From an uncultured Lachnospiraceae bacterium (lineage in GTDB: Bacteria > Bacillota > Clostridia > Lachnospirales > Lachnospiraceae): a DNA stretch of 62,722 bases. The first letter of the stretch is position 1, and each line of letters opens with the position of its first letter. Below the pieces are notes generated by a model. It was not told where the DNA came from. It did no database searches and saw nothing but the letters and a program-made list of their open reading frames with translations. Positions 1 through 62,722 of this stretch are shown here, piece by piece. The translations under genes were made by a program, and so were the position numbers. The DNA lies in contig CAMNJZ010000002.1 in NCBI GenBank assembly GCA_946541955.1, forward strand, positions 1 to 62,722, in the 5' to 3' direction.

Positions 1-17
1 CTTATGGATTGAACTAA

Positions 18-44
18 GGAGACAGCGGGCGATTCCCTGTCTCC
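18..44. repeat. Inverted repeat GGAGACAG/CTGTCTCC
   Basis: A perfect 8-bp stem (18-25 with 37-44) around an 11-base loop, just upstream of the first small gene. There is no T tract on either side, so it is not a convincing terminator. It could be a 5' leader hairpin of the small gene or a leftover of the gene to the left of the window. Confidence 0.5.
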
Positions 45-70
45 ATGAATTGAATGAAAGGGAGGATAAA

Positions 71-298
71 ATGAGTTATCTGATCAAAGACATAACCGAA
101 GAAGAACGCCGCAAGATCGTCGAGGAATCCCTCGGCAACTTCAGCGGCGCATGCGACGGCTGTTCTCAGAGAGTAGCCGATATGTATGACGCATATATTC
201 GCGGTGAAATGGAACTGAAGGACATAAACATGGCATACAGCACGCGTTATGTGAAAGGAGCGATGGACAAGGGACCTCGCTCATCCTGCCCGATGTAA
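71..298 (+). CDS. Small cysteine-containing protein, function unknown
   Basis: A 75-residue soluble acidic protein beginning MSYLIKDITEEERR. An earlier in-frame ATG exists at 50, but GGAGG at 61-65 sits six bases ahead of the ATG at 71, so 71 is the better start. Visible features are a GACDGC motif near residue 28 and a C-terminal SSCPM, giving three cysteines in two places that could bind a metal or form a redox pair. No signal peptide or membrane segment is seen. It reads toward the tmRNA gene. I do not recognise a named family and assign no function. The ribosome binding site and well-formed start support it being a real gene. Confidence 0.72.
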   Translation: MSYLIKDITEEERRKIVEESLGNFSGACDGCSQRVADMYDAYIRGEMELKDINMAYSTRYVKGAMDKGPRSSCPM

Positions 299-314
299 AA
301 GCTCGCGGCTCTCT

Positions 315-434
315 TCATACCGTTATATTCCTAATACTCTGGATGTCAGGAAGGCGGCGTTCACAAGCCTTGTAAACTCCCACTTCGAAGAGGTGGTAAG
401 CAATACTGCTCCACACGAAATTCCACACGAATGA
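315..434 (+). pseudogene. Possible C-terminal remnant of a tyrosine recombinase
   Basis: In the frame ending at the TGA at 432-434 the DNA reads YRYIPNTLDVRKAAFTSLVN, followed by a short tail ending PHEIPHE. The pattern Y-x-(H/Y)-x-P-x-T-x-D-x-(R/K)-K-A-A-F-x-x-L resembles the segment just after the catalytic tyrosine in phage and ICE integrases. No start codon or upstream catalytic domain is present. It ends 34 bases from the 3' end of ssrA, a classical integration target. The resemblance is by eye only and short. Confidence 0.25.
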
Positions 435-462
435 AAAAAACACCGCATTTTTGCGGTGTTTT
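433..462 (-). terminator. Intrinsic terminator of ssrA
   Basis: On the minus strand the stem AACACCGC/GCGGTGTT (453-460 with 439-446) is followed by a run of T just past the tmRNA 3' end. It is the expected end of the ssrA transcript. Confidence 0.87.
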
Positions 463-467
463 CAGCG

Positions 468-813
468 TGGATTAGGCGGGAGTCGAACCCGCGTCCAAAA
501 GCCCATTCAGCGTACTTCTACTATCATAGACGGTTTTTTCGCCTTGCGGCATTTCCCTCGGAAACGGGAAAACAGTCAATCCCGCATCTCCGGTAGCTTC
601 ATGATACGCCCATCGGCGCAAAGCTTAACCGATGTCGTTTCCTGCTTTCATGATGCCGTATCTGAAGGATGCAGGTGTCCTCCAGGCGACAGGCAGCAAT
701 TAAGCTGCCAGTGCTACTCTGTTGTTAGCGTTTATTTTTAATTTTGCCCTATGACGTACGGCCCCGGATAGCTTCTCCACCTGCAAGACCCCTGTCGAAA
801 CCTTTACTAACCC
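468..813 (-). ncRNA. ssrA: tmRNA (transfer-messenger RNA)
   Basis: Rescues stalled ribosomes by acting first as alanyl-tRNA and then as a short mRNA. The mature 5' end GGGTTAG (813-807) pairs with 3' CTAATCC (475-469) to make a 7-bp acceptor stem that contains the G3-U70 wobble read by alanyl-tRNA synthetase. The discriminator A is at 468 and the CCA is not encoded. The conserved TTTCGACAGGGGTCTTGCAG block follows the 5' end and the T-arm GGTTCGACTCC is near the 3' end. The tag reading frame (747-700) starts with a GCA resume codon and gives AKLKINANNRVALAA then TAA, a 15-residue tag with the usual LAA degron. Its partner smpB lies directly upstream on the same strand. Confidence 0.97.
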
Positions 814-879
814 GGATTGACAACAGAGAATATCTTCCCGGGAATATATTCCCAGGAATTATCTTCCAGCTGTAATTGT

Positions 880-908
880 ATTGTATCAGCAGGGACTGCA
901 AAAAGCAA
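880..908 (-). promoter_or_regulatory. Likely ssrA promoter
   Basis: TTGCTT (908-903), a 17-base spacer and an extended -10 TGATACAAT (TACAAT at 885-880) lie about 65 bases ahead of the mature tmRNA 5' end. This implies a precursor leader that RNase P would remove. Confidence 0.6.
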
Positions 909-984
909 TTCCCGCTGACCATGATTTATTCTAGCTCTGATTGAATGATTCATTCAGACAAAGGCTGTTAAATGGCCGGGGACG

Positions 985-1452
985 TCAGCGCAGGCTGATC
1001 TTGTAATCCCGCTCCGCTTCCCTGCCGGCGTCCTTCTTCTTGATAGATTCCCGCTTGTCGTAGAGCTTTTTGCCTCTGGCAAGCCCGATCTCGATCTTGA
1101 CCCTCCCGTTCTTGAAATAGACCTGGAGGGGGACCAGGGTATAGCCCTTCTGCTGGACCTGGCCGGCCAGCTTCAGGATCTCCTTCTTGTGCAGGAGGAG
1201 TCGGCGCTTCCTGTACTGCTCCCGGTTGAAGATGTTGCCCTTCTCATAGGGACTGATGGACATGCCCTCGATAAAGGCCTCTCCTCTGTCGATATTGACG
1301 TAGGCCTCCTTGATGCTGCACTTGCCAAGACGGATGGATTTGACTTCTGTCCCGTAGAGCTCGATGCCGGCTTCGTATTTTTCTTCAATAAAGTAGTCAT
1401 GGTAGGCCTTCTTGTTGCCCGCCACCAGCTTGATCGGTTCTCTGGCCGTCAT
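985..1452 (-). CDS. smpB: SsrA-binding protein SmpB
   Basis: A small cytoplasmic RNA-binding protein that delivers tmRNA to stalled ribosomes. The 155-residue length, the YGTEVKSIRLGK core, the AYVNIDRGEAFIEGM strand region and the basic tail (KLYDKRESIKKKDAGREAERDYK) that mimics an anticodon arm in the decoding centre are all typical. The start follows AGGAGGTAAGAA. It lies between secG and ssrA on the same strand. Many Firmicutes place ribonuclease R (rnr) between secG and smpB, and that gene is absent here. An intrinsic terminator (1520-1491) separates it from secG, so smpB either depends on readthrough or has its own promoter. Confidence 0.98.
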   Translation of the reverse strand: MTAREPIKLVAGNKKAYHDYFIEEKYEAGIELYGTEVKSIRLGKCSIKEAYVNIDRGEAFIEGMSISPYEKGNIFNREQYRKRRLLLHKKEILKLAGQVQQKGYTLVPLQVYFKNGRVKIEIGLARGKKLYDKRESIKKKDAGREAERDYKISLR

Positions 1453-1490
1453 TTCTTACCTCCTCCGGCTTTTGTCCACTGCCCGAAAAC

Positions 1491-1520
1491 AAGAAAAAGC
1501 GCCCGTTTTCTTCCGGGCGC
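1491..1520 (-). terminator. Intrinsic terminator after secG
   Basis: Minus-strand stem GCGCCCG/CGGGCGC (7 bp, loop of 8) followed by TTTTTCTT. It lies between the secG stop and the smpB start. Confidence 0.85.
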
Positions 1521-1543
1521 CGTCTCAATCATCTTAACAAAGA

Positions 1544-1783
1544 TCAGAACAGATTCATGTTCAGCAGAATCGCGATCACAAAGAAAGCAATCACAAGGCC
1601 TGTCGTAAACTTGACAAGAAATCCTTCCATGGAACGGCCCCTGTTCTTTCCCCAGTATGTATCGGAAGTGCCTGCGATCGCGCCAAGGCCCTGAGATTTC
1701 CCCTCCTGCATCAGGATGATGACTGTCAGGACAACGCTTATGAGAATAATCGCAATTGTTAAGATCCAACGTAAAACGCCCAT
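1544..1783 (-). CDS. secG: Protein translocase subunit SecG
   Basis: A 79-residue membrane protein of the SecYEG translocon. Two hydrophobic segments (about residues 5-26 and 55-76) flank a glycine-rich cytoplasmic loop with EGKSQGLGAIAG and the TYWGKNRGR motif, the usual SecG layout and length. It helps SecA-driven export by supporting the SecA-SecYE cycle. The start follows GAAAAGGTGG. It has its own promoter candidate at 1883-1855 and a terminator right after the stop, so it may be a single-gene transcript. Confidence 0.95.
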   Translation of the reverse strand: MGVLRWILTIAIILISVVLTVIILMQEGKSQGLGAIAGTSDTYWGKNRGRSMEGFLVKFTTGLVIAFFVIAILLNMNLF

Positions 1784-1854
1784 CGTAAACCACCTTTTCT
1801 AAAATCGTTCACTGATTACGCCCGAATTTCAAAAGAAACTCGTCACGGGATATT

Positions 1855-1883
1855 ATATTATCACAGGAATTTCTCTTCTGCAA
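1855..1883 (-). promoter_or_regulatory. Likely secG promoter
   Basis: TTGCAG (1883-1878), a 17-base spacer and the extended -10 TGATAATAT (TAATAT at 1860-1855). It is the best sigma-A-like signal in the gap between the penicillin-binding protein gene and secG. Confidence 0.65.
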
Positions 1884-1929
1884 GAGATATTTTAATCTGC
1901 CGCCTTCCAGCCGGGGCAGGATTTCTGGA

Positions 1930-3348
1930 CTACTGTCCGAAATAGGCGTCGAATACGACCTTGGCGGCCGGGACCGCAAAACGGGACCCGGTTCCCTGGC
2001 CTTCAATGATGACGGTGACGCAGATCTGCGGATCCTCCGCCGGGGCAAAGCCGGTGAACCAGGAATGGGACTGCAGGTCGTCCGTGAACTCGGCAGAACC
2101 GGTCTTGCCGGCTGCATGATAATCGGTATTCCGAAGGACCGTCGCCGTGCCGTCTGTGATCACGGCCCGCATATAGGTCCTCAGCTGGGCCGCAATGGTT
2201 CCGCTCATCAGCTCCCCGTATTCTCTGGGCTCCCAGGTCTGCAGAAGGGTTCCATCCGCATTATACCTGGAATCGATCAGATAGGGGCGCATCAGGACGC
2301 CGTGGTTGGCGACCGCCGAGGTGATCATGTTCAGGTGCAGGGGAGACATCTGGGTCGTGCCCTGTCCGATGGATACCTGGATCATCTCCCGGGTGGAAAT
2401 GTCCGTTGTCAGATCGACCTTGCTGGTGGCATAGGGCATGTCATAGGGAAGCTTTCCGTTGAAGAGGAGCTTCTTCAGGGTCGCCTTGTAGCGGCTCTTG
2501 TCCAGGGAGAGGCCGATGGAAGCAAAGGCCGAGTTGCAGGAGTTTGCAAAGGCGGCCGTCAGGTCCTCCTCGCCGTGCACGTCGTGGTCATAGCAGCTGA
2601 TGGATTCCCCGTCCTGGGAAAAGCTGCCGGAGCAGCTGTAGTGGTAGGTGGCGTCCGCATCCTCGTCCTCCTGCAGAAGCTCGATCACGTCGACGATCTT
2701 GAAGGTGGAGCCGGGAGGATACTGGCCCTGGGTCACACGGTTGACCAGGGTGCCGGCCTTGTCCTCGTTCAGGTAATAGTCCCAGTCCTGGGCCACCGCA
2801 GCGGGATCGTAATCCGGCTTGGAGACCATGGCAAGGATCTTTCCTGTACTGACCTCCGTCACCAGGATAGCCCCCTCATAGGAGCCCATGGCGTCATAAG
2901 CCGCCTGCTGGAGCACGGGATCCAGGGTCGTCCGGATGTTGTCTCCGGGATATTTCACGCCCTTTTCATCGCAGGCCACCTTTTCCTGAAAGGGGATATT
3001 GGAATGGAGCAGCTCATACTTGCTGTATTCCTCGATACCGCTTCCTCCCATGACGGCGTAGCCCACCACATGGGAAAAGACTCTGCCGTAGGGATAGACT
3101 CTCCCGCCCGACGCGTCATTTTCCGCCAGAACGCTTCCGTCCGCGGCGTAAATGGTGCCCCGGTCGATTCTCTTTGCCAGAAGGGTTTCCCGGGCGTTGC
3201 TGTCGTTGTTGAAAAGCTCGACCTTGTTGACAGTGGCATAGTATACGGCCCAGCCGGTCACCAGGACCATCAGTAGAAAGAACAGGACCGATACCAGTAT
3301 GATCTGCTTTTTTGCATGTTTTCTTTCGTTTGTCAGATCAGATGGCAT
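1930..3348 (-). CDS. Class B penicillin-binding protein (transpeptidase)
   Basis: Cross-links peptidoglycan peptides on the outer face of the membrane. One N-terminal membrane anchor lies at about residues 15-38. A short pedestal region follows with RIDRGTIYAADGSVLA and YPYG...HVVGY. The transpeptidase domain has the three active-site motifs STFK (214-217, nucleophile S214), SCN (270-272) and KTG (415-417). At 472 residues it is of the short PbpA-like kind. The start follows AAGGAG. It lies 26 bases after the FtsW/RodA-family gene, the usual pairing of a SEDS glycosyltransferase with a class B PBP, so the two probably form one synthase for division, elongation or sporulation. Sequence alone does not decide which. 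Confidence 0.94.
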   Translation of the reverse strand: MPSDLTNERKHAKKQIILVSVLFFLLMVLVTGWAVYYATVNKVELFNNDSNARETLLAKRIDRGTIYAADGSVLAENDASGGRVYPYGRVFSHVVGYAVMGGSGIEEYSKYELLHSNIPFQEKVACDEKGVKYPGDNIRTTLDPVLQQAAYDAMGSYEGAILVTEVSTGKILAMVSKPDYDPAAVAQDWDYYLNEDKAGTLVNRVTQGQYPPGSTFKIVDVIELLQEDEDADATYHYSCSGSFSQDGESISCYDHDVHGEEDLTAAFANSCNSAFASIGLSLDKSRYKATLKKLLFNGKLPYDMPYATSKVDLTTDISTREMIQVSIGQGTTQMSPLHLNMITSAVANHGVLMRPYLIDSRYNADGTLLQTWEPREYGELMSGTIAAQLRTYMRAVITDGTATVLRNTDYHAAGKTGSAEFTDDLQSHSWFTGFAPAEDPQICVTVIIEGQGTGSRFAVPAAKVVFDAYFGQ

Positions 3349-3374
3349 AAAAGCTCCTTATTGCTGCTTTGGTA

Positions 3375-4907
3375 TTAGAAATGGTTCTGCCCATCGTCCC
3401 CGAAGATGGAGGCGCCGGGCTGAAAGCGGGGATCGTCCATGGTAAAGCCGCCGGGACCAGTCTTCTGTCTGGGCTTTCTGCGGCCCAGAATTCCTCTTTC
3501 CCGGTCCTTTTCCTGCTTTTTCTGCAGGGCTTCCCGGCGGCGGAGTTCCTCCATGCGGGCGGCCTGGGCCGCCTCCAGATCCATCTGCCGGCGGAAGACC
3601 TCTTCTCTCTCTCCATGGAGAATAAAGATGGATCCCACGATTCCAAAGAGGATCAGGGTGGACAGGACGGAACTGCCGCCGTAGCTGACAAGGGGCAGGG
3701 TCACGCCGGTCAAAGGAATGAACTTGGTCTCGCCCGCCACCGTCACAAAGGTCTGGAAGATATACATGACGCCGGTCCCGAAGGTAAACATCCTGAAGAA
3801 GGGGTTGGAATACTGCTCCGACAGGACCAGGATATCGATAAAAATATTGAGGCACAAAAGCACCAGGCAGATGGCGGTCACAAGGCCCATCTCCTCTGCA
3901 ATGGCGGCAAAGATAAAGTCCGATTCCACAAAGGGGATGTTGGAAGGGATCCCCTGGAAAAGGCCCGCCCCGAACCAGCCGCCGAAGCTGATGGCAAAAA
4001 GGGCCTGGGTAATCTGGTAGCCGCCGTCATTGATATAGGTCCAGGGATCCAGCCACATTTCCACCCTGAGCCGCAGATGGGCAAAGAGGAAGTAACAGGC
4101 CACCGCGCCGATGGCTCCCATGACAAAGCCCCAGGTCAAAAAGCGGAAGCGCCCGGTGGCGATATAAAGCATCATGAAATAGACCACATAGAAGATCATG
4201 GCCGTTCCAAGATCCGAGGACAGGACCAGGATCCCGACATGGGCCATGGCGGCTATAAAGGTCACAAATACCTTGAAGCCGGATACGCCGCCGCTGAAGG
4301 CGCCTGCCAGAAAGAGGAGAAACAGGATCTTGACCAGCTCCGAGGGCTGGAAGGTAAAGCCCCGCAGGGTGAACAGGATGTTGGCCCCGTTGACGGACCG
4401 GCCGCTCAGAAGGACGACGCCGATCATGCCAAGGCCCGCCAGGGCGTAGAGCAGCCATATATTCTTCAGATAATCCAGCTTTTTCCGCAGAATGGGGAAG
4501 ACCAGGATAAAGACCAGGCCTGCCAGCGCGATCAAAAACTGCTTCTGGGCCTTGGCAAAGTTGATCCTGGAAATGATCACAAGGCCTATGCTGAGCATCA
4601 TGCAGATGTTGTTGAAAAGCATGACATGGGCCTTTTCATACAGGGCCTGGTACAAAAGCATAAAGGCCAGAAATACGACCACACAAAGGGCTCCTGAAAG
4701 AAGGATCCGCGAGTCCTCTCCGCCCAGCTTCCAGAGGGTCAGCGTGGCGTTGACCATAAAAACGATCCAGCACAGTCTCTGGACCAGGAGCAGGAAGAAG
4801 GGATTTTTTCCCCTTCTTACAGGTAGGGCAAAATAGGCTGTCAGGGTATAGACAGCCAGAGCGATCGCAATGATGTACTTGGAATAAGATACTACGTATG
4901 CCTGCAT
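3375..4907 (-). CDS. FtsW/RodA/SpoVE-family SEDS protein
   Basis: A polytopic membrane protein with about ten hydrophobic segments. It polymerises lipid II into glycan strands, normally with the class B PBP encoded next to it. The family hallmarks seen are RSVNGANILFTLRGFTFQPSE, the loop GGYQITQALFAISFGGWFGAG, and the C-terminal TGVTLPLVSYGGSS. A basic cytoplasmic tail of about 80 residues (rich in R, K and E) follows the last helix and is longer than usual. The start is uncertain. The ATG at 4907 has no close ribosome binding site, while AAGGAG at 4934-4929 is well placed for an in-frame CTG at 4919 and lies in a hairpin loop. It follows the U32 gene by 25 bases. Confidence 0.93.
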   Translation of the reverse strand: MQAYVVSYSKYIIAIALAVYTLTAYFALPVRRGKNPFFLLLVQRLCWIVFMVNATLTLWKLGGEDSRILLSGALCVVVFLAFMLLYQALYEKAHVMLFNNICMMLSIGLVIISRINFAKAQKQFLIALAGLVFILVFPILRKKLDYLKNIWLLYALAGLGMIGVVLLSGRSVNGANILFTLRGFTFQPSELVKILFLLFLAGAFSGGVSGFKVFVTFIAAMAHVGILVLSSDLGTAMIFYVVYFMMLYIATGRFRFLTWGFVMGAIGAVACYFLFAHLRLRVEMWLDPWTYINDGGYQITQALFAISFGGWFGAGLFQGIPSNIPFVESDFIFAAIAEEMGLVTAICLVLLCLNIFIDILVLSEQYSNPFFRMFTFGTGVMYIFQTFVTVAGETKFIPLTGVTLPLVSYGGSSVLSTLILFGIVGSIFILHGEREEVFRRQMDLEAAQAARMEELRRREALQKKQEKDRERGILGRRKPRQKTGPGGFTMDDPRFQPGASIFGDDGQNHF

Positions 4908-4920
4908 AAAGTGTTTCAGT

Positions 4921-4950
4921 AAAAAGGGCTCCTTACAGAACGCCCTTTTT
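4921..4950 (-). terminator. Hairpin at the U32/ftsW junction, terminator-like
   Basis: A 9-bp stem AAAAAGGGC/GCCCTTTTT with a 12-base loop. The stop codon of the U32 gene (TAA, 4935-4933) and the AAGGAG ribosome binding site of the next gene overlap inside the loop. On the minus strand the 3' arm ends in five T, as in an intrinsic terminator, so it may lower readthrough into the cell wall genes or mask their ribosome binding site. Confidence 0.6.
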
Positions 4951-7128
4951 AAAATGTCCGTTTGTATACTCTGTTACAGGGAAAGAAGCCTTCCCTTTTT
5001 CTGCCCCCTGCAGCGCCGCATAGGCCTTTAGGATCCTGCTGCATGCCTCGGGGCTCTCGTCTGTAAAGGAAAGCAGAAGGGCCTGACAGCCGGCAAGGAC
5101 CGGGTCCTGCAGAGACTGGTGCAGGGAAATGGGCAGACTGTTATAGATGACATTATAACAGAAGGAGCAGACCGTTCTGAACGGGAATTGTTTATTCTTC
5201 CGGTCCAGGAGGGAATAAAAGCCCTCCTCCCTGTGCCTGCAGAGGCCTTCTGTATTTTTCAGGCAGTTGGCGGTAACCATCAGGGGCACCCGGCCGTAGA
5301 CCATGAGGATATTCTTCTGCCCGGTGCCGGCAAGGGCAAGGCCCCGCAGGTCCTTTCTGTCCAGCTCCCAGGACAGGACCCTGCCGCCCGCATAGCCGTC
5401 CAGAAAATCCGCAGCTGCCCTGTTCCACTGATAGATCGAAGCATCGGCCAGGACCTGTCCCTGAAAGCCTGCCTCCTTTACGATCTGCAGCTGCTCCAGG
5501 GTCCTGACAAGGAGGCCGTCGCAGCCTTCCATCATCTCCAGGATTTTCTCCCGGTCCCTGGCACGGAAGACCGAGGGCAGGGCCCTGTAAAAGGCCCCCT
5601 GATAGCCTGCAGGCCTAGCAAGGTCCGGCGCGGCGTCGGTGATCAGGGCCGCGCAGCCGGCTGCGGCCGCTGCCCTGGCCTGGTCCTCTGTCACGACCAT
5701 GGCGTAGAGAGGAAGGGGGGCGGCGGGGCACGCTTCTTTGCCAGGCAGAGGTCTTTCCCCTGTCAGCCTGGCCTGCAAAGCGTCTTTTCTTCTTTCTGCA
5801 GGATATGTCCCTTCCAGGAGCTTCTCCTCCAGCGCAGCCAGGGCCCCGCGGCGCAGGGCGTTGAGGGCGCCGTTTGGAATAAAGATATTCTCTCCGCAGT
5901 CCAGGGAAAGGGCTTCAAAAAGGAACATGGTATCGCCGGTCTTCATCAGCCGGCTTTTGATTTCCTCCTCTGTCACAGGCCGCTTTAAGGCAGCTGTGAC
6001 CATGCCCTCAAAGACCCGGACCCGGATTCCCTGATACTCTGCCTCCAGGACCGCTTCCTTTCCCTCATAGAGCCAGGCTCTGCCCCTGACAGGGAGCTTG
6101 GGCAGGCCGCTCAGATAGCGTTTTCTGACTTCCTCCAGGATGACTGGATCTGCGCCGGCATAGCCGGGGAGACCGATGGTCAGCATATCCCGGCCCTTGT
6201 CCTGGTGGTAATAGCCCGTTCCGATCTCGGTCCGGATATAGAGGGAGGTCAGCCATTTTCTGTCCTCTTCCTCGATCTTCCAGGGGGTCCTGCGGCCTTC
6301 TTTGTCCCAGCGGTAGAACCAGTCTATGTATTTGCGGTAGACGGCTGTGACGCCTGCCGCATATTCGGGCTTTTTCATTCTGCCCTCGATCTTGAAGGAA
6401 TCGATCCCGGCGTCCATCAGCTCGGGCAGGATCTCCAGGACGCTCATATCCTTCATGGAAAGGGGATAATATTCCTTTTTAGAGGCGTCCCTGCCGGCCG
6501 GACGGCCTTCCTGGTCCAGCACCCGGTAGGGAAGGCGGCAGGTCCCGGCGCACCGGCCCCGGTTGCCGCTGCGGCCGCCCAGAAAGCCGGACATGAGGCA
6601 TCTTCCCGAATAGCAGTAGCACATGGCGCCGTGGATAAAGGCTTCCACCTCGATCTGTCCTTCTTCCTTGAGGGCCTTCATCTCCTCCAGGGAAAGCTCC
6701 CTGGCCGGAACGACCCGGCATACCCCCAGCTCCTTCAAAAGGCGGACGCTTTCTGCACTGGTGACAGACAGCTGGGTGGAGGCATGGAGCAAAAGGCCCG
6801 GGCACCGGTCCCTGAGGGTGGCAATAACGCCCAGGTCCTGGACAATGACTCCATCCAGTCCCTTTTCATACATTCTTTCCACGAAGTCCGCCAGCTCAGG
6901 CAGCTCCTCCTCCCTGGTCAGGGTATTGACTGTCAGATAGATCCTGCGTCCCAGAAGGTGGGCCTCCCGAAGGCTGAGGGCCAGCTCCTCTTCCGTAAAG
7001 TTGCCGGCGTAGGCCCTGGCGCCGAATTTCTGTCCTGCCAGGTAAACGGCATCCGCCCCGGCGCTCAGGGCGCCCAGAAAGGCTTCTCTGCTTCCTGCAG
7101 GAGCAAGGAGTTCTACTTTATGCATCAT
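4933..7128 (-). CDS. U32-family peptidase-like protein with DUF3656
   Basis: The first part (about residues 1-300) has the U32 signature: MHKVELLAPAGSREAFLGALSAGADAVYLAG at the start, the HGAMCYCYSGRCLMS and RCAGTCRLPY cysteine cluster, and SMKDMSVLEILPELMDAGIDSFKIEGRMKKPEY. A later domain (about 370-690) fits the DUF3656/collagenase-like extension. At 731 residues it resembles the long U32 proteins related to E. coli RlhA (YdcP), which hydroxylates C2501 of 23S rRNA. Family members TrhP and RlhA modify RNA rather than degrade protein, and the cysteines may hold an iron-sulfur cluster. RNA hydroxylation is therefore more likely than proteolysis, but this is inference. It lies between zapA and the FtsW/RodA gene behind a terminator. 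Confidence 0.9.
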   Translation of the reverse strand: MMHKVELLAPAGSREAFLGALSAGADAVYLAGQKFGARAYAGNFTEEELALSLREAHLLGRRIYLTVNTLTREEELPELADFVERMYEKGLDGVIVQDLGVIATLRDRCPGLLLHASTQLSVTSAESVRLLKELGVCRVVPARELSLEEMKALKEEGQIEVEAFIHGAMCYCYSGRCLMSGFLGGRSGNRGRCAGTCRLPYRVLDQEGRPAGRDASKKEYYPLSMKDMSVLEILPELMDAGIDSFKIEGRMKKPEYAAGVTAVYRKYIDWFYRWDKEGRRTPWKIEEEDRKWLTSLYIRTEIGTGYYHQDKGRDMLTIGLPGYAGADPVILEEVRKRYLSGLPKLPVRGRAWLYEGKEAVLEAEYQGIRVRVFEGMVTAALKRPVTEEEIKSRLMKTGDTMFLFEALSLDCGENIFIPNGALNALRRGALAALEEKLLEGTYPAERRKDALQARLTGERPLPGKEACPAAPLPLYAMVVTEDQARAAAAAGCAALITDAAPDLARPAGYQGAFYRALPSVFRARDREKILEMMEGCDGLLVRTLEQLQIVKEAGFQGQVLADASIYQWNRAAADFLDGYAGGRVLSWELDRKDLRGLALAGTGQKNILMVYGRVPLMVTANCLKNTEGLCRHREEGFYSLLDRKNKQFPFRTVCSFCYNVIYNSLPISLHQSLQDPVLAGCQALLLSFTDESPEACSRILKAYAALQGAEKGKASFPVTEYTNGHFKKGVL

Positions 7129-7177
7129 ATTTCCGTCACTCTTTCCAATCAGCCTGCTCTGGCAGGGTTTTTGCTCT

Positions 7178-7204
7178 TAAAGAAAGGCGCAGAAAAACTG
7201 CGCC
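7178..7204 (-). terminator. Intrinsic terminator after zapA
   Basis: Minus-strand stem GGCGCAG/CTGCGCC (7 bp, loop TTTTT) followed by TTTCTTT. It probably ends the leuDC-ruvAB-zapA transcript. Confidence 0.85.
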
Positions 7205-7214
7205 AGTCACACTT

Positions 7215-7559
7215 CTACTTCTCCAGTTCCTTCAGCCTCTTCTGGGTACTCTCCAGCTTCATCTGGGCAGCCACCAGATCGTGCTTCATGTCACTGTAAT
7301 ACTCTTCCATTTCTGCGGCCTGTTTCCGAAGGGTCTGCACCTCATCCCTGGCTTTGAAATAGTCGTCTGCAATGTTGAGCTGAAGCAGGATATTGCGCAT
7401 GTCAAAGGGCAGGTCGTTGAGACTTTTGTCATCCCGGATCTCAGCGATCTTTTTATTCAGATAGCCTGCCACCTCCTGCAGGTAGCCTTCGCTTTCGTAG
7501 CCGCTCAGCGTATAGGTCTTGCCGCCGATGGTCACCTTTGTATCGTTCTTGGAAGCCAT
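7215..7559 (-). CDS. zapA: Cell division protein ZapA
   Basis: Bundles FtsZ filaments at the division site. The 114-residue protein has the typical compact N-terminal domain (VTIGGKTYTLSGYESEGYLQEVAGYLNKKIAEI) and a long C-terminal coiled coil (about residues 70-114). The gene follows ruvB by 14 bases with GGAGGGAAACAG ahead of its ATG, and is probably co-transcribed with ruvAB. Its cytoplasmic role fits the nearby cell wall synthesis genes. Confidence 0.88.
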   Translation of the reverse strand: MASKNDTKVTIGGKTYTLSGYESEGYLQEVAGYLNKKIAEIRDDKSLNDLPFDMRNILLQLNIADDYFKARDEVQTLRKQAAEMEEYYSDMKHDLVAAQMKLESTQKRLKELEK

Positions 7560-7573
7560 AGTCTGTTTCCCTC

Positions 7574-8581
7574 CTACTGTGCAGGGTCGGGCATCTGCAG
7601 TCCCAGATGGCTGTAGGCCGCCTCGGTGGCGACCCGTCCCCTGGGGGTACGGTTGATGAAGCCGTTCTGCAGCAGATAGGGCTCCACCAGATCTTCAATG
7701 GTACCGGGATCCTCCCCGATGGAAGCCGCCAGGGTCTCCAGGCCGGCGGGGCCGCCGCCATACTTCTGGATCAGGGTCATCAGAAAGCTCCTGTCCGCCC
7801 GGTCCAGGCCCATCTTGTCCACCTCCATGAGGTCCAGGGCCGTGGAGGCGATCTTATTGGTGATCACCCCGTCTCCCATGACCTGGGCGTAGTCTCTGAC
7901 GCGCTTCAAAATCCGGTTGGCAAGTCTGGGCGTTCCCCGGCTCCTTCTTGCCATTTCCAGGGCTCCCTCTTCCTCGATTTCCACGCCCAGAACGGTGGCT
8001 GAATTCAAAATGATGGTCTTCAGCTCCTGGGGAGTATAGAACTGGAGCCTGTGGATTTCGCCAAAGCGGTCCCGCAGAGGGGCCGACAGAAGGCCCGCCC
8101 GGGTCGTTGCGCCTACCAGGGTGAACCTTGGCAGATCCAGGCGGATGGACTTGGCGGAGGCGCCCTTGCCGATCATGATATCGATGGCAAAATCCTCCAT
8201 GGCAGGATAAAGGACCTCCTCCACCTGCTTGTTGAGTCTGTGGATCTCATCCACAAAGAGAATGTCGCCCTCCTTGAGGCCGTTTAAAATGGCAGCCATC
8301 TCGCCGGGCTTTTCAATGGCGGGGCCGCTGGTGATCCGGAGGCTGACCCCCATCTCCTCGGCTATGATACCGCAGAGGGTCGTCTTGCCAAGTCCTGGCG
8401 GTCCGTAAAAAAGGATATGGTCCAGGGCCTCTCCCCTCTGTCTGGCTGCCTTGATGGAAATATTCAGGCTGTCCTTGATCTTCTGCTGGCCGATATAGCG
8501 GTCCATCCGCTTGGGTCTGAGGGATCCCTCGATCTTATGGTCTTCTTCGGTAAAAGTCGTTTCAATGACTCTTCGTTCCAT
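7574..8581 (-). CDS. ruvB: Holliday junction branch migration helicase RuvB
   Basis: AAA+ motor that drives branch migration of Holliday junctions with RuvA. Seen are the N-terminal [11 protein letters not shown] motif, Walker [10 protein letters not shown], Walker B DEIHRLNK, the sensor 1 region [21 protein letters not shown] with its arginine finger, and the C-terminal winged helix ([12 protein letters not shown]). The length of 335 is typical. It lies 33 bases after ruvA. As in many Firmicutes, ruvC is not present. Confidence 0.98.
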
Positions 8582-8614
8582 CTGACGATGTCTTCTCCTT
8601 TAAGTCATGGTGTC

Positions 8615-9217
8615 TTACAAATACTTGAGCGCGCTCTTGAGGATCTGTTGGGTATCTCCCGCATCCGCGCACTGCTTGACGGCGTGGACCGCCTCGGCTC
8701 TGGAATAGCCAAGAGCCGTCAGGGCCTGCACAGCCTCCTCGGCGGGGCCTGTGAAGGAGGAAGCCTCTGCCCCGGCCATTTCCACGCCGGGCAGGGCGGC
8801 AGGCATTTCTCCCACCTTTCCCTTGAGCTCCAGGATCATTCTTTCCGCTGTCCTTTTTCCGATCCCCGGCGCCCGGGTAATGGCCTTTACGTCGCCTGTA
8901 ATAATGGCAAAGCGCAGGTCCTCGGCGCTGGCGGCCGACAAAAGGGAAAGGCCGCCCTTGGGGCCTACGCCGCTGACGGTGATCAGCATGCGAAAGAGCT
9001 CCAGGTCCTCCTTGGAAAGGAAGCCGTAGAGGACCATCTGGTCCTCCCGGATGTAGGTATGGGTATAGACCTTGACTCTCTCCTCCTTGTCACAGGCCGA
9101 AAGCCGGCCTGCCGCTGCCAGAGGGACCCTTACATTGTAGCCGATCCCATTCACGTCGATGACAGCATTTCCGTCCGGACTTACCTCCGCGACGGTTCCT
9201 GTCAGATATGCATACAT
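8615..9217 (-). CDS. ruvA: Holliday junction DNA helicase subunit RuvA
   Basis: Binds four-way junctions as a tetramer and loads RuvB. The three expected parts are seen: an N-terminal OB fold (MYAYLTGTVAEVSPDGNAVIDVNGIGYNVRVP), a helix-hairpin-helix region (LFRMLITVSGVGPKGGLSLLS, ITRAPGIGKRTAERMILELKGK), and a small C-terminal RuvB-binding domain (EAVQALTALGYSRAEA). The length of 200 is typical. It begins 17 bases after the upstream leuC stop with no terminator between, so ruvAB and zapA seem to share a message with the leucine isomerase genes. Confidence 0.97.
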   Translation of the reverse strand: MYAYLTGTVAEVSPDGNAVIDVNGIGYNVRVPLAAAGRLSACDKEERVKVYTHTYIREDQMVLYGFLSKEDLELFRMLITVSGVGPKGGLSLLSAASAEDLRFAIITGDVKAITRAPGIGKRTAERMILELKGKVGEMPAALPGVEMAGAEASSFTGPAEEAVQALTALGYSRAEAVHAVKQCADAGDTQQILKSALKYL

Positions 9218-9234
9218 AACAATTCTACCTCATA

Positions 9235-10488
9235 TCAGAGTCTGACCGCCGCTTCCGGCATGGTGATCCTGCCGGTGACCGCGGAGGCAGCCGCGCTGGC
9301 GGGAGACCCCAGGTAAATCTGGACCTTGTTGGTTCCCATCCGGCCCAGGAAGTTTCGGTTGTTGGTGGCCAGGACCCTTTCTCCGTCGGTCAGAATGCCG
9401 CCGGACCTGCCGCAGCAGAGGCCGCAGCCGGGGGTGGTGATGATGCAGCCTGCCTTTGCAAGGGTGGACATATAGCCGGCCTTGACCGCATCCAGATAGA
9501 TCTGTCTGGAAGCCGGGGTCACAATGGTCCTGATGGCCACCTTCTTTCCCTCCAGGATCTTTGCCGCCGTGGCAAGGTCCTCCAGGCGTCCGTTGGTGCA
9601 GGAGCCGATAAAGACCTGGTCCAGGGGCGTTCCTTCCACTTCGGAAATATTTTTGATGTTGTCCACCTGGGAAGGGCAGGCGCAGACAGGGACCAGGTCC
9701 TCTGCCCTGTAGGTCAGAGTCTTCACATACTCTGCGTCCTCGTCCCCATAGAGCCAGGAGACCTCCTCCATGCTGACGCCGGAATATTCGCAGGTCTTTT
9801 CATCGGGGGCAAAAAGGCCGCACTTGGCCCCGCATTCCACGGCCATGTTGGACATGGTGGTGCGGGCCGCAACGCTCATCTCCTTTACAGCTGAGCCTGT
9901 AAATTCCAGGGACCGGTAGGTGGCTCCGTCAGCCCGCAGATCGCCCAGGATCCGGAGAATAATGTCCTTGCTCATGACATTGTCAGGAAGCTTTCCGTCG
10001 ATCACGACCCGGATGGTCTCAGGCACCCGGATCCAGAGCTTGCCGGTCCCCAGGATGCCGGCCATTTCCGTATAGCCGATGCCGGTGGAAAAGCAGCCTA
10101 CGCTGCCGTAGGTGGTGGTATGGGAGTCCGTGCCGAATACGATGTCGCCGGGCTTTGCATAGCGCATCTCTGTCATCAGCTGATGGCAGATGCCGTCGGT
10201 CCTGTGGACATGGGTCATGCCCTGCTCAGCCGCGAAGGCGTCGCCGATGCGGAAGTGTCTGGAGTCCTCCACCTTGGCCGCAGGGACCATGTGGTCATAG
10301 ATCAGGACCACCTTGTCGGGGTCCCAGAGCTTTGTAAAGCCCATCTCCTTGAACTTGTCTGCCGCAAAGGGAATGAAGATATCGTGGATCATGACCCGGT
10401 CCACATCCACGGTCACGATCTGACCGGGGGTGACCTTTTCAATGCCTGTATTATGCTGAATGATTTTTTCGATCAGTGTGCTTCCCAT
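9235..10488 (-). CDS. leuC: 3-isopropylmalate dehydratase large subunit, copy 1
   Basis: Aconitase-family hydro-lyase with a [4Fe-4S] cluster. It isomerises 2- to 3-isopropylmalate in leucine synthesis and, in many relatives, citramalate through citraconate. Cluster cysteines are visible in IGSCTNGR and the CGLC motif (PGCGLCCGRSGG). FGTDSHTTTYG and NNRNFLGRMG are family motifs. At 417 residues it is of the archaeal or homoaconitase-like LeuC type, not the long E. coli form. AAGGAGGACTGAGC ahead of its ATG overlaps the end of the small-subunit gene, so the pair is translationally coupled. It is clearly diverged from copy 2. Substrate assignment between the two copies is open; homoaconitase or dimethylmalate dehydratase activity cannot be excluded. 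Confidence 0.85.
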   Translation of the reverse strand: MGSTLIEKIIQHNTGIEKVTPGQIVTVDVDRVMIHDIFIPFAADKFKEMGFTKLWDPDKVVLIYDHMVPAAKVEDSRHFRIGDAFAAEQGMTHVHRTDGICHQLMTEMRYAKPGDIVFGTDSHTTTYGSVGCFSTGIGYTEMAGILGTGKLWIRVPETIRVVIDGKLPDNVMSKDIILRILGDLRADGATYRSLEFTGSAVKEMSVAARTTMSNMAVECGAKCGLFAPDEKTCEYSGVSMEEVSWLYGDEDAEYVKTLTYRAEDLVPVCACPSQVDNIKNISEVEGTPLDQVFIGSCTNGRLEDLATAAKILEGKKVAIRTIVTPASRQIYLDAVKAGYMSTLAKAGCIITTPGCGLCCGRSGGILTDGERVLATNNRNFLGRMGTNKVQIYLGSPASAAASAVTGRITMPEAAVRL

Positions 10489-10490
10489 GC

Positions 10491-10991
10491 TCAGTCCTCC
10501 TTCAGGATCCCGTTGCGCCTCTGCATGGCCCTGACCAGGCCGCCGGCGTTTAATATTTCCATCAGGTTGTCGGGAAGGGAGGCAATGGGATACTCCTTAT
10601 CTCCTGCCACAAGGGCCTCGCCCACCCGGACGGTAAGGGTGTCGCCTTCCTTCACAGCGTCCTGGATCTGGTCGTTCTCGATCAGAAGAAGGCCGTTGTT
10701 GATGGAATTTCTGAAGAAGATCCTGGCGTAGGATTTGGCGATCACGCAGGAGACCTTCAGGGCCTTGATGATCTCGGGCGCCTGCTCTCTGGAGGAGCCG
10801 CAGCCGAAATTCTTGCCGGCCACAATGATATCGCCCTCCTGGATCAGGCCGGGAAGCTCCGGACGCAGGGGATAGAAGCCGTACTGTTTCATATCGTCAA
10901 TGGTGGGAAGGGCCAGGTATTCGGTGGGAATGATGATATCGGTATCGATGTCGTCTCCCAGCACCCAGACTTTACCGGTAAATTCTTTCAT
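10491..10991 (-). CDS. leuD: 3-isopropylmalate dehydratase small subunit, copy 1
   Basis: The swivelling small subunit that completes the active site of the neighbouring large subunit. GDDIDTDIIIPTEYLALP, GKNFGCGSSREQAPEIIKALKV and IAKSYARIFFRNSINNGLL are the family motifs. The substrate-selecting loop after the first helix reads YLALPTIDDM, hydrophobic where homoaconitase-type subunits carry arginine (YLRT). That favours isopropylmalate- or citramalate-like substrates. The 166-residue length is typical. The gene order is small then large, and it starts 43 bases after the copy 2 large subunit ends. Confidence 0.85.
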   Translation of the reverse strand: MKEFTGKVWVLGDDIDTDIIIPTEYLALPTIDDMKQYGFYPLRPELPGLIQEGDIIVAGKNFGCGSSREQAPEIIKALKVSCVIAKSYARIFFRNSINNGLLLIENDQIQDAVKEGDTLTVRVGEALVAGDKEYPIASLPDNLMEILNAGGLVRAMQRRNGILKED

Positions 10992-11034
10992 TGAAAAACC
11001 TTACTTTCTCCGGAACAGAGCCGGCTGCCTTTTC

Positions 11035-12291
11035 TTACAGATCCTCGGGGCCGCAGATATATCCTGCCACAGCGGAGGCTGCGCAGACAGCGGCGTTGGC
11101 CATATATACCTTGGAGGAGGGAGCGCCGCTGCGTCCCTTGAAGTTCCTGGTGCCGGTGGTAATGAGGACCTCGTTCTCACCGATGACGCCCTGGCAGGCG
11201 CCCCAGCAGACCGAGCAGTTGGTGTTCATGACCATGGCGCCGGCTTCCATAAAGATGGTGATCAGACCTTCCTCCAGGGCCTGGAGATAGACGGCCTGGG
11301 AGGCGGGGGCGATCAGCATGCGGACTTTCGGAGATACCTTTCTTCCCTTCAGGACGGCTGCCGCCTGGCGCATCTCGTCGATGCGGCCGTTGTTGCAGGA
11401 GCCCACGAAAGCTTCGTCGATGGCCACCTTCTCCTTCTTCACGTCGGAAAGAAGGGCAAAGTTATCCACGAAGTCTGGCCTTACGCAGACAGGCTCGATC
11501 TTGTCCAGGTCATAGTCATAGACGGCCGCGTAAACGGCGTCTTCATCGCTTTTGAACATATGGACGACTTCTCGTCCATGCTCTCTGCAGTATTCCACGA
11601 CTTTTTCATCGGGTTCACAGATGCCCGCCTTGGCACCGGCTTCCACTGTCAGGTTGCAGAGGACAAAGCGGTCGTTGATGGACATGGCGTGCTCGCCGTC
11701 TCCGGCAAACTCCATGATCTTATAGTTGGCCCCGTTGGCGCCGATATCGCCGATAATGGTCAGGATCAGATCTCTGGGATAGACCCCCTCCCGGAGCTTT
11801 CCGTGCAGGTTGAAGCGGATGGTCTCGGGCACCATGACCCAGGACTGTCCTGTGACCATGGCGTAGAGGAAATCCGTACAGCCAACGCCCGTTCCGAAGG
11901 CCCCCAGGGCGCCGTAGGTGGTGGTATGGGAGTCCGCACCGAAGATCAGCTCACCGGGACAGACATAGTCCTCCATCATGATCTGATGGCAGACGCCCTG
12001 GCCCTCGTAGAGCTTTATGTTGTTCTCCCGGGCAAAATCCCGCATCTTCCTGTGGGCCGCCGCCGTCTTGGCCGAGTCGGCCGGCACGTTGTGGTCCATG
12101 ATGAAGACCACCTTTTCAGGATCTGCGATCCGGGGATGCTTTAACTTGTTATGATACATATCCACCGTCAGATGGGTGGTGCCGTCGTTGGACATCATCC
12201 TGTCCAGGGTAACGGTATGGATATCGCCCGGCTTTACCTGGTCTACGCCGGCGGCTCTGGCTATGATCTTTTCACCGATTGTCATTCCCAT
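11035..12291 (-). CDS. leuC: 3-isopropylmalate dehydratase large subunit, copy 2
   Basis: A second aconitase-family large subunit of 418 residues. Motifs are GADSHTTTYGALGAFGTGVG, VGSCNNGR (the usual T is N), the cluster pair CSVC within NTNCSVCWGACQG, and TRNFKGRSG. It differs widely from copy 1, notably in the residues around the cluster (CSVCWG against CGLCCG), so this is an old paralogue or separate acquisition and not a recent duplication. It is preceded by its own small subunit with two bases between stop and start. It may serve leucine synthesis while copy 1 serves citramalate isomerisation, or the reverse. Confidence 0.85.
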   Translation of the reverse strand: MGMTIGEKIIARAAGVDQVKPGDIHTVTLDRMMSNDGTTHLTVDMYHNKLKHPRIADPEKVVFIMDHNVPADSAKTAAAHRKMRDFARENNIKLYEGQGVCHQIMMEDYVCPGELIFGADSHTTTYGALGAFGTGVGCTDFLYAMVTGQSWVMVPETIRFNLHGKLREGVYPRDLILTIIGDIGANGANYKIMEFAGDGEHAMSINDRFVLCNLTVEAGAKAGICEPDEKVVEYCREHGREVVHMFKSDEDAVYAAVYDYDLDKIEPVCVRPDFVDNFALLSDVKKEKVAIDEAFVGSCNNGRIDEMRQAAAVLKGRKVSPKVRMLIAPASQAVYLQALEEGLITIFMEAGAMVMNTNCSVCWGACQGVIGENEVLITTGTRNFKGRSGAPSSKVYMANAAVCAASAVAGYICGPEDL

Positions 12292-12293
12292 GA

Positions 12294-12773
12294 TCAGTTC
12301 TCCTCCTTGTTAAGGGATGCGATCAGACCACCCTGGTTCAGGATGTTCTGCATGTAGGCGGGGAGCTTTGTGCAGGTAAAAACATGGCCGCCTGCGGTAA
12401 CGGTGCCTGCGGTCAGGTCCAGATCGGCGCTGCCGCCGTCCTCTACGTTTTCATAGAGGTCCTTGCAGACAATGACGGGAAGACCGATGTTGATGGCATT
12501 GCGGTAAAAGATCCTGGCAAAGGATTTGGCGATGACCGCCTTGATGCCCAGGGCCTTGAGGACGCTGGGCGCCTGCTCTCTGGAAGACCCGCAGCCGAAG
12601 TTCTCAGCCGCCACGACAAGATCTCCTGCCTGGGCCTTCTTTGCAAAGGAAGGATCCAGGGATTCAAAGGTATACTGGCTCATCTCCTCAACAGTGGGGA
12701 GGAGGAGGTACTGGGACGCAATGATCTGGTCCGTATCGACATCGTTATGGAATTTCCATACTTTACTGCTCAT
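12294..12773 (-). CDS. leuD: 3-isopropylmalate dehydratase small subunit, copy 2
   Basis: A 159-residue small subunit with NDVDTDQIIASQYLLLP, AENFGCGSSREQAPSVLKALG and IAKSFARIFYRNAINIGLPV. Its substrate loop is YLLLPTVEEM, with leucine where copy 1 has alanine, a difference that may change side-chain preference. It is the first gene of the leuD-leuC-leuD-leuC-ruvA-ruvB-zapA run. AGGAGGCCAGCATCC leads to its ATG, and the promoter candidate at 12882-12854 lies about 80 bases upstream. No T-box or leader peptide was recognised. Confidence 0.85.
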   Translation of the reverse strand: MSSKVWKFHNDVDTDQIIASQYLLLPTVEEMSQYTFESLDPSFAKKAQAGDLVVAAENFGCGSSREQAPSVLKALGIKAVIAKSFARIFYRNAINIGLPVIVCKDLYENVEDGGSADLDLTAGTVTAGGHVFTCTKLPAYMQNILNQGGLIASLNKEEN

Positions 12774-12853
12774 GGATGCTGGCCTCCTGTTTTCTCATAA
12801 TTCCTTATCTAAGTCCTATGCCTGCCCGGGCCGGGCGGCTATAGTCACTGACA

Positions 12854-12882
12854 ATTAAAACATATTTTCGAATCTATTTCAA
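12854..12882 (-). promoter_or_regulatory. Likely promoter of the leuDC-ruvAB operon
   Basis: TTGAAA (12882-12877), a 17-base spacer and TTTAAT (12859-12854) in an AT-rich patch between the serpin terminator and the first leuD. Confidence 0.55.
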
Positions 12883-12919
12883 TTGAAAACTTGGCTGCCG
12901 GATCCTGACAGAAAAGCTG

Positions 12920-12964
12920 ACAGAAAAGCAGCCGGGCTGCTGTCCTCAGACTGCAGTCCGGCTG
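12920..12964 (-). terminator. Probable terminator of the sigma/serpin operon
   Basis: Minus-strand stem CAGCCGG/CCGGCTG (12964-12958 with 12935-12929) with internal pairing, followed by CTTTTCTG. A perfect 12-bp tandem repeat CTGACAGAAAAG (12905-12928, plus strand) borders it. Confidence 0.6.
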
Positions 12965-13045
12965 GCCGCGCGCCGTTCTGTGGGAATCGGATCAGAAATC
13001 ATAGCTGATTTCTTCTGATACCGCATACAGCGTTTTTTATGCTCT

Positions 13046-14551
13046 TTATTCGATGTTCCTTACGACTCCCGAAAACAGGACCGAGCCGTCCCGGCCCGTG
13101 ACCATAAAGAGGAAGGGCCTGTCAAAGGTAAGATCGAGCACTTCCTCCGGTTCCAGAGCTGCCGTCTCCTCTACGGACAGTTCCGTATAGGCGGCGCCGG
13201 TGACACCGTTTTCGTCGATCTCCACCATGGCCGCATGCTCTGCCGCCGTCAGGGCAAGGCCGTCAGAATCTTTTTTAAGAGGCGTAAAATCGGCAAGGGA
13301 AGGATTCATTACATCCCTGATCCCAAGCTCCTCAAGGACAGGGAGCAGATCCGTTTTCCCGCCGACTTTGAATATCGGCAGAGTCAGGTTCACCTCCGGA
13401 TAAGACCAGCCCTCTTCCCCGTCGCGGGACAGGACCTTCCAGATCTCCGGATCTGTCAGGAGGGCATTTACGTCCTTTCCTTCGGCCGGCAGATAGAAAT
13501 GCATGGCACCGCTGTCCAGAAGTCCCAGGCTGATGCCGGTAAAGTCGTCCGTCCGGCAGACCCCCATCACATCGGACCGGTGCATCATCTCTGCCTGAGT
13601 ATCTCCCTTCGTCCCGTGGAAGGTCCCGGGACTGGTGGCACCTTCCCAGAAGGTATTTTGCCAGGCAGCCTTATAATAAATTGTGGATACAAGGGACAGG
13701 ACCGTATCCGGTGTAAGACGCATTCCTTCGGTATATTCCTTAAGAAAACCTCCGGTATTATCATCTGTCCATGCCTGCAGGGCACGGGTCATCTCCTCGG
13801 ATCCCGGATCTCCCCCAAAGGCTGATGCGAAATAAATATCCGACAGCCTGCTCAGAGTATCCATGTTATAGCTGTCTCCCGCCCGGAGCCAGAGTGAGTT
13901 GGCCAGCAGACTTTTCAGATTGGGGGTATCGGCATAGTTTCCTTCCCATAAAGCCTCCGTCTTTGTCCTCAGTTCGTCCATGTCACTTACATGCAGGGTG
14001 TCCAGGATCTGCTGTCTGCTGCTGCCGTCCGTCACTTCCGCCAGCATGGCCAGTGCAATATAGGTATTTAAGGGGGAGCAGACCGCATTGTCCTCTTCGG
14101 AATACAGGATCCTTTCCATGATCTCCTGGTCATAGGCACGCATGGAATCGGCGTACTTTGAAGAAATATCTGTCTTTTCCCGGCTGTCTTCCCACCAGGT
14201 TCCGTAGGCATCGCTTTCCATGTACTCCTCCTGTGACATTCCTGCGGCTGCAGGCTGCGGATACAGGGCCAGTGTAAGGATGAGGTCTGCGGGAATGTCT
14301 TCTGCCGTATCCTCAGGCCCCGGTTTATTTTCTTCACATACCGCTTCATACTCTGCTTCTTCCTCTCCCTGCCGGCCGAAGGGAAGCCTTGGAAGAATCA
14401 GGCCTCCGAGTATGCAGAGCATAAGGACAGCAGCGACCATGCTCCACAGGGCCCGCATGCGGGCTTTTTTTCTGAAGGAGGCCTGCTTTGCTTCCAGTAT
14501 CTTCTGATCATCCAGGTCCGAGAGGACCTCAAAAAGATCTTCGCCTTTCAT
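13046..14551 (-). CDS. Membrane-anchored serpin-family protein
   Basis: The N-terminal 33 residues are charged and start MKGEDLFEVLSDLDDQKILEA. A single membrane helix (about 34-55) follows and then an extracytoplasmic serpin domain. Serpin marks include NSLWLRAGDSYN, LVSTIYYKAAWQNTF, the hinge EIDENGVTGAA (from about residue 444) and FDRPFLFMV with GSVLFSGVV at the end. The hinge departs from the inhibitory consensus: P14 is Val and P12 is Gly, where small residues and Ala are usual. The reactive loop is about five residues longer than in alpha-1-antitrypsin. It overlaps the ECF sigma gene by ATGA, the position normally held by an anti-sigma factor. It may inhibit a surface protease, act as a protease-sensing anti-sigma factor, or both. 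Only the serpin family call is firm. Confidence 0.9.
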   Translation of the reverse strand: MKGEDLFEVLSDLDDQKILEAKQASFRKKARMRALWSMVAAVLMLCILGGLILPRLPFGRQGEEEAEYEAVCEENKPGPEDTAEDIPADLILTLALYPQPAAAGMSQEEYMESDAYGTWWEDSREKTDISSKYADSMRAYDQEIMERILYSEEDNAVCSPLNTYIALAMLAEVTDGSSRQQILDTLHVSDMDELRTKTEALWEGNYADTPNLKSLLANSLWLRAGDSYNMDTLSRLSDIYFASAFGGDPGSEEMTRALQAWTDDNTGGFLKEYTEGMRLTPDTVLSLVSTIYYKAAWQNTFWEGATSPGTFHGTKGDTQAEMMHRSDVMGVCRTDDFTGISLGLLDSGAMHFYLPAEGKDVNALLTDPEIWKVLSRDGEEGWSYPEVNLTLPIFKVGGKTDLLPVLEELGIRDVMNPSLADFTPLKKDSDGLALTAAEHAAMVEIDENGVTGAAYTELSVEETAALEPEEVLDLTFDRPFLFMVTGRDGSVLFSGVVRNIE

Positions 14552-15108
14552 AATTCATATCCCCTTTCCGTGAGATAGTTTCGGAGCCCTGTCCGGATCC
14601 GCGAGAGGGACACCGATACGTTGTTTTCGCCCATGCCTGTCCGCTCGGAGATCTCGGCTATGCTGCAGACATACCAGTAGCGGAGAATGAAAAGCTGCTG
14701 TTTTCCCTGCGGCAGGGAGGACAGAAAGCGGTCGATCTCGGCCGCCAGTTCCTTTTTTAGGACCCGGTCCACCGGATCCTCCTTCCCGGATACGATTTCG
14801 GCAAGTTCGTCCAGCACCAGAGCCGTCTCCCCGCCTCCCCGCTTTTTCCGGCGTCCTTCCTTATACCGGTCAAAGGACAGATTGCGGGTGATCTTCCCCA
14901 GAAAAGTCTGCAAAGCAGACGGCCTCTTCGGGGGCATGGCATTCCAGGCCCGCATCCATGTGTCGTTGACGCATTCTTCTGCATCAGGCGGACTATGCAA
15001 TATGTTGTATGCGATAGCATGGCAGTAGGCTCCGTACTTCAGGGAGGATTCCTGAATGGCCCTTTCGTTTCTCTGCCAGTAAAGCTCTATGATTCCCGTA
15101 TCTTCCAT
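14548..15108 (-). CDS. ECF-type RNA polymerase sigma factor
   Basis: A 186-residue sigma-70 family protein. Region 2 is seen in YCHAIAYNILHSPPDAEECVNDTWMRAWNAMP and region 4 in LPQGKQQLFILRYWYVCSIAEISERTGMGENNVSVSLSRIRTGLRNYL, which ends in the DNA-binding helix-turn-helix. The start is placed at 15108 because GGGGAGG stands eight bases ahead of it. A longer reading from a TTG at 15162 lacks such a site. The stop overlaps the serpin start, so the two proteins are made in step. A sequence like an ECF-type promoter (15279-15251) lies upstream, which would fit self-activation. Confidence 0.92.
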   Translation of the reverse strand: MEDTGIIELYWQRNERAIQESSLKYGAYCHAIAYNILHSPPDAEECVNDTWMRAWNAMPPKRPSALQTFLGKITRNLSFDRYKEGRRKKRGGGETALVLDELAEIVSGKEDPVDRVLKKELAAEIDRFLSSLPQGKQQLFILRYWYVCSIAEISERTGMGENNVSVSLSRIRTGLRNYLTERGYEL

Positions 15109-15250
15109 ATGTACTGCCTCCCCTTTCCATAGTAACATGTCAGCCTCTCCGGCATACCGCAAAGTTGTTCATCTGCAGTTCTATTCTTCTTTCGGATTAT
15201 CCTTCCCGGCTGATCCGGCCTCTGCCTGTTTTACGCTTCCTTTACTCTAT

Positions 15251-15279
15251 AAGACGACAGATCTGTGCCATATCTTACA
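15251..15279 (-). promoter_or_regulatory. Candidate ECF-type promoter of the sigma/serpin pair
   Basis: TGTAAG (15279-15274), a 17-base spacer and CGTCTT (15256-15251) resemble ECF promoters such as those of SigM, SigX and SigW (TGAAAC/TGTAAC with CGTC or CGTA). This is a single-site resemblance and could be chance. Confidence 0.35.
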
Positions 15280-15347
15280 CACTTTCAGAAAAGAATATGA
15301 AATATCTGTCTGGTGCATCTTCTGATGATCTTCCTCTTTGCCGGGGT

Positions 15348-15381
15348 CAAAAAGACCGGGCACGCAAGCGTACCCGGTCTC
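15348..15381 (-). terminator. Intrinsic terminator after ilvC
   Basis: Minus-strand stem AGACCGGG/CCCGGTCT (8 bp, loop of 12) followed by TTTTTGA, 30 bases after the ilvC stop. The rest of 15109-15410 holds the sigma leader and the candidate promoter; I see no gene in it. Confidence 0.87.
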
Positions 15382-15410
15382 TCGTAGTTCTTTTATAAAT
15401 CTGTATTGGA

Positions 15411-16436
15411 TCAGTTGTTGATCAGCATGTCGCCTTCGTTGTTCCAGCTGTACATCTTGCGGATCTCCTTGCCGACCTTCTCAGCCTGGTGCTCGGCCTG
15501 GAGCTTTCTCATGGCGTTGAAGTGTACCTGTCCGCCTGCGTCAGACATCTCCAGCAGGAATTCCTTTGCGAAGGTGCCGTCCTGGATGTCGGCCAGGATC
15601 TTCTTCATGGTCTTCTTGGTCTCGTCTGTGATGAGCTTGGGACCGGTGATATAATCGCCGTACTCAGCGGTGTTGGAGATGGAATATCTCATGCCTGCGA
15701 AGCCGGACTGATAGATCAGGTCAACGATCAGCTTCATCTCGTGGATGCACTCGAAGTATGCGTTTCTCTCGTCATAGCCTGCCTCGACCAGAGTCTCGAA
15801 GCCTGCCTTCATCAGAGCGCAGACGCCGCCGCAGAGAACTGCCTGCTCGCCGAACAGGTCGGTCTCGGTCTCGGTACGGAAGGTTGTCTCAAGGATGCCT
15901 GCTCTTGCAGCGCCGATGCCTGCGCCGTAAGCCAGAGCCTTCTCAAGGGCCTTGCCGGTAGCGTCCTGGTAAACGGCGACCAGAGCGGGTGTGCCCTTGC
16001 CTGCCTGATACTCGGAACGGACGGTGTGGCCGGGAGCCTTGGGAGCGATCATGGTAACGTCTACATCTGCCGGAGGCTTGATCAGACCGAAGTGAATGTT
16101 GAAGCCGTGGGCGAACATCAGCATATCGCCGGCCTTGAGGTTGGGAGCGATATCCTTCTGATACATCTTGGCCTGCTTCTCATCGTTGATCAGGATCATG
16201 ATGACATCTGCTGCCTTGGCTGCGTCAGCGGTGTTCATAACGGTCAGTCCCTGTGCCTCGGCCTTAGCCTTGGACTTGGAGCCTTCGTACAGACCAACGA
16301 TAACGTTGAGGCCTGACTCCTTCAGGTTGAGGGCATGTGCGTGGCCCTGGCTGCCGTATCCGATGATGGCAATGGTCTTGCCTTCCAGCATAGAGATGTT
16401 GCAGTCTTCCTGATAAAAAATTCTTGCATCTGACAT
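15411..16436 (-). CDS. ilvC: Ketol-acid reductoisomerase
   Basis: Converts acetolactate and acetohydroxybutyrate to the dihydroxy acids in valine, leucine and isoleucine synthesis, with Mg2+ and a nicotinamide cofactor. The Rossmann motif [19 protein letters not shown] lies at residues 24-42. The all-helical C-terminal domain has the metal- and substrate-binding residues ([25 protein letters not shown]). It is a class I enzyme of 341 residues. The start at 16436 has GGAGGAAAAAACA before it; the ATG at 16451 would put the ribosome binding site inside the gene. The cofactor loop reads GLYEGSKSK, with Glu51 where NADPH enzymes have basic residues, so NADH use is possible. Confidence 0.97.
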
Positions 16437-16533
16437 TGTTTTTTCCTCCATTAATAACTGCTTTTATTTAAGGACTCCTGGCGAGAGTACCATAGTCCAT
16501 ATTAACACAATTTTCCGGGAACGCTACTGTATT

Positions 16534-17085
16534 TTATTCTTCTATTGCCGGTTTTCCGTCCACGTACTTGTAGATCTCACCCTCTTCATCGATCATGATG
16601 ACGTTCTTGACGCCTCTTCCCAGGCCTGCGATGCCGGTCCTGGCCAGCTCCAGGATCTCATAGCCGGACAGAAGACGCAGGAAGGCGTCGATCTTGCCGG
16701 AGTTGCCGGTGGCTTCGATCAGAAGGGCTTCTTCTGACACATCGATGATGTTGCCGCGGAAGATGTTGGTCAGAGTCACGACGCCGTCCCGCATGGAAGC
16801 GTCCGCCTTGACCTTGATCAGGGCCAGCTCACGGTAAACGCTCTCTTCCGGCTTCAGCTCATGAATGTCGCGGATATCCTCCAGCTTGGCCACCTGCTTT
16901 TCGATCTGCTCCAGGATATCGTCGTCCCCGGAGGTCACGATGGTGATCCGGGTGATGCGGGGATCCGCCGTTACGCCTGCGGTAATGCTCTCGATGTTGT
17001 AGCCTCTGCGGGAAAACAGACCGGAAATACGGCTCAGTACACCGGTGGTGTTGTCTACCAGAAGCTGGAATACTCTTCTCTGCAT
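16534..17085 (-). CDS. ilvN: Acetolactate synthase small (regulatory) subunit
   Basis: The regulatory subunit that confers valine feedback on IlvB. The N-terminal ACT domain reads RRVFQLLVDNTTGVLSRISGLFSRRGYNIESI, and the second domain includes ELALIKVKAD and IIDVSEEALLIEATG. The 183-residue form starting MQRRVF is chosen because AGAGGATCATT precedes that ATG; the longer frame opens with TTG and no clear site. It is the more canonical of two tandem small subunits and lies between the other and ilvC. Confidence 0.92.
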   Translation of the reverse strand: MQRRVFQLLVDNTTGVLSRISGLFSRRGYNIESITAGVTADPRITRITIVTSGDDDILEQIEKQVAKLEDIRDIHELKPEESVYRELALIKVKADASMRDGVVTLTNIFRGNIIDVSEEALLIEATGNSGKIDAFLRLLSGYEILELARTGIAGLGRGVKNVIMIDEEGEIYKYVDGKPAIEE

Positions 17086-17155
17086 AATGATCCTCTCTTC
17101 CAATGAGCAATTGATGGTATTATAGCGCTCATATTATACAAAGTCAAAGGTATAT

Positions 17156-17635
17156 TTATTCATTGCACTTGGTCATGGCCACCACGCCGGACCTTGCGAT
17201 CTCCACGATGCTGACGGACCGGAGGGTACCCATAAAGATCTGGATCCGCTCGGGCGTGTCGCACATCTGGATGGTCATCTGTCCCTTGGACATATCCACG
17301 ATCTTAGCGCCCATGATCTCGCAGTTCTCCATAATATCCCTGCGGTTGGACCGGTTGTAGCGGATCTTGATCAGCAGCAGCTCCCGGTTCAGGCTCTCGT
17401 TTTCATTGAAGGTCTTGACCTTGATGACGTCCAGCTTTTTGTTGAGCTGCTTTTCGATCTGCTCCAGGGTCCTCTGGTCGCCGTTTGACACAATGATCAT
17501 GGAGGAAACAGCCTTGTCGTCCGTCTCGCCCACCACGATGGAATCGATGTTGAAGCATCTTCTCCAGAAAAGGCCTGCCACCTTGCACAGGACACCGGAT
17601 CGGTTTTCTACTAATATCGAATATATACGTTTCAT
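17156..17635 (-). CDS. Second acetolactate synthase small-subunit-like protein (ACT domain)
   Basis: A 159-residue relative of IlvN/IlvH with an N-terminal ACT domain (KRIYSILVENRSGVLCKVAGLFWRRCFNIDSIVVGETDD) and a C-terminal domain (RELLLIKIRYN, EIMGAKIVDMSKGQMTIQMCD). It is shorter and more diverged than the neighbouring ilvN: the usual FSRRGYNI is FWRRCFNI. It is the first gene after ilvB. It may be a second regulator with different effector specificity, or form a mixed regulatory subunit with IlvN, as the fused two-repeat small subunits of plants do. This role is inference. Confidence 0.88.
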   Translation of the reverse strand: MKRIYSILVENRSGVLCKVAGLFWRRCFNIDSIVVGETDDKAVSSMIIVSNGDQRTLEQIEKQLNKKLDVIKVKTFNENESLNRELLLIKIRYNRSNRRDIMENCEIMGAKIVDMSKGQMTIQMCDTPERIQIFMGTLRSVSIVEIARSGVVAMTKCNE

Positions 17636-17677
17636 ATGTATACCCTGTCTTTAATTTAGGCGATTGGTCCCGGCCTG

Positions 17678-19345
17678 TCAGCACAGGTCGTCGGGATCGA
17701 TCATGACTTCCAGGAGCGTGGTCTCGTCCTTTTCAAGGAACCGTTCCAGGCATTCCTCCATACCCTCGTTGGTCTCCAGCCGCATATAGCCGATGTGGTA
17801 GGCCTCGGAGAGCTTGTCCAGGTCGGGGGTGGGGCTGAGGTCCGTAACGGAGAAACGGTCATGATAGACGAAATGCTGGTGCTGGCGCACCATGCCCAGC
17901 ACATTGTTCCTGAGGACCACGATCTTGACGGGCACCTCATACTGCACGATGGTGGAAAGCTCCTGCATGGTCATCTGGAAGCCTCCCTCGCCGCAGACGG
18001 CCACCACCTGTCTGGAGGGGGCGCTGATCTTGGCGCCCATGGCTGCGGGGACCGCATAGCCCATGGTGCCCATGCCGCCGCTGGTCAGGAATCTTCCATG
18101 CCGCATGACGGCGTTGGCGCAGGACCAGATCTGGTTCTGGCCTACGTCGGCCACATAGACCGCGTCCTTGTCCATCTTCAAGGAAAGCTTTCTGATAAAG
18201 GTCCTGGGGTCCACATATTCCCTGGCGCCCTGCAGCTTTCTTTCTTCCTGGATCTCCGCCCTCTTTTTGCTCTCCGCATTGAGAACGTCGTCCTTGCAGC
18301 CGTCCAGCCAGTCCAGCCAGTCGGAATAGTCCACCTCCAGCTCTCTTTCGTTGAACTCGCGGAAGATGTGCTTAATGTCGCCCACAAGGGGAATGGAAGG
18401 GCCGGCGTTCTTGCCGATCTCGGCCGGGTCCACATCGATATGGGCCAGGACCTTGTTTTCCGTGATCAGGTCAGGCTGGGAAATGGACCGGTCTGCGACT
18501 CTGGCGCCCACCATGATGATCATATCCGCTTCATTCATGGCCCGGTTGCCGTATTTCTGGCCGTTGTTGCCCACCATGCCGTAGAAAAGGGGATGGTCCG
18601 TAGGGAAGGCGGACAGACCCATCATGGTGGAGACCACCGGGATGTCATGGGCTTCCGCAAACCTTCTGACCTCCTCTGCCGCATCGGACAGATGGACGCC
18701 GCCGCCCACGCAGATGATGGGACGCTTGGCCCTGGCCAGCTCCCGCATGACCCGCTTGATCTGGACCGGATGGCCCTCCACCGTGGGCTTATAGGTACGG
18801 AGGTTCACGCCGACGGGATAGGCAAAGCCCGATACCCGGTCCATCTGCACATCATGGGGAATGTCGATGAGGACAGGTCCCTTTCTGCCGGTGGAGGCGA
18901 TATGAAAGGCTTCCTTGACGATCCTGGGGATGTCGGAGGCCTGGCGGACAATATAGGAGAACTTGACAAAGGATTCGCAGGCGCCGGAAATATCCGCCTC
19001 CTGGAAAACGTCGGATCCCATCAGTCTGGAATCCACCTGTCCCGTAATGCAGACCAGGGGAATGGAATCCGCAAAGGCTGTCGCAATACCGGTGATCAGG
19101 TTGGTGGCGCCGGGGCCGGAGGTGACGGCGACAACGCCGGGCTTACCGCTGACCCTGGTATAGCCGCTGGCCGCATGGGCAGCGCACTGCTCCTGGCGGA
19201 CCAGGACAGTCTTGATATCGGAATTAAGAATGCTGTTGAAGAAGGGACAGATGGCAACGCCGGGATAGCCGAATACATACTCGACATGTTCTTCTTCCAG
19301 GCTTCGGACCAGCGCATCGGCTCCGTTTAATACTCGTTTGATCAT
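17678..19345 (-). CDS. ilvB: Acetolactate synthase large (catalytic) subunit
   Basis: Thiamine diphosphate and FAD enzyme joining two pyruvates, or pyruvate and 2-oxobutyrate. Motifs seen are EYVFGYPG near the start, the RQEQCAAHAASGYTR segment carrying the catalytic glutamate, SGPGATNLITGIATA, GSDVFQEADI, and the ThDP motif GEGGFQMTMQELSTIVQYEVPVKIVVLRNN. The 556-residue form starting MIKRVLNG is preferred because GGGG lies seven bases before that ATG; the longer frame opens with TTG. It heads the ilvB-ACT-ilvN-ilvC run after the tyrS terminator. The 100-base upstream gap is too short for a T-box. Confidence 0.93.
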   Translation of the reverse strand: MIKRVLNGADALVRSLEEEHVEYVFGYPGVAICPFFNSILNSDIKTVLVRQEQCAAHAASGYTRVSGKPGVVAVTSGPGATNLITGIATAFADSIPLVCITGQVDSRLMGSDVFQEADISGACESFVKFSYIVRQASDIPRIVKEAFHIASTGRKGPVLIDIPHDVQMDRVSGFAYPVGVNLRTYKPTVEGHPVQIKRVMRELARAKRPIICVGGGVHLSDAAEEVRRFAEAHDIPVVSTMMGLSAFPTDHPLFYGMVGNNGQKYGNRAMNEADMIIMVGARVADRSISQPDLITENKVLAHIDVDPAEIGKNAGPSIPLVGDIKHIFREFNERELEVDYSDWLDWLDGCKDDVLNAESKKRAEIQEERKLQGAREYVDPRTFIRKLSLKMDKDAVYVADVGQNQIWSCANAVMRHGRFLTSGGMGTMGYAVPAAMGAKISAPSRQVVAVCGEGGFQMTMQELSTIVQYEVPVKIVVLRNNVLGMVRQHQHFVYHDRFSVTDLSPTPDLDKLSEAYHIGYMRLETNEGMEECLERFLEKDETTLLEVMIDPDDLC

Positions 19346-19380
19346 ATGGAATCCCCATTTTCCCAAGGAAAATTTATCTT

Positions 19381-19417
19381 AATAAAAAGAGTCAGACCCG
19401 GGACCGGATCTGACTCT
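19381..19417 (-). terminator. Intrinsic terminator after tyrS
   Basis: Minus-strand stem AGAGTCAGA/TCTGACTCT (9 bp) followed by TTTTTATT. It separates tyrS from the ilv operon. Confidence 0.88.
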
Positions 19418-19446
19418 GCCATCATATCTGACACTTTCTGTCCGGC

Positions 19447-20679
19447 TTACGCTTTGAAGACCACCTTCTTGAAGCTCTTCTTGCCTCTCTTGACAAGCTT
19501 TGCCTCCTTCAGATCTTCTTTGGCATAGGACTTTGCGATATCCATGATCTTCTCACCGTCTACGGTAACGCCGCCCTGCTGGACTGCGCGTCTTGCTTCG
19601 CTCCGGGAACTGACAAGGCCGCTCTTGGTCAGGACTGCCAGGATATCAATGGTTCCGTCTTCCGTGAAGTCGGCGTCGGAAAGAACGGACTCGGGAACGT
19701 TGTCCATAGCGCCGCCGGCTGCGGAGAAGAGAGCCTGGGCGCCGGCCTTTGCCTTGGCCGCCTCATCCTCACCATGGACAAGGCTGGTCAGCTCATAGGC
19801 CAGGATGGACTTGGCTTCGTTCAGCTGGCTGCCCTCCCACTTGTCCATCTCATCGATCTGTTCAAGGGGCAGGAAGGTCAGCATACGCAGGCACTTGAGC
19901 ACGTCGTCGTCGCCGACGTTGCGCCAGTACTGGTAGAAGTCGTAGGGAGAGGTCTTGTCGGGATCCAGCCATACGGCGCCCTTGGCGGTCTTGCCCATCT
20001 TCTTGCCTTCCGAATTGAGGAGCAGGGTGATGGTCATGGCGTGGGCGTCCTTGCCCAGCTTCTTACGGATCAGCTCGGTGCCGGCCAGCATGTTGGACCA
20101 CTGGTCATCGCCGCCGAACTGCATGTTGCAGCCGTATTTCTCATAGAGGCAGAGGAAGTCATAGGCCTGCATGATCATGTAGTTGAATTCCAGGAAGGAC
20201 AGGCCCTTCTCCATTCTCTGCTCGTAGCACTTGGCGCGGAGCATGTTGTTGACGGAGAAATGTGCGCCGATGTCGCGGATGAATTCGATATAGTTGAGAT
20301 CCCGGAGCCAGTCTGCGTTGTTGACCATCCGGGCCTTGTCTTCACCAAACTCAATGAAGCGGCTCATCTGCTTCTTAAAGCACTCACAGTTATGATCGAT
20401 CATCTCTGTGGTCATCATCTTCCGCAGGTCCTGTCTGCCCGAAGGGTCGCCGATCATGCCGGTGCCGCCGCCTACCAGGGCAATGGGCTTGTTGCCTGCC
20501 ATCTGCAGACGCTTCATCAGAAGCAGGGCCATGAAATGTCCTACATGCAGGGAATCCGCAGTGGGATCAAAGCCGATATAAAAGGTGGCCTTCCCGTTAT
20601 TGACCAGGTCTCTGATTTCATCTTCGCTGGTAACCTGCGCAAGCAGGCCCCTTGCCTGCAGTTCTTCGTAAATTTGCAT
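19447..20679 (-). CDS. tyrS: Tyrosyl-tRNA synthetase
   Basis: Charges tRNA-Tyr. The 410-residue class I synthetase has FDPTADSLHVGHFMALLLMKRLQ (HIGH motif as HVGH), the tyrosine pocket YDFLCLYEKYGCNMQFGGDDQWSNM, the KMSKS loop as KMGKT, and a C-terminal S4 RNA-binding domain (SSRSEARRAVQQGGVTVDGEKI). It follows gpsA by 53 bases and ends in a strong terminator. No T-box leader is present in that gap. Confidence 0.98.
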   Translation of the reverse strand: MQIYEELQARGLLAQVTSEDEIRDLVNNGKATFYIGFDPTADSLHVGHFMALLLMKRLQMAGNKPIALVGGGTGMIGDPSGRQDLRKMMTTEMIDHNCECFKKQMSRFIEFGEDKARMVNNADWLRDLNYIEFIRDIGAHFSVNNMLRAKCYEQRMEKGLSFLEFNYMIMQAYDFLCLYEKYGCNMQFGGDDQWSNMLAGTELIRKKLGKDAHAMTITLLLNSEGKKMGKTAKGAVWLDPDKTSPYDFYQYWRNVGDDDVLKCLRMLTFLPLEQIDEMDKWEGSQLNEAKSILAYELTSLVHGEDEAAKAKAGAQALFSAAGGAMDNVPESVLSDADFTEDGTIDILAVLTKSGLVSSRSEARRAVQQGGVTVDGEKIMDIAKSYAKEDLKEAKLVKRGKKSFKKVVFKA

Positions 20680-20732
20680 TGTTTTCAGTCTCTCTTTCCT
20701 ATTGTAAATATGGTTGCTTAAAGCTCATGGTC

Positions 20733-21749
20733 TTACAGAGCTTTCCATTCCAGCTTTGTTACTTCCGCTCTGGGATCCCTGTTCATCAGCGCCATGACCG
20801 CCTCCCTTGGAGATTTGTCTCCAAAAAGGACTTCATTGCAGGCTGCGATGATCGGGGCATCCTGGCCGTACTTCTGTGCCAGCTGCATGCCGGCCTTTGC
20901 GCTGTAAACGCCTTCTACGACCTGCTTGACCTCCTGCATGGCCTGGTCGGGCGTAAGGCCCTGTCCGATCAGGATCCCGGCTCTCCGGTTCCTGGAATGC
21001 ATGGAAGCACAGGTCACGATCAGATCACCGATGCCGGTGAGGCCGGAGAAGGTCTCCGCCTGACCGCCGGCCGCAGTGCCGATCCTTTTGATTTCCGCAA
21101 TGCCCCGCGTGATGAGGGCAGCCTTGGTATTGTCGCCGCAGCCAAGTCCGTCGGCAACGCCTGCCGCCAGAGCCACTACGTTTTTGAGTGCCGCGCCAAT
21201 CTCCATGCCCCTCACGTCGGGGCTGGTATAGACGCGCAGGTATTCGTTCATAAAAAGACTCTGCACATATTCCGCCACATGCCGGCGCTCCGCCCCTGCC
21301 ACGATGGCCGTGGGAAGGCATTTGCCTACCTCCTCGGCGTGGGTGGGACCGCAGAGAACCGCCGTTTCACAGTGGGGGATCTCCTCCTGAATAATGGAGG
21401 ACAAAGTCATCAGAGAGTCTTCCTCCAGGCCCTTTGCCACAGATATGATCAGCTGGCCGTATCTGCACAACGGCGCCATGCGCCGGGCCGTGGATCTGGT
21501 AAAGGGGGAAGGGACCGCCAGGACCAGGGCGTCCCGGTCGGAAACGGCTTCCTCCAGCTTCGTTGTGGCCCTGACGCCTTCCCCGAGGATGACCCCGGGC
21601 AGCTTGACCTTCTGCTCATGGAAGCGGTTGATCATATCGACTTCATCCGGGTCGACAGACCATACGGCCACGTCATGCCCGTTTCCCGAAAGGCAGTGGG
21701 TCAGAGCAGTCCCCCAGCTTCCGGCTCCGATTACAGCAATTTTTGCCAT
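20733..21749 (-). CDS. gpsA: Glycerol-3-phosphate dehydrogenase [NAD(P)+]
   Basis: Makes sn-glycerol-3-phosphate from dihydroxyacetone phosphate for phospholipid synthesis. The true start is MAKIAVIGAGSWGTALTHCLSGNGHD at 21749, with the dinucleotide-binding GAGSWG; the open frame continues upstream without being coding. Other motifs are VAKGLEEDS, LCGPTHAEEVGKCLPTAIV, GAALKNVVALAAGVADGLG and FSGLTGIGDLIVTC. The 338-residue length is typical. It follows plsY by 11 bases, pairing the enzyme that makes glycerol-3-phosphate with the acyltransferase that uses it. Confidence 0.97.
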   Translation of the reverse strand: MAKIAVIGAGSWGTALTHCLSGNGHDVAVWSVDPDEVDMINRFHEQKVKLPGVILGEGVRATTKLEEAVSDRDALVLAVPSPFTRSTARRMAPLCRYGQLIISVAKGLEEDSLMTLSSIIQEEIPHCETAVLCGPTHAEEVGKCLPTAIVAGAERRHVAEYVQSLFMNEYLRVYTSPDVRGMEIGAALKNVVALAAGVADGLGCGDNTKAALITRGIAEIKRIGTAAGGQAETFSGLTGIGDLIVTCASMHSRNRRAGILIGQGLTPDQAMQEVKQVVEGVYSAKAGMQLAQKYGQDAPIIAACNEVLFGDKSPREAVMALMNRDPRAEVTKLEWKAL

Positions 21750-21760
21750 ATGAATATTTC

Positions 21761-22426
21761 TCACTTTCCTTTTTTGCCGCTCAGATAGATCTTGCCTTCC
21801 TTGCCGGCAATCAGTCTTCCGATATTGGCTCTGTGCCTCCAGTAGACCAGGAAGGTCAGGAAGGCCTGGATCACATAGATCTCCAGCAGAGCGCTCTGGG
21901 GCACTGCCCCCAGAAGACCGGTCTGTCCCATAACGATCAGTGCAAGGAAGATCCCTGTATAGAGGATCAGGGAGCACATGGATACCGTATGGGTGATGAA
22001 GAAGGGCACAAAGAAGAGCAGAACTGCCAGAGGCAGAAGGCGGATGTCAAAGGCAATGACAAAGCCTGCCAGGCAGGCAACGCCCTTGCCGCCCTTGAAC
22101 TTCATATAAAAAGGATAATCATGCCCCAGGACAGCGCCAAGGAAGGTCCAGGACTTGAACAGATAGACCAGGTCCGGATAGGCTTTTCCAAATATAAGTC
22201 CCATGATCACCATGGGGATGATGCATTTGAAGGCATCGGCCACCAGGACGATGGCGCCGGCCTTGGTACCCAGTACACGGATCGTGTTGGTGGTCCCTGC
22301 ATTGCCGCTGCCATACTGGCGGATATCAATGCCCTTTGTCATTTTTCCGTAGAAATAGGCTGACTGGATCGATCCACAGGCATACCCGAACACAAGACAG
22401 ATGATTCTGATCACAAACGTATTCAT
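21761..22426 (-). CDS. plsY: Glycerol-3-phosphate acyltransferase PlsY
   Basis: Membrane acyltransferase that moves acyl groups from acyl-phosphate (made by PlsX, encoded at 41 kb) to glycerol-3-phosphate. About five hydrophobic segments are seen. The three active-site motifs are GSIQSAYFYGKM, the RQYGSGNAGTTNTIRVLG loop, and KFKGGKGVACLAGF. The length of 221 is slightly long, with a charged tail. AAGGAGG stands nine bases before the start. It lies between der and gpsA, a common Firmicutes order. Confidence 0.95.
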   Translation of the reverse strand: MNTFVIRIICLVFGYACGSIQSAYFYGKMTKGIDIRQYGSGNAGTTNTIRVLGTKAGAIVLVADAFKCIIPMVIMGLIFGKAYPDLVYLFKSWTFLGAVLGHDYPFYMKFKGGKGVACLAGFVIAFDIRLLPLAVLLFFVPFFITHTVSMCSLILYTGIFLALIVMGQTGLLGAVPQSALLEIYVIQAFLTFLVYWRHRANIGRLIAGKEGKIYLSGKKGK

Positions 22427-22477
22427 ATAGGAAAGCCTCCTTTTTATTTTGGAAATACAGTCCCCGCCGGGTCCGTA

Positions 22478-23818
22478 TTACCTCTTCTCATCGCTTCGTT
22501 CACGGATAATGAATTTCAAAGGTGTCCCCTTGAAACCGAACGCCTCTCTGAGACGGTTCTCTATATATCGCTGATAGGAAAAATGCATCAGGTACTTATA
22601 GTTCACAAAAAGCACAAAGGTAGGCGGTTTGACAGCGACCTGGGTCGCATAGAGGATCCGGAGCATCTTGCCCTTGTCCGAGGGCGGCTGCTGCATGACG
22701 GCTGCCTCGGAGATGATCTCGTTGAGGACGCCTGTCTGGATCCGCAGGTTCTGGTTGGCAAAGACCATATCGATCTCATCATAGAGCTTGATCAGTCTCT
22801 GTCCGGTCTCGGCGGAGATGAACATGATCTCTGCGTAGTTCAGGAAGGAAAGGACCTGATGGATCTTGTCTGTGAAGGTCTTGACCGTCTTATTGTCCTT
22901 TTCGATCAGATCCCACTTGTTCACCGCCACGATGACGGCCTTGCCTCTGTCATGGGCAATGCCTGCGATCTTTGCATCCTGCTCGGTGATGCCCTCCTCC
23001 GCACTGACCACCAGGACCGTGATATCGGCGCGTTCCACAGCGCCCACGGTACGGACGATCATATATCGTTCCAGGTTTTCCTTGATTTTGTTCTTTCTGC
23101 GGATGCCGGCCGTGTCGATGAATACATAGTCCTGTCCGTTATGGCGGACTCGGGTATCGATGGCGTCCCGGGTGGTGCCGGCAATATCGGAAACAATGAC
23201 GCGGTTCTCTCCGATCAGCTTGTTGATGATGGAGGATTTGCCGACATTGGGCTTGCCCACGATGGCGATCTTGATGGCGTCGTCCTCTTCCTCCTCACCG
23301 TCTCCCATCTTAAAGCTCTCACAGACCTTGTCGAGCATATCGCCGATGCCGGTCCGGTTGACGGAGGAAATGGGATAGGGATCGCCGATGCCCAGGTTGT
23401 AGAATTCATAGACGTCCGGCATGTCATGGACCGGACGGTCGGCCTTATTGACGCATAAGACCACGGGCTTTTTCGATCTGCGGAGCATGTCGGCCACCTT
23501 GCCGTCCGCATCCACCAGGCCGGACTTCAGATCCGTCATGAAAATGATGACGTCTGCCATGTCGATGGCCATCTGGGCCTGCTCCCGCATCTGGGACAGG
23601 ATGATGTCGCTGGAATCCGGTTCTATGCCGCCCGTATCGATCAGGGTGAATTCATAATTCAGCCAGGTGCAGTCCGCATAAATGCGGTCTCTGGTCACGC
23701 CCGGCGTATCTTCCACAATAGATATTTTTTCTCCTGCCAGCACGTTGAACAGGGTCGATTTGCCCACATTGGGCCTGCCGACGATGGCAACGATGGGCCT
23801 GGATTTTCTTTTTGCCAT
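22478..23818 (-). CDS. der: Ribosome biogenesis GTPase Der (EngA)
   Basis: A 446-residue protein with two GTPase domains in tandem that assists 50S subunit maturation. The first domain has GRPNVGKSTLFN, DTPGVTRDR and VNKAD; the second has GKPNVGKSSIINKL, DIAGTTRDA, DTAGI and VNKWD. The C-terminal KH-like domain follows (RIQTGVLNEIISEAAV, LREAFGFKGTPLKFIIRER). AGAGG lies nine bases ahead of the start, and a good promoter is at 23901-23873. It heads the der-plsY-gpsA-tyrS run. Confidence 0.98.
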   Translation of the reverse strand: MAKRKSRPIVAIVGRPNVGKSTLFNVLAGEKISIVEDTPGVTRDRIYADCTWLNYEFTLIDTGGIEPDSSDIILSQMREQAQMAIDMADVIIFMTDLKSGLVDADGKVADMLRRSKKPVVLCVNKADRPVHDMPDVYEFYNLGIGDPYPISSVNRTGIGDMLDKVCESFKMGDGEEEEDDAIKIAIVGKPNVGKSSIINKLIGENRVIVSDIAGTTRDAIDTRVRHNGQDYVFIDTAGIRRKNKIKENLERYMIVRTVGAVERADITVLVVSAEEGITEQDAKIAGIAHDRGKAVIVAVNKWDLIEKDNKTVKTFTDKIHQVLSFLNYAEIMFISAETGQRLIKLYDEIDMVFANQNLRIQTGVLNEIISEAAVMQQPPSDKGKMLRILYATQVAVKPPTFVLFVNYKYLMHFSYQRYIENRLREAFGFKGTPLKFIIRERSDEKR

Positions 23819-23872
23819 ATATACAAACCTCTGTTTATACAGATTTTATCATCTGGATTCTCGTATCACATT

Positions 23873-23901
23873 ATTTTAGCGAATATCATCTCTTATGTAA
23901 A
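23873..23901 (-). promoter_or_regulatory. Likely promoter of der-plsY-gpsA-tyrS
   Basis: TTTACA (23901-23896), a 17-base spacer and TAAAAT (23878-23873), about 50 bases ahead of der. It is back to back with the promoter of the PRPP synthetase gene. Confidence 0.72.
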
Positions 23902-23934
23902 GAAAACTTTTAGGCCGAAAATAAGGTCTGAATC

Positions 23935-23963
23935 TTGCTATTGCCTTTTTAAATCGCTATATT
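23935..23963 (+). promoter_or_regulatory. Likely promoter of the PRPP synthetase gene
   Basis: TTGCTA (23935-23940), a 17-base spacer and TATATT (23958-23963), 60 bases ahead of the start codon. Confidence 0.75.
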
Positions 23964-24023
23964 AAAGATGTCTGCACCCCTGTGCAGTCCGCAGCGATTA
24001 TCATTTTCCCATAAGGAGACACC

Positions 24024-25262
24024 ATGGCATCAGATTTAGAACTTCATCAGCAGTTGGACCGTTCTCTTCCTGTCGCTCCCCTGGGCCTGATCGTACTGCC
24101 CTCCGCCCGTAAGCTGGGCGAGGAGGTCAACGCCTATATTTCCAGGTTCCGGGACGATGATCTGAACAAGATCATGAAAAGCAGCTCACCTGCTTTTGAC
24201 GATTATTATCAGAGCGACTATCGGATCAAAGTCAATCTGGAACGTTATGAGACCGGTGAAGGACACGCCGTGATCCAGGATACCTGCCGCGGCAAGGATC
24301 TGTTCATTCTCTGTGATGTGACCAATCATTCCATCACCTACCAGATGAACGGATTTACAAACCATATGTCCCCGGATGATCATTTTCAGGACCTTAAGCG
24401 CATCATCTCCGCCATCAGCGGCCACGCCAGACGGATCTCCGTCATCATGCCCTTCCTCTATGAGGGCCGTCAGCACCACAAGAGCGGGCGGGAATCCCTG
24501 GATGCGGCCATCATGCTTAAGGAACTCTATGATCTCAGAATCGACAATTTCATCACCTTCGACGCCCACGATCCCAGGATCCAGAGCGTCGTGCCCATCA
24601 AGGACTTCAGTAACTTTACGACGCCCTATCAGTTTCTGCACGCCCTGATCGATTCCTTCCCGGATCTGATCGTGGACAGGGAGCATACCGTCGTCATCAG
24701 CCCTGATGAAGGCGCCACCAGCCGTGCGGTCTATTTCGCAGACGTGATCGGCGCAGACATGGGCATGTTCTACAAGCGCCGTGATTACACCAAGATCGTA
24801 GGCGGCAAGAACCCCATCGTGGCCCATCAGTTCCTGGGCACGGATCTGAACGGCAAGGACGCCATCGTCATCGACGACATGATCTCCACCGGCGGCTCCA
24901 TCCTGGATACTTCCCGACAGCTCAAGGAAAAGATGCACGCCAGGCGCGTTTTCATCTGCACCACCTTCGGCCTCTTCAACGACGGTCTTTCCAAGTTCGA
25001 CGACGCCTATGAAAAGGGATATTTCGACAAGGTCGTCACCACCAATCTGACCTATCAGCCTGAGGATCTCCCGGGCCGTCCCTGGTTCGCCCAGGCCAAC
25101 ATGAGCAAGTATCTGGCTACCATCATCGACTTTGTCAACCATGATGCGTCCATCACCAATGTATCGACCTCCACGGAGAAGATCCACGAGCTCCTGGACA
25201 AATACAATCAGAAAGAACAGAACGAATTCGAGAAGATGCAGATCCACCAGACCCAGTTCTGA
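24024..25262 (+). CDS. prs: Ribose-phosphate pyrophosphokinase, long form
   Basis: Makes PRPP from ribose 5-phosphate and ATP for nucleotide, histidine and tryptophan synthesis. The PRPP-binding loop is VIDDMISTGGSILD, and the flexible and regulatory segments ISVIMPFLYEGRQHHKSGRESLDAAIMLKEL and VISPDEGATSRAVYFA align with the family. The usual (S/A)RQDR motif is replaced by EGRQHHKSGRE. At 412 residues it is about 100 longer than standard Prs, with extra N-terminal and C-terminal parts; such long forms occur in Clostridia. AAGGAGACACC precedes the ATG. It is divergent from der and has its own promoter and terminator. Confidence 0.9.
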   Translation: MASDLELHQQLDRSLPVAPLGLIVLPSARKLGEEVNAYISRFRDDDLNKIMKSSSPAFDDYYQSDYRIKVNLERYETGEGHAVIQDTCRGKDLFILCDVTNHSITYQMNGFTNHMSPDDHFQDLKRIISAISGHARRISVIMPFLYEGRQHHKSGRESLDAAIMLKELYDLRIDNFITFDAHDPRIQSVVPIKDFSNFTTPYQFLHALIDSFPDLIVDREHTVVISPDEGATSRAVYFADVIGADMGMFYKRRDYTKIVGGKNPIVAHQFLGTDLNGKDAIVIDDMISTGGSILDTSRQLKEKMHARRVFICTTFGLFNDGLSKFDDAYEKGYFDKVVTTNLTYQPEDLPGRPWFAQANMSKYLATIIDFVNHDASITNVSTSTEKIHELLDKYNQKEQNEFEKMQIHQTQF

Positions 25263-25268
25263 TCCTGC

Positions 25269-25682
25269 TCACTCTCCCAGACGGAAGGCATCCCTGATCC
25301 AGCGGATGCCTTCTTTTTGATTGAAGCACAGGGCTCCGGATCCTGCCATAGCTTCCTGGTATAAAGCATCCTCGGAAATGGCGACCACGTCAAAGCGGAT
25401 CTTTGTCTGGTCCGAAAGGCCAAACCGTACCAGGTAATAGGAGGCGGCCTGGATGATCCGCCTTCTTTTCTGCCAGGTGACCGCCTCCTCGGGGCAGCCC
25501 TGGTCCAGAGACCGTCTGTATTTCACCTCCGTAAAGACCAGGGTTCCGTCCTTTTCCCGGCAGACAATATCGATTTCCCCCGTCCTGGACCTGAAATTTC
25601 TGTGCAGGACCCGAAGGCCCCGCTCTTCCAGAAAGCGGCAGGCCAGGTCCTCCATTTCTCCGCCCTTTTTTCTTTTATTCAT
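25269..25682 (-). CDS. UPF0102/YraN-family endonuclease-like protein
   Basis: A small protein with a restriction-endonuclease-like fold. Family marks are GEMEDLACRFLEERGLRVLHRNFRSRTGEIDIVCREKDGTLVFTEVKYR (the E-x-D and E-V-K catalytic-type residues) and RFDVVAI. The role is not established; it is often found next to rnhB, as here. The start at 25682 has GGAGGAGGGGATTTTACT before it; the longer frame has none. Its last coding bases hold the terminator of the convergent PRPP synthetase gene. Confidence 0.9.
   Translation of the reverse strand: MNKRKKGGEMEDLACRFLEERGLRVLHRNFRSRTGEIDIVCREKDGTLVFTEVKYRRSLDQGCPEEAVTWQKRRRIIQAASYYLVRFGLSDQTKIRFDVVAISEDALYQEAMAGSGALCFNQKEGIRWIRDAFRLGE
25284..25318 (+). 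terminator. Intrinsic terminator of the PRPP synthetase gene
   Basis: Plus-strand stem GAAGGCATCC/GGATGCCTTC (10 bp, loop of 10) followed by TTTTT. It lies wholly inside the 3' coding end of the convergent yraN-like gene. Confidence 0.87.
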
Positions 25683-25731
25683 AGTAAAATCCCCTCCTCC
25701 TTGCGCCTGTTCGATTTTTTGAGACACGCAC

Positions 25732-25765
25732 AAAAAGACCGCCAAAGCGGTTTTTTGCGGTCTTT
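25732..25765 (-). terminator. Intrinsic terminator after rnhB
   Basis: Minus-strand stem AAAGACCGC/GCGGTCTTT (9 bp) followed by TTGTGC, between rnhB and the yraN-like gene. The rest of 25683-25853 shows nothing else. Confidence 0.8.
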
Positions 25766-25853
25766 ATGCTGCTTTGTCTTTATGCTGGGATTGAACCGCC
25801 CGGGAAAGAAAGGGGGCGGCAGGCCGGAAAGGGCCTCCTTGAAAAGTCAAAAA

Positions 25854-26504
25854 TCAGATGAAATGTGTGATAAAGGTCCTGCGGTGGGCCGGACAGGGAC
25901 CATAGGCCGCAAGGGCCTCTGTATGCTGCTTTGTGCCATAGCCCTTGTGCTTTGCAAAGCCGTACTGGGGATATTGTCTGTCCAGGTCCTCCATATACCG
26001 GTCCCTGGTCACCTTGGCCAGGATGCTGGCCGCCGCAATGGAGATGCATTTGGCGTCTCCCTTGACCACAGGCACCTGGGGGATGCTGATCCCGGGGATG
26101 GTGACGGCGTCGTTGACCAGGACCGCCGGCTTCAGGCCAAGGCCCTCCACCGCAAGCCGCATGGCTTCATAGGTGGCCTGGAGAATGTTGATCTCGTCGA
26201 TCCGCTCCGGCGGCACCATGACCACCTTCCAGGCCAGGGCCTCTTCCCGGATCTGGTCATACAGCATATCCCTCTTTTTGGGACTCAGCTTCTTGGAATC
26301 GTTCAGATAGAGCAGGTCGTGGTCTGCAGGCAGGATCACGGCGCCCGCCGCCACAGGGCCTGCCAGAGGGCCCCTGCCGGCTTCGTCAATGCCGCAGATC
26401 AGGCCGCCGGCGGCCAGGTCTCCTGCGGCCTCCAGCTCGAAGCGCCGCATCCCGGCCACTCTTATTTTCTCTTCTTCCAGCTTGATCCGCTGCTTTTCTG
26501 TCAT
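25854..26504 (-). CDS. rnhB: Ribonuclease HII
   Basis: Removes RNA from RNA-DNA hybrids and single ribonucleotides from DNA. Catalytic acidic residues are seen in GLICGIDEAGRGPLAGPVAAGAVIL (D-E) and in VLVNDAVTIPG, with SIAAASILAKVTRDRYM as the further family motif. The N-terminal helical extension (EKQRIKLEEEKIRVAGM) is the Clostridia type. The start at 26504 is preferred because GGAGG lies seven bases before it; the ATG six bases upstream would overlap that site. It follows lepB by 22 bases. Confidence 0.95.
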   Translation of the reverse strand: MTEKQRIKLEEEKIRVAGMRRFELEAAGDLAAGGLICGIDEAGRGPLAGPVAAGAVILPADHDLLYLNDSKKLSPKKRDMLYDQIREEALAWKVVMVPPERIDEINILQATYEAMRLAVEGLGLKPAVLVNDAVTIPGISIPQVPVVKGDAKCISIAAASILAKVTRDRYMEDLDRQYPQYGFAKHKGYGTKQHTEALAAYGPCPAHRRTFITHFI

Positions 26505-26526
26505 ATCCATTCCTCCGGAAAACAGA

Positions 26527-27084
26527 TCATTTGCCCACCGGGCCGATGCCGGACAAGGGCCAGATTCTGAAGATGGTCCTGCCTATGATATCGCTGCGCT
26601 TGATATTGCCGACATCACTGTAGCGGCTGTCCTTGGACACGCCTCTGTTATCGCCCAGGCAGAAATACTCATCCTCGCCCAGTACGATCTCCTCGGCAGC
26701 CAGGCCGGCGTACTCAATGGGCTCGCTTCCGTAGTTCTCCTCCAGGATCTCTCCGTCGATCCAGATATTTCCATCGTCGTCGATATAGACCGTTTCGCCC
26801 GGAAGACCGATGATCCGCTTGATATAGTAGGTCTTTTCTTCATATTCATAAGGAAATACGATGATCTCGAACCGCTCCGGTTCCCGGAAGCGGTAGGTCA
26901 CCTTATCCGCGATCAGATTGTCTCCGTTTTCCAGGGTGGGCACCATGGAAGTCCCATGGACGACGGTCCTTTGTCCCACGAATTTCACCAGCAGCAGGGC
27001 AATGATGAAAATCATGGCAAAATATGCGATATAGCCCAGAATCAGGGAAAATATACTCTGTCTTTTTTCTTCCATTGTCTTCAT
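26527..27084 (-). CDS. lepB: Type I signal peptidase
   Basis: Cleaves signal peptides from exported proteins at the outer membrane face. One N-terminal membrane helix (about residues 13-35) is followed by the catalytic serine in HGTSMVPTLENGD and the lysine in YYIKRIIGLPGE, then GDEYFCLGDNR-type box EDEYFCLGDNRGVSKDSR. The 185-residue length is typical. The second ATG (27075) is better spaced from AAAGGA than the first. It lies in the rbgA-lepB-rnhB order that is standard in Firmicutes. Confidence 0.95.
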   Translation of the reverse strand: MKTMEEKRQSIFSLILGYIAYFAMIFIIALLLVKFVGQRTVVHGTSMVPTLENGDNLIADKVTYRFREPERFEIIVFPYEYEEKTYYIKRIIGLPGETVYIDDDGNIWIDGEILEENYGSEPIEYAGLAAEEIVLGEDEYFCLGDNRGVSKDSRYSDVGNIKRSDIIGRTIFRIWPLSGIGPVGK

Positions 27085-27152
27085 TTCCTTTCAGGCCTGC
27101 CTTCTTTTCCGGGAGGCGTCCGGTAACAGTTTACAACAATTCAGCCGCGCTG

Positions 27153-28034
27153 TCAGTTGTTTCCTTCTGTTAATGTGGGCGGGCTCTCCAGAGACAGCCT
27201 TCCCATCTTTCCGTTCTTGAAATCGTCCAGCAGCATTCTGGAGGTCCGGAGCAGGTCCGGCTCTCCTCCCTTGAGCAGGAGATTTCTGCTCAGGGCGATC
27301 CGCTCCAGAAGAAGGGGCATGGAAAGATCCTTTTCATAGACCTCGCCCTCCCTGGCGTATTTGCCCTGGATCACATCCGGATATTCCCTCTGCAGATAGG
27401 AAAGAAGGTAGAGCGAGAGCTCATTCAGATCCAGGATCTCTTCCCGGATGGCGGAAACCAGGGCCAGACGGATGCCGACCTCCTGGTCCTCAAACTTGGG
27501 CCAGAGAATGCCGGGAGTATCCAGCAGATCCAGGTTTTTGTTCAGGCGGATCCACTGCTTGCCCTTGGTCACGCCGGGCTTGTTGCCGGTCTTGGCGCTG
27601 GCCTTGCCCGCAAAGCTGTTGATAAAGGTGGATTTGCCCACATTGGGGATGCCTGCGACCATGGCCCGCAGGGGTCTTCCGATGATGCCCCGCTTTCTGT
27701 CCCTTTCGAGCTTGGCCGCGCAGGCCTTCTCTACGATCTTTTTGATCTGCTCGTTGGCCTTCCGGGTCCTGGCGTCCAGGTCGATCACCAGAAAGCCCTG
27801 GGATTCATAATATTTCCGGAACTGGGCCGTGCGGTCGGGATCCGCCAGATCCGCCTTGCCCAGCAGAAGGATCCTGGACTTGCCGGCTGCCAGCTCATCG
27901 ATGTCAGGATTGCGGCTGCTGATGGGGATCCTGGCGTCGGCCAGTTCAATGACCAGATCCACCAGCTTTATATTCTCCTGCATCATACGGCGCGCTTTTG
28001 TCATATGTCCGGGATACCACTGATATTCCGCCAT
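27153..28034 (-). CDS. rbgA: Ribosome biogenesis GTPase RbgA (YlqF)
   Basis: Circularly permuted GTPase needed for late 50S assembly. The G motifs occur in permuted order: LLGKADLADP (G4) first, then GIPNVGKSTFINSFAGK (G1), GVTKGKQW (G2), and DTPGILWPKF (G3). The N-terminal YQWYPGHMTKARR and the C-terminal ANTAR-like region are typical. It is 293 residues with GGAGGTAATAC ahead of the start, and follows rplS with a hairpin between. Confidence 0.94.
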   Translation of the reverse strand: MAEYQWYPGHMTKARRMMQENIKLVDLVIELADARIPISSRNPDIDELAAGKSRILLLGKADLADPDRTAQFRKYYESQGFLVIDLDARTRKANEQIKKIVEKACAAKLERDRKRGIIGRPLRAMVAGIPNVGKSTFINSFAGKASAKTGNKPGVTKGKQWIRLNKNLDLLDTPGILWPKFEDQEVGIRLALVSAIREEILDLNELSLYLLSYLQREYPDVIQGKYAREGEVYEKDLSMPLLLERIALSRNLLLKGGEPDLLRTSRMLLDDFKNGKMGRLSLESPPTLTEGNN

Positions 28035-28050
28035 GTATTACCTCCATCTG

Positions 28051-28082
28051 TTACAAAGGCCGCACCATTGCGGTGCGGCCTT
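28051..28082 (-). terminator. Hairpin after rplS, probable terminator
   Basis: Minus-strand stem AAGGCCGCACC/GGTGCGGCCTT (11 bp, loop of 5) followed by a weak TTTGTAAC. It may reduce, not block, readthrough into rbgA. Confidence 0.6.
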
Positions 28083-28097
28083 CGGCTTTCCATATAC

Positions 28098-28451
28098 TTA
28101 TCTTGCGTTCTTGGCTTTGACTCTTGCTTTCTTTCCGCTCAGGCCGCGAAGGTAGTTCAGCTTTGCTCTTCTGACTTTACCTTCTCTGACTACGGTAACG
28201 CCTTCAACGTTGGGAGAGTGAAGGGGCCATGTCTTCTCGACGCCGATACCGCTGGATTCCTTGCGGACTGTGAAAGTGGTTCTTGCACCGCCGCCCTGGA
28301 TCTTCATGACTGTGCCTTCGAAGATCTGGATTCTTTCGCGGTTGCCTTCCTTGATTCTGTTGGCAACACGAACGGTGTCACCGACATTGAACTTGGGTGC
28401 TTCAGCCTTCAGCTGCTCTTTCTCGAGCTCCTTGATGATTTCGTAGTTCAT
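28098..28451 (-). CDS. rplS: 50S ribosomal protein L19
   Basis: A 117-residue ribosomal protein at the 30S-50S interface. The core [44 protein letters not shown] and [31 protein letters not shown] are diagnostic. AAGGAGATATATAA precedes the ATG. A structured 5' leader of about 140 bases separates it from trmD, consistent with separate control. Confidence 0.98.
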
Positions 28452-28590
28452 TTATATATCTCCTTCTATTACTGGATGTTCTTGCCGCGGGGCTGCTCTC
28501 ATCTTCCCTTGGGAAATCACAGCCGTCTCATAACGGCAGCGGACCACCTCTGATTATGTGACGGAACCATGCCATCACTAACGCAACGCG
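28452..28590 (-). promoter_or_regulatory. Structured rplS leader, candidate L19 autoregulatory RNA
   Basis: The minus-strand leader can fold with an outer stem TCACA/TGTGA (28561-28557 with 28521-28517) closing on an inner hairpin GCCGT-TATGAG-ACGGC (28537-28522). A separate TTCCC/GGGAA hairpin (28504-28515) follows. L19 leaders that bind the protein are known in Firmicutes. I identify this by position and pairing only; a covariance search was not possible. Confidence 0.4.
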
Positions 28591-28596
28591 AATATT

Positions 28597-29370
28597 CTAA
28601 CACAGGCCCTCGTCTGATTCAAGCCTTTTTTTCCTGCGTTTTTTCTTTATGGGCCTTCCGTCCGGTCCAAGGTCAGGATGCGCCTCCATAAAGGCATCGT
28701 AAAGGTCCGGCCGCCTCTCTCTGGTCCTTTGCAGGGACTGCTCCAGCCTCCAGGCGTCCACCTTTGCGTGGTCGCCCGATAAAAGGACCTGGGGAACCTG
28801 CCTGTCATGCCAGATCTCTGGCCTGGAATACTGGGGATACTCCAAAAGGCCGTTCATAAAGGAATCTGTCTCTCCGGAATCATGGTTTCCCAGAACGCCC
28901 TCCACCATGCGGGAGACGGCGTCGATCAGGACCATGGCCGGAAGCTCTCCGCCGGTCAGGACATAGTCGCCTATGGAGACCTGGTCGGTCACGATCTCCT
29001 CCAGGACCCTCTCGTCGATCCCCTCGTAGTGGCCGCAGAGGAGGATCAGGTCTTCCTCCTTTGCCAGGTCCCTGGCCATGGCCTGGTCAAAGACCCTGCC
29101 CACCGGCGTCATATAGACCACCCTGGCCTTCTTTTCCAGCCGGTCCTGGATGCTCTTCCAGGCGTCATAGACAGGCTGGACCTGCATGAGCATGCCGGCG
29201 CCGCCGCCGTAGGTATAGTCGTCCACCTTCTTGTGCCTGTCCAGGGTATAGTCCCGGATATTGACCGCTTCCACGGACAAAAGGCCCTTTTCCATGGCCC
29301 TGGCCAGAATGCTTGTGTTGACGCCCTGCAGGATCATTTCCGGGAACAGGGTCAGAACATGAAAATGCAT
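28597..29370 (-). CDS. trmD: tRNA (guanine37-N1)-methyltransferase
   Basis: Adds the m1G37 mark that prevents frameshifting. The SPOUT knot is visible in LLCGHYEGIDERVLEEIVTDQVSIGDYVLTGGELPAMVLIDAVSRMV, with MHFHVLTLFPEM at the start and YTYGGGAGMLMQVQPVYDA. It has 257 residues with a basic tail (KKKRRKKR). It follows rimM and precedes rplS. Confidence 0.97.
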   Translation of the reverse strand: MHFHVLTLFPEMILQGVNTSILARAMEKGLLSVEAVNIRDYTLDRHKKVDDYTYGGGAGMLMQVQPVYDAWKSIQDRLEKKARVVYMTPVGRVFDQAMARDLAKEEDLILLCGHYEGIDERVLEEIVTDQVSIGDYVLTGGELPAMVLIDAVSRMVEGVLGNHDSGETDSFMNGLLEYPQYSRPEIWHDRQVPQVLLSGDHAKVDAWRLEQSLQRTRERRPDLYDAFMEAHPDLGPDGRPIKKKRRKKRLESDEGLC

Positions 29371-29390
29371 TTTTTCCTTTTCCTTTTATG

Positions 29391-29412
29391 CAAAAGCCCC
29401 TCTGGAGAGGGC
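29391..29412 (-). terminator. Weak terminator-like hairpin between rimM and trmD
   Basis: Minus-strand GCCCTCT/AGAGGGGC stem with one bulged base, followed by TTTTG. It is imperfect and may not stop transcription. Confidence 0.45.
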
Positions 29413-29430
29413 GCAGCCGCTTTTAGTTCC

Positions 29431-29952
29431 TTAGAGGTCCTCCAGGCCGGGCATGATCCATACCCGGACAAAGCCCTCCTCCAGGTTCACTTCCTTGATG
29501 CACTGCTCGATCACGGGGATCAGAAGCTCTCCGCCGTCTGTCTTTTCCACGACGTATACATCATTTGCGCCGGTCATGAGGACATCCCGGAGGATTCCCA
29601 CCGGCCTGTCTTCTTCTCCCTCCCGGGTCACCACCCGGAGTCCGATCAGATCGGGGATATAGTATTCCCCCTCCTCCAGAGGCAGGGCATCCTTTCTGTC
29701 GATCAGAATGGACGTGCCTCTGAGTCTTTCCACGTCCTCGATCCGGTCCATGCCCTCAAAGCCCAGGATCACAAGCTTCTTAAAGAACTTGACGCTCCTG
29801 ATTTTTGCCTTCCTTCTGATTTTCCCCTTTTCCAGGGTCACTTCCTCCAGATCCAGAAAGCGTTCCGGATTGTCGGTGGTGGGGAAGACCTTGACCTCCC
29901 CTTTCAGTCCATGGGTCGAAGTAATGATCCCAACCTGAAATTCCTCTACCAT
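29431..29952 (-). CDS. rimM: Ribosome maturation factor RimM
   Basis: Helps 30S maturation by binding ribosomal protein S19. The N-terminal barrel reads QVGIITSTHGLKGEVKVFPTTDNPERF, and the C-terminal PRC-barrel has EEGEYYIPDLIGLRVV and GANDVYVVEKTDGGELLIPVIEQCIKEVN. It has 173 residues with GGAGGAAAC ahead of the ATG. A strong terminator separates it from khpA. Confidence 0.94.
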   Translation of the reverse strand: MVEEFQVGIITSTHGLKGEVKVFPTTDNPERFLDLEEVTLEKGKIRRKAKIRSVKFFKKLVILGFEGMDRIEDVERLRGTSILIDRKDALPLEEGEYYIPDLIGLRVVTREGEEDRPVGILRDVLMTGANDVYVVEKTDGGELLIPVIEQCIKEVNLEEGFVRVWIMPGLEDL

Positions 29953-29994
29953 GTTTCCTCCCGGGCGCCCATCCCTTTGGACCGGGCCCTGTAT

Positions 29995-30025
29995 AAAAAA
30001 AGAACGGCAGCGAAAGGCTGCCGTT
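29995..30025 (-). terminator. Intrinsic terminator after khpA
   Basis: Minus-strand stem AACGGCAGC/GCTGCCGTT (9 bp) followed by CTTTTTTT. It ends the ylxM-ffh-rpsP-khpA transcript. Confidence 0.88.
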
Positions 30026-30050
30026 GTCGATTTTCAGGGTTTAAATACCG

Positions 30051-30278
30051 TTAATCAATATCTACGTCCACTCTCAAATCTTCCTTGGAAGAAGCCGCCT
30101 TCACAACAGACCGGATCGCTTTGGCGATCCTGCCCTGTTTTCCGATTACTTTTCCCATATCAGAAGGAGCGACATGCAGCTGGATCCTGATATTTTTTCC
30201 CTCTTTCTTCTCGGTCACAACGACCTCGTCCGGATGGTCTACAAGAGCCTTCGCAATGACTTCCACTAATTCTTTCAT
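30051..30278 (-). CDS. khpA: KH-domain RNA-binding protein KhpA
   Basis: A 75-residue single KH domain protein that works with KhpB in RNA binding and influences cell division in Gram-positive bacteria. MKELVEVIAKALVDHPDEVVV opens the protein, and the KH motif is VIGKQGRIAKAIRSVV with the G-K-Q-G loop. It sits between rpsP and the rimM-trmD genes as in most Firmicutes. Confidence 0.93.
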   Translation of the reverse strand: MKELVEVIAKALVDHPDEVVVTEKKEGKNIRIQLHVAPSDMGKVIGKQGRIAKAIRSVVKAASSKEDLRVDVDID

Positions 30279-30323
30279 TTGATTGATTTTCCTTCCGATA
30301 GTCAGGTCAGAACTGGAAACAGA

Positions 30324-30563
30324 TTATTTGATGCCTGCCTGTTTGAACAGTCTGCGGACTACAGTTGTAGGCTGAGCGCCGTTAGCCAGCCATTTTTTAG
30401 CTTCCTCAACGTCAACGACAACAGTGCTGGGATCCGTGTTGGGATCATAGGTGCCGATGGTGGCAATAGCGCGGCCGCTGCGGGGAGTAGCTGCATCTGC
30501 AACAACGATTCTGTAAAGCGGGACCTTCTTCTCACCGATTCTTGTTAATCTGATCTTGACCAT
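30324..30563 (-). CDS. rpsP: 30S ribosomal protein S16
   Basis: A 79-residue ribosomal protein. MVKIRLTRIGEKKVPLYRIVVADAATPRSGRAIATIGTYDP is diagnostic. AAGGAGGAAAAA precedes the ATG. In the 108-base gap after ffh there is a CGGAAGC/GCTTCCG hairpin without a T tract, more like a processing site than a terminator. Confidence 0.97.
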   Translation of the reverse strand: MVKIRLTRIGEKKVPLYRIVVADAATPRSGRAIATIGTYDPNTDPSTVVVDVEEAKKWLANGAQPTTVVRRLFKQAGIK

Positions 30564-30671
30564 TTTTTCCTCCTTAACTAAACGCTTTGGTTCATTATCA
30601 AATCTTGTAATGTATTCAGACGGAAGCGCTGCTTCCGGATCTGTCTTTTCCTCCGGCTTTTTCTTCCTGGA

Positions 30672-32051
30672 TCAGAAGGGGAAGCCGCCTCCCTTTCTGC
30701 CGCCGAACATGTTCATCATGTTGCCCATGCCGCGGCCGCGTCTGCCCTTGGGCATCTGCTTCATCATTTTCTGCATCTGGGTGAACTGCTTGATAAAGCG
30801 GTTCACGTCTGCAATGGAGTTGCCCGATCCCTTGGCGATTCTGAACTTCCTCTGGGGGGTCAGGAGCTTGGGATTGGCTCTTTCTTCGGGCGTCATGCTC
30901 AGGATGATGGCTTCGGTCCTCTTGAGCTTCTTCTCATCGATGGCCCCTTCCAGATCCGCCTTGTTCATGCCAAGGCCCGGAAGCATGCCCAGGATCGAGG
31001 AAAGACCGCCCATCTTCTGCATCTGCCGCATGGATTCCATGTAGTCGTTGAAGTCGAACTTGCCCTTTTTCAGGCGGGAAGCCATGTCTCTGGTCTTCTC
31101 TTCGTCTTCCTTCTCCAGACTTTCCTGGGCCTTATCGATCAGGGTCAGCACGTCGCCCATGCCCAGGATCCTGCTGGCCATACGGTCGGGATAGAACTGC
31201 TCCAGGTCGGAAAGTTTTTCGCCCATACCACAGTAAAGAATGGGCTTGCCGGTCACAGCCTTGATCGACAAGGCCGCGCCGCCTCTGGTATCGCCGTCCA
31301 TTTTGGTCAGGATCACGCCGTCGACGCCGACCTTCTCATCGAAGGTCTTGGCAACATTTACCGCTTCCTGTCCGGTCATGGCGTCTACCACCAGGATCGT
31401 GCTGGTGACGGGAACCGCCGCCTTGATGTCCGCCAGCTCCTGCATCATGGATTCATCGATCTGCAGACGGCCTGCCGTATCCAGAAAGACAACATTCTCG
31501 CCGTTCTTTGCGGCGTGCTCCATGGCTGCCGCTGCGATCTTTGCAGGCTTCTGGTCGCTGCCCATGGTAAAGACGTCCACGCCGACCTTTTCACCATTGA
31601 CCTGCAGCTGCTTGATAGCCGCGGGCCGGTAAATATCCAGGGCTGCCAGCAGAGGCTTCCTGCCTCTGGACTTCATCTTGCCGGCCAGCTTGGCCGCCGT
31701 TGTGGTCTTACCTGCGCCCTGCAGGCCCACCATCATAATGACGGTGGTCTGGCCGCCGGGAAGGAGCCTGATCTCTGTGGTCTCAGACCCCATCAGGGAA
31801 ATCAGCTCTTCATTGACGATCTTGATGACCATCTGGGCCGGATTCAGACCATTCATGACATCCTCGCCGATCGCCCGCTCCTGGGTGGACTGGACGAACT
31901 GCTTGACGACCTTGAAATTGACGTCCGCTTCCAAAAGCGCCATCTTGACTTCCCGCATGGCGGATTTGACATCCGCCTCGCTCAGCCTGCCTTTGCCGCG
32001 CAGATTCTTAAATATCTGATTCAGTTTATCTGTTAAGCTGTCAAATGCCAT
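30672..32051 (-). CDS. ffh: Signal recognition particle protein Ffh
   Basis: SRP GTPase that binds signal sequences and targets ribosomes to FtsY (encoded at 35 kb). The N domain is followed by the G domain with GLQGAGKTTTAAKLA, DTAGRLQIDESMMQELADI and TKMDGDTRGGAALS. The M domain is methionine-rich and ends with MKQMPKGRRGRGMGNMMNMFGG. It has 459 residues. The start codon follows the ylxM stop directly (TAAATG), indicating translational coupling. Confidence 0.98.
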   Translation of the reverse strand: MAFDSLTDKLNQIFKNLRGKGRLSEADVKSAMREVKMALLEADVNFKVVKQFVQSTQERAIGEDVMNGLNPAQMVIKIVNEELISLMGSETTEIRLLPGGQTTVIMMVGLQGAGKTTTAAKLAGKMKSRGRKPLLAALDIYRPAAIKQLQVNGEKVGVDVFTMGSDQKPAKIAAAAMEHAAKNGENVVFLDTAGRLQIDESMMQELADIKAAVPVTSTILVVDAMTGQEAVNVAKTFDEKVGVDGVILTKMDGDTRGGAALSIKAVTGKPILYCGMGEKLSDLEQFYPDRMASRILGMGDVLTLIDKAQESLEKEDEEKTRDMASRLKKGKFDFNDYMESMRQMQKMGGLSSILGMLPGLGMNKADLEGAIDEKKLKRTEAIILSMTPEERANPKLLTPQRKFRIAKGSGNSIADVNRFIKQFTQMQKMMKQMPKGRRGRGMGNMMNMFGGRKGGGFPF

Positions 32052-32393
32052 TTATTCCAGATCCTTTTTGATTTTCTCAGCCTGCTGGCGGATCCCCTTC
32101 CGAAGAGCCTCTAGGTCCAGGTCTTTTTCAGCCAGCGCTTCGAGTTTCTCTGCATCGTCTCGTATGGTCTCGAACCGCCGGATCATTCCCAGCAGCTCTT
32201 CATACTTCTGCATCTGGGCCGTACAGCGCCGGATCAGGTCGTGCACCGCCTGCCGGCTGATGCCCTCCGCTTCGGCGATCTCATTCAGGGACAGGTCGTC
32301 ATAGACCAGCCGCTGGTAGATCTTCTGCTGGTGGCCTGTCAGAAGCGGCCCGTAGAAATCATACAGCAGGCCCTGCTCAACAATCTTCTCCAT
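32052..32393 (-). CDS. ylxM: YlxM-family SRP-associated helix-turn-helix protein
   Basis: A UPF0122 protein of 113 residues with a sigma-70 region 4-like fold: YDFYGPLLTGHQQKIYQRLVYDDLSLNEIAEAEGISRQAVHDLIRR. YlxM interacts with SRP in some Gram-positive bacteria. The frame is open further upstream, but the promoter at 32501-32473 lies inside that extension, so the start MEKIVEQG at 32393 is chosen. It is coupled to ffh. Confidence 0.9.
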   Translation of the reverse strand: MEKIVEQGLLYDFYGPLLTGHQQKIYQRLVYDDLSLNEIAEAEGISRQAVHDLIRRCTAQMQKYEELLGMIRRFETIRDDAEKLEALAEKDLDLEALRKGIRQQAEKIKKDLE

Positions 32394-32433
32394 CGTCTCT
32401 AACCCAGGCCTGCCGGGCCTTTTTGTCACAGCC

Positions 32434-32469
32434 AAAACAAAACAGGCTGGAAGTAATCCTCCAACCTGT
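32434..32469 (-). terminator. Terminator-like hairpin at the 5' end of the ylxM-ffh message
   Basis: Minus-strand ACAGGTTGGA/TCCAGCCTGT (10 bp with one G-U) followed by TTTGTTTT. It begins within about ten bases of the expected transcription start of the strong promoter just upstream. It could end the message from the GH25-like gene, attenuate ylxM-ffh, or stabilise its 5' end. Confidence 0.5.
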
Positions 32470-32472
32470 CCT

Positions 32473-32501
32473 ATTTTACCCGCACCGCCCCGGCGTGTCA
32501 A
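32473..32501 (-). promoter_or_regulatory. Strong sigma-A promoter of ylxM-ffh-rpsP-khpA
   Basis: Consensus TTGACA (32501-32496), a 17-base spacer and TAAAAT (32478-32473). A perfect inverted repeat TGTCAAG-N8-CTTGACA (32496-32517) overlaps the -35 box and could be an operator. Confidence 0.85.
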
Positions 32502-32557
32502 GTATTTTTTCTTGACATCTTTCAATGAAATCCGGGCAGATCCCGTCTCTTTCTTTT

Positions 32558-33532
32558 TTACTCCTCAAAGCGAAGGCAGAGGAAGACGCTCCCGTCCACG
32601 CCGTCCAGCATAATGGACGCTCCGTAGCGCCAGGTCTGGAATTCGTAGGGATAGTAGGGATAGTCTCCGTATTCCTGCAGCCACTTGGAATAATCCTCCA
32701 GCTGGGGCAGATCCAGCAGGCCGCAGAAGGTCTTGTCGTCCGCGCAGATGACGGGCCTGTAGCCCGCCTCCTTTAGGACCCTGCAGGCGGCCAGGACGCC
32801 CTCCGTCCAGCCCAGCCTTGCGATCTCATTGGCAGGCTCCCTGCTGGGATAGACCATCTGGAGACCGATCTCATCGCTGCAGTGGCCCTTCCAGTTCTCC
32901 AGCCAGCTGACCAGCTCCTGTCCTTCAATCTCCCCTGCTTCGGCGTTTCTGGCCGTCAGGGTCACATAGACAAAGATCTCCATGCCGGCGTCTTCGGCCT
33001 TTTGCATCTGGTCGGCGGAAATCTCATCGGAAAGAAATTCCTGCCTGGAATTGAACCGTCCCGCATAGATGTTGACGAATTCCATTCCCTGTTCCTTCAT
33101 CTTTTCAAAATCGATGCTGAAGGTATTCTGATTGATATCGATTCCGGACCTTACATGCTCAAAGCGGGTCCCCGTATAGGTCAGGATCCCTCTTTCATCC
33201 TTCTCGAAATCCTCCGGCGCAAAGCTGCTGCGGGGGACGTCCTCCAGAGGATAAAAGCTGTAAGAGCCGTAGTCGTCGATCACGACCCGGTCGGGATACA
33301 GGCTCCGGATCACGGACAGAGGGTCCCTCCCTTCCCGGAAGGCGTCCTCCATCTGGCCCAGCAGGGCGTCCCGCCCCTCTGTCCGGGCCTTTTCCGTCTC
33401 CAGATTCGTAAGCCTGCTGCCCCGGAAGGTCATGTAAAGGATCCCGCTGAGAGAAGCCAGGGAGATCAGACACATAATAATGATGTTGATCAGATAGATT
33501 GTATTAAATTTCTGATGATTGTCTCTTTTCAT
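32558..33532 (-). CDS. Membrane-anchored GH25-like protein, probably non-catalytic
   Basis: A 324-residue protein with an N-terminal membrane helix (about 11-35), a region to about 125, and a C-terminal domain like GH25 muramidases. GIDINQNTFSIDFEKMKEQGMEFVNI (from 130) matches the GIDVSxxQGxIDWxxVKxxGxxFVxIR opening, GYRPVICADDKTF matches the middle strand, and FQTWRYG (298-304) with DGVDGSV matches the end. The strand that should carry the catalytic D-x-E reads IGLQMVYPS (222-230), so the acids appear lost. It follows ilvA by 33 bases. The fold match is by eye; a cell-wall-binding or structural role is inference. Confidence 0.7.
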   Translation of the reverse strand: MKRDNHQKFNTIYLINIIIMCLISLASLSGILYMTFRGSRLTNLETEKARTEGRDALLGQMEDAFREGRDPLSVIRSLYPDRVVIDDYGSYSFYPLEDVPRSSFAPEDFEKDERGILTYTGTRFEHVRSGIDINQNTFSIDFEKMKEQGMEFVNIYAGRFNSRQEFLSDEISADQMQKAEDAGMEIFVYVTLTARNAEAGEIEGQELVSWLENWKGHCSDEIGLQMVYPSREPANEIARLGWTEGVLAACRVLKEAGYRPVICADDKTFCGLLDLPQLEDYSKWLQEYGDYPYYPYEFQTWRYGASIMLDGVDGSVFLCLRFEE

Positions 33533-33565
33533 CTCGATTCACATTCCCCTGGCGGCGTTTTCTCC

Positions 33566-34789
33566 TCAGATCAGGGTGCTGACAAGCTGGGGCGCCAGGC
33601 CGCTTTCCTTAAGGGCCGCAATGATCTCCTTCTTGTGGTCGGTCCCGAAGGCTTCAATGGTGATCTTGAGCTCCACTGCCGCATTGCGGTTGATGGATAC
33701 GAACTGGTTGTGCTCGAGCTTGACCACGTTGCCGCCGCACTCGGCCAGGATTCCCGATACCCTGTGCAGCTCGCCCGGCTTGTCGGGCAGAAGCACAGAA
33801 ACGGTAAAGATCCTGTCTCTCAGGATCAGGCCCTGCTGTACGACGGAGGACATGGTCGTAATGTCCATGTTGCCGCCGGAAAGAACGGAGACCACCTTTT
33901 TGCCTGCGCACTCCAGATGGCGCAGGGCGGCCACCGTCAGAAGGCCGGAGTTCTCCACCACCATCTTGTGATTTTCGACCATATCCAGGAAAGCAGTGAC
34001 CAGCTCTTCGTCGGAAACGGTGATCACCTCGTCCAGGTTCTGCTGCAGATAGGGGAAGATCTTTGCACCGGGGGTCTTGACGGCCGTGCCGTCCGCAATG
34101 GTATTGACCCCGGGCAGGGTCACAACTTTCCCCTCCCGGAGGGACTCTGTCAGGCAGGCCGCTCCTGCGGGCTCGACGCCGATCACCTTCACATTGGGCT
34201 TGAGCATCTTGGCCAGGGCCGATACGCCGGTGGCCAGACCGCCGCCGCCCACGGGGACCAGGATGATGTCCACCAGGGGCAGGTCCTTGACGATTTCCAT
34301 GGCAATGGTGCCCTGGCCTGTGGCTACATCCAGATCGTCAAAGGGATGGATGAAGGTATAGCCCTTCTCCTCGGCCAGGGTATAGGCGTGCTCGCAGGCT
34401 TCGTCATAGACGTCCCCGTGCAGAACGACCTGGGCCCCCAGGGCCTTGGTCCGGTTGACCTTGATCAGGGGCGTGGTGGTCGGCATGACGATGACCGCCT
34501 TTGCGCCGATCCTGGAGGCGGCAAAGGCCACGCCCTGGGCGTGGTTGCCGGCGGAGGCCGTGATCAGGCCCCGGTCTCTTTCCTCCTGGCTCAGGGTGGA
34601 AATCTTATAGTAGGCCCCTCTTACCTTGTAGGCGCCGGTCCTCTGCATGTTTTCGGGTTTCAGATAGACCTTTGCGCCGGTAATGGCGCTGAAATAATCG
34701 GAATAGATCAGCTCCGTGTCCAGGGTCACCTGACGGACGATGTCGCAGGCCTGCTCAAACTTATCCAGGCTCAGCTGTTCATTGCTCAT
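33566..34789 (-). CDS. ilvA: Threonine ammonia-lyase (threonine deaminase)
   Basis: PLP enzyme converting threonine to 2-oxobutyrate, the entry to isoleucine. The PLP lysine is in NMQRTGAYKVRGAYYKI, SAGNHAQGVAFAA and the phosphate loop PVGGGGLATGVSALAK follow, and the C-terminal part from about residue 325 is an ACT domain (FTVSVLLPDKPGELHRVSGILAECGGNVVKLEHN). At 407 residues it is the single-ACT form. It lies between ftsY and the GH25-like gene, away from the ilvBNC operon. A catabolic role is possible. Confidence 0.9.
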   Translation of the reverse strand: MSNEQLSLDKFEQACDIVRQVTLDTELIYSDYFSAITGAKVYLKPENMQRTGAYKVRGAYYKISTLSQEERDRGLITASAGNHAQGVAFAASRIGAKAVIVMPTTTPLIKVNRTKALGAQVVLHGDVYDEACEHAYTLAEEKGYTFIHPFDDLDVATGQGTIAMEIVKDLPLVDIILVPVGGGGLATGVSALAKMLKPNVKVIGVEPAGAACLTESLREGKVVTLPGVNTIADGTAVKTPGAKIFPYLQQNLDEVITVSDEELVTAFLDMVENHKMVVENSGLLTVAALRHLECAGKKVVSVLSGGNMDITTMSSVVQQGLILRDRIFTVSVLLPDKPGELHRVSGILAECGGNVVKLEHNQFVSINRNAAVELKITIEAFGTDHKKEIIAALKESGLAPQLVSTLI

Positions 34790-34819
34790 TTTTTTCTTTC
34801 TCCTGTTTCTTTATCCCGG

Positions 34820-35749
34820 TCAATAGAAGAGGGCGTCTACGAACTGGTCGGGATTGAATTTCTGAAGATCCTCGATCTTCTCTCCTACGCCAATGAATTT
34901 CACCGGGATGCCCAGCTCAGACTGGACTGCAATGGCAATGCCGCCCTTGGCGGTTCCGTCCATCTTGGTGAGAATGATGCCTGTCAGATTGGTGACGGAG
35001 GCAAATTCTCTGGCCTGAGAAATGGCATTCTGCCCGGTGGTGGCATCCAGTACCACCCAGTTTTCCCTGATGCATCCGGGATATTCCCTGGAAATCACGC
35101 GGTCGATCTTATTGAGCTCATTCATCAGGTTCTTTTTATTATGAAGTCTTCCTGCCGTATCGCAAAGGAGAATATCGGTCTTTCTGGCCCTGGCCGCATT
35201 GACGGCGTCATAGACCACGCTGGCAGGATCCGACCCTTCTGCGCCGGAAATGATATCCACCTGGGCCCTTCTGGCCCATTCGGTCAGCTGCTCGTTGGCG
35301 GCCGCCCGGAAGGTATCTGCGGAGGCGATCAGGACCCGCTTGCCCTGCTGCCTGTACTTGGCCGCCAGCTTGCCCACCGTCGTGGTCTTGCCCACGCCGT
35401 TGACGCCGATGACCAGGATGATCGCCGGTCCCTGTTCATAATCGTAGGCGTCCTTTGGCTGCCGCATCTGGTTGCGGATCTGCAGAAGCAGCTCCTGCCG
35501 GCAGTCCGCCGCCCAGCGGATCTTTTCGGCCTTGACCTGGCTGCGCAGATGGTCCATGAGGAGCTCCGCCGTATGCACGCCGATATCTCCCATGATCATG
35601 GTCTCTTCCAGCTCCTCCAGGAACTCATCCGTGACTTTGTCATAGGAAGCAAAGACCATGTCCATGTTGTCGGTCAAATTGGCTTTGGTCTTGGAAAGGC
35701 CTTCCTTCAGTCTGGCGAAGAGACCCTTCTTTTCTTCATTACCACTCAT
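34820..35749 (-). CDS. ftsY: SRP receptor FtsY
   Basis: Membrane-associated GTPase that receives SRP-ribosome complexes. The short acidic N-terminal A region is nearly absent and a helical N domain begins about residue 10 ([22 protein letters not shown]). The G domain shows [55 protein letters not shown] and [13 protein letters not shown]. It has 309 residues. It follows smc by 23 bases, the conserved Firmicutes order. Confidence 0.97.
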
Positions 35750-35772
35750 ATGCTTTCCTCTCTCAAGTGTAT

Positions 35773-38700
35773 TCAGTCATCCAGCTGGGCGTCCACCAGG
35801 TCCACAGAGACCAGGGTGGAAATGCCCTTTTCCTGCATGGTGATGCCATAGAGTCTGTCAGCCTCCTCCATCGTGCCCCTTCTGTGGGTGATCACGATGA
35901 ACTGGGTGTGCTCCGTCAGTTTATGAAGATAACCGGAAAATCTCCCTACATTGCTCTCATCCAGGGCCGCCTCGATCTCGTCCAGGAGGCAGAAGGGTGA
36001 GGGCTTGAGGTTCTGGATGGCAAACAGGAGGGAAATGGCCGTCAGGGCCTTTTCACCGCCCGAGAGCTGCATCATGTTCTGGAGCTTTTTGCCGGGCGGC
36101 TGGGCGATGACCCTGACCCCGGCCTGGAGGATATCCACGTCTTCGATCAGCTCCAGCTTTCCGCTGCCGCCGCCAAAGAGCTGGCGGAAGACCCGGTTGT
36201 ATTCCACGGCGATCTTCTGGAACTGGTCCTTGAACTGCCTGCGCATGGCCTCGTCCAGCTCCGCAATGATGCCCTCGAGCTTGCGGGCTCCCTCCACCAG
36301 GTCGTCGTGCTGTCCCTTGAGGAAGGTATAGCGTTCGTTGACCTCGCGGAATTCCTCGATTGCGTTGGGATTGATGCTGCCCAGAGACCGGATCTGCTTC
36401 TTGAGCTCATCCGCCTGTCTGTGGAGCTCTCCGATATCCACCGGGTCTTCATAGCGCAGCGCCGCAGCCTCCGCCACCGAAAGCTCGTAGGTCTCCCACA
36501 TATAGGCGGTCATGGAAGCCAGCCCCTCCTCCAGACGTTCGATCCTGGAAGTAAAGCGCAGGCATTCCTTTTCCAGATCCGTGATCCTGGCCGAAAGCTT
36601 CTCCCGGCTGGCATAGAGATTTTTCTGGTCTGCGCCCAGTTTTTCCTTTTCCTGGTTCTGCTCCTTTAAAAGATCCCGTCCGGCGTCCCGGTCGCTCCCG
36701 GAAGCATCCAGCTTATCCTGCTGCTCGCGGATCCGTTCCTCCTTTTCCCGGATTTCTTCTACGGCCCCCGCGATAGAGGCTTCCACCTCGCGAAGGTCGG
36801 CCAGGAAACGGTCTATTTCTCCCTGCAGCCTCTCATGGCTCTGCTGCTCGAAGCCGGCCTGCTGCAGGGCCTTTTCCAGACGGATGGTCCAGTCGGCCGC
36901 TTCCTTCTTGCAGGCCTCTTCCCTGGTCTGGAGCTCTGTCAGCTCCCCTTCCAGGGCCGCAGAGGTCTTTGAAAGGTCCTCCTCCGCCTGAAGGGATTTC
37001 TCCAGATCCCCCTGGCAGGTCTCCTGCTGGTCCCGGAGCTCTTTGATCTGCAGGGTGAGGAGCTCCTCTTCCCTTCGCATCTCTTCCTCAGAACCGGTCA
37101 TTTCCTGGACCTTCTGCCGCTCTGCGATCATGTTCATCCGGACCGTGTTCTGTTCGATGCGTTTTTGCTGCTCTTCCCGGACCGCCTTGTCGGCCTCCAG
37201 ACGAAGGGCGTTTCGTTCCTGCTTGATCTGATCGATCAGGTCTTCGGCCTCGTCCACCGCCTTCTGACAGGCGGCTTCCCTGGCCCTGAGCTCTTCGATC
37301 TCCCGCCTTCTGCCCAGCAGATTGCTGCTGTTCTTAAAGGTACCGCCGCTGATGGAGCCCCCCGGCATGAAAAGCTCTCCGTCCAGGGTCACCAGACGGA
37401 TGGACTGCTTGTATTTGCGGGAAACTCTGACAGCGTTTTCATAGCTGTCCACCACCACGGTCCGGCCAAGAAGATTGACCGCCACGTCCCTGTACTGGTC
37501 CTGGATGGCCACCAGGGTATCGGCCGTGCCGATGACCCCGCTCTCCGAGAGGACTTCCCTTCTGGAGAAGGCCTGGGAGGACCGGATGGCCGTAAGAGGC
37601 AGGAAGGTGGCTCTGCCGGCCCTGTCTCTCTTGAGCATGTCGATCATGGCTCTGGCGGTTTCTTCATCCTTTGTGACGACGTTCTGGATGCTGCCGCCCA
37701 GGGCAATATCGATGGCCGTCTCATATTCCTTACGGGTGCTGATGAGGTCTGCCACAACGCCGATCAGACCGGGCTGGGAGTGCTTATGCTCCATGACCCT
37801 GCGTACGGCGCCGCCAAAGCCCTCGTAGCGCTCCGCCATATTGACGATGGCGTTGACCCGGGACCTGGCCTCATGGACCTGGCTCTGGTGCTTCCTGAGG
37901 TCTTCATCGGCCCTGGTCAGCTTTCCCTTGCAGGCAAAGATCCTGCCCTCCAGGTCCTTTTGTCTGGCCTGGTTCTCTTTGATCTCCCCGCTGATTTCCT
38001 CGAAGCGCTTTTGCAGCTCTTCGATCCGTCTGGCCTGGACCGATTCCGTATCCCTGGCCTTGGAAAGCTGGTCCTCCAGCTCCTTCTTTCGCTTCTCAGA
38101 CTGCTCGATCCTGGTCTGGGCCGAAGCCAGTCTGGACTTGATGGAGCCTCTCTCGTCGATCAGATCCAGCACGCCGATCCTGGCCGCATCCAGCTTTCCG
38201 CTCCTGTCGGCGATGGCGTCCTGCAGAGAGCGAAGCTCCCTGTCCGCCTGGTCTGCCCCTGCCCGGATCCGGGCCAGGGTCTCCTCCGCCGCATCCTTTC
38301 TGGTGGTCAGCTGGTCCATTTCCTCGGACCGGGACCGGATCTGGTCCTGGAGCTGGTCCCTGCGGGCAGTAAAGTGGTCCCTGGAGGATTTGGCAGAAGC
38401 GATCTGCTCCCTGCAGACACGGATGTCCGCCTCCAGGGCGTTTCTGACGATATCCGCGTCCGAGATCCTGGACCTTGTCTCTTCGATCTGCTTTTCCAGC
38501 TCCTCCAGACGCTCCTGGACCTCCTGGTAGGCGCTGCCCGCCTGGTCGTATTCCGTCCTGGCAGCAGTCAGGTCTGCGTCGGCGATGCCGGATTTTTCCT
38601 TCATATCGGAAAGACGCTCCATATTCCTGCGGTTTTCGATCAGGAAGATATTGGCGTCCACCGTCTTCAGGGTCTCTTTGATATCCAGGAATTCCCTGGT

Positions 38701-39333
38701 CTTTTTGGCCTGCTTTTCCAGAGGGCCCACCTGGCTCTCCAGCATGCCCAGCATATCCGAGATCCTGGTCAGATTGTCCTTTTCGCTCTCCAGCTTCTTT
38801 AAGGAAGCGGCCTTGCGGCGCTTGAATTTGACGATGCCCGCAGCTTCATCAAAGAGCTCTCTTCTGTCCTCGGGCTTGTCCGACAAAATCCTCTCGATCT
38901 GGCCCTGGCCGATGATGGAGTAGCCCTCCTTGCCGATGCCCGTATCGTAGAAGGCCTCCTGGATGTCCTTGAGGCGGCAGGGCGCGCCGTTGATCATATA
39001 TTCGCTCTCGCCGGATCGATAGAGCCGCCTGGCCACCGTCACCTCCTCATAGGGAAGGGGCAGCACATGGTCTGCATTGTCCAGGGTGATGGCCACATAG
39101 GCAGAGCCCAGGGGCCTTCGCAGCTCTGTGCCCGCGAAGATGACGTCCTGCATGGAGGATCCCCGGAGGGACTTGACCTTCTGCTCGCCAAGGACCCACC
39201 GGACAGCGTCCGCCACATTGCTCTTGCCGCTGCCGTTGGGCCCTACAATGGCCGTGATCCCGTTATGAAATTTGAATTCTATTTTGTTTGCAAAGGATTT
39301 GAATCCTTGGATTTCTATGCTTTTTAAATACAC
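35773..39333 (-). CDS. smc: Chromosome partition protein Smc
   Basis: ATPase that compacts and segregates chromosomes with ScpA and ScpB (not in the window). Walker A GPNGSGKSNVADAVRWVLGEQ starts at residue 31. Two long coiled coils flank a hinge domain at about 510-670 (GVVADLISTRKEYETAIDIALGG, PGGSISGG). The C-terminal head has the signature LSGGEKALTAISLLFAI and Walker B PFCLLDEIEAALD. It has 1186 residues, the usual length. It follows rnc by 11 bases. Confidence 0.98.
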   Translation of the reverse strand: MYLKSIEIQGFKSFANKIEFKFHNGITAIVGPNGSGKSNVADAVRWVLGEQKVKSLRGSSMQDVIFAGTELRRPLGSAYVAITLDNADHVLPLPYEEVTVARRLYRSGESEYMINGAPCRLKDIQEAFYDTGIGKEGYSIIGQGQIERILSDKPEDRRELFDEAAGIVKFKRRKAASLKKLESEKDNLTRISDMLGMLESQVGPLEKQAKKTREFLDIKETLKTVDANIFLIENRRNMERLSDMKEKSGIADADLTAARTEYDQAGSAYQEVQERLEELEKQIEETRSRISDADIVRNALEADIRVCREQIASAKSSRDHFTARRDQLQDQIRSRSEEMDQLTTRKDAAEETLARIRAGADQADRELRSLQDAIADRSGKLDAARIGVLDLIDERGSIKSRLASAQTRIEQSEKRKKELEDQLSKARDTESVQARRIEELQKRFEEISGEIKENQARQKDLEGRIFACKGKLTRADEDLRKHQSQVHEARSRVNAIVNMAERYEGFGGAVRRVMEHKHSQPGLIGVVADLISTRKEYETAIDIALGGSIQNVVTKDEETARAMIDMLKRDRAGRATFLPLTAIRSSQAFSRREVLSESGVIGTADTLVAIQDQYRDVAVNLLGRTVVVDSYENAVRVSRKYKQSIRLVTLDGELFMPGGSISGGTFKNSSNLLGRRREIEELRAREAACQKAVDEAEDLIDQIKQERNALRLEADKAVREEQQKRIEQNTVRMNMIAERQKVQEMTGSEEEMRREEELLTLQIKELRDQQETCQGDLEKSLQAEEDLSKTSAALEGELTELQTREEACKKEAADWTIRLEKALQQAGFEQQSHERLQGEIDRFLADLREVEASIAGAVEEIREKEERIREQQDKLDASGSDRDAGRDLLKEQNQEKEKLGADQKNLYASREKLSARITDLEKECLRFTSRIERLEEGLASMTAYMWETYELSVAEAAALRYEDPVDIGELHRQADELKKQIRSLGSINPNAIEEFREVNERYTFLKGQHDDLVEGARKLEGIIAELDEAMRRQFKDQFQKIAVEYNRVFRQLFGGGSGKLELIEDVDILQAGVRVIAQPPGKKLQNMMQLSGGEKALTAISLLFAIQNLKPSPFCLLDEIEAALDESNVGRFSGYLHKLTEHTQFIVITHRRGTMEEADRLYGITMQEKGISTLVSVDLVDAQLDD

Positions 39334-39344
39334 TTTTGTTTTTC

Positions 39345-40034
39345 TCAGGTCTTATGCATGGATGTAAGGTAGCGGTAGGCAGCGTCCTGCTCGGCCGCCT
39401 TTTTGGACTTTCCTCTTCCCCGGGCCGTAAGGACCTCGTCGATATAGAGGCCGCTGATATATTCCGACTCGTGCTCGGGGCCGATCCGGTCCAGCACCTC
39501 ATAGCGTATCCTTCTGCCTTCTCTCTGGATCTCCTCCTGGAGAATGGACTTGCCGTCATAAAAATACTGCTTATGGTCGATATCGTTCAGGATATGGGCC
39601 ATAACAAAATTCCGGACGGCGGGCAGGTCGTCGCTGTCCAGATACATGGCCCCGATCAGGGCTTCCACGACGTCGCACAAAACGGCGTCCTTCTCCCGGG
39701 TCATGCCGGCCTCGGCCCCTCTTCCCAGTCGGATATAGGCTCCCAGGCCCAGCTCTCTGGCGCAGGCCGAAAGGGCCGCTTCACAGACCAGGGAGGCCCG
39801 GAGCTTGGAGAGGCGTCCTTCCTTCATGTCGGGATACTTATGAAATAAAAAAGCGCTGGAAATCATTTCCAGTACAGCATCTCCCAGAAATTCCAGACGT
39901 TCATAGTCACTGTATTTATGTATCTTCTGTTCATTGGCATATGAGGAATGGGTCAGAGCGCATTCCAGCAGATACCGGTCTTTAAAATGGTAGCCTATGG
40001 TACTCTCAAGCTTTGACAGGGATGGCAGCTGCAT
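39345..40034 (-). CDS. rnc: Ribonuclease III
   Basis: Cleaves double-stranded RNA in rRNA maturation and regulation. The catalytic signature ERLEFLGDAVLEM lies near residue 45, and the C-terminal dsRNA-binding domain follows (DGKSILQEEIQREGRR, GRGKSKKAAEQDAAYRYL). The start at 40034 (MQLPSLSKLESTIGYHF, 229 residues) has GGGGAGGAAATCGCC upstream. An upstream in-frame TTG has no ribosome binding site. It lies between acpP and smc. Confidence 0.96.
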   Translation of the reverse strand: MQLPSLSKLESTIGYHFKDRYLLECALTHSSYANEQKIHKYSDYERLEFLGDAVLEMISSAFLFHKYPDMKEGRLSKLRASLVCEAALSACARELGLGAYIRLGRGAEAGMTREKDAVLCDVVEALIGAMYLDSDDLPAVRNFVMAHILNDIDHKQYFYDGKSILQEEIQREGRRIRYEVLDRIGPEHESEYISGLYIDEVLTARGRGKSKKAAEQDAAYRYLTSMHKT

Positions 40035-40155
40035 TTTGGCGATTTCCTCCCCGGCAGACCTCAAATCCGTTCCGGGGTCCTGCCGGATTTCATGAAAAGA
40101 CGGCAGCAGGGACTTGCTCCCCGCTGCCAGCCTCAAATTTTCATTGTTTCTTACA

Positions 40156-40398
40156 TCAGGCGCCTTCTACGGCAGCCTTGATCAGATCATAAGCCTGACC
40201 CACTGTTTCAATACTGGTAATGGAATCCGTATCCACAGTCAGGTCAAATTCTTCTTCGATTCCCATTACAATCTGCGCAACATCCAGAGAATCTGCTCCC
40301 AGATCGTCGGTAAAAGTAGTATCCGGTGTGATTTCATCCTCGGATACGCCCAGTACGTCTACGATGATCGCAACTAATTTCTTGAATTCCTGATCCAT
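40156..40398 (-). CDS. acpP: Acyl carrier protein
   Basis: An 80-residue carrier of fatty acyl chains. The phosphopantetheine attachment serine is S37 in LGADSLDVAQIVM, and the acidic helical sequence is typical. It lies between plsX and rnc, the conserved order, and supplies the acyl groups that PlsX converts to acyl-phosphate. Confidence 0.97.
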   Translation of the reverse strand: MDQEFKKLVAIIVDVLGVSEDEITPDTTFTDDLGADSLDVAQIVMGIEEEFDLTVDTDSITSIETVGQAYDLIKAAVEGA

Positions 40399-40440
40399 AG
40401 TTAACCCCCCTGTTTACAGTATTTATTGAAAAATTGTTCC

Positions 40441-41472
40441 TTACTGATCCTGCCGGCCGGCCCTGCTGCGAAGGTCTACGCCTGTGGTGAACTGCTCGGT
40501 AACACGTTTTTCCTTGAAGTCAATACACTGTGTGCAGGCGATTTCGATCTCCCTGGCTTTGGAATTGCCATGGGCCTTCACGACCAGGCCCCGCAGTCCC
40601 AGCATGGGCGCGCCGCCATAATTGGAAGCGTCAAAACCTGACACCAGTGATTTCAGAGAATCCTTGATCAGCAGGGCACCGATCTTGGATTTCAGAGAAG
40701 ACATGAGGGCGTCCTTCACGCTGTGCAGCAGCATGGAAGCTGCGCCTTCGTAGGTCTTCAGCAGTACATTGCCGGCAAAGGCATCGCAGACCACCACGTC
40801 GGCTCCGCCGGCGGGTACGTCTCTTGCTTCGATATTGCCGATGAAATTGATTCCCCTGCAGGTCTTCAGAAGGGGATAGGTCTCCTTGACCAGGGCGTTG
40901 CCCTTTTCCTCCTCCGTACCCACATTCAGAAGCGCGACTCTGGGATTCATATTTCCGGTCATGTTGGAGAAATAGATCGATCCCATCTGGGCGAACTGGA
41001 CCAGCTGAGAGGGCTTGGCGTCCATATTGGCGCCGCAGTCGACCAAAAGAACAGGACCTTTGGCGGTGGGCAGCACAGGGGCCAGGGGCGATCTTTCAAT
41101 CCCCTTGATCCTGCCTACCAGAAGCTGTCCGCCTGCCAGCGCGGCGCCGGTGGAGCCGGCTGTCACAAAGGCATCACATTCGCCGTTTTTAACCAGGCGC
41201 AGACCCTTCACCATCGAAGAGTCCTTCTTGTTGCGGATGGCGTCCACAGGGGATTCCCCCATTTCGATCACTTCCGAAGCATGGCAGACCCGGATCCTGT
41301 CCTCCGGATACTCTCCGCAGGCAAGGAGCTCTTTCCTGATTTCCTCTTCCCTGCCCACCAGGGTGATGCAAAGCTGGGCGTTGTTTCTTACTGCATTCAC
41401 GCCGCCCCGAACGATTTCTGCAGGGGCGTTGTCGCCTCCCATTGCATCGAGTGCTACATTTACATATTCCAT
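40441..41472 (-). CDS. plsX: Phosphate acyltransferase PlsX
   Basis: Soluble, membrane-associating enzyme that makes acyl-phosphate from acyl-ACP for PlsY (encoded at 22 kb). Family motifs are VALDAMGGDNAPAEIVRGG, SAGSTGAALAGGQLLVGRIKGIERSPLAPVLPT, VDCGANMDAKPSQLVQFA and GNIEARDVPAGGADVVVCDAFAGNVLLKTYEG. Start choice: the longest frame begins inside the promoter (41544-41516) and is excluded. Of the two later ATG codons, 41472 (MEYVNVALDAM, 343 residues) fits the family; 41493 is possible. Confidence 0.95.
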   Translation of the reverse strand: MEYVNVALDAMGGDNAPAEIVRGGVNAVRNNAQLCITLVGREEEIRKELLACGEYPEDRIRVCHASEVIEMGESPVDAIRNKKDSSMVKGLRLVKNGECDAFVTAGSTGAALAGGQLLVGRIKGIERSPLAPVLPTAKGPVLLVDCGANMDAKPSQLVQFAQMGSIYFSNMTGNMNPRVALLNVGTEEEKGNALVKETYPLLKTCRGINFIGNIEARDVPAGGADVVVCDAFAGNVLLKTYEGAASMLLHSVKDALMSSLKSKIGALLIKDSLKSLVSGFDASNYGGAPMLGLRGLVVKAHGNSKAREIEIACTQCIDFKEKRVTEQFTTGVDLRSRAGRQDQ

Positions 41473-41515
41473 TTTTCTCTGACTGCCTTTCATGCACCTG
41501 TCCGGTGCTAGCATT

Positions 41516-41544
41516 ACTATACTAGAATCATAGTGTGAATGCAA
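41516..41544 (-). promoter_or_regulatory. Likely plsX promoter
   Basis: TTGCAT (41544-41539), a 17-base spacer and TATAGT (41521-41516), right after the rpmF terminator. It supports separate transcription of plsX-acpP-rnc-smc-ftsY. Confidence 0.6.
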
Positions 41545-41577
41545 GAAAAAGACCTCTGGAACCAGGTTCCAGAGGTC
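41544..41577 (-). terminator. Intrinsic terminator after rpmF
   Basis: Minus-strand stem GACCTCTGGAAC/GTTCCAGAGGTC (12 bp, loop of 3) followed by TTTTTC. Confidence 0.92.
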
Positions 41578-41604
41578 ATGTTGCTTCTGTTATTCAAAAA
41601 AGAA

Positions 41605-41787
41605 TTAGTCTTCTGCTTTAATAATTTCTTTTTTGTTATAAGAACCGCAGCTCTTGCATACCCTGTGAGGCATCATAAGAGCGCCGCACTTTGTGCATCT
41701 TACAAGAGTCGGAGCAGACATTTTCCAATTTGCTCGTCTCATGTCTCTATGACTTCTTGAAGATTTATTCTTAGGACAGATCGACAT
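41605..41787 (-). CDS. rpmF: 50S ribosomal protein L32
   Basis: A 60-residue zinc-binding ribosomal protein. SICPKNKSSRSHRDMRRANWK opens it, and the four zinc cysteines lie in CTKCGALMMPHRVCKSCG, so this is the zinc-containing form. AAGGAGGTGTAACA precedes the ATG and a consensus promoter lies upstream. It forms the head of the conserved rpmF-plsX gene block but has its own terminator. Confidence 0.97.
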   Translation of the reverse strand: MSICPKNKSSRSHRDMRRANWKMSAPTLVRCTKCGALMMPHRVCKSCGSYNKKEIIKAED

Positions 41788-41827
41788 TGTTACACCTCCT
41801 TACCTTCTAAGTGGTCACACAAATGGT

Positions 41828-41856
41828 ATTATACGAAGGTGCCCTGCTTTTGTCAA
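41828..41856 (-). promoter_or_regulatory. Perfect consensus sigma-A promoter of rpmF
   Basis: TTGACA (41856-41851), a 17-base spacer and TATAAT (41833-41828). It lies 40 bases ahead of the rpmF start. Confidence 0.92.
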
Positions 41857-41881
41857 CGAGAAATTCCGGCTTATTTTTCGC

Positions 41882-43078
41882 TTATTTTACGAGTGCGTAG
41901 GTTTCTCTTGCAATGGCAAGTTCTTCATTTGTGGCGATTGCATAGACTGCGACTTTGCTGTCGTCCTTGGAGATCTTAACAACATCACCGCGCTCTTTGT
42001 TGGCTTCCTCACAGTAGTCAACGCCCAGGTATCCCAGATAGCCCAGGATCTTCTCACGGACGAAGGGGCTGTTCTCGCCGATGCCTGCGGTAAAGGCGAT
42101 CACATCCACGCCGTTCATGGCGGCTGCATAGGCGCCGACATACTTGGCGACTCTGTAGCAGAAGGCGTCTACTGCCAGCTGTGCATATTCATTGCCTTCC
42201 TTGTAGGCGCTTTCCAGATCACGGAAATCGGAAGAAAGGTTGTTGGACAGAGCCTGGACGCCGGACTTCTTGTTGAGTACGGAAACGACCTGTGCAGCTG
42301 TCATGTTTTCCTTGCCGGCAATGAATTCGACAATGGCGGGATCCAGGTCACCGGATCTGGTGCCCATGATCAGGCCTTCCAGAGGGGTCAGACCCATGGA
42401 GGTGTCAACGCACTTGCCGTTCTTGACTGCGGAAATGGAAGCACCGTTGCCCAGATGGCAGACGATGGTCTTGATGGAGTCATAGGGCTTGCCGACGACT
42501 TCTGCGACCTTCTTGGAAACGAAGGAGTGGCTGGTGCCATGGAAGCCGTATCTTCTTACCTTGTACTTATTGTAGTACTCCAGGGGAAGGGCATACATAT
42601 AAGCCTTGGAGGGCATCGTCTGATGGAAAGCGGTATCGAATACAGCTACCTGGGGGGTGCCCGGCATCAGATCCTGGCAGGCTCTTACGCCGATCAGATT
42701 TGCAGGGTTGTGCAGGGGAGCCAGATCGGAAACGCTCTCGATGGCCTTGATGACTTCATCGTTGATCAGAACGGAGGAAGTGAAGGCTTCGCCGCCATGA
42801 ACGATACGATGGCCGACTGCACCGATCTCAGCCAGGGTGGTAACGCCCTTGGCAGGATCTGTGACCGCTTCGATCACGAGGCTGATGCCCTTGTTGTGAT
42901 CCGGGATGGCGACATCGATCTTCTCTTTGCCGAGGCCGTCCTTGACGTTCTCATAAGTAAAGGATCCGTCGATTCCGATTCTCTCGCAGAGGCCCTTGGC
43001 AAGAAGCTCCTCTGTAACAGCGTCGATGACCTGATACTTCAGAGAGGAAGAACCGCAGTTGATAACTAAAATCTTCAT
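41882..43078 (-). CDS. ackA: Acetate kinase
   Basis: Makes ATP and acetate from acetyl-phosphate, the main energy step of many anaerobes. MKILVINCGSSSLKYQVID opens the ASKHA fold; RRYGFHGTSH, CHLGNGASISAVKNGKCVDTSMGLTPLEGLIMGTRSGDLDP and FTAGIGENSPFVREK are diagnostic. It has 398 residues with GGAGGTAATTAT before the ATG. It follows pta by 18 bases. Confidence 0.98.
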   Translation of the reverse strand: MKILVINCGSSSLKYQVIDAVTEELLAKGLCERIGIDGSFTYENVKDGLGKEKIDVAIPDHNKGISLVIEAVTDPAKGVTTLAEIGAVGHRIVHGGEAFTSSVLINDEVIKAIESVSDLAPLHNPANLIGVRACQDLMPGTPQVAVFDTAFHQTMPSKAYMYALPLEYYNKYKVRRYGFHGTSHSFVSKKVAEVVGKPYDSIKTIVCHLGNGASISAVKNGKCVDTSMGLTPLEGLIMGTRSGDLDPAIVEFIAGKENMTAAQVVSVLNKKSGVQALSNNLSSDFRDLESAYKEGNEYAQLAVDAFCYRVAKYVGAYAAAMNGVDVIAFTAGIGENSPFVREKILGYLGYLGVDYCEEANKERGDVVKISKDDSKVAVYAIATNEELAIARETYALVK

Positions 43079-43096
43079 ATAATTACCTCCGGATGA

Positions 43097-44110
43097 TCAA
43101 TTCTTGGAATCAGCCATCTGTGCCTGTACGGCAGTAATGGCAACAACGCCGACGATGTCTTCCCAGGAGCAGCCGCGGGACAGGTCGTTGACGGGCTTTG
43201 CAATACCCTGAAGCATGGGGCCGAAGGCCTCAGCCTTGCCAAGACGCTGGGTCAGCTTGTAGCCGATGTTGCCTGCATCCAGGTTGGGGAAAATAAGAAC
43301 GTTGGCCTTGCCGGCGATCTCGGAACCCTTGGCTTTGGATTTTGCAACAGAGGGAACGATGGCGGCATCCAGCTGCAGTTCGCCGTCGATTGCCAGGGAA
43401 GGATATCTTTCCTTGGCGATCCTTGTTGCCTCGACGACCTTGTCGACCAGTGCATGCTTGGCGCTTCCCTTGGTGGAATGGGACAGCATGGCGACATAGG
43501 GCTCACCGCCGATCATGGCGCGGAAGGAATCTGCAGAAGAATAAGCGATCTCAGCCAGCTCTTCGGAGGTAGGATCCTGGTTCAGGCCGCAGTCTGCGAA
43601 AACGAAGGAGCCGTTGGAGCCGTACTTGCAGTCCGGAACGTCCATGACGAAGAAACCGGAAACCAGCTTGCAGCCGGGGGCTGTCTTGAGGATCTGCAGT
43701 GCAGGACGAAGTGTATCGGCTGTTGCATGGCAGGCGCCTGCGACCATACCGTCGGCGTCGCCGCACTTGACCATCATGACTGCATAGAAAAGGTAATCGC
43801 TCTTGAGAAGGTCTCTTGCCTGCTCAATGGTCATGCCTTTTTTCTTACGTAATTCACAGAGCAGCTCTGCATATTCCTCGAACTTGGAATCTGTATCGGG
43901 ATCTACAACTTTCAGACCATCCAGGTTGATCTCCAGCCAGCCTGCACCGTCCAGAATTTTCTCTTCATTACCGACCATGATCACATCTGCAAGTCCTTCT
44001 TCCATGATGTGTGCGGCAGCGATCAGGGTACGTCTGTCCTTGGATTCAGGAAGCACGATCCTCTTAACATCAGCTCTGGCTTTTTCCTTAATACCATCAA
44101 TAAATGCCAT
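43097..44110 (-). CDS. pta: Phosphate acetyltransferase
   Basis: Converts acetyl-CoA and phosphate to acetyl-phosphate for AckA. It is the short single-domain form (337 residues) with RIVLPESKDRRTLIAAAHIMEEGLADVIMVGNE, GMVAGACHATADTLRPALQI, SHSTKGSAKHALVDKVVEATRIA and NVLIFPNLDAGNIGYKLTQRLGKAEAFGPMLQGIAKPVNDLSRG. AGGGAG stands six bases before the ATG. It is the first gene of the pta-ackA operon. Confidence 0.97.
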   Translation of the reverse strand: MAFIDGIKEKARADVKRIVLPESKDRRTLIAAAHIMEEGLADVIMVGNEEKILDGAGWLEINLDGLKVVDPDTDSKFEEYAELLCELRKKKGMTIEQARDLLKSDYLFYAVMMVKCGDADGMVAGACHATADTLRPALQILKTAPGCKLVSGFFVMDVPDCKYGSNGSFVFADCGLNQDPTSEELAEIAYSSADSFRAMIGGEPYVAMLSHSTKGSAKHALVDKVVEATRIAKERYPSLAIDGELQLDAAIVPSVAKSKAKGSEIAGKANVLIFPNLDAGNIGYKLTQRLGKAEAFGPMLQGIAKPVNDLSRGCSWEDIVGVVAITAVQAQMADSKN

Positions 44111-44161
44111 TTGAAACTCCCTTCTCTATGCATAGCAATGCAAATTTTAGTTCATGAGCCA

Positions 44162-44190
44162 ATTTTACTACTTTCAAAAATTGTATACAA
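44162..44190 (-). promoter_or_regulatory. Likely pta-ackA promoter
   Basis: TTGTAT (44190-44185), a 17-base spacer and TAAAAT (44167-44162). The -35 box is part of a perfect 10-bp palindrome TTGTATACAA (44181-44190). Confidence 0.65.
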
Positions 44191-44322
44191 GGACAGGCAT
44201 CTTAAAAAGTTTTAAAATCGGGTACTAAAATCGATACATTCTTTGTCATTTATTTCACGAGCCGCCAGGCAAAACATACCTTTTCGTTATACGCCCCCGG
44301 CCATGCAGAGCGGCGCCGGAAA

Positions 44323-44331
44323 TGCTATACT
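44323..44331 (+). promoter_or_regulatory. Possible extended -10 for tmcAL
   Basis: TGCTATACT lies 62 bases ahead of the tmcAL start, but no good -35 box is seen at the right distance. Confidence 0.3.
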
Positions 44332-44392
44332 GGACCAAAGAAACAAAAGACCCTTTCCGGGCTCCTACCGGCCAGGGCAGCGAGGTATTTTT

Positions 44393-45559
44393 ATGAAAAC
44401 GACCGCCGTCATTATGGAATGCAATCCCTTTCACGAGGGCCACGCCTATATCCTGGAAAGAGCCAGAAGGGAGACAGACTGCGACTGCCTTCTGGTCCTC
44501 ATGAGCGGAAATTATGTGCAGCGGGGAGAAGCCGCCGTCTTCTCCAAGCAGGTTCGGACCAGAGCCCTTTTGGAGCACGGCGCAGACCTGGTCCTGGAGC
44601 TGCCCCTCCCCTATGCCACGGGAAGCGCCGAATACTTTGCAGGCGGCGCCGTTTCCATCCTGGACAGGCTCCATGCCGATACCCTGGTATTCGGCTCGGA
44701 GACCGGGGACCGGGAGGCCCTCCTGGAGGCGGCCCGTCTCCTCTCCAGAGAGGACGAAGATTTTCAGAGGGTCCTGCAAAAGAGCCTCAGGCAGGGCCTC
44801 TCCTATCCGGCCGCCAGGGCGGCGGCCCTCAGAGAGCGGGGCCTTTCTTCCTTTGCGAAGGCCGGTCCCAACGACCTTCTTTCCGCCGAATATATAAAGG
44901 CCCTTCTTTCCAGAGGCAGCGCCATGCAGGTCCATCCTGTCAGACGGATCTCTGCTGACAGTGCCACCAGTCTCCGAAGGAGGATCCTGGAAGCCCCCTC
45001 TTCCCCTCTTCCCGCCCTGACAGAGGCCCAGATGGCGGAAAATACAGGGAGGCTTTCTGCTTCTCCGGATCTCTTTTCCGGTCCCCTGCTCCACGCCCTC
45101 TGGCAGAGCGCCTCCCTGGAAGGGGGCCTGGAAGCCTATCCCGATCTGACTCCGGACCTGGCCAACCGGATCCGGGCCCTTTTGCCCTCCTACCGGTCCT
45201 GGTCCTCCTTCTGCGCCCTTTTAAAGACCCGGAACGTCACCTATACCCGGATCTCCCGCTGCCTGCTCAAGGTCCTGCTGGACCTGAAAAAGGAAGACCT
45301 GGACCGCTGGATCCAGGCCGGCTGGTGCGGCTATGTCAGGGTCCTGGGCTTTCGAAGAGCCTCCGCCTCCTGCCTGGGGGCGCTGGAGAGGGAATCGGAC
45401 CTCCACCTTGTCAAAAAGCTGTCCTCTCCGGGCCTGCAGGACCCTCTGTGGCTCTCTCTTCTGCAAAAGGAGACCGCTGCCGATCTCCTCTACCATCTGG
45501 TCACAGAAAAAGAGCGCCCGGTCCGCAGCGAGTACGAACAGGCGCTCGTGATGATCTGA
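44393..45559 (+). CDS. tmcAL: tRNA(Met) cytidine acetate ligase TmcAL
   Basis: Forms N4-acetylcytidine at the wobble base of elongator tRNA-Met from acetate and ATP. The nucleotidyltransferase opening is TAVIMECNPFHEGHAYIL with the H-x-G-H-type motif, followed by LVLMSGNYVQRGEAAVFSKQVRTRALLEHGADLVLELPLPYATGSAEYFA and VFGSETGD. It has 388 residues from 44393, where GAGG stands seven bases upstream; the open frame before that is not coding. The enzyme uses free acetate, which the divergent pta-ackA pair would produce. Its stop abuts the stop of the convergent ADP-ribose gene. Confidence 0.92.
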   Translation: MKTTAVIMECNPFHEGHAYILERARRETDCDCLLVLMSGNYVQRGEAAVFSKQVRTRALLEHGADLVLELPLPYATGSAEYFAGGAVSILDRLHADTLVFGSETGDREALLEAARLLSREDEDFQRVLQKSLRQGLSYPAARAAALRERGLSSFAKAGPNDLLSAEYIKALLSRGSAMQVHPVRRISADSATSLRRRILEAPSSPLPALTEAQMAENTGRLSASPDLFSGPLLHALWQSASLEGGLEAYPDLTPDLANRIRALLPSYRSWSSFCALLKTRNVTYTRISRCLLKVLLDLKKEDLDRWIQAGWCGYVRVLGFRRASASCLGALERESDLHLVKKLSSPGLQDPLWLSLLQKETAADLLYHLVTEKERPVRSEYEQALVMI

Positions 45560-47413
45560 TTATTTTTCAGGGACCATCTTCCGATAGATGTCAAAGGTCT
45601 CCTGGTCATAGGCCACCATAAAAACGGTCATGCCGTAGGCGGGATTTTTCCGGATCCAGTCCGTGACCGCCTTCAGGGCAACGCCGGCCGCCTCCTCCTT
45701 GGGATAGCCGTAAATGCCGGTGGAAATGGCGGGGAAGGCGATGGAATGGAGGCCCTTCTCCATGGCCAGGTCCAGAGAGTTGGTATAGGCTGCGGCCAGA
45801 AGCGTGCTGTCCTCGGCCGTGCCGTGGTAAACAGGTCCGACGGCATGGATCACATGGCCGGCAGGAAGGCCATAGCCGCCCGTGATCACGGCGCTCCCTG
45901 TATTGCAGCCGCCGATCTCTGCGCATTCTCTGGCCAGTTCCGGACCGGCCGCGGCGTGGATGGCGCCGCATACGCCGCCGCCCGGGGTCAGGGCGCTGTT
46001 GGCTGCATTGACAATGCATTCCGCCTTGATCTTTGTGATATCTCCCTTGACAAAGGTAATCTTGTTGCCGGGCTTTTTCACAGCCCCCTCCAGGGCCTTC
46101 AGGATGCCCCGCACCACCTCGGCTGTAAGGGGCACGGAGGTCTGCCTGTCTGCAGGATTCAGCACCAGGCCGGCCACGGCAGGCTGCCCCTTCTCGGAGG
46201 CGGCGACCCGCCGGAGGATATCCCGCAGGGGCATGGAGGCTACAAAGGCCTGCTTGCTGCCGGTCTTTTTGAGCTGGTCCTCACTGGTGAAAACAGGCTG
46301 CCAGAATTTGTCGTCTGCAGGCGATTTGAGAAGCTGCAGCTGGAGCCTGGGTTTCCCTTCCTCAGACCCGGGGGCAGGTCTTGCCGGGACCAGGACCCTG
46401 GCGTTCTCCGCGCATCTGGCCGCGATGGTCCCCACCAGGCCCGCATAATTGGCCTGGCTCCGGTCCCTGTTCCAGGCCCGGATCTTTTCCTCCAGAGGCT
46501 CGTTCCCCACAGCCTTCATCTGGCTGGGCACAGGGCCCTGGCTTTTAGGCTGCAGAGCCTGCTCCCACCTGGCTTTTCTTTCCGGGTCAGCTTCTCTGGC
46601 CCTTCTGTCTTCCTCCACCTTTTTGTCGAACCGGTCCAGGATCTCCAGCAGGTCGCTGGTCAGCATGTCGCGGGCGGCCGCCTTCAGGTCCTCCGGGACC
46701 CCGAAGAGGGCTTCCGCCATGGAGCCGGCGATACAGGTGAGGGTATCCGAATCTCCGCCCAGAGAAACGGCGGTCCGGATCACGTCTTCAAAATCCTCTC
46801 CCTCCAAAAAGGCCGTCATGGCTTCGGGCACGGTCTCCTGACAGGATTCCACATGATGATAGGTGGGCCGGATCTGGTCGCAGGTCCTGGTCAGATCGTA
46901 TTTATACTGGTCCGTGACGAATTTACGGATAAAGTCCTTGTCCTTTCCATGCAGGGCCAGGAAGATGGCCGCCGCCACCGAGACGGCGCCCTTTACGCCC
47001 TCGGGATGGTTATGGGTCACCTCTGCGCTCAGGCGGGCCACATGGAGCATTCTGCCAAAGTCGTCCTGGATCAGCCACGGAATGGCGGAGACCCGCATAG
47101 CAGACCCGTTCCCATAGGACTGATAGGGCTTTGGCGCATCGTCATAGAGCCAGGCGCTGAACTTGACACCGTAGCCGGCAAAGGGATAGCGCCTGCCGAT
47201 GGTCTGCATGGATTCCACCAGGGCGGCCTTGATTGCCTCGTCAGAGGCGTCGGTGCCGGCCCGCATCAGGGCGTCCGCCACCGCCAGGGTCATGATGGAG
47301 TCGTCCGTGAATTCAGACCGGTCCGAGAACAGGTCGAATTCCTTGGTCTTGATATTGTGTGAATCGAATTCGTAGGGACTGCCGATGATGTCCCCCAGTA
47401 TTGCTCCGTACAT
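45560..47413 (-). CDS. ADP-ribosylglycohydrolase / SseB-like / macrodomain fusion
   Basis: A 617-residue protein with three domains. Residues 1-260 are an ADP-ribosylglycohydrolase: GAILGDIIGSPYEF, metal ligands in EFTDDSIMT (35-42), THNHPEGVKGA and GGDSDTLTCIAGSMAEA (219-235). Residues about 305-445 look like an SseB N-terminal domain (WQPVFTSEDQLKK, FVASMPLRDIL, AGLVLNPAD). Residues 450-617 are a macrodomain: GDITKIKAECIVNAANSAL, GGGVCGAIHAAAGPEL (478-493) and PAISTGIYGYPKEEA. The macrodomain has Cys where MacroD-type enzymes carry a catalytic Asp. It probably removes ADP-ribose from proteins or small molecules in two chemical contexts. Its ATG follows the HAD gene stop directly (TAAATG). 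Confidence 0.9.
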   Translation of the reverse strand: MYGAILGDIIGSPYEFDSHNIKTKEFDLFSDRSEFTDDSIMTLAVADALMRAGTDASDEAIKAALVESMQTIGRRYPFAGYGVKFSAWLYDDAPKPYQSYGNGSAMRVSAIPWLIQDDFGRMLHVARLSAEVTHNHPEGVKGAVSVAAAIFLALHGKDKDFIRKFVTDQYKYDLTRTCDQIRPTYHHVESCQETVPEAMTAFLEGEDFEDVIRTAVSLGGDSDTLTCIAGSMAEALFGVPEDLKAAARDMLTSDLLEILDRFDKKVEEDRRAREADPERKARWEQALQPKSQGPVPSQMKAVGNEPLEEKIRAWNRDRSQANYAGLVGTIAARCAENARVLVPARPAPGSEEGKPRLQLQLLKSPADDKFWQPVFTSEDQLKKTGSKQAFVASMPLRDILRRVAASEKGQPAVAGLVLNPADRQTSVPLTAEVVRGILKALEGAVKKPGNKITFVKGDITKIKAECIVNAANSALTPGGGVCGAIHAAAGPELARECAEIGGCNTGSAVITGGYGLPAGHVIHAVGPVYHGTAEDSTLLAAAYTNSLDLAMEKGLHSIAFPAISTGIYGYPKEEAAGVALKAVTDWIRKNPAYGMTVFMVAYDQETFDIYRKMVPEK

Positions 47414-48241
47414 TTATTCTTCCTCCAATAAAAACCGGCTGACGGCCCTTGCGGCTCCGTCATGCTGGTTGTCTTCCGTAATATAATCCGCCGCCTCCTT
47501 GATATGGGGGGAAGCGTTCCCCATGGCCACCGAAAGACCGGCCCTCTGCAGAAGGTTCAGATCGTTGTCGCTGTCTCCGGCCGCCAGGATCTCCTCCCGG
47601 CCGATCCCCAAAAGCCCTGCCAGGAACAAAAGGGCGTCTCCCTTGCCTGCCCCGGCGTGGGTGATCTCCAGATCCGTCTTCCAGGGAAGGATCACATGAA
47701 GGCCCTCCAGGATGGCAAGTCTCTCTCGGACTCTTTCCCTGTCCGTGGCTTCCCTGCACATGATGGAAATGTTCTCAAAGCCCCGCTCTTCCCTTTTGAT
47801 CAGGTCCTCCAGGGACCTTGTCTTTTTCCGGCTGGCATCGATGTAGGGCATGACGGGCGTTCCCAGGAAGCGGGCCCTGAGCTTTTCGTAGTCCTCCGGC
47901 ACATGGTAGCCAAAGCCCCCGGTGAAGACCTCCCGGATGGCGGGAATCCCCTCCGTACAGGCAAGGACCTCCAGCACAAGGCCCGGCGCCATCAGGGTCT
48001 CCTGAAGGACCTCTTTCTTCTCCAGGTCATAGACCATGGCCCCGTTGGAGGTGATGCAGTAGCGGACCCCGGGGAGAGACCGCACGCTCTCTGGCACTCC
48101 CGCCAGGGGCCTCCCGGTGACCGGTACGATCCTGGCGCCGGCCCTGGCCGCCTTCCCAAGGACCTCTGCGGTATAGGCTGATATGCTTTTGTCCTGCCTG
48201 AGCAGCGTGCCGTCCAGGTCCAGTCCGACCATTCTGATCAA
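47414..48241 (-). CDS. HAD-superfamily Cof-type phosphatase
   Basis: A 275-residue HAD hydrolase of the Cof subfamily. Motif I is GLDLDGTLLRQDKSIS, motif II VTGRP, motif III around the lysine of GAGKGDALLFLAG, and motif IV AAGDSDNDLNLLQRAGLSVAMGNA. A C2-type cap lies between. Such enzymes dephosphorylate sugar phosphates, nucleotides or cofactors. The start codon is TTG at 48241, with AAAGGAGGCGCTTCC in front. It is translationally coupled to the ADP-ribose fusion gene, which suggests, but does not show, that it acts on a product such as a phosphorylated ribose. Confidence 0.88.
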   Translation of the reverse strand: MIRMVGLDLDGTLLRQDKSISAYTAEVLGKAARAGARIVPVTGRPLAGVPESVRSLPGVRYCITSNGAMVYDLEKKEVLQETLMAPGLVLEVLACTEGIPAIREVFTGGFGYHVPEDYEKLRARFLGTPVMPYIDASRKKTRSLEDLIKREERGFENISIMCREATDRERVRERLAILEGLHVILPWKTDLEITHAGAGKGDALLFLAGLLGIGREEILAAGDSDNDLNLLQRAGLSVAMGNASPHIKEAADYITEDNQHDGAARAVSRFLLEEE

Positions 48242-48336
48242 GGAAGCGCCTCCTTTCCGGATGTCCGAAAACCATTATAGCATCCAATGTCCCTTCTGCT
48301 AAGAAGCCTTAGGCTCTTTTGATGCAATTCACAATA

Positions 48337-48370
48337 TTTTATCAAAAACCAGGCCTCATTTTTATCAAAA
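48337..48370. repeat. Direct repeat TTTTATCAAAA upstream of the FtsK-like gene
   Basis: Two exact 11-bp copies (48337-48347 and 48360-48370), 23 bp apart, about two helical turns. Each is nearly palindromic. They lie 40-75 bases upstream of the putative -10 box and may be a protein binding site. Confidence 0.4.
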
Positions 48371-48406
48371 TTTTTAAGAATGTTACATTTATTTTTCAGA
48401 AAATGA

Positions 48407-48415
48407 TGCTACAAT
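48407..48415 (+). promoter_or_regulatory. Extended -10 of the FtsK-like gene
   Basis: TGCTACAAT (TACAAT at 48410-48415) matches an extended -10 in an AT-rich region; the -35 region (TTTATT) is poor. A small ACGGG/CCCGT hairpin (48425-48439) follows in the leader. Confidence 0.5.
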
Positions 48416-48487
48416 AGATTCCGATACGGGAAAAGCCCGTTTATATATAAAAAAAACAGCCTTTCAGAGAAAGGATTCATATAGATT

Positions 48488-49639
48488 ATGTCAGAATACA
48501 CCCTGCCCGATTACACCGGGTTTCTTCGTTATCATACAAAATGGAACCGTAAAAACCTGGGCCCCTACGAAGAAGAGCTCTTCGAGCTCTTTGGAGAGAA
48601 CGGAATCCGCTGCCAGAAGCTTGTAAAGCTCCAGGGACCCGCCATGACCCGCTTTATCGTAACCCCCGACAGCCGGGCCGACCAGAAAAAGCTCTGCGGC
48701 CTCAAACCCTACTACAAAGTCATCTTCGAACGAAAGGACGTAACCGTCTATCCCCATAAGGGAAGGACCTATATTGATGTTCCCTGGCAGAGCGACGCTG
48801 TCTGGCTGGGGGATCTTCTGGTATCCGAATCCTATACGACCTCCCGCGGCCTGCCCGCGGCTGTCGGCATGTCTCTTTCCAGAAAGGGCATCTTTGTGGA
48901 CCTGACGGACATCGCCACGCCCCACCTTCTGGTCAGCGGCAGCAGATCCGAGGGGATCGGGACCTTTCTGCATGGACTGGTGCTCTCCCTCCTCCTTAAC
49001 CACAGGCCGGGGGATGTTTCCTTCTGGCTCTGCGGGGATGCGTCGGTGAGCTTTTCCCAGTACAGCTCCCTGTCCAATGTCCGGGTCTGCGAGGACGAGC
49101 CCGGCACCCGGAAGATGATCAAGGACGCCCTTTCCCTGATCCACAGGCGCCTGGACCTCCTGGCCCGGGCCGGCTGCGAGTCCATCTATGACTATGACAG
49201 GTCCATGGACCACATCATTCTGGTCATCAACGACGGGGACGCCCTTTTGTCCCACCGCCGGAGGGAGATCAGCCGGATCCTGACGGACCTCCTCTCCTTT
49301 GGTCCCGAGACCGGCGTGCATGTGATCTTTCATGCGGAGCACCCTGCCTGCGCCGCAGACCTTCTGGATTTCTTCCAGGCCATCGCCTGCTTCCGCACCG
49401 CTTCCAAGGAGGATTCCGTCTTTCTTCTGGGATCCGATCTGGCCTGGCATCTGGGCGGCAGGGGCGAGCTCTACCTGCTGGACGGCTATCATGAGGAGCC
49501 CCGCTTTCTGCAGGGAGCCGGCATCACCTTCCTGGAAATAAAAAGAGCTGTCCAGGAGTTATCCGTTCATTCCGATCAGATCTCCGGGACAGTCCCTCAG
49601 TCCATGGGCTTCTGGCAGAAGCTCTTTGCCCGGGTATGA
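48488..49639 (+). CDS. FtsK/SpoIIIE-like protein with degenerate ATPase motifs
   Basis: A 383-residue protein that aligns along the FtsK/SpoIIIE motor core but lacks the N-terminal membrane domain and the C-terminal winged helix. Matching segments are GPAMTRFIVTP (50-60), YIDVPW and LGDLL, LPAAVGMSLSRKGIFVDLTDIATPHLLVSG (122-151), LSLLLNHRPGDVSFWLCGD, RLDLLARAGCESIYDYD and HLGGRGELYLLDG. The Walker A that should read GATGSGKS is GSRSEGIGT (151-159) with no lysine. The Walker B region is HIILVINDGDAL (242-252), with N-D where motors have D-E. It is very unlikely to hydrolyse ATP. No membrane segment is seen. It may be a structural or regulatory partner of an active complex. It is convergent with the YbjN-like and AAA+ genes. 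Confidence 0.85.
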   Translation: MSEYTLPDYTGFLRYHTKWNRKNLGPYEEELFELFGENGIRCQKLVKLQGPAMTRFIVTPDSRADQKKLCGLKPYYKVIFERKDVTVYPHKGRTYIDVPWQSDAVWLGDLLVSESYTTSRGLPAAVGMSLSRKGIFVDLTDIATPHLLVSGSRSEGIGTFLHGLVLSLLLNHRPGDVSFWLCGDASVSFSQYSSLSNVRVCEDEPGTRKMIKDALSLIHRRLDLLARAGCESIYDYDRSMDHIILVINDGDALLSHRRREISRILTDLLSFGPETGVHVIFHAEHPACAADLLDFFQAIACFRTASKEDSVFLLGSDLAWHLGGRGELYLLDGYHEEPRFLQGAGITFLEIKRAVQELSVHSDQISGTVPQSMGFWQKLFARV

Positions 49640-49664
49640 CCGGGCCCTACTTATGGCCAAAAGC

Positions 49665-50150
49665 TCATTCATTGTCACTTATGCTCTTAAGCGCTGCCTT
49701 CTGCAGCGCTTTTTTTGCGTCCGAAAAGCCCAGCATGACCGAGACCAGGGCATCCAGATAGGTGCCAAGGACGATCACCGGGAGTGAGACCAGGTGATCG
49801 ATCATGTCATAGGAGGGCAAAAGGCCTGCGCAGTCCAGTCCAAAGCGGAACCAGACCTCTCCGCTGTCCACATCCATCAGGAAGGCCCCGAAATTCAGGG
49901 CCGCATTCAGGCGGAGAACAAACTCCATGGTCTCCCGCAGGGCCCCTCTCTCACAGACCAGGGCGATCCTGGTCTCCGAGATCAGGGTCGTAGCGCCGAC
50001 GCTGATCTCCATCTGGGCCTGCCTGAGCCGGCTCTCCAGGGGGATCGTCAGACTGAAGGTCCCCTCGTCCTGATCAAAGCGGCTGCGGTAGCGGTTCATT
50101 TCAAAGTAGCGCTCCAGGGCCGCTGCCATTTCTTTCGAATATTCTGCCAC
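49665..50150 (-). CDS. YbjN-like protein
   Basis: A 161-residue soluble protein resembling the YbjN family, which shares the fold of type III secretion chaperones: FSLTIPLESRLRQAQMEISVG, RGALRETMEFVLRLNAALNFGAFLMDVDSGEVWFRFGLDCAG, and SLPVIVLGTYLDALVSVMLGF. The family call is by pattern and moderate. The start is a GTG at 50150 with AAGGAGG six bases upstream; the longer frame from an ATG at 50216 overlaps the AAA+ gene and has no such site. It begins 23 bases after the AAA+ gene, so the two form an operon. Its last codons contain the terminator of the convergent FtsK-like gene. Confidence 0.6.
   Translation of the reverse strand: MAEYSKEMAAALERYFEMNRYRSRFDQDEGTFSLTIPLESRLRQAQMEISVGATTLISETRIALVCERGALRETMEFVLRLNAALNFGAFLMDVDSGEVWFRFGLDCAGLLPSYDMIDHLVSLPVIVLGTYLDALVSVMLGFSDAKKALQKAALKSISDNE
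49690..49717 (+). terminator. Intrinsic terminator of the FtsK-like gene
   Basis: Plus-strand stem AGCGCTGC/GCAGCGCT (8 bp, loop CTTCT) followed by TTTTTTT. It lies inside the coding end of the convergent YbjN-like gene. Confidence 0.87.
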
Positions 50151-50172
50151 AGACAGCCTCCTTTCTTCCTGC

Positions 50173-52245
50173 TCAGGATCCGAATCCGTATCTGGACTGG
50201 CTGCGGGTCTTCTCATTCATGCTTTCGTTCCGCTCCCTGCAGGCTGTGCGGAAGTCCTCCCGCAGAATCTCCAGGCCTTCCTTGCCCCTGCCCTCCATCT
50301 GGACCCGGAGGATGGCGTAGGACCTGGTCTTTTCAAAGAGATTCTGGAGGAATCTGGCGTTGGCCAGCTTCAGGTCCTTCAGATCCAGGGAGGCGAAATA
50401 GGCTTCCACATCCTCTTCAAGGCCCTGCCCGGCCTTCAGGCCGTTTTTGGCGATCATCTGCATAAAGATCCTGGCCATGGTATCGGCTTCATAGTCTTCA
50501 AAGCGGACCAGGGTGGGAATGCAGGCGCAGAGGGCCGGATATTTCTTCCGCAGCTTCTCCAGGCGCTTTGCGTCTCCCGCAAAGATCACCACACAGTCTC
50601 CGGAATGGGTCTCCAGGAAGGTGGTCAGTACGTTGACGGCCTTGAAGGCAAAGTCTCTGCTGTCCGCCTCGATGGTATAGGCCCTGCCCCGCTCCGTGTC
50701 TTCGATCTTCTCGATTTCCGGCCGTCTTGTCTCCTCTTCCTCCAGGAAGGCGTCCAGATCATCGATCAGAAGAACGCTGCCTATGGCGTCCCTGCAGATG
50801 GTCATGGATGCAGGCACGGACATGCCGATCTCCGGTACCACCAGATCGCAGGCCCGGTGCTCGAACAAAAGGCCCCGTTCCAGAAAGCCTCTCTCCCGCA
50901 GCATCAGGGCCAGGATCCTGGCCGCCAGGCTCCTGCCGGTCCCGCTTTCTCCTTCAAAGAAGATGCCGGAATACATGGGCTCCTTTTTGTCCGCTGCGCC
51001 GGTCAAAGCGTCTGCCGCAGCCCGAAGCTGGGCCTCCACCTTCTCAAAGCCGGCCAGGGACCGGAGAATGTCCTCCGAACTCTTATTCCAGATCCTGCTG
51101 CGGACCATTTCCTTCAAATCTTCCCCGGTAATGGTCCTGCTGCCGGGACGGATCCCTCTGGCAGCCGCCCGGAGCCGCAGATAGACCATTTCGTCAAAGA
51201 TCCGGTCCGCTGTCCGGATGCCCTGGAAGCGGCCGTCGGATTTTTCCTCCGCGATCCTTTCATAGAAGGTCTGCCAGGCGCTCTCGTCCGCATGCAGGTC
51301 CATCTCCTCCAGCTCCTCCTCCACAAGCCTTTTCAGCTCCGGAAGGGAGACCGGCACAAAGCTGACGGTCCGGACATACATGATCTCGGACAGGACCGAA
51401 GCGATCCGCTCCAGGACGTTCTGCTCCAGGCAGGGCACGGTGAAGACATAGATCACGTTGTCTGTATTTTCCTGGAGGGAGGCCAGGAACTGGCCAAATT
51501 CCGGGGCGTCGATCCGCTCTGTCCATTCGCTGATGTCCAGGGCGACGATGATATCGGAGGAAAGCACGATGGAGGCGCTGAAGGATTCCAGCACGTCCTG
51601 GGTCTGGTTGTTGCCAAGAATGTTCTCGGCGGCGTTCTTGCCCATGGACATCTGCATCATGCTGGAAAGAGGGACCTTCCTCTTGACGACTCTCGCCGCG
51701 GGAAAAAGCCCGTCCTCCCTGAGGAGCTCTGCAAAAAGATCCAGGGAAAGGCCCAGCATCTCCCTGGAATCGCAGCTCATCAGATAGGATCTGGAGACCA
51801 GGGTATCCCTGGCTTCCTCCCGGATCAGGCCTGCCGCCATGGCGTGGATCTCCTCGCAGAGGCTGATGAATTCCCCGGCCCCGCAAAGGCTCCTTATGGA
51901 ATCCATGGCGGACCGGGCGGCCCCGGCATTTTCGGAGGGCATCTCCGGCAGGTCCCCGGTCCCCTCCACCGCCTCGTCCGGGGCGGCAAAAAATTCAAAG
52001 AGGGCCTTTGCCTCCTCCTTTTCGATCCCGAAGGCCTTGGAGAGGATCTCCGCCACCTGGTCTGCCAGGTCTTCGGGCGGCAGGTCCTTTTCATCCGTCC
52101 GCACCGTCAGCACAAAGCTCTGGCTGTCAATGAGCTTTGCCTTTTCTATCTTTTTCAGGGCATCCGCCAGAAGCGTCCCGGGAAGGACCTTGTCATAAAA
52201 ATGCTCTTTAACAAACTCTTCATTCAGTCTGATCTGTATATACAT
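50173..52245 (-). CDS. CbxX/SpoVK-like AAA+ protein with altered Walker motifs
   Basis: A 690-residue protein. The C-terminal half (about 385-650) matches CbxX/CfqX AAA+ ATPases: GIFFEGESGTGRSLAARILA, VLLIDDLDAFL, CVVIFAGDAKRLEKLRKKYPAL and RFEDYEADTMARIFMQMI. Walker A is GESGTGRS (432-439) with Arg for the lysine, and Walker B has D-D (495-496) in place of D-E. The half before it (about 220-385) looks like a second AAA+ module without any Walker A: IIVALDISEW and FVPVSLPELKRLVEEELEEM. The N-terminal 100 residues are not recognised. ATP binding may persist but hydrolysis is doubtful. AAGGAATAAGTC precedes the ATG. CbxX-type ATPases pair with FtsK-type ATPases in ESX (type VII) secretion as EccA and EccC, but no other secretion gene is seen here. 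Confidence 0.85.
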   Translation of the reverse strand: MYIQIRLNEEFVKEHFYDKVLPGTLLADALKKIEKAKLIDSQSFVLTVRTDEKDLPPEDLADQVAEILSKAFGIEKEEAKALFEFFAAPDEAVEGTGDLPEMPSENAGAARSAMDSIRSLCGAGEFISLCEEIHAMAAGLIREEARDTLVSRSYLMSCDSREMLGLSLDLFAELLREDGLFPAARVVKRKVPLSSMMQMSMGKNAAENILGNNQTQDVLESFSASIVLSSDIIVALDISEWTERIDAPEFGQFLASLQENTDNVIYVFTVPCLEQNVLERIASVLSEIMYVRTVSFVPVSLPELKRLVEEELEEMDLHADESAWQTFYERIAEEKSDGRFQGIRTADRIFDEMVYLRLRAAARGIRPGSRTITGEDLKEMVRSRIWNKSSEDILRSLAGFEKVEAQLRAAADALTGAADKKEPMYSGIFFEGESGTGRSLAARILALMLRERGFLERGLLFEHRACDLVVPEIGMSVPASMTICRDAIGSVLLIDDLDAFLEEEETRRPEIEKIEDTERGRAYTIEADSRDFAFKAVNVLTTFLETHSGDCVVIFAGDAKRLEKLRKKYPALCACIPTLVRFEDYEADTMARIFMQMIAKNGLKAGQGLEEDVEAYFASLDLKDLKLANARFLQNLFEKTRSYAILRVQMEGRGKEGLEILREDFRTACRERNESMNEKTRSQSRYGFGS

Positions 52246-52276
52246 GACTTATTCCTTTCCGGAGTGAGATCCTCCT

Positions 52277-52810
52277 TCAGGGCATCAGGCGTTCATACAA
52301 AAGCTCCACGGATCCTTCCCCGGCCCCGCGGTTTTTCCGGCCCGGGTGCTCGCCGATCTTCTGCATGCCAAGCTTTTCCATGGTCCTGACGGAAGCTGTA
52401 TTTTCCCTGTCGCAGCTGGCCTGAAAGCGCCGGATCCCATACTTGTCATGGAAATAGTCCATCAGGCCCTGGGCCGCTTCGGGTCCAAAGCCGTGTCCCC
52501 AGAAGCTCTTTCGTATGATCCATCCCATCCTTGCCCCCTCCTGGGGCGTCTCCCCGGAAAAGGACAGATTGACCGCGCCGATCTGCTCGTCCCGGTAAAG
52601 GACAGCGAATTCAAAGGAGGAGGGTTCCTCCTTTGCCCATTCCTTTTCGGCCTTTTCCAGAAAGCGCAGGGTCTCCGCTTCGTCCCGGTTGGGAAGATGG
52701 AGCATATATCTGGTATTTTCCGGGTCCAGGGCATAGGCGCTGGTGGTGATCAGAAAATCCGGCCCCAGGGGCACAAGGCGCAGGTAGGGTGTTTCGATTT
52801 CAATATACAT
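52277..52810 (-). CDS. GNAT-family acetyltransferase
   Basis: A 177-residue RimJ/RimL-like N-acetyltransferase. MYIEIETPYLRLVPLGPDF is the typical opening, EFAVLYRDEQIGAVNLSF is the central strand pair, and the acetyl-CoA region is RMGWIIRKSFWGHGFGPEAAQGLMDYFHDKYGIRRFQASCDRENTASVRTMEKLGMQK. The substrate is unknown; ribosomal proteins, antibiotics and small amines are possible. It lies 18 bases after the FAD oxidoreductase gene and 31 bases ahead of the AAA+ gene. Confidence 0.87.
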   Translation of the reverse strand: MYIEIETPYLRLVPLGPDFLITTSAYALDPENTRYMLHLPNRDEAETLRFLEKAEKEWAKEEPSSFEFAVLYRDEQIGAVNLSFSGETPQEGARMGWIIRKSFWGHGFGPEAAQGLMDYFHDKYGIRRFQASCDRENTASVRTMEKLGMQKIGEHPGRKNRGAGEGSVELLYERLMP

Positions 52811-52828
52811 CTTGCTTCTCCAGAGGCT

Positions 52829-54217
52829 TTATGCGCGCCCGAAAGTCTCGGCGATCCTGTCGGCCACATAGACGCCGCTGGCGGAGGCGTGCGACAGGGA
52901 GTGGGTCACGCCGCTGCCGTCTCCGATCATATAGAGTCCCTTATGGGCCGTCTCCAGATGCTCGTTCAGCTCCACCTCCATGTTGTAGAACTTGACCTCT
53001 ACGCCATAGAGAAGGGTGTCGTCGTTGGCCGTGCCGGGGGCGATCCGGTCCAGGGCGTAAATCATTTCAATGATGCCGTCCAGGATCCGCTTGGGCAGGA
53101 CCAGGCTCAGATCGCCGGGCGTTGCCTTCAATGTCGGCTGGACCATGCCCTCCAGGATCCTTTTGGGCGTGCTGCGCCTGCCTCTTTCCAGGTCGCCGAA
53201 GCGCTGGACAATGACGCCGCCTCCCAGCATGTTGGAAAGCCTGGCGATGGATTCGCCGTAGCCGTTGCTGTCCTTGAAGGGCTCGGAGAAGTGCTTGGCC
53301 ACCAGGAGGGCGAAGTTGGTATTGTTGGTCTTTCTGGATTCGTCCTCAAAGCTGTGGCCGTTGACGGTGATAATGCCGTTGGTGTTCTCATTGACCACGA
53401 TGCCCCTGGGATTCATGCAGAAGGTCCGGACATTGTCTTCAAATTTCCTGGTCCGGTAGACGATCTTGCCTTCATAGAGCTCGTCGGTGATCTCGGAGAA
53501 GATGGCGGCGGGGAGCTCCACCCGGACGCCGATGTCCACCCGGTTGGACCGGGTCTTGAGATTCAGGTCCCGGCAGACCTTCTCCAGCCATTTGCTGCCG
53601 CTGCGGCCGGCGGATACGATGCACTGGGAGGCCTCAAAGACCTTCTCCTGCCCCTTTCCTCCGGCGTGGGCCGCAAAGCCACTGTCTGTCTTTATCAGTT
53701 CCTCCACCCGGGTGTCAAAGAAGAAGTCCACCTTATCCCTGAGACAGGCGTAGAGATTTTCCAGGACCACATAGTTGATGTCGGTGCCCAGGTGGCGGAC
53801 CGAAGCCTCCAGCAGCTGCAGGCCGTTGGTCATGCATTTCTTTTTCAGGGCCGTTCCGGCCGTGGAATACATCTGGGTCCCCCCGCCGCCGTAGGAGACG
53901 TTGATCTCATCCACATAGTGCATAAGGGACAGGGCCTTCTCCCGGCCGATGTATTCATAAAGGGTGCCGCCGAAATCGTTGGTGATATTGTACTTGCCGT
54001 CCGAAAAAGCCCCGGCCCCGCCGAATCCGTTCATGATGGAACAGGTCGGGCAGTTGATGCAGGTCTTGATCTTCTTCCCGTCAATGGGGCATTTCCTTTT
54101 CTCCAGGGTATGGCCGGCTTCGATCACGGCGATTTTCAGATCGGGGCGTTTCATGACCAGCTCATAGGCGGAGTAGATGCCGCCGGGGCCGGCCCCGATG
54201 ATCATAACGTCATACAT
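52829..54217 (-). CDS. Uncharacterised FAD-dependent oxidoreductase (COG2509 type)
   Basis: A 462-residue flavoprotein. The dinucleotide motif MYDVMIIGAGPGGIYSAYELV opens it, FGGAGAFSDGKYNI follows, and the C-terminal FAD segment is GLYMIGDGSGVTHSLSHASASGVYVADRI. Four cysteines, C43, C53, C56 and C59 (KCPIDGKKIKTCINCPTC), precede the glycine-rich part and could hold a metal or iron-sulfur cluster. The substrate is unknown in this family. AGGAAAGGAAAACT precedes the ATG. It lies between trpS and the GNAT gene. Confidence 0.87.
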   Translation of the reverse strand: MYDVMIIGAGPGGIYSAYELVMKRPDLKIAVIEAGHTLEKRKCPIDGKKIKTCINCPTCSIMNGFGGAGAFSDGKYNITNDFGGTLYEYIGREKALSLMHYVDEINVSYGGGGTQMYSTAGTALKKKCMTNGLQLLEASVRHLGTDINYVVLENLYACLRDKVDFFFDTRVEELIKTDSGFAAHAGGKGQEKVFEASQCIVSAGRSGSKWLEKVCRDLNLKTRSNRVDIGVRVELPAAIFSEITDELYEGKIVYRTRKFEDNVRTFCMNPRGIVVNENTNGIITVNGHSFEDESRKTNNTNFALLVAKHFSEPFKDSNGYGESIARLSNMLGGGVIVQRFGDLERGRRSTPKRILEGMVQPTLKATPGDLSLVLPKRILDGIIEMIYALDRIAPGTANDDTLLYGVEVKFYNMEVELNEHLETAHKGLYMIGDGSGVTHSLSHASASGVYVADRIAETFGRA

Positions 54218-54251
54218 AGTTTTCCTTTCCTACAGGGCGTCCCGGTCCGTG

Positions 54252-55250
54252 TCAGATCTGGACAAAGCCCACCTTCTTATAGACCTTGCGAAGGGTCTTG
54301 CTGGCAATATAGGAAGCCCTGGCAGCGCCTTCCTTATAAACGGATTCCAGATAGGCCTTGTCCTTGATCAGCCTGTCTGTCTCCTCCCGGATGGGACGCA
54401 GGGTCTCGATGACCGCTTCTCCCACGGCCGGCTTGAATACGCCGTAGCCCTGGCCTTCGAATTCCTTCTCGATCTCCTCAAAGGTCTTGCCGGTCACGGA
54501 GGCGTAAATGTTCATCAGATTGGCGACCCCGGGCTTGTTTTCGGGATCATAGCGGACGCAGTTCTCCCTGTCGGAATCGGTCACGGCCCGCTTGAATTTC
54601 CTGGCGATGACGGCCGGATCGTCCATTAAGAAGACGCAGCCCTCGGGAATGGACTTGGACATCTTGTCGCCGGGGGTGGTCAGGCCGTAGATCCTGGCGC
54701 CTGCCTTTGGAATATAGGGCTCGGGGACCCGGAAGACATCCCCGTAGATGCTGTTGAAGCGCTGGGCAATGTCTCTGGTCAGCTCCACATGCTGCTTCTG
54801 ATCGGCGCCCACAGGCACATAGTGGGGCTGGTAGAGCAGGATGTCCGCCGCCATCAGGACCGGATAGGTAAAGAGGCCGGCGTTGATATTGTCCTTATGC
54901 TTGGCGGACTTGTCCTTGAACTGGGTCATTCTGGACAGCTCGCCGAACTGGGTGTAGCAGCTCAGGACCCAGGAGAGCTGGGCGTGCTGGGGCACCATGG
55001 ACTGGAGGAAAAGGGTATTCTTTTCAGGATCCAGACCGCAGGCGATATAGGCAGCCAGCTGCTGCATGGAACGCCGGCGCAGGTCGGCCGGGTTCTGTCT
55101 TACAGTGATGGTATGCAGGTCGGCCATAAAATAATAGCAGTCAAATTCCTGCGCTCTGTCCGCCCAGTTCTTGATGGCCCCCAGATAATTTCCCAGGTGC
55201 AGGTCTCCGCTGGGCTGAATGCCCGAAAGCATGATCTTTTTTTCTTCCAT
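54252..55250 (-). CDS. trpS: Tryptophanyl-tRNA synthetase
   Basis: Charges tRNA-Trp. The HIGH-like GIQPSGDLHLGNYLGAIKNW, the AAMADILLYQ-type segment VLMAADILLYQPHYVPVGADQKQHVELTRDIAQRFN and the KMSKS loop GDKMSKSIPEGCVFL are clear. It has 332 residues, the normal length. AGGAGAAGACACT precedes the ATG. It appears to head the trpS to YbjN-like gene run. No T-box is present in the short upstream gap. Confidence 0.98.
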   Translation of the reverse strand: MEEKKIMLSGIQPSGDLHLGNYLGAIKNWADRAQEFDCYYFMADLHTITVRQNPADLRRRSMQQLAAYIACGLDPEKNTLFLQSMVPQHAQLSWVLSCYTQFGELSRMTQFKDKSAKHKDNINAGLFTYPVLMAADILLYQPHYVPVGADQKQHVELTRDIAQRFNSIYGDVFRVPEPYIPKAGARIYGLTTPGDKMSKSIPEGCVFLMDDPAVIARKFKRAVTDSDRENCVRYDPENKPGVANLMNIYASVTGKTFEEIEKEFEGQGYGVFKPAVGEAVIETLRPIREETDRLIKDKAYLESVYKEGAARASYIASKTLRKVYKKVGFVQI

Positions 55251-55315
55251 AGTGTCTTCTCCTTTGCGCTTTTCAAGGCCATGCAGGCCAAAAGTATTGT
55301 ATCACAGAAAGTATC

Positions 55316-56428
55316 TTAAGTGGTGCAGGGAATGCCGTTTTCCAGGCACCAGGCGGCCGCCTCCTCCCGCAGGCGGGCGTAGCGGAAATCATAGTAGGCC
55401 CGGTAGAGAGACAGACTCCCCAGCTCCTGGCGAAAGCCCTCGGGACCGCCCTCCCGCAGCGCCCCAAGAAGCATGGCCGAACAGACGCCGGAGGATGTCT
55501 TTCCGGCAAAGTCCTCCATGAAGCGGCGCTCCCTGCTTTCATCCAGGGCGGGCAGTCTTACATAATCCGGCGAGGTCTTGATCTTCTCCTCCTGGTCCGG
55601 GGTCAGCTCCAGAGAGGAAAAGGAGGAAAGATATTCAAAGGCGCCGGTCCGGATATGATAATAGACCTCCACATCCTCATCGGCCGACTCCATCTGGGCA
55701 GTAATGGCATCCAGGTCTGCCATTCTTACGGCAAGGCTCCTGTACTGCTGCCAGAGAACGTCCCCTCCGATGCGCCTTGTTTCCTCCAGGGCAAAGTTTT
55801 CCTTCAGGCTTCCCCGGAAGAGGGGCTTTCCGGTATCGCCCGCCTCCGTATCCGCTATGACAAGGCTCAGCCTGTCGATCAACCCCTCCTCCAGGAAGGA
55901 GGTATTCAGGTCCGGCCCACCCTCCAGAAGCAGGGTCTCGATCCCGTACCACATCCAGAGCTTCTCCAGGGCGTAGCCGATCTCAATGTCCGTCTTTCCG
56001 GCAAAGAGATAAGAGACCCCTATGCTCCGCAGATAGGCAAGATAGGCGTCCCGGACGTCCTCCGTCAGGATCTCAATGATATGGGCGTCCCCGTAGCCCG
56101 GGTCCTCATCAATGATCCGGGGGCCCTTCCAGCCAAGGCGCCCGTGTCTGTCAAAGGCCACGCAGTAAAACTGGGTGTCCCTGTCGGCGATATAGTCCTC
56201 CCTGGGGATCCTTTGGCCCGCAAAGGGCGAAAGATCCGGCTGAAAACCGCCGGTAAAGCTTTCCTCCATGGTCACGCGGCCGCAGGCGTAGCCCCCGGCC
56301 CTGTAGCGCCGGTGGAGCTCATAATAGACCTCCGAAGCCTTCCTCCCCGCCTCGCTTTCCAGGAAGGGGCCCGTGGCGATCCCGTCCAGGGAAACGGTCA
56401 TATGGCAAATCACATTTACTCTGTTCAT
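55316..56428 (-). CDS. RibD C-terminal-like (dihydrofolate reductase fold) protein with extra C-terminal domain
   Basis: Residues 1 to about 245 match the RibD reductase family: VNVICHMTVSLDGIATGPF, GRVTMEESFTGG, YLFAGKTDIEIGYALEKLWMWYGIETLLLEGGPDLNTSFLEEGLIDRLSLVI. These bind NADPH and reduce pterin- or pyrimidine-like substrates. About 125 further residues follow (EYLSSFSSLELTPDQEEKI to ENGIPCTT) that I do not recognise. No riboflavin genes lie nearby, so a riboflavin role is not supported. AAAGGGGAG precedes the ATG. A terminator upstream and its own gap suggest a single-gene transcript. Confidence 0.85.
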   Translation of the reverse strand: MNRVNVICHMTVSLDGIATGPFLESEAGRKASEVYYELHRRYRAGGYACGRVTMEESFTGGFQPDLSPFAGQRIPREDYIADRDTQFYCVAFDRHGRLGWKGPRIIDEDPGYGDAHIIEILTEDVRDAYLAYLRSIGVSYLFAGKTDIEIGYALEKLWMWYGIETLLLEGGPDLNTSFLEEGLIDRLSLVIADTEAGDTGKPLFRGSLKENFALEETRRIGGDVLWQQYRSLAVRMADLDAITAQMESADEDVEVYYHIRTGAFEYLSSFSSLELTPDQEEKIKTSPDYVRLPALDESRERRFMEDFAGKTSSGVCSAMLLGALREGGPEGFRQELGSLSLYRAYYDFRYARLREEAAAWCLENGIPCTT

Positions 56429-56492
56429 AAAATCTCCCCTTTACTTAAGCCTTAATCATACCATATTTCGGGCCCTTGCGCTCAGATTTGCA

Positions 56493-56539
56493 TAAAAAAA
56501 CCGGGAAGGGAATATTCTGAAATAAATACCCTTCCCGGT
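56493..56539 (-). terminator. Intrinsic terminator after the DUF3298 lipoprotein gene
   Basis: Minus-strand stem CCGGGAAGGG/CCCTTCCCGG (10 bp plus flanking A-T pairs) followed by TTTTTTTATG. Confidence 0.92.
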
Positions 56540-56557
56540 GTCCTGTGGCTCCCGGGA

Positions 56558-58240
56558 TCAGCCTGCAAAGATCAGGCCTTCAAATATATCGGAGATATCC
56601 ACCCCGTCGATGGTCCTTGGCCACTCTGAGGCGTCGATTTCGACTCTGTAGAGGCTGCCGTCCTCCCCGGACAGCTCCACCCAGGAGCTGTTGTTGGAAT
56701 AGACCAGGGTCAGAAGGGTCCCCTCGGAGACCGTCACTGACTCCTCCAGGATCTCTCTGCTTACAGGATCGATGCGGGAGGCCTTAAAGGCCTGCAGGAC
56801 CTTGAACTGATATCCCGTGGAGTTGACCCGGAAATAGTCCGTCTCCGCAGCCGGCATGCCGTCTTCTCCCAGATGATAGAAACGGCTCATGGAATAGCTG
56901 CTGATGTCGCCGCCCCGGACCGAAAGCTCGAAGCAGGAGGGATCGGTGATCATATGGACCCCGGTCAGGGATCTTTCATTGTCATAAATGTAGGTGAGGC
57001 CCGCAGGCAGGGTGTCCAGATAGACCGCCTTCCCATCCGCCAGGGAAAAGATCTCCAGGGTCTGGTAGTCGTTGTCTCCCGAAAGGACCACATAGAGCCA
57101 GTCTCCGCCCTCCTTTGTATGGAGGAGGAAGGGATGGAAGCGGTAGGCGTCCACCTCAAAGCGGAAGGTCTCTCCGTCCAGAAGGATCTCCAGCTCCGAA
57201 ATGGTGGAATACTGGTCTCTCTCGCCGTAGAGGGCAAGGCTCTGGCAGGTCCCGTCTCCGTCAGGATCCACAAGAATCCTGTAGTTTTCCGGAAAGCTCA
57301 GGGCATACCGGTCCGGCGTCTCTGCATAGGCTTCCAGAAAGAGGTCTTCCTCGGTAAAGGGAAGCTTGATCTGGAGCTCTCCCTCCGCATAGGAGGTCAG
57401 GCTGTAGGGGGCAAAATAGAAGGTCAGGCCGTCCGGATCCAGGGACCAGTGCAGGCTTCCCTCCTCATAGAGGGCCTTCACGTCCTCCTCCAGGGTATCC
57501 GGTGAAAGGAGGCCGATTTCTGTCTCTTCGTTCTTTTCCCGGATCCTTGTGACAAGAAGACCGGGCAGATCGTCCGGCTCCTTCACTATATCAGAGAGGC
57601 CAAGCTCTTTCCCTGTCTCCACGTCAAAGCTTACCGCGTCTGTCACCTCGTAGCCGTGGAAGCCCCCTGCAAACCGGTAGTAATGGCGGCGGATGCTGAC
57701 CACAGAAGCGTCGGCCCTTGCGATGTCATATTTGTTTTCAAAGGCGTAGCAGTAGCCCTCCTTGCCGGTTTCCGCATCGTCCAGGGCGGCCTGCCGGTAT
57801 TCCTCATAATCCGCCTGCATGCGGTCTGCGTCCGCCTTATTCATGGCAGATAAAGCCTCTGCCAGGCCCGGCCAGGCCTCTGCCGACGCCCCGGCCAGGT
57901 CTGCCTGGTCATATTCCAGGGTGATGGCCTGTCCCATGTTCTCCTTGTATTCACTGTCGTAGACAGTGGAAATGACAAGCCAGGGATAGGTGCCCTCGGG
58001 CAGGGCTGCCGTTTCTTCCTTTTCTGCTTCCATGGTCTCCTGGGCCGGGGTCTCCCCGGTCTCATCCTCCCCGCTGTCCTTTTCTTCTGCGGCCGCGGCG
58101 TCTTCCTCCGCCCGGGCCAGGTCTTCCTCTTCGCTTAAGGGGTCCTCCTTGGCAGGCACTGCCAGCCCTCCGCAGCCGGAGGCGAGGACCATGACAGAGG
58201 AAAGAACAAGGGGCAGGATCCGTTTCAGATGCAATTTCAT
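56558..58240 (-). CDS. Lipoprotein with DUF4163/DUF3298 (RsiV/PdaC-like) region
   Basis: A 560-residue exported lipoprotein. The signal peptide ends in LVLSSVMVLASGCGG with the lipid cysteine at C23; the lipobox ASGC is a little atypical. An acidic Ala/Glu-rich linker (about 30-80) follows. Residues 85-320 resemble the DUF4163 and DUF3298 pair found in the PdaC deacetylase and the anti-sigma factor RsiV, with the marker RFAGGFHGYEVTDAVSFDVETGKELGLSDIV (189-219). The last 240 residues are beta-rich and unrecognised. There is no polysaccharide deacetylase domain and no cytoplasmic sigma-binding part. A surface binding or sensing role is inference. Confidence 0.83.
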   Translation of the reverse strand: MKLHLKRILPLVLSSVMVLASGCGGLAVPAKEDPLSEEEDLARAEEDAAAAEEKDSGEDETGETPAQETMEAEKEETAALPEGTYPWLVISTVYDSEYKENMGQAITLEYDQADLAGASAEAWPGLAEALSAMNKADADRMQADYEEYRQAALDDAETGKEGYCYAFENKYDIARADASVVSIRRHYYRFAGGFHGYEVTDAVSFDVETGKELGLSDIVKEPDDLPGLLVTRIREKNEETEIGLLSPDTLEEDVKALYEEGSLHWSLDPDGLTFYFAPYSLTSYAEGELQIKLPFTEEDLFLEAYAETPDRYALSFPENYRILVDPDGDGTCQSLALYGERDQYSTISELEILLDGETFRFEVDAYRFHPFLLHTKEGGDWLYVVLSGDNDYQTLEIFSLADGKAVYLDTLPAGLTYIYDNERSLTGVHMITDPSCFELSVRGGDISSYSMSRFYHLGEDGMPAAETDYFRVNSTGYQFKVLQAFKASRIDPVSREILEESVTVSEGTLLTLVYSNNSSWVELSGEDGSLYRVEIDASEWPRTIDGVDISDIFEGLIFAG

Positions 58241-58259
58241 ACTAAAAGTCCCTTTCCAT

Positions 58260-58295
58260 AGGAAAAGCCCCGGGAAACCTTGGTTTCCCGGGGGC
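58260..58295 (-). terminator. Intrinsic terminator after the DUF4342 gene
   Basis: Minus-strand stem CCCCGGGAAACC/GGTTTCCCGGGG (12 bp, loop of 2) followed by CTTTTCC. Confidence 0.9.
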
Positions 58296-58319
58296 TGTCC
58301 ATGCCCTGTCAGACGGGGA

Positions 58320-58781
58320 TCATAATTCTTCTACGCTGCCGTCGTCCTTGATGATCTCGAACTTGCAGTCCAGTCCATAGGCTGCCACTGCACCGAAGAT
58401 CACGGCCCAGGGAGCGGCGGCGATGCCGATCAGGCCTCCCACAAGGCCCAGATTTACGGGAATGACCAGGAGCTCTCTGCCCTGGCGGCTGACCCGGATC
58501 TTATTCACGCTGCCATCCTTGATGGATTTTTTGATCTTTTCCTTCAGCTCTTCCAGCTTCTTTGCTGCTTCGGAGGGCTCTTCCTCCTGGGCGGTCTCTT
58601 CTGCCGCTTCGTCAACAGCTTCCCCTTCCACGATCTTCAGATCTTCCGCTGCTGCGTCGCTCTGAATCAGAATGATCGCTTCAACGACATCTCCGTTTGT
58701 CCTGGTAAGGGCATTCTTGGCTTCCTGATAGGAGCAGCCGGTTCTTTCAATGACCTGATCAACAGCTTCCAGTGTAATCAT
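58320..58781 (-). CDS. DUF4342 protein with N-terminal UBA-like domain
   Basis: A 153-residue protein. Residues 1-40 form a small helical UBA-like module (VIERTGCSYQEAKNALTRTNGDVVEAIILI) as seen in EF-Ts and NAC. An acidic linker (about 45-75) and a helix follow. Residues 90-153 match DUF4342: VNKIRVSRQGRELLVIPVNLGLVGGLIGIAAAPWAVIFGAVAAYGLDCKFEI, with a glycine-rich hydrophobic stretch that may insert in or lie on the membrane. The function is unknown. AGGAGGTATATAC precedes the ATG. It is transcribed alone between two terminated units. Confidence 0.87.
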   Translation of the reverse strand: MITLEAVDQVIERTGCSYQEAKNALTRTNGDVVEAIILIQSDAAAEDLKIVEGEAVDEAAEETAQEEEPSEAAKKLEELKEKIKKSIKDGSVNKIRVSRQGRELLVIPVNLGLVGGLIGIAAAPWAVIFGAVAAYGLDCKFEIIKDDGSVEEL

Positions 58782-58867
58782 GTATATACCTCCTGTGAAG
58801 ATTGGGTTTCCTGTTTACAAGCTTATGATACATCACCCTCTGTGTTTTTCACAGCACGATTTGTTAA

Positions 58868-58886
58868 GTTCTATATGAGATAGAAC
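58868..58886. repeat. Inverted repeat GTTCTAT-N5-ATAGAAC
   Basis: A perfect 7-bp inverted repeat just beyond the WYL gene stop and upstream of the DUF4342 gene, near another small one (CTGTG/CACAG). It may be a regulator site or a small transcript-end hairpin. There is no T tract. Confidence 0.4.
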
Positions 58887-58895
58887 AGCCGCATA

Positions 58896-59885
58896 TCATT
58901 TCTCCTGCCTGTACTGGTCCCGGAGCCTGTCCAGGAAGGCCGCAAAATCCTCCCTGACCCGGTCCGGCCCTTCGATCTTCACCTGGCCTCCCAGGCCTGC
59001 GATCCAGCCATAGAACTGGGGTGAGACCGAGACCAGGACATGGACCGTAAAGCTCCCGTCTCCCTTGGGGGCCATCATCAGGTCCTGGCCGAACCGGTCG
59101 ATCATGACCCCGGCCATGTTGTCCCGGCAGCGGAGCGTGACGGTCTCATCCCGGCCCCCGAACATCCCGAAGGTCTTCATGGAGAAGGCCGCCAGATCAA
59201 AGCCCTCAAAGAGCTCCTTTCCCTGCCTGGCTTCCGGAAGGATGGCCATGTCCTGCATCTTGTCGACCCGGTAATGCTTGATTTTCCCGCTCTCCTCCTC
59301 ATAGGCCACCAGATAATAATTCTCATCGTCCCAGGTAAGGCTCCAGGGAGAGACCAGGTAGGGCTTTCCTCCCTTTCTGGGGACCAGGCGCCGGGCAGTA
59401 TTCCATTCGCAGTAGACAAAGCGGATCCGCCTGTCTCCATAGATGGCGCTGTGGATCTTGTCCACGTTCTGAAAGATCCTTTCGTTGCCCGCCTTGGGCC
59501 TGTTGTAAATATAGACCTGTCTCTGCAGGGCCCTGGCGTTTCCTTTGCCGGTCAGCTTCTCCAGCTTGCGGATCAGATCCTGGGATTTCTGGCTGGTAAT
59601 GAATTTGGAGGCCTGGACGGCATCCACCAGAAGCTTTAATTCCGGCAGGGAAAAATCCCTTTCCGCCACATAGTAGCCAAAGCGGTCTCCCTTGACCTGT
59701 TCGATCTTCAGTCCCGAGGACCGGAGCCTTTCTATATCCGCATAGATCGTCTTGCGGTTCGCGCTGATCTCGTATCTTGCAAAGAGTCTTTCCGCCAGAT
59801 CCCCGGCCGTCAGGGCGTGGTCCTCATCGGTCTCCTCCAGAAGGATCTGCCGCAGGAAGAGAATGCCCGTTTTGTCAGATGCCAT
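58896..59885 (-). CDS. WYL-domain transcriptional regulator
   Basis: A 329-residue DNA-binding regulator. The N-terminal winged helix-turn-helix is ILFLRQILLEETDEDHALTAGDLAERLFARYEISANRKTIYADIERLRSSG. The WYL ligand-binding domain lies in the middle (KIHSAIYGDRRIRFVYCEW, PYLVSPWSLTWDDENYYLVAY) and the WCX extension at the end (TVTLRCRDNMAGVMIDRFG). WYL domains sense nucleic acids or nucleotides in several systems. The start at 59885 has GGAG seven bases upstream; the longer frame runs into the divergent lipoprotein gene. It is divergent from that gene and may control it. Confidence 0.92.
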   Translation of the reverse strand: MASDKTGILFLRQILLEETDEDHALTAGDLAERLFARYEISANRKTIYADIERLRSSGLKIEQVKGDRFGYYVAERDFSLPELKLLVDAVQASKFITSQKSQDLIRKLEKLTGKGNARALQRQVYIYNRPKAGNERIFQNVDKIHSAIYGDRRIRFVYCEWNTARRLVPRKGGKPYLVSPWSLTWDDENYYLVAYEEESGKIKHYRVDKMQDMAILPEARQGKELFEGFDLAAFSMKTFGMFGGRDETVTLRCRDNMAGVMIDRFGQDLMMAPKGDGSFTVHVLVSVSPQFYGWIAGLGGQVKIEGPDRVREDFAAFLDRLRDQYRQEK

Positions 59886-59977
59886 ACCTGTCTCCTTTTC
59901 CGAGCCTGTCATGGGTCTCATATCTGTTTTACCATATTTCCCGGAATCTGTCCCGGCAGGAAGGGGATTTTGGCGCT

Positions 59978-60006
59978 TTGCATTTCTGCCCCGGCTGTGA
60001 TACTGT
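59978..60006 (+). promoter_or_regulatory. Likely promoter of the PrsA-like lipoprotein
   Basis: TTGCAT (59978-59983), a 17-base spacer and an extended -10 TGATACTGT (TACTGT at 60001-60006), 49 bases ahead of the start. Confidence 0.55.
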
Positions 60007-60054
60007 ATAAGGAACTTGCACCCAGGCCGCCACCATGCGGCAGAAAGGAATTCT

Positions 60055-61437
60055 ATGATCAAAAAAGCCCTTGCTTCTTTCCTGGTCCTGTCTCTGGTAC
60101 TGGGAATGACAGCCTGTTCTTCTTCCGATGCGGCAAAGGAGCCTGCAGAGACCGCTCCTGAGACCGCTGCCGAGGAAAGCGAAGAAACTGCAGAGGAAGC
60201 CGAAGCTGCTGTTCCTGCAGAAGTTCCTCAGGAAGCCCGGGAGGACGTCATCTCCTATCTGACAGACGGCGTCTATTCCTCCGGCGACGAAGTCCTGAAG
60301 GTCGGCGAGACCTCCGTTCTGGCCGATGAGATCCTTTATCAGATCGCCTACCAGTATTATCAGGCCTCCTACTATTACTATCAGTACGGCCAGGCCTTCG
60401 ACGTCAACGGGACCGCCGAGGACGGCACCCCCTACGCCGAGCTCCTCAAACGATACGGTCTCGACAGCGCCTGCGCCAACGCCATGGGCAGGGAGAAGGC
60501 CAGGGAGATGGGCCTGACCCTTTCTAAGGAAGACGCCGCCTCTCTTTCCGGCTATACAGACAACCGGATCAAGGCTTACGGCGAGTATCAGTGGACCCAG
60601 GCCGTAGAGGCAGGCACCGTCGTGGAAGATGATTTCAGCGAAGAGGAAAAGGCCGCCTGGATCACCGAAAAGGGAACCGAGTACTACGACGACGATCTTC
60701 TCTACCTGTCCAATACCAGGGCCGGCGACGCCGCCAGCTATGAGAAATACCTCTATACCACCAGGCTGGAATCCACCCTGTTTGACGAGGGCGGCGAATA
60801 TGCTCTGACGGCCGAAGGCCTGGAAGACCAGATCAGGGACTACATGGACAGCCACGGCGTCCTCTGGGGCCGCTGCATCCTCTTCCCCAAGGAGGACAGC
60901 GCCGCTGCTTCTGCAGAAGGGAAGGAAGCCGCAGAGAAGACCGAAGGCCCCTCTCCCGAGGAGGCAGCCAGAGAGACCTATGAAGAACTGGCAGCGCTGG
61001 AAGGCGACGCCCTCCGGGAAGCCTTCACCAAAAAGCAGACCGAATTTGACAAGAGCGGCTACACGGCCGGCGAGATCCAGCAGTATACCAACACCGACTC
61101 TCTGGTGGACGGCTACTATGCAGGCCTCCAGGCCTTAAAGCCCGGCCAGGTCGGCATCACGGAAGAAACGGATTACGGCTGGTTCGTCCTTCTGCGCGAA
61201 GAAGATAACCCTGATTCCCTGAAGGAGACCGTCAGCCAGGACTACCGGACCAGCACCTTCTCCTCCCTCTTTACCAAATGGCTGGAGGAGTACGGGATCG
61301 ATTATGATACCATCATGACCGACCTGGATATAAACGCCTACTTCGAAAAGCTCGCCGCCCTCCAGGAGGCCGTTTCGGCCGCCCAGAGCCAGGACGCCGG
61401 CGCCGAAGGGGAAACAGAGCTCCAGCTGGCACCGTAA
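60055..61437 (+). CDS. PrsA/SurA-like foldase lipoprotein
   Basis: A 460-residue exported lipoprotein. The signal peptide MIKKALASFLVLSLVLGMTACSSS gives the lipid cysteine at the 21st residue. An acidic Glu/Ala-rich linker follows, then helical SurA-type regions with tyrosine-rich YQIAYQYYQASYYYYQYG. A weak parvulin-like (peptidyl-prolyl isomerase) domain follows: GVLWGRCILFPK, long insertion, LKPGQVGITEETDYGWFVLLREE. It probably helps exported proteins fold at the cell surface. AAAGGA lies six bases before the ATG at 60055. It is divergent from the WYL regulator. Confidence 0.8.
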   Translation: MIKKALASFLVLSLVLGMTACSSSDAAKEPAETAPETAAEESEETAEEAEAAVPAEVPQEAREDVISYLTDGVYSSGDEVLKVGETSVLADEILYQIAYQYYQASYYYYQYGQAFDVNGTAEDGTPYAELLKRYGLDSACANAMGREKAREMGLTLSKEDAASLSGYTDNRIKAYGEYQWTQAVEAGTVVEDDFSEEEKAAWITEKGTEYYDDDLLYLSNTRAGDAASYEKYLYTTRLESTLFDEGGEYALTAEGLEDQIRDYMDSHGVLWGRCILFPKEDSAAASAEGKEAAEKTEGPSPEEAARETYEELAALEGDALREAFTKKQTEFDKSGYTAGEIQQYTNTDSLVDGYYAGLQALKPGQVGITEETDYGWFVLLREEDNPDSLKETVSQDYRTSTFSSLFTKWLEEYGIDYDTIMTDLDINAYFEKLAALQEAVSAAQSQDAGAEGETELQLAP

Positions 61438-61457
61438 CCGGGAAGCTCTCCCATCAA

Positions 61458-61487
61458 GAAAAAAAAGCTGCCGCAGGGAGCGGCAGC
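61458..61487 (-). terminator. Terminator, minus strand, between two lipoprotein genes
   Basis: Stem GCTGCCGC/GCGGCAGC (8 bp, loop of 5) followed on the minus strand by eight T. It serves messages coming from the DUF4349 gene. Confidence 0.72.
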
Positions 61488-61520
61488 AGTATGGCAAAGC
61501 AGTATCATATTGTTTTGTTG

Positions 61521-61557
61521 AAAAGCGGCATGATTCAACCATGCCGCTTTCTCTTTC
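61521..61557 (+). terminator. Terminator of the PrsA-like gene, possibly bidirectional
   Basis: Stem AAAGCGGCATG/CATGCCGCTTT (11 bp, loop of 7) followed by CTCTTTC on the plus strand. The remaining bases of 61438-61589 show nothing else. Confidence 0.68.
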
Positions 61558-61589
61558 ATAAGACCAGCTTCAGCAAAGGCATGCAGAAG

Positions 61590-62639
61590 TCACTTTTTCT
61601 CCTCCTGCTTTTTCTCTTCCTTTTTGGCCCGCATCTCTTCCTTATAGCGTTCCTTGATGGCCTTCTGCTCCGCTCTCCTTTCCCTTCTTCTGGCGCGGCC
61701 CTTTCTGGTGGCAAAGAGGATAACGCCTGCCACAAGGGCGATCAGGATCAGATAAGGGAAGAGATAGATCAGAGCCACCGACATATCCTGCAGGAAGCTG
61801 GTAAAATCACGGAAGGAATCCGAGAAGGCCTCGGAAATCCTTTCGCCGAAGCTCTGCTTGTTGGCGTTGGGCGTATAGCGGACAACCTCCCGCAGATTCA
61901 GATTGATGGTGGAATAGGCCACATCGTGGTCCATGACGTTCAGTCTCGTCCTGGCCTGGTTGAGTTCGGTCTGCACCTCGGTCAGCCTGTCCTCGACAAT
62001 GACCATTTCCTCAATGGTCTCAGCCTTGTCCATCATCTCCAGGAGTCTCTCCTCCTGCTTTTCCAGGGACTGGATCCGGACTGTCTGGTCATTGTAGGTC
62101 CTGGTGATGTTCTCCACGTTCATGGAGGAGGACCGGATATTTCCGCCGACGCCCTCCAGATCCGCAAGGAAGCTGCGGTAGTCAGCCGTAGGGATCCGGA
62201 TGGTCAGATAGAGGGTCTTGGTGCCCGATCCGCCGTCCTCATAGTACCAGGTATAGTTGCCGTCAGAGGAAGATTCGTAGGAGATGCTTCCCCGGTACTT
62301 TTTGATCGCCTCCCGGATCTTGGCCTCTGTTTCCGCATAGGTCAGGGTCTCCATCTCTATGCTGCAGGTATAGACCAGCTTTTCATCGCTCTCCGCCGCT
62401 TTCTTGTCTTCTCCGTAGGCCTGGGCCTCTCCTTCCTCCAGGTCTTCCTCCGCGGCCGCCTCTTCCATTTCTGCTTTTTCCTCATAGTAACCGCCGTCAT
62501 AGGATTCCGCTGCGGTGGTTGTCTCTCCCGTCTGGTAGGCGTTGGATGCTGCGGAACCGCCGGCGCTTCCGCAGCCGCCCAGGGCCAGCGCCGCCAAAAG
62601 CAGCACAGACAGGATCTTTGCATTCAGATTCTTTTTCAT
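61590..62639 (-). CDS. DUF4349-domain lipoprotein
   Basis: A 349-residue protein. The signal peptide ends LLLAALALGGCGS with a good lipobox (lipid cysteine in LGGC). An acidic linker follows. The DUF4349 region runs from about residue 90: LVYTCSIEMETLTYAETEAKIREAIKKYRGSI, TLYLTIRIPTADYRSFLADLEGVGGNI, and a coiled coil (VRIQSLEKQEERLLEMMDKAETIEEMVIVEDRLTEVQTELNQARTRLNVMDHDVAYSTINL). A C-terminal membrane helix and a Lys/Arg-rich cytoplasmic tail of about 40 residues end it. It is held to the membrane at both ends. The start at 62639 has GGAGGTAGCT before it. The function is unknown; a membrane tension or envelope role is only a guess. Confidence 0.88.
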   Translation of the reverse strand: MKKNLNAKILSVLLLAALALGGCGSAGGSAASNAYQTGETTTAAESYDGGYYEEKAEMEEAAAEEDLEEGEAQAYGEDKKAAESDEKLVYTCSIEMETLTYAETEAKIREAIKKYRGSISYESSSDGNYTWYYEDGGSGTKTLYLTIRIPTADYRSFLADLEGVGGNIRSSSMNVENITRTYNDQTVRIQSLEKQEERLLEMMDKAETIEEMVIVEDRLTEVQTELNQARTRLNVMDHDVAYSTINLNLREVVRYTPNANKQSFGERISEAFSDSFRDFTSFLQDMSVALIYLFPYLILIALVAGVILFATRKGRARRRERRAEQKAIKERYKEEMRAKKEEKKQEEKK

Positions 62640-62722
62640 AGCTACCTCCAAATATAGTAATGCAAGTACATGGTTTTCCCTGCTTTTGTATAAGAAGTGG
62701 CAGATGACAGACCTTTTGTTGC

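Follow-up and report, generated by a model that had tools for sequence, protein, structure and literature searches.

A stand-alone FtsK motor core that appears to have lost its catalytic and DNA-gripping residues is conserved in a group of gut and rumen bacteria

FtsK, which to our knowledge is near-universal across bacteria, is usually regarded as a homohexamer. An open reading frame on contig CAMNJZ010000002.1 (48488-49639, plus strand, 383 aa, ATG start), within a window of 62,722 nucleotides (the whole stretch of DNA that was analysed), raises the question of what an FtsK-like protein with a degenerate ATP-binding site would do for the cell. An earlier note had described its product as an FtsK motor core with altered Walker A and Walker B sites, encoded without membrane or DNA-reading domains and not decaying.

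The reading frame and the motor identity were both borne out. The product matches the Pfam FtsK_SpoIIIE model with 49.1 bits (6.4e-13, cut-off 24), and its best solved sequence relative is P. aeruginosa FtsK (E 1.8e-10 for a single-sequence search and 2.1e-49 when the family profile was used). The FtsK alpha-beta motor fold is present, the motor comprising residues 5-365 of 383, and FtsK is a closer match than EccC or TcpA, both for the modelled fold, among the 50 matches listed, and for the family profile. The protein therefore shares the whole alpha-beta fold with FtsK/SpoIIIE (PDB 6t8b, 2iut), whereas the N-terminal transmembrane part and the gamma domain of those proteins are absent from it. 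The absence of membrane and DNA-reading domains was thus correctly noted, but the core is a complete alpha plus beta unit and not beta alone. The gene and its altered sites are as follows.

48488..49639, plus strand: pseudo-FtsK gene, a stand-alone alpha-beta motor core that is catalytically dead by sequence
48938..48964, plus strand: former Walker A, residues 151-159, GSRSEGIGT (GATGSGKS in FtsK); lysine in 0/34 copies, against 60/60 FtsKs
49229..49234, plus strand: former Walker B acids N248-D249 (D-E in FtsK); the Asp (D595) in 0/34 copies; at E596, Glu in 31/34 and Asp in 3/34
49304..49306, plus strand: arginine finger site (R620), now proline, residue 273; Arg in 1/34 copies, against 60/60 FtsKs
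49334..49375, plus strand: former sensor and DNA-gripping loop II, residues 283-296, three residues shorter (alignment counts)

These counts come from an alignment of 34 pseudo-FtsKs with 60 housekeeping FtsKs, 55 from the same genus and 5 from other genera of the bacterial family. The Walker A lysine, which we take to be K472 in FtsK numbering, is missing throughout the family, so that its loss, which the earlier note had seen in a single copy, is conserved among the homologues in which GKS/T was looked for. The position that follows it is Ser in 2/34 copies, compared with 60/60 FtsKs, and Thr in 14/34. The P-loop is three residues shorter in 10/34 copies; its first glycine is kept in 31/34 and its third in 28/34. 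Both Walker B acids are invariant in the 60 FtsKs, and Asp replaces the Glu in the window copy and its two closest relatives, making the window copy more degenerate than most family members. The motifs of functional FtsK/SpoIIIE proteins, GxxGxGK[ST] and DE, occur in no family member. These results indicate that both ATP sites have been lost from a fold that is otherwise kept, as the earlier note proposed.

The residues for trans-activation and DNA contact have eroded as well. According to the available text of PMC7321959, R620 is the arginine finger, loop I comprises K657 and R661, and loop II comprises R632 and K643, with S634, V635, and G640; in that of PMC9410874, E596 is catalytic, and T630 and Q631 form the sensor. 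T630 is retained in 2/34 family members (Ser in 29/34) and Q631 in none, R632 in 5/34 (Lys in 11/34), and K643 in 5/34 (Arg in 14/34), compared with 60/60 FtsKs at each of the four positions. V635 is a gap in all 34, and R661 is found in 0/34, compared with 57/60 FtsKs. K657 is uninformative about loss, because its column varies even among the FtsKs compared. The remaining Walker B Glu, the two glycines, and some basic residues at R632 and K643 make weak ligand or DNA binding by pseudo-FtsKs possible.

The loss of the P-loop could in itself suggest a decaying pseudogene, an assembly artefact, or a contaminant. Of 62 genomes of the same genus, 34 have a pseudo-FtsK that scores at least 517 bits, compared with no more than 204 bits for the remaining listed matches. 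Among 392 genomes of the order, including the window genome, no other genome exceeded 201 bits; these genomes are an even sample of a larger group, with at most four candidates per genome scored outside the first look. In GTDB contigs, a single peptide pattern recovered 29 loci, whose titles name 26 Lachnospiraceae, one Eubacteriales, one Sarcina sp. DSM 11001, and one Bacteroidetes (a partial match). Sarcina sp. DSM 11001 belongs to the Clostridiaceae according to NCBI and to the window's genus according to the genome search. The carriers are a group of gut and rumen bacteria, and many of the genomes compared are incomplete assemblies, the window genome being 85% complete. Frame breaks were sought in the relatives, and all 34 copies are free of inner stops. 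Of 561 pairs, the 28 closest have NG86 dN/dS values between 0 and 0.105; the pairs are not independent, and many have a dS near 1. Together with a recurrent neighbourhood and the copy in the Sarcina record, the open frames and the purifying selection make decay or artefact extremely improbable, in agreement with the earlier note.

For the descent of the family, two trees were compared. In a quick tree of 60 FtsK motors, the FtsKs of 32 carriers cluster together (SH-aLRT 93; one change), to the exclusion of 23 non-carriers and 5 outgroup rows; five non-carriers (G002, G009, G026, G050, and G058, no match at 1e-40) and two carriers (G001 and G033) are absent. The housekeeping FtsKs of G000, G019, and G020 (stem 1.35) and of G048 (end branch 1.52), namely L155, L208, L209, and L178, have long branches in this tree, as if they were faster-evolving than those of other carriers. 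The second tree has 58 rows (13 of the 34 family members, 26 of the 60 FtsKs, and 19 further FtsKs). In it, the pseudo-FtsK family is monophyletic (100/100) and lies inside the FtsKs of the bacterial family f1 (100/98), which the record titles identify as Lachnospiraceae, and apart from those of its own genus (98/96). It joins one f1 FtsK weakly (94/79) on a stem of 8.14 changes per site, which is too long for its exact placement to be sure. Transfer from another genus and a duplication misplaced by rate both fit.

Taken together, the alignment, the predicted model, and the trees indicate that pseudo-FtsK is almost certainly a pseudo-motor: a stand-alone alpha-beta core derived from an FtsK of its own bacterial family, which no longer has the residues that bind and hydrolyse ATP, trans-activate, and grip DNA, is under purifying selection, and presumably acts non-enzymatically.

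FtsK has 152 positions that are conserved in at least 95% of its sequences; at 27 of these, at least 90% of the pseudo-FtsKs retain the FtsK residue, and at 71 no more than 10% do. Conversely, at 17 positions at least 95% of the pseudo-FtsKs share a residue that occurs in at most 10% of FtsKs; these include W19, P26, Y27, W100, D103, G108, M128, C230, and H242. Three segments are as follows.

48524..48577, plus strand: N-terminal family motif, residues 13-30, with L13, H16, W19, P26, and Y27 (conservation)
48779..48823, plus strand: strongly conserved block VPWQSDAVWLGDLLV, residues 98-112, with W100, D103, and G108 (family alignment)
49607..49636, plus strand: C-terminal short motif GFWQKLFARV, residues 374-383, following a low-confidence linker

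In the N-terminal motif, L13, W19, P26, and Y27 are family-specific, and H16 is on the conserved list. A conspicuous family block lies around VPWQxDxVWLGDLL, where FtsK has Asn at the W100 position in 60/60 sequences and Arg at the G108 position in 57/60. For the C-terminal end, the mean pLDDT values of the predicted model are 46-49 over residues 361-383, and the relatives end in SxWxKLFSR-like or SIFDEI-type sequences. MinD has an amphipathic, membrane-targeting C-terminus. The hydrophobic moment of the pseudo-FtsK C-termini was matched by fewer than 5% of shuffles in only 5/34 copies, and one subclade ends in the acidic SIFDEI version; a short docking motif is therefore preferred over membrane targeting on the basis of these sequences.

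The region around the gene was then read in the window and its relatives. Two candidate expression signals flank the window copy.

48407..48415, plus strand: extended -10 promoter element TGCTACAAT, recognised by eye in a block conserved in the two closest relatives (L002 and L003)
49689..49711, plus strand: intrinsic terminator-like hairpin with a T tract (nine-pair stem, consensus match)

The pattern TGnTAnAAT was discernible by eye in 10 of 12 upstream regions. A sigma-70 scan found no plus-strand promoter in the window, and no extended -10 was found in L007 and L009, which belong to the subclade with same-direction neighbours. The hairpin sits within the 3' end of the convergent gene, and a similar stem with a T tract is recognisable in L002 and L003. 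The earlier note's promoter and terminator are compatible with the window copy, but do not extend to every subclade, some of whose neighbours are co-directional. In the window's subclade, pseudo-FtsK looks like a single transcription unit.

Twenty-one neighbourhoods were read and 20 counted, the core gene of L034 having been missed by the greedy gene caller; this caller sometimes picked antisense frames, and the neighbour counts are lower bounds. A divergent gene of a macro/ADP-ribosylglycohydrolase cluster lies upstream in at least 17/20 neighbourhoods, and a HAD-type gene lies nearby upstream in at least 14/20, adjacent in at least 9; the domain scans of these macro and HAD genes cover the window's own copies. 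In the 28 non-carriers, the HAD gene was matched in 25 and the macro-domain gene in 17 at E 1e-10 or better, largely by partial or paralogous sequences. Downstream, the window's subclade has convergent YbjN-like and AAA+ genes. In four of the 20 neighbourhoods, which all belong to one subclade (L040, L041, L043, and L046), the downstream genes are a convergent ftsZ and division genes, pseudo-FtsK facing the ftsZ cluster gene at the end of the division cluster. A domain scan of the L040 cluster identified FtsZ, FtsW, and a PBP clearly, and FtsQ- and DivIC-like proteins below cut-off. Another subclade has a same-direction HAD gene downstream (5/20) and a same-direction alpha/beta-hydrolase gene upstream (4/20); because these flanking genes run in the same direction, pseudo-FtsK may be co-transcribed there with genes unrelated to division.

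Several neighbours deserve a description of their own. The cluster member upstream in the window (45560-47413, minus strand), a representative of which is upstream in at least 17/20 neighbourhoods, encodes a 617-aa protein that fuses ADP-ribosylglycohydrolase, SseB, and macro domains. The YbjN-like gene (49665-50216, minus strand) overlaps the AAA+ gene by 44 bases, and its product was matched in 6/62 genus genomes, all of them carriers of the window's subclade. The AAA+ protein (50173-52245, minus strand, 690 aa) is SpoVK/CbbX/EccA-like and was matched at E 1e-20 in 8/62 genus genomes, two of which (G016 and G012) are without pseudo-FtsK. Its Walker A reads GxxGTGRS, with Arg for Lys, in 6/6 members of the neighbourhood family, making it a possible second pseudo-ATPase. 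Further away (9235-12773, minus strand), there are two tandem pairs of similar genes, the two large subunits falling into one cluster and the two small ones into another; we take the pairs to resemble leuC/leuD, and one of them may serve another substrate.

Pseudo-FtsK probably does a non-motor job, and the reading that we tentatively favour, at somewhat less than even probability, is that it modulates the cell's own FtsK at the division site or serves this FtsK there as an adaptor. Through the retained motor fold, it would bind to FtsK or insert as a single subunit into the FtsK ring, and the N-terminal and W100-G108 surfaces, with the C-terminal motif, would recruit another division or segregation protein. 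Since the arginine finger is missing, pseudo-FtsK would be unable to activate the adjacent site, so that the ring would be slowed or gated instead of driven. FtsK rings tolerate single inactive subunits, as stated in the available text of PMC4728128. In the window genome (85% complete), the sole other match at E 1e-3 is FtsK, the obvious candidate for a partner. A position within or against the FtsK ring, as for the scaffold or inhibitor of a hexameric motor suggested in the earlier note, is possible from the sequence. Several observations argue against this reading. The low retention of FtsK-invariant positions (27/152, with 71 kept in 10% of copies or fewer) does not suggest that an FtsK-FtsK interface has been preserved, the ftsZ neighbourhood is convergent and confined to one subclade, and the neighbours in the window's subclade and in the co-directional one are of other kinds. 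In addition, the second tree puts the family outside the genus FtsKs, an unsure placement, and most copies retain the Walker B Glu and two of the P-loop glycines. Because the FtsK-invariant positions are poorly kept and non-division genes adjoin pseudo-FtsK in one subclade, nearly equal weight is given to an adaptor or scaffold unrelated to FtsK, in which the fold would be reused in a monomer or homo-oligomer that binds an unrelated partner through its N-terminal, W100-G108, and C-terminal motifs. The 17 fixed family-specific positions, the deep remodelling implied by the stem of 8.14 changes per site, the terminal motif after a low-confidence linker, and the co-directional non-division genes are all consistent with such an adaptor. 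Rate correlations were tried as a sign of co-evolution with FtsK (Spearman 0.81 over 171 pairs; partial 0.66 given TmcAL, 66 pairs) and were rejected, being indistinguishable from shared ancestry, with mixed paralogues in the flanking-gene sets.

A switch that binds a nucleotide or another ligand non-canonically, without hydrolysis, would account for the retained Walker B Glu and glycines; the absence of the lysine from every copy, a Ser or Thr after it in only 16/34, the shortened P-loop in 10/34, and the Asp in the window copy make this improbable. A TcpA-type P-loop for nucleotide is likewise not found. The earlier note's receptor in a secretion-like complex, taken here as a coupling subunit or substrate receptor in type VII secretion or conjugation, recalls the degenerate FtsK-type domains of type VII secretion in the available text of PMC11154593, and the NCBIfam models for EccCb (38.0 bits, cut-off 346.55), EssC (31.5, 778.4), and EccCa (16.2, 509.15) match far below cut-off. 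However, EssC was found in 12/62 genomes (9/34 carriers and 3/28 non-carriers, many assemblies being incomplete) and not in the window genome or in 25/34 carriers, FtsK is closer by fold and profile than EccC or TcpA, and no secretion or conjugation genes appeared among the neighbours scanned (6 window proteins and 19 from other loci). A type VII secretion role is very unlikely because EssC was mostly not found, and this proposal was not upheld. A sensor or decoy directed at the DNA pumps of phages or plasmids is also highly improbable: phage and defence proteins with FtsK-like domains do match, but weakly, and 19 phage and 22 plasmid records matched, all below 60% identity and at 21-26% in the 12 rows listed, whereas the gene is not patchy, its carriers forming a single group on the FtsK tree with a recurrent chromosomal neighbourhood. 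PADLOC, run on four window proteins, matched pseudo-FtsK alone and generically; an origin in defence or phage was rejected, the PHROGs and PADLOC matches being generic FtsK-type. A scan of viral contigs gave 12 pattern matches, none of them a relative of pseudo-FtsK.

Among the known systems, a parallel is provided by the degenerate ATPase domains of EccC/EssC (DUF, D2, and D3), which according to the available text of PMC11154593 are likewise FtsK-type with lost catalytic motifs, the DUF being hypothesised there to retain hexamerisation. Those domains are parts of large secretion proteins, whereas pseudo-FtsK has its own gene, includes an FtsK alpha domain, and comes from genomes most of which gave no EssC match. 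TcpA, the plasmid-borne coupling protein of pCW3 conjugation (PDB 6o1x), was solved with ATP or ATPgS according to the entry titles, and its structural match to pseudo-FtsK is weaker than that of FtsK. No description of a stand-alone dead FtsK was found in titles and abstract openings of the open papers searched; the degenerate domains inside EccC/EssC are known. Pseudo-FtsK can be compared with these type VII secretion domains, the role of which is still debated in the available text of PMC11154593.

At an 80% threshold, just a single column of the housekeeping FtsK motor separates carriers from the rest; it corresponds to the DNA contact K657 of loop I and holds Gln in 26/32 carriers and Gly in 26/28 others (outgroups included). 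A single event in the phylogeny could explain this switch, which is no proof by itself. It is conceivable, although rather doubtful, that the lineage fixed a dedicated dead FtsK paralogue that tunes the segregation motor, while its housekeeping FtsK was re-adapted at the same time. Sarcina sp. DSM 11001, a culture-collection name in a record title, may permit testing of pseudo-FtsK, and the clade-wide presence of this stand-alone protein provides a natural test of whether FtsK can be regulated by a dead paralogue.
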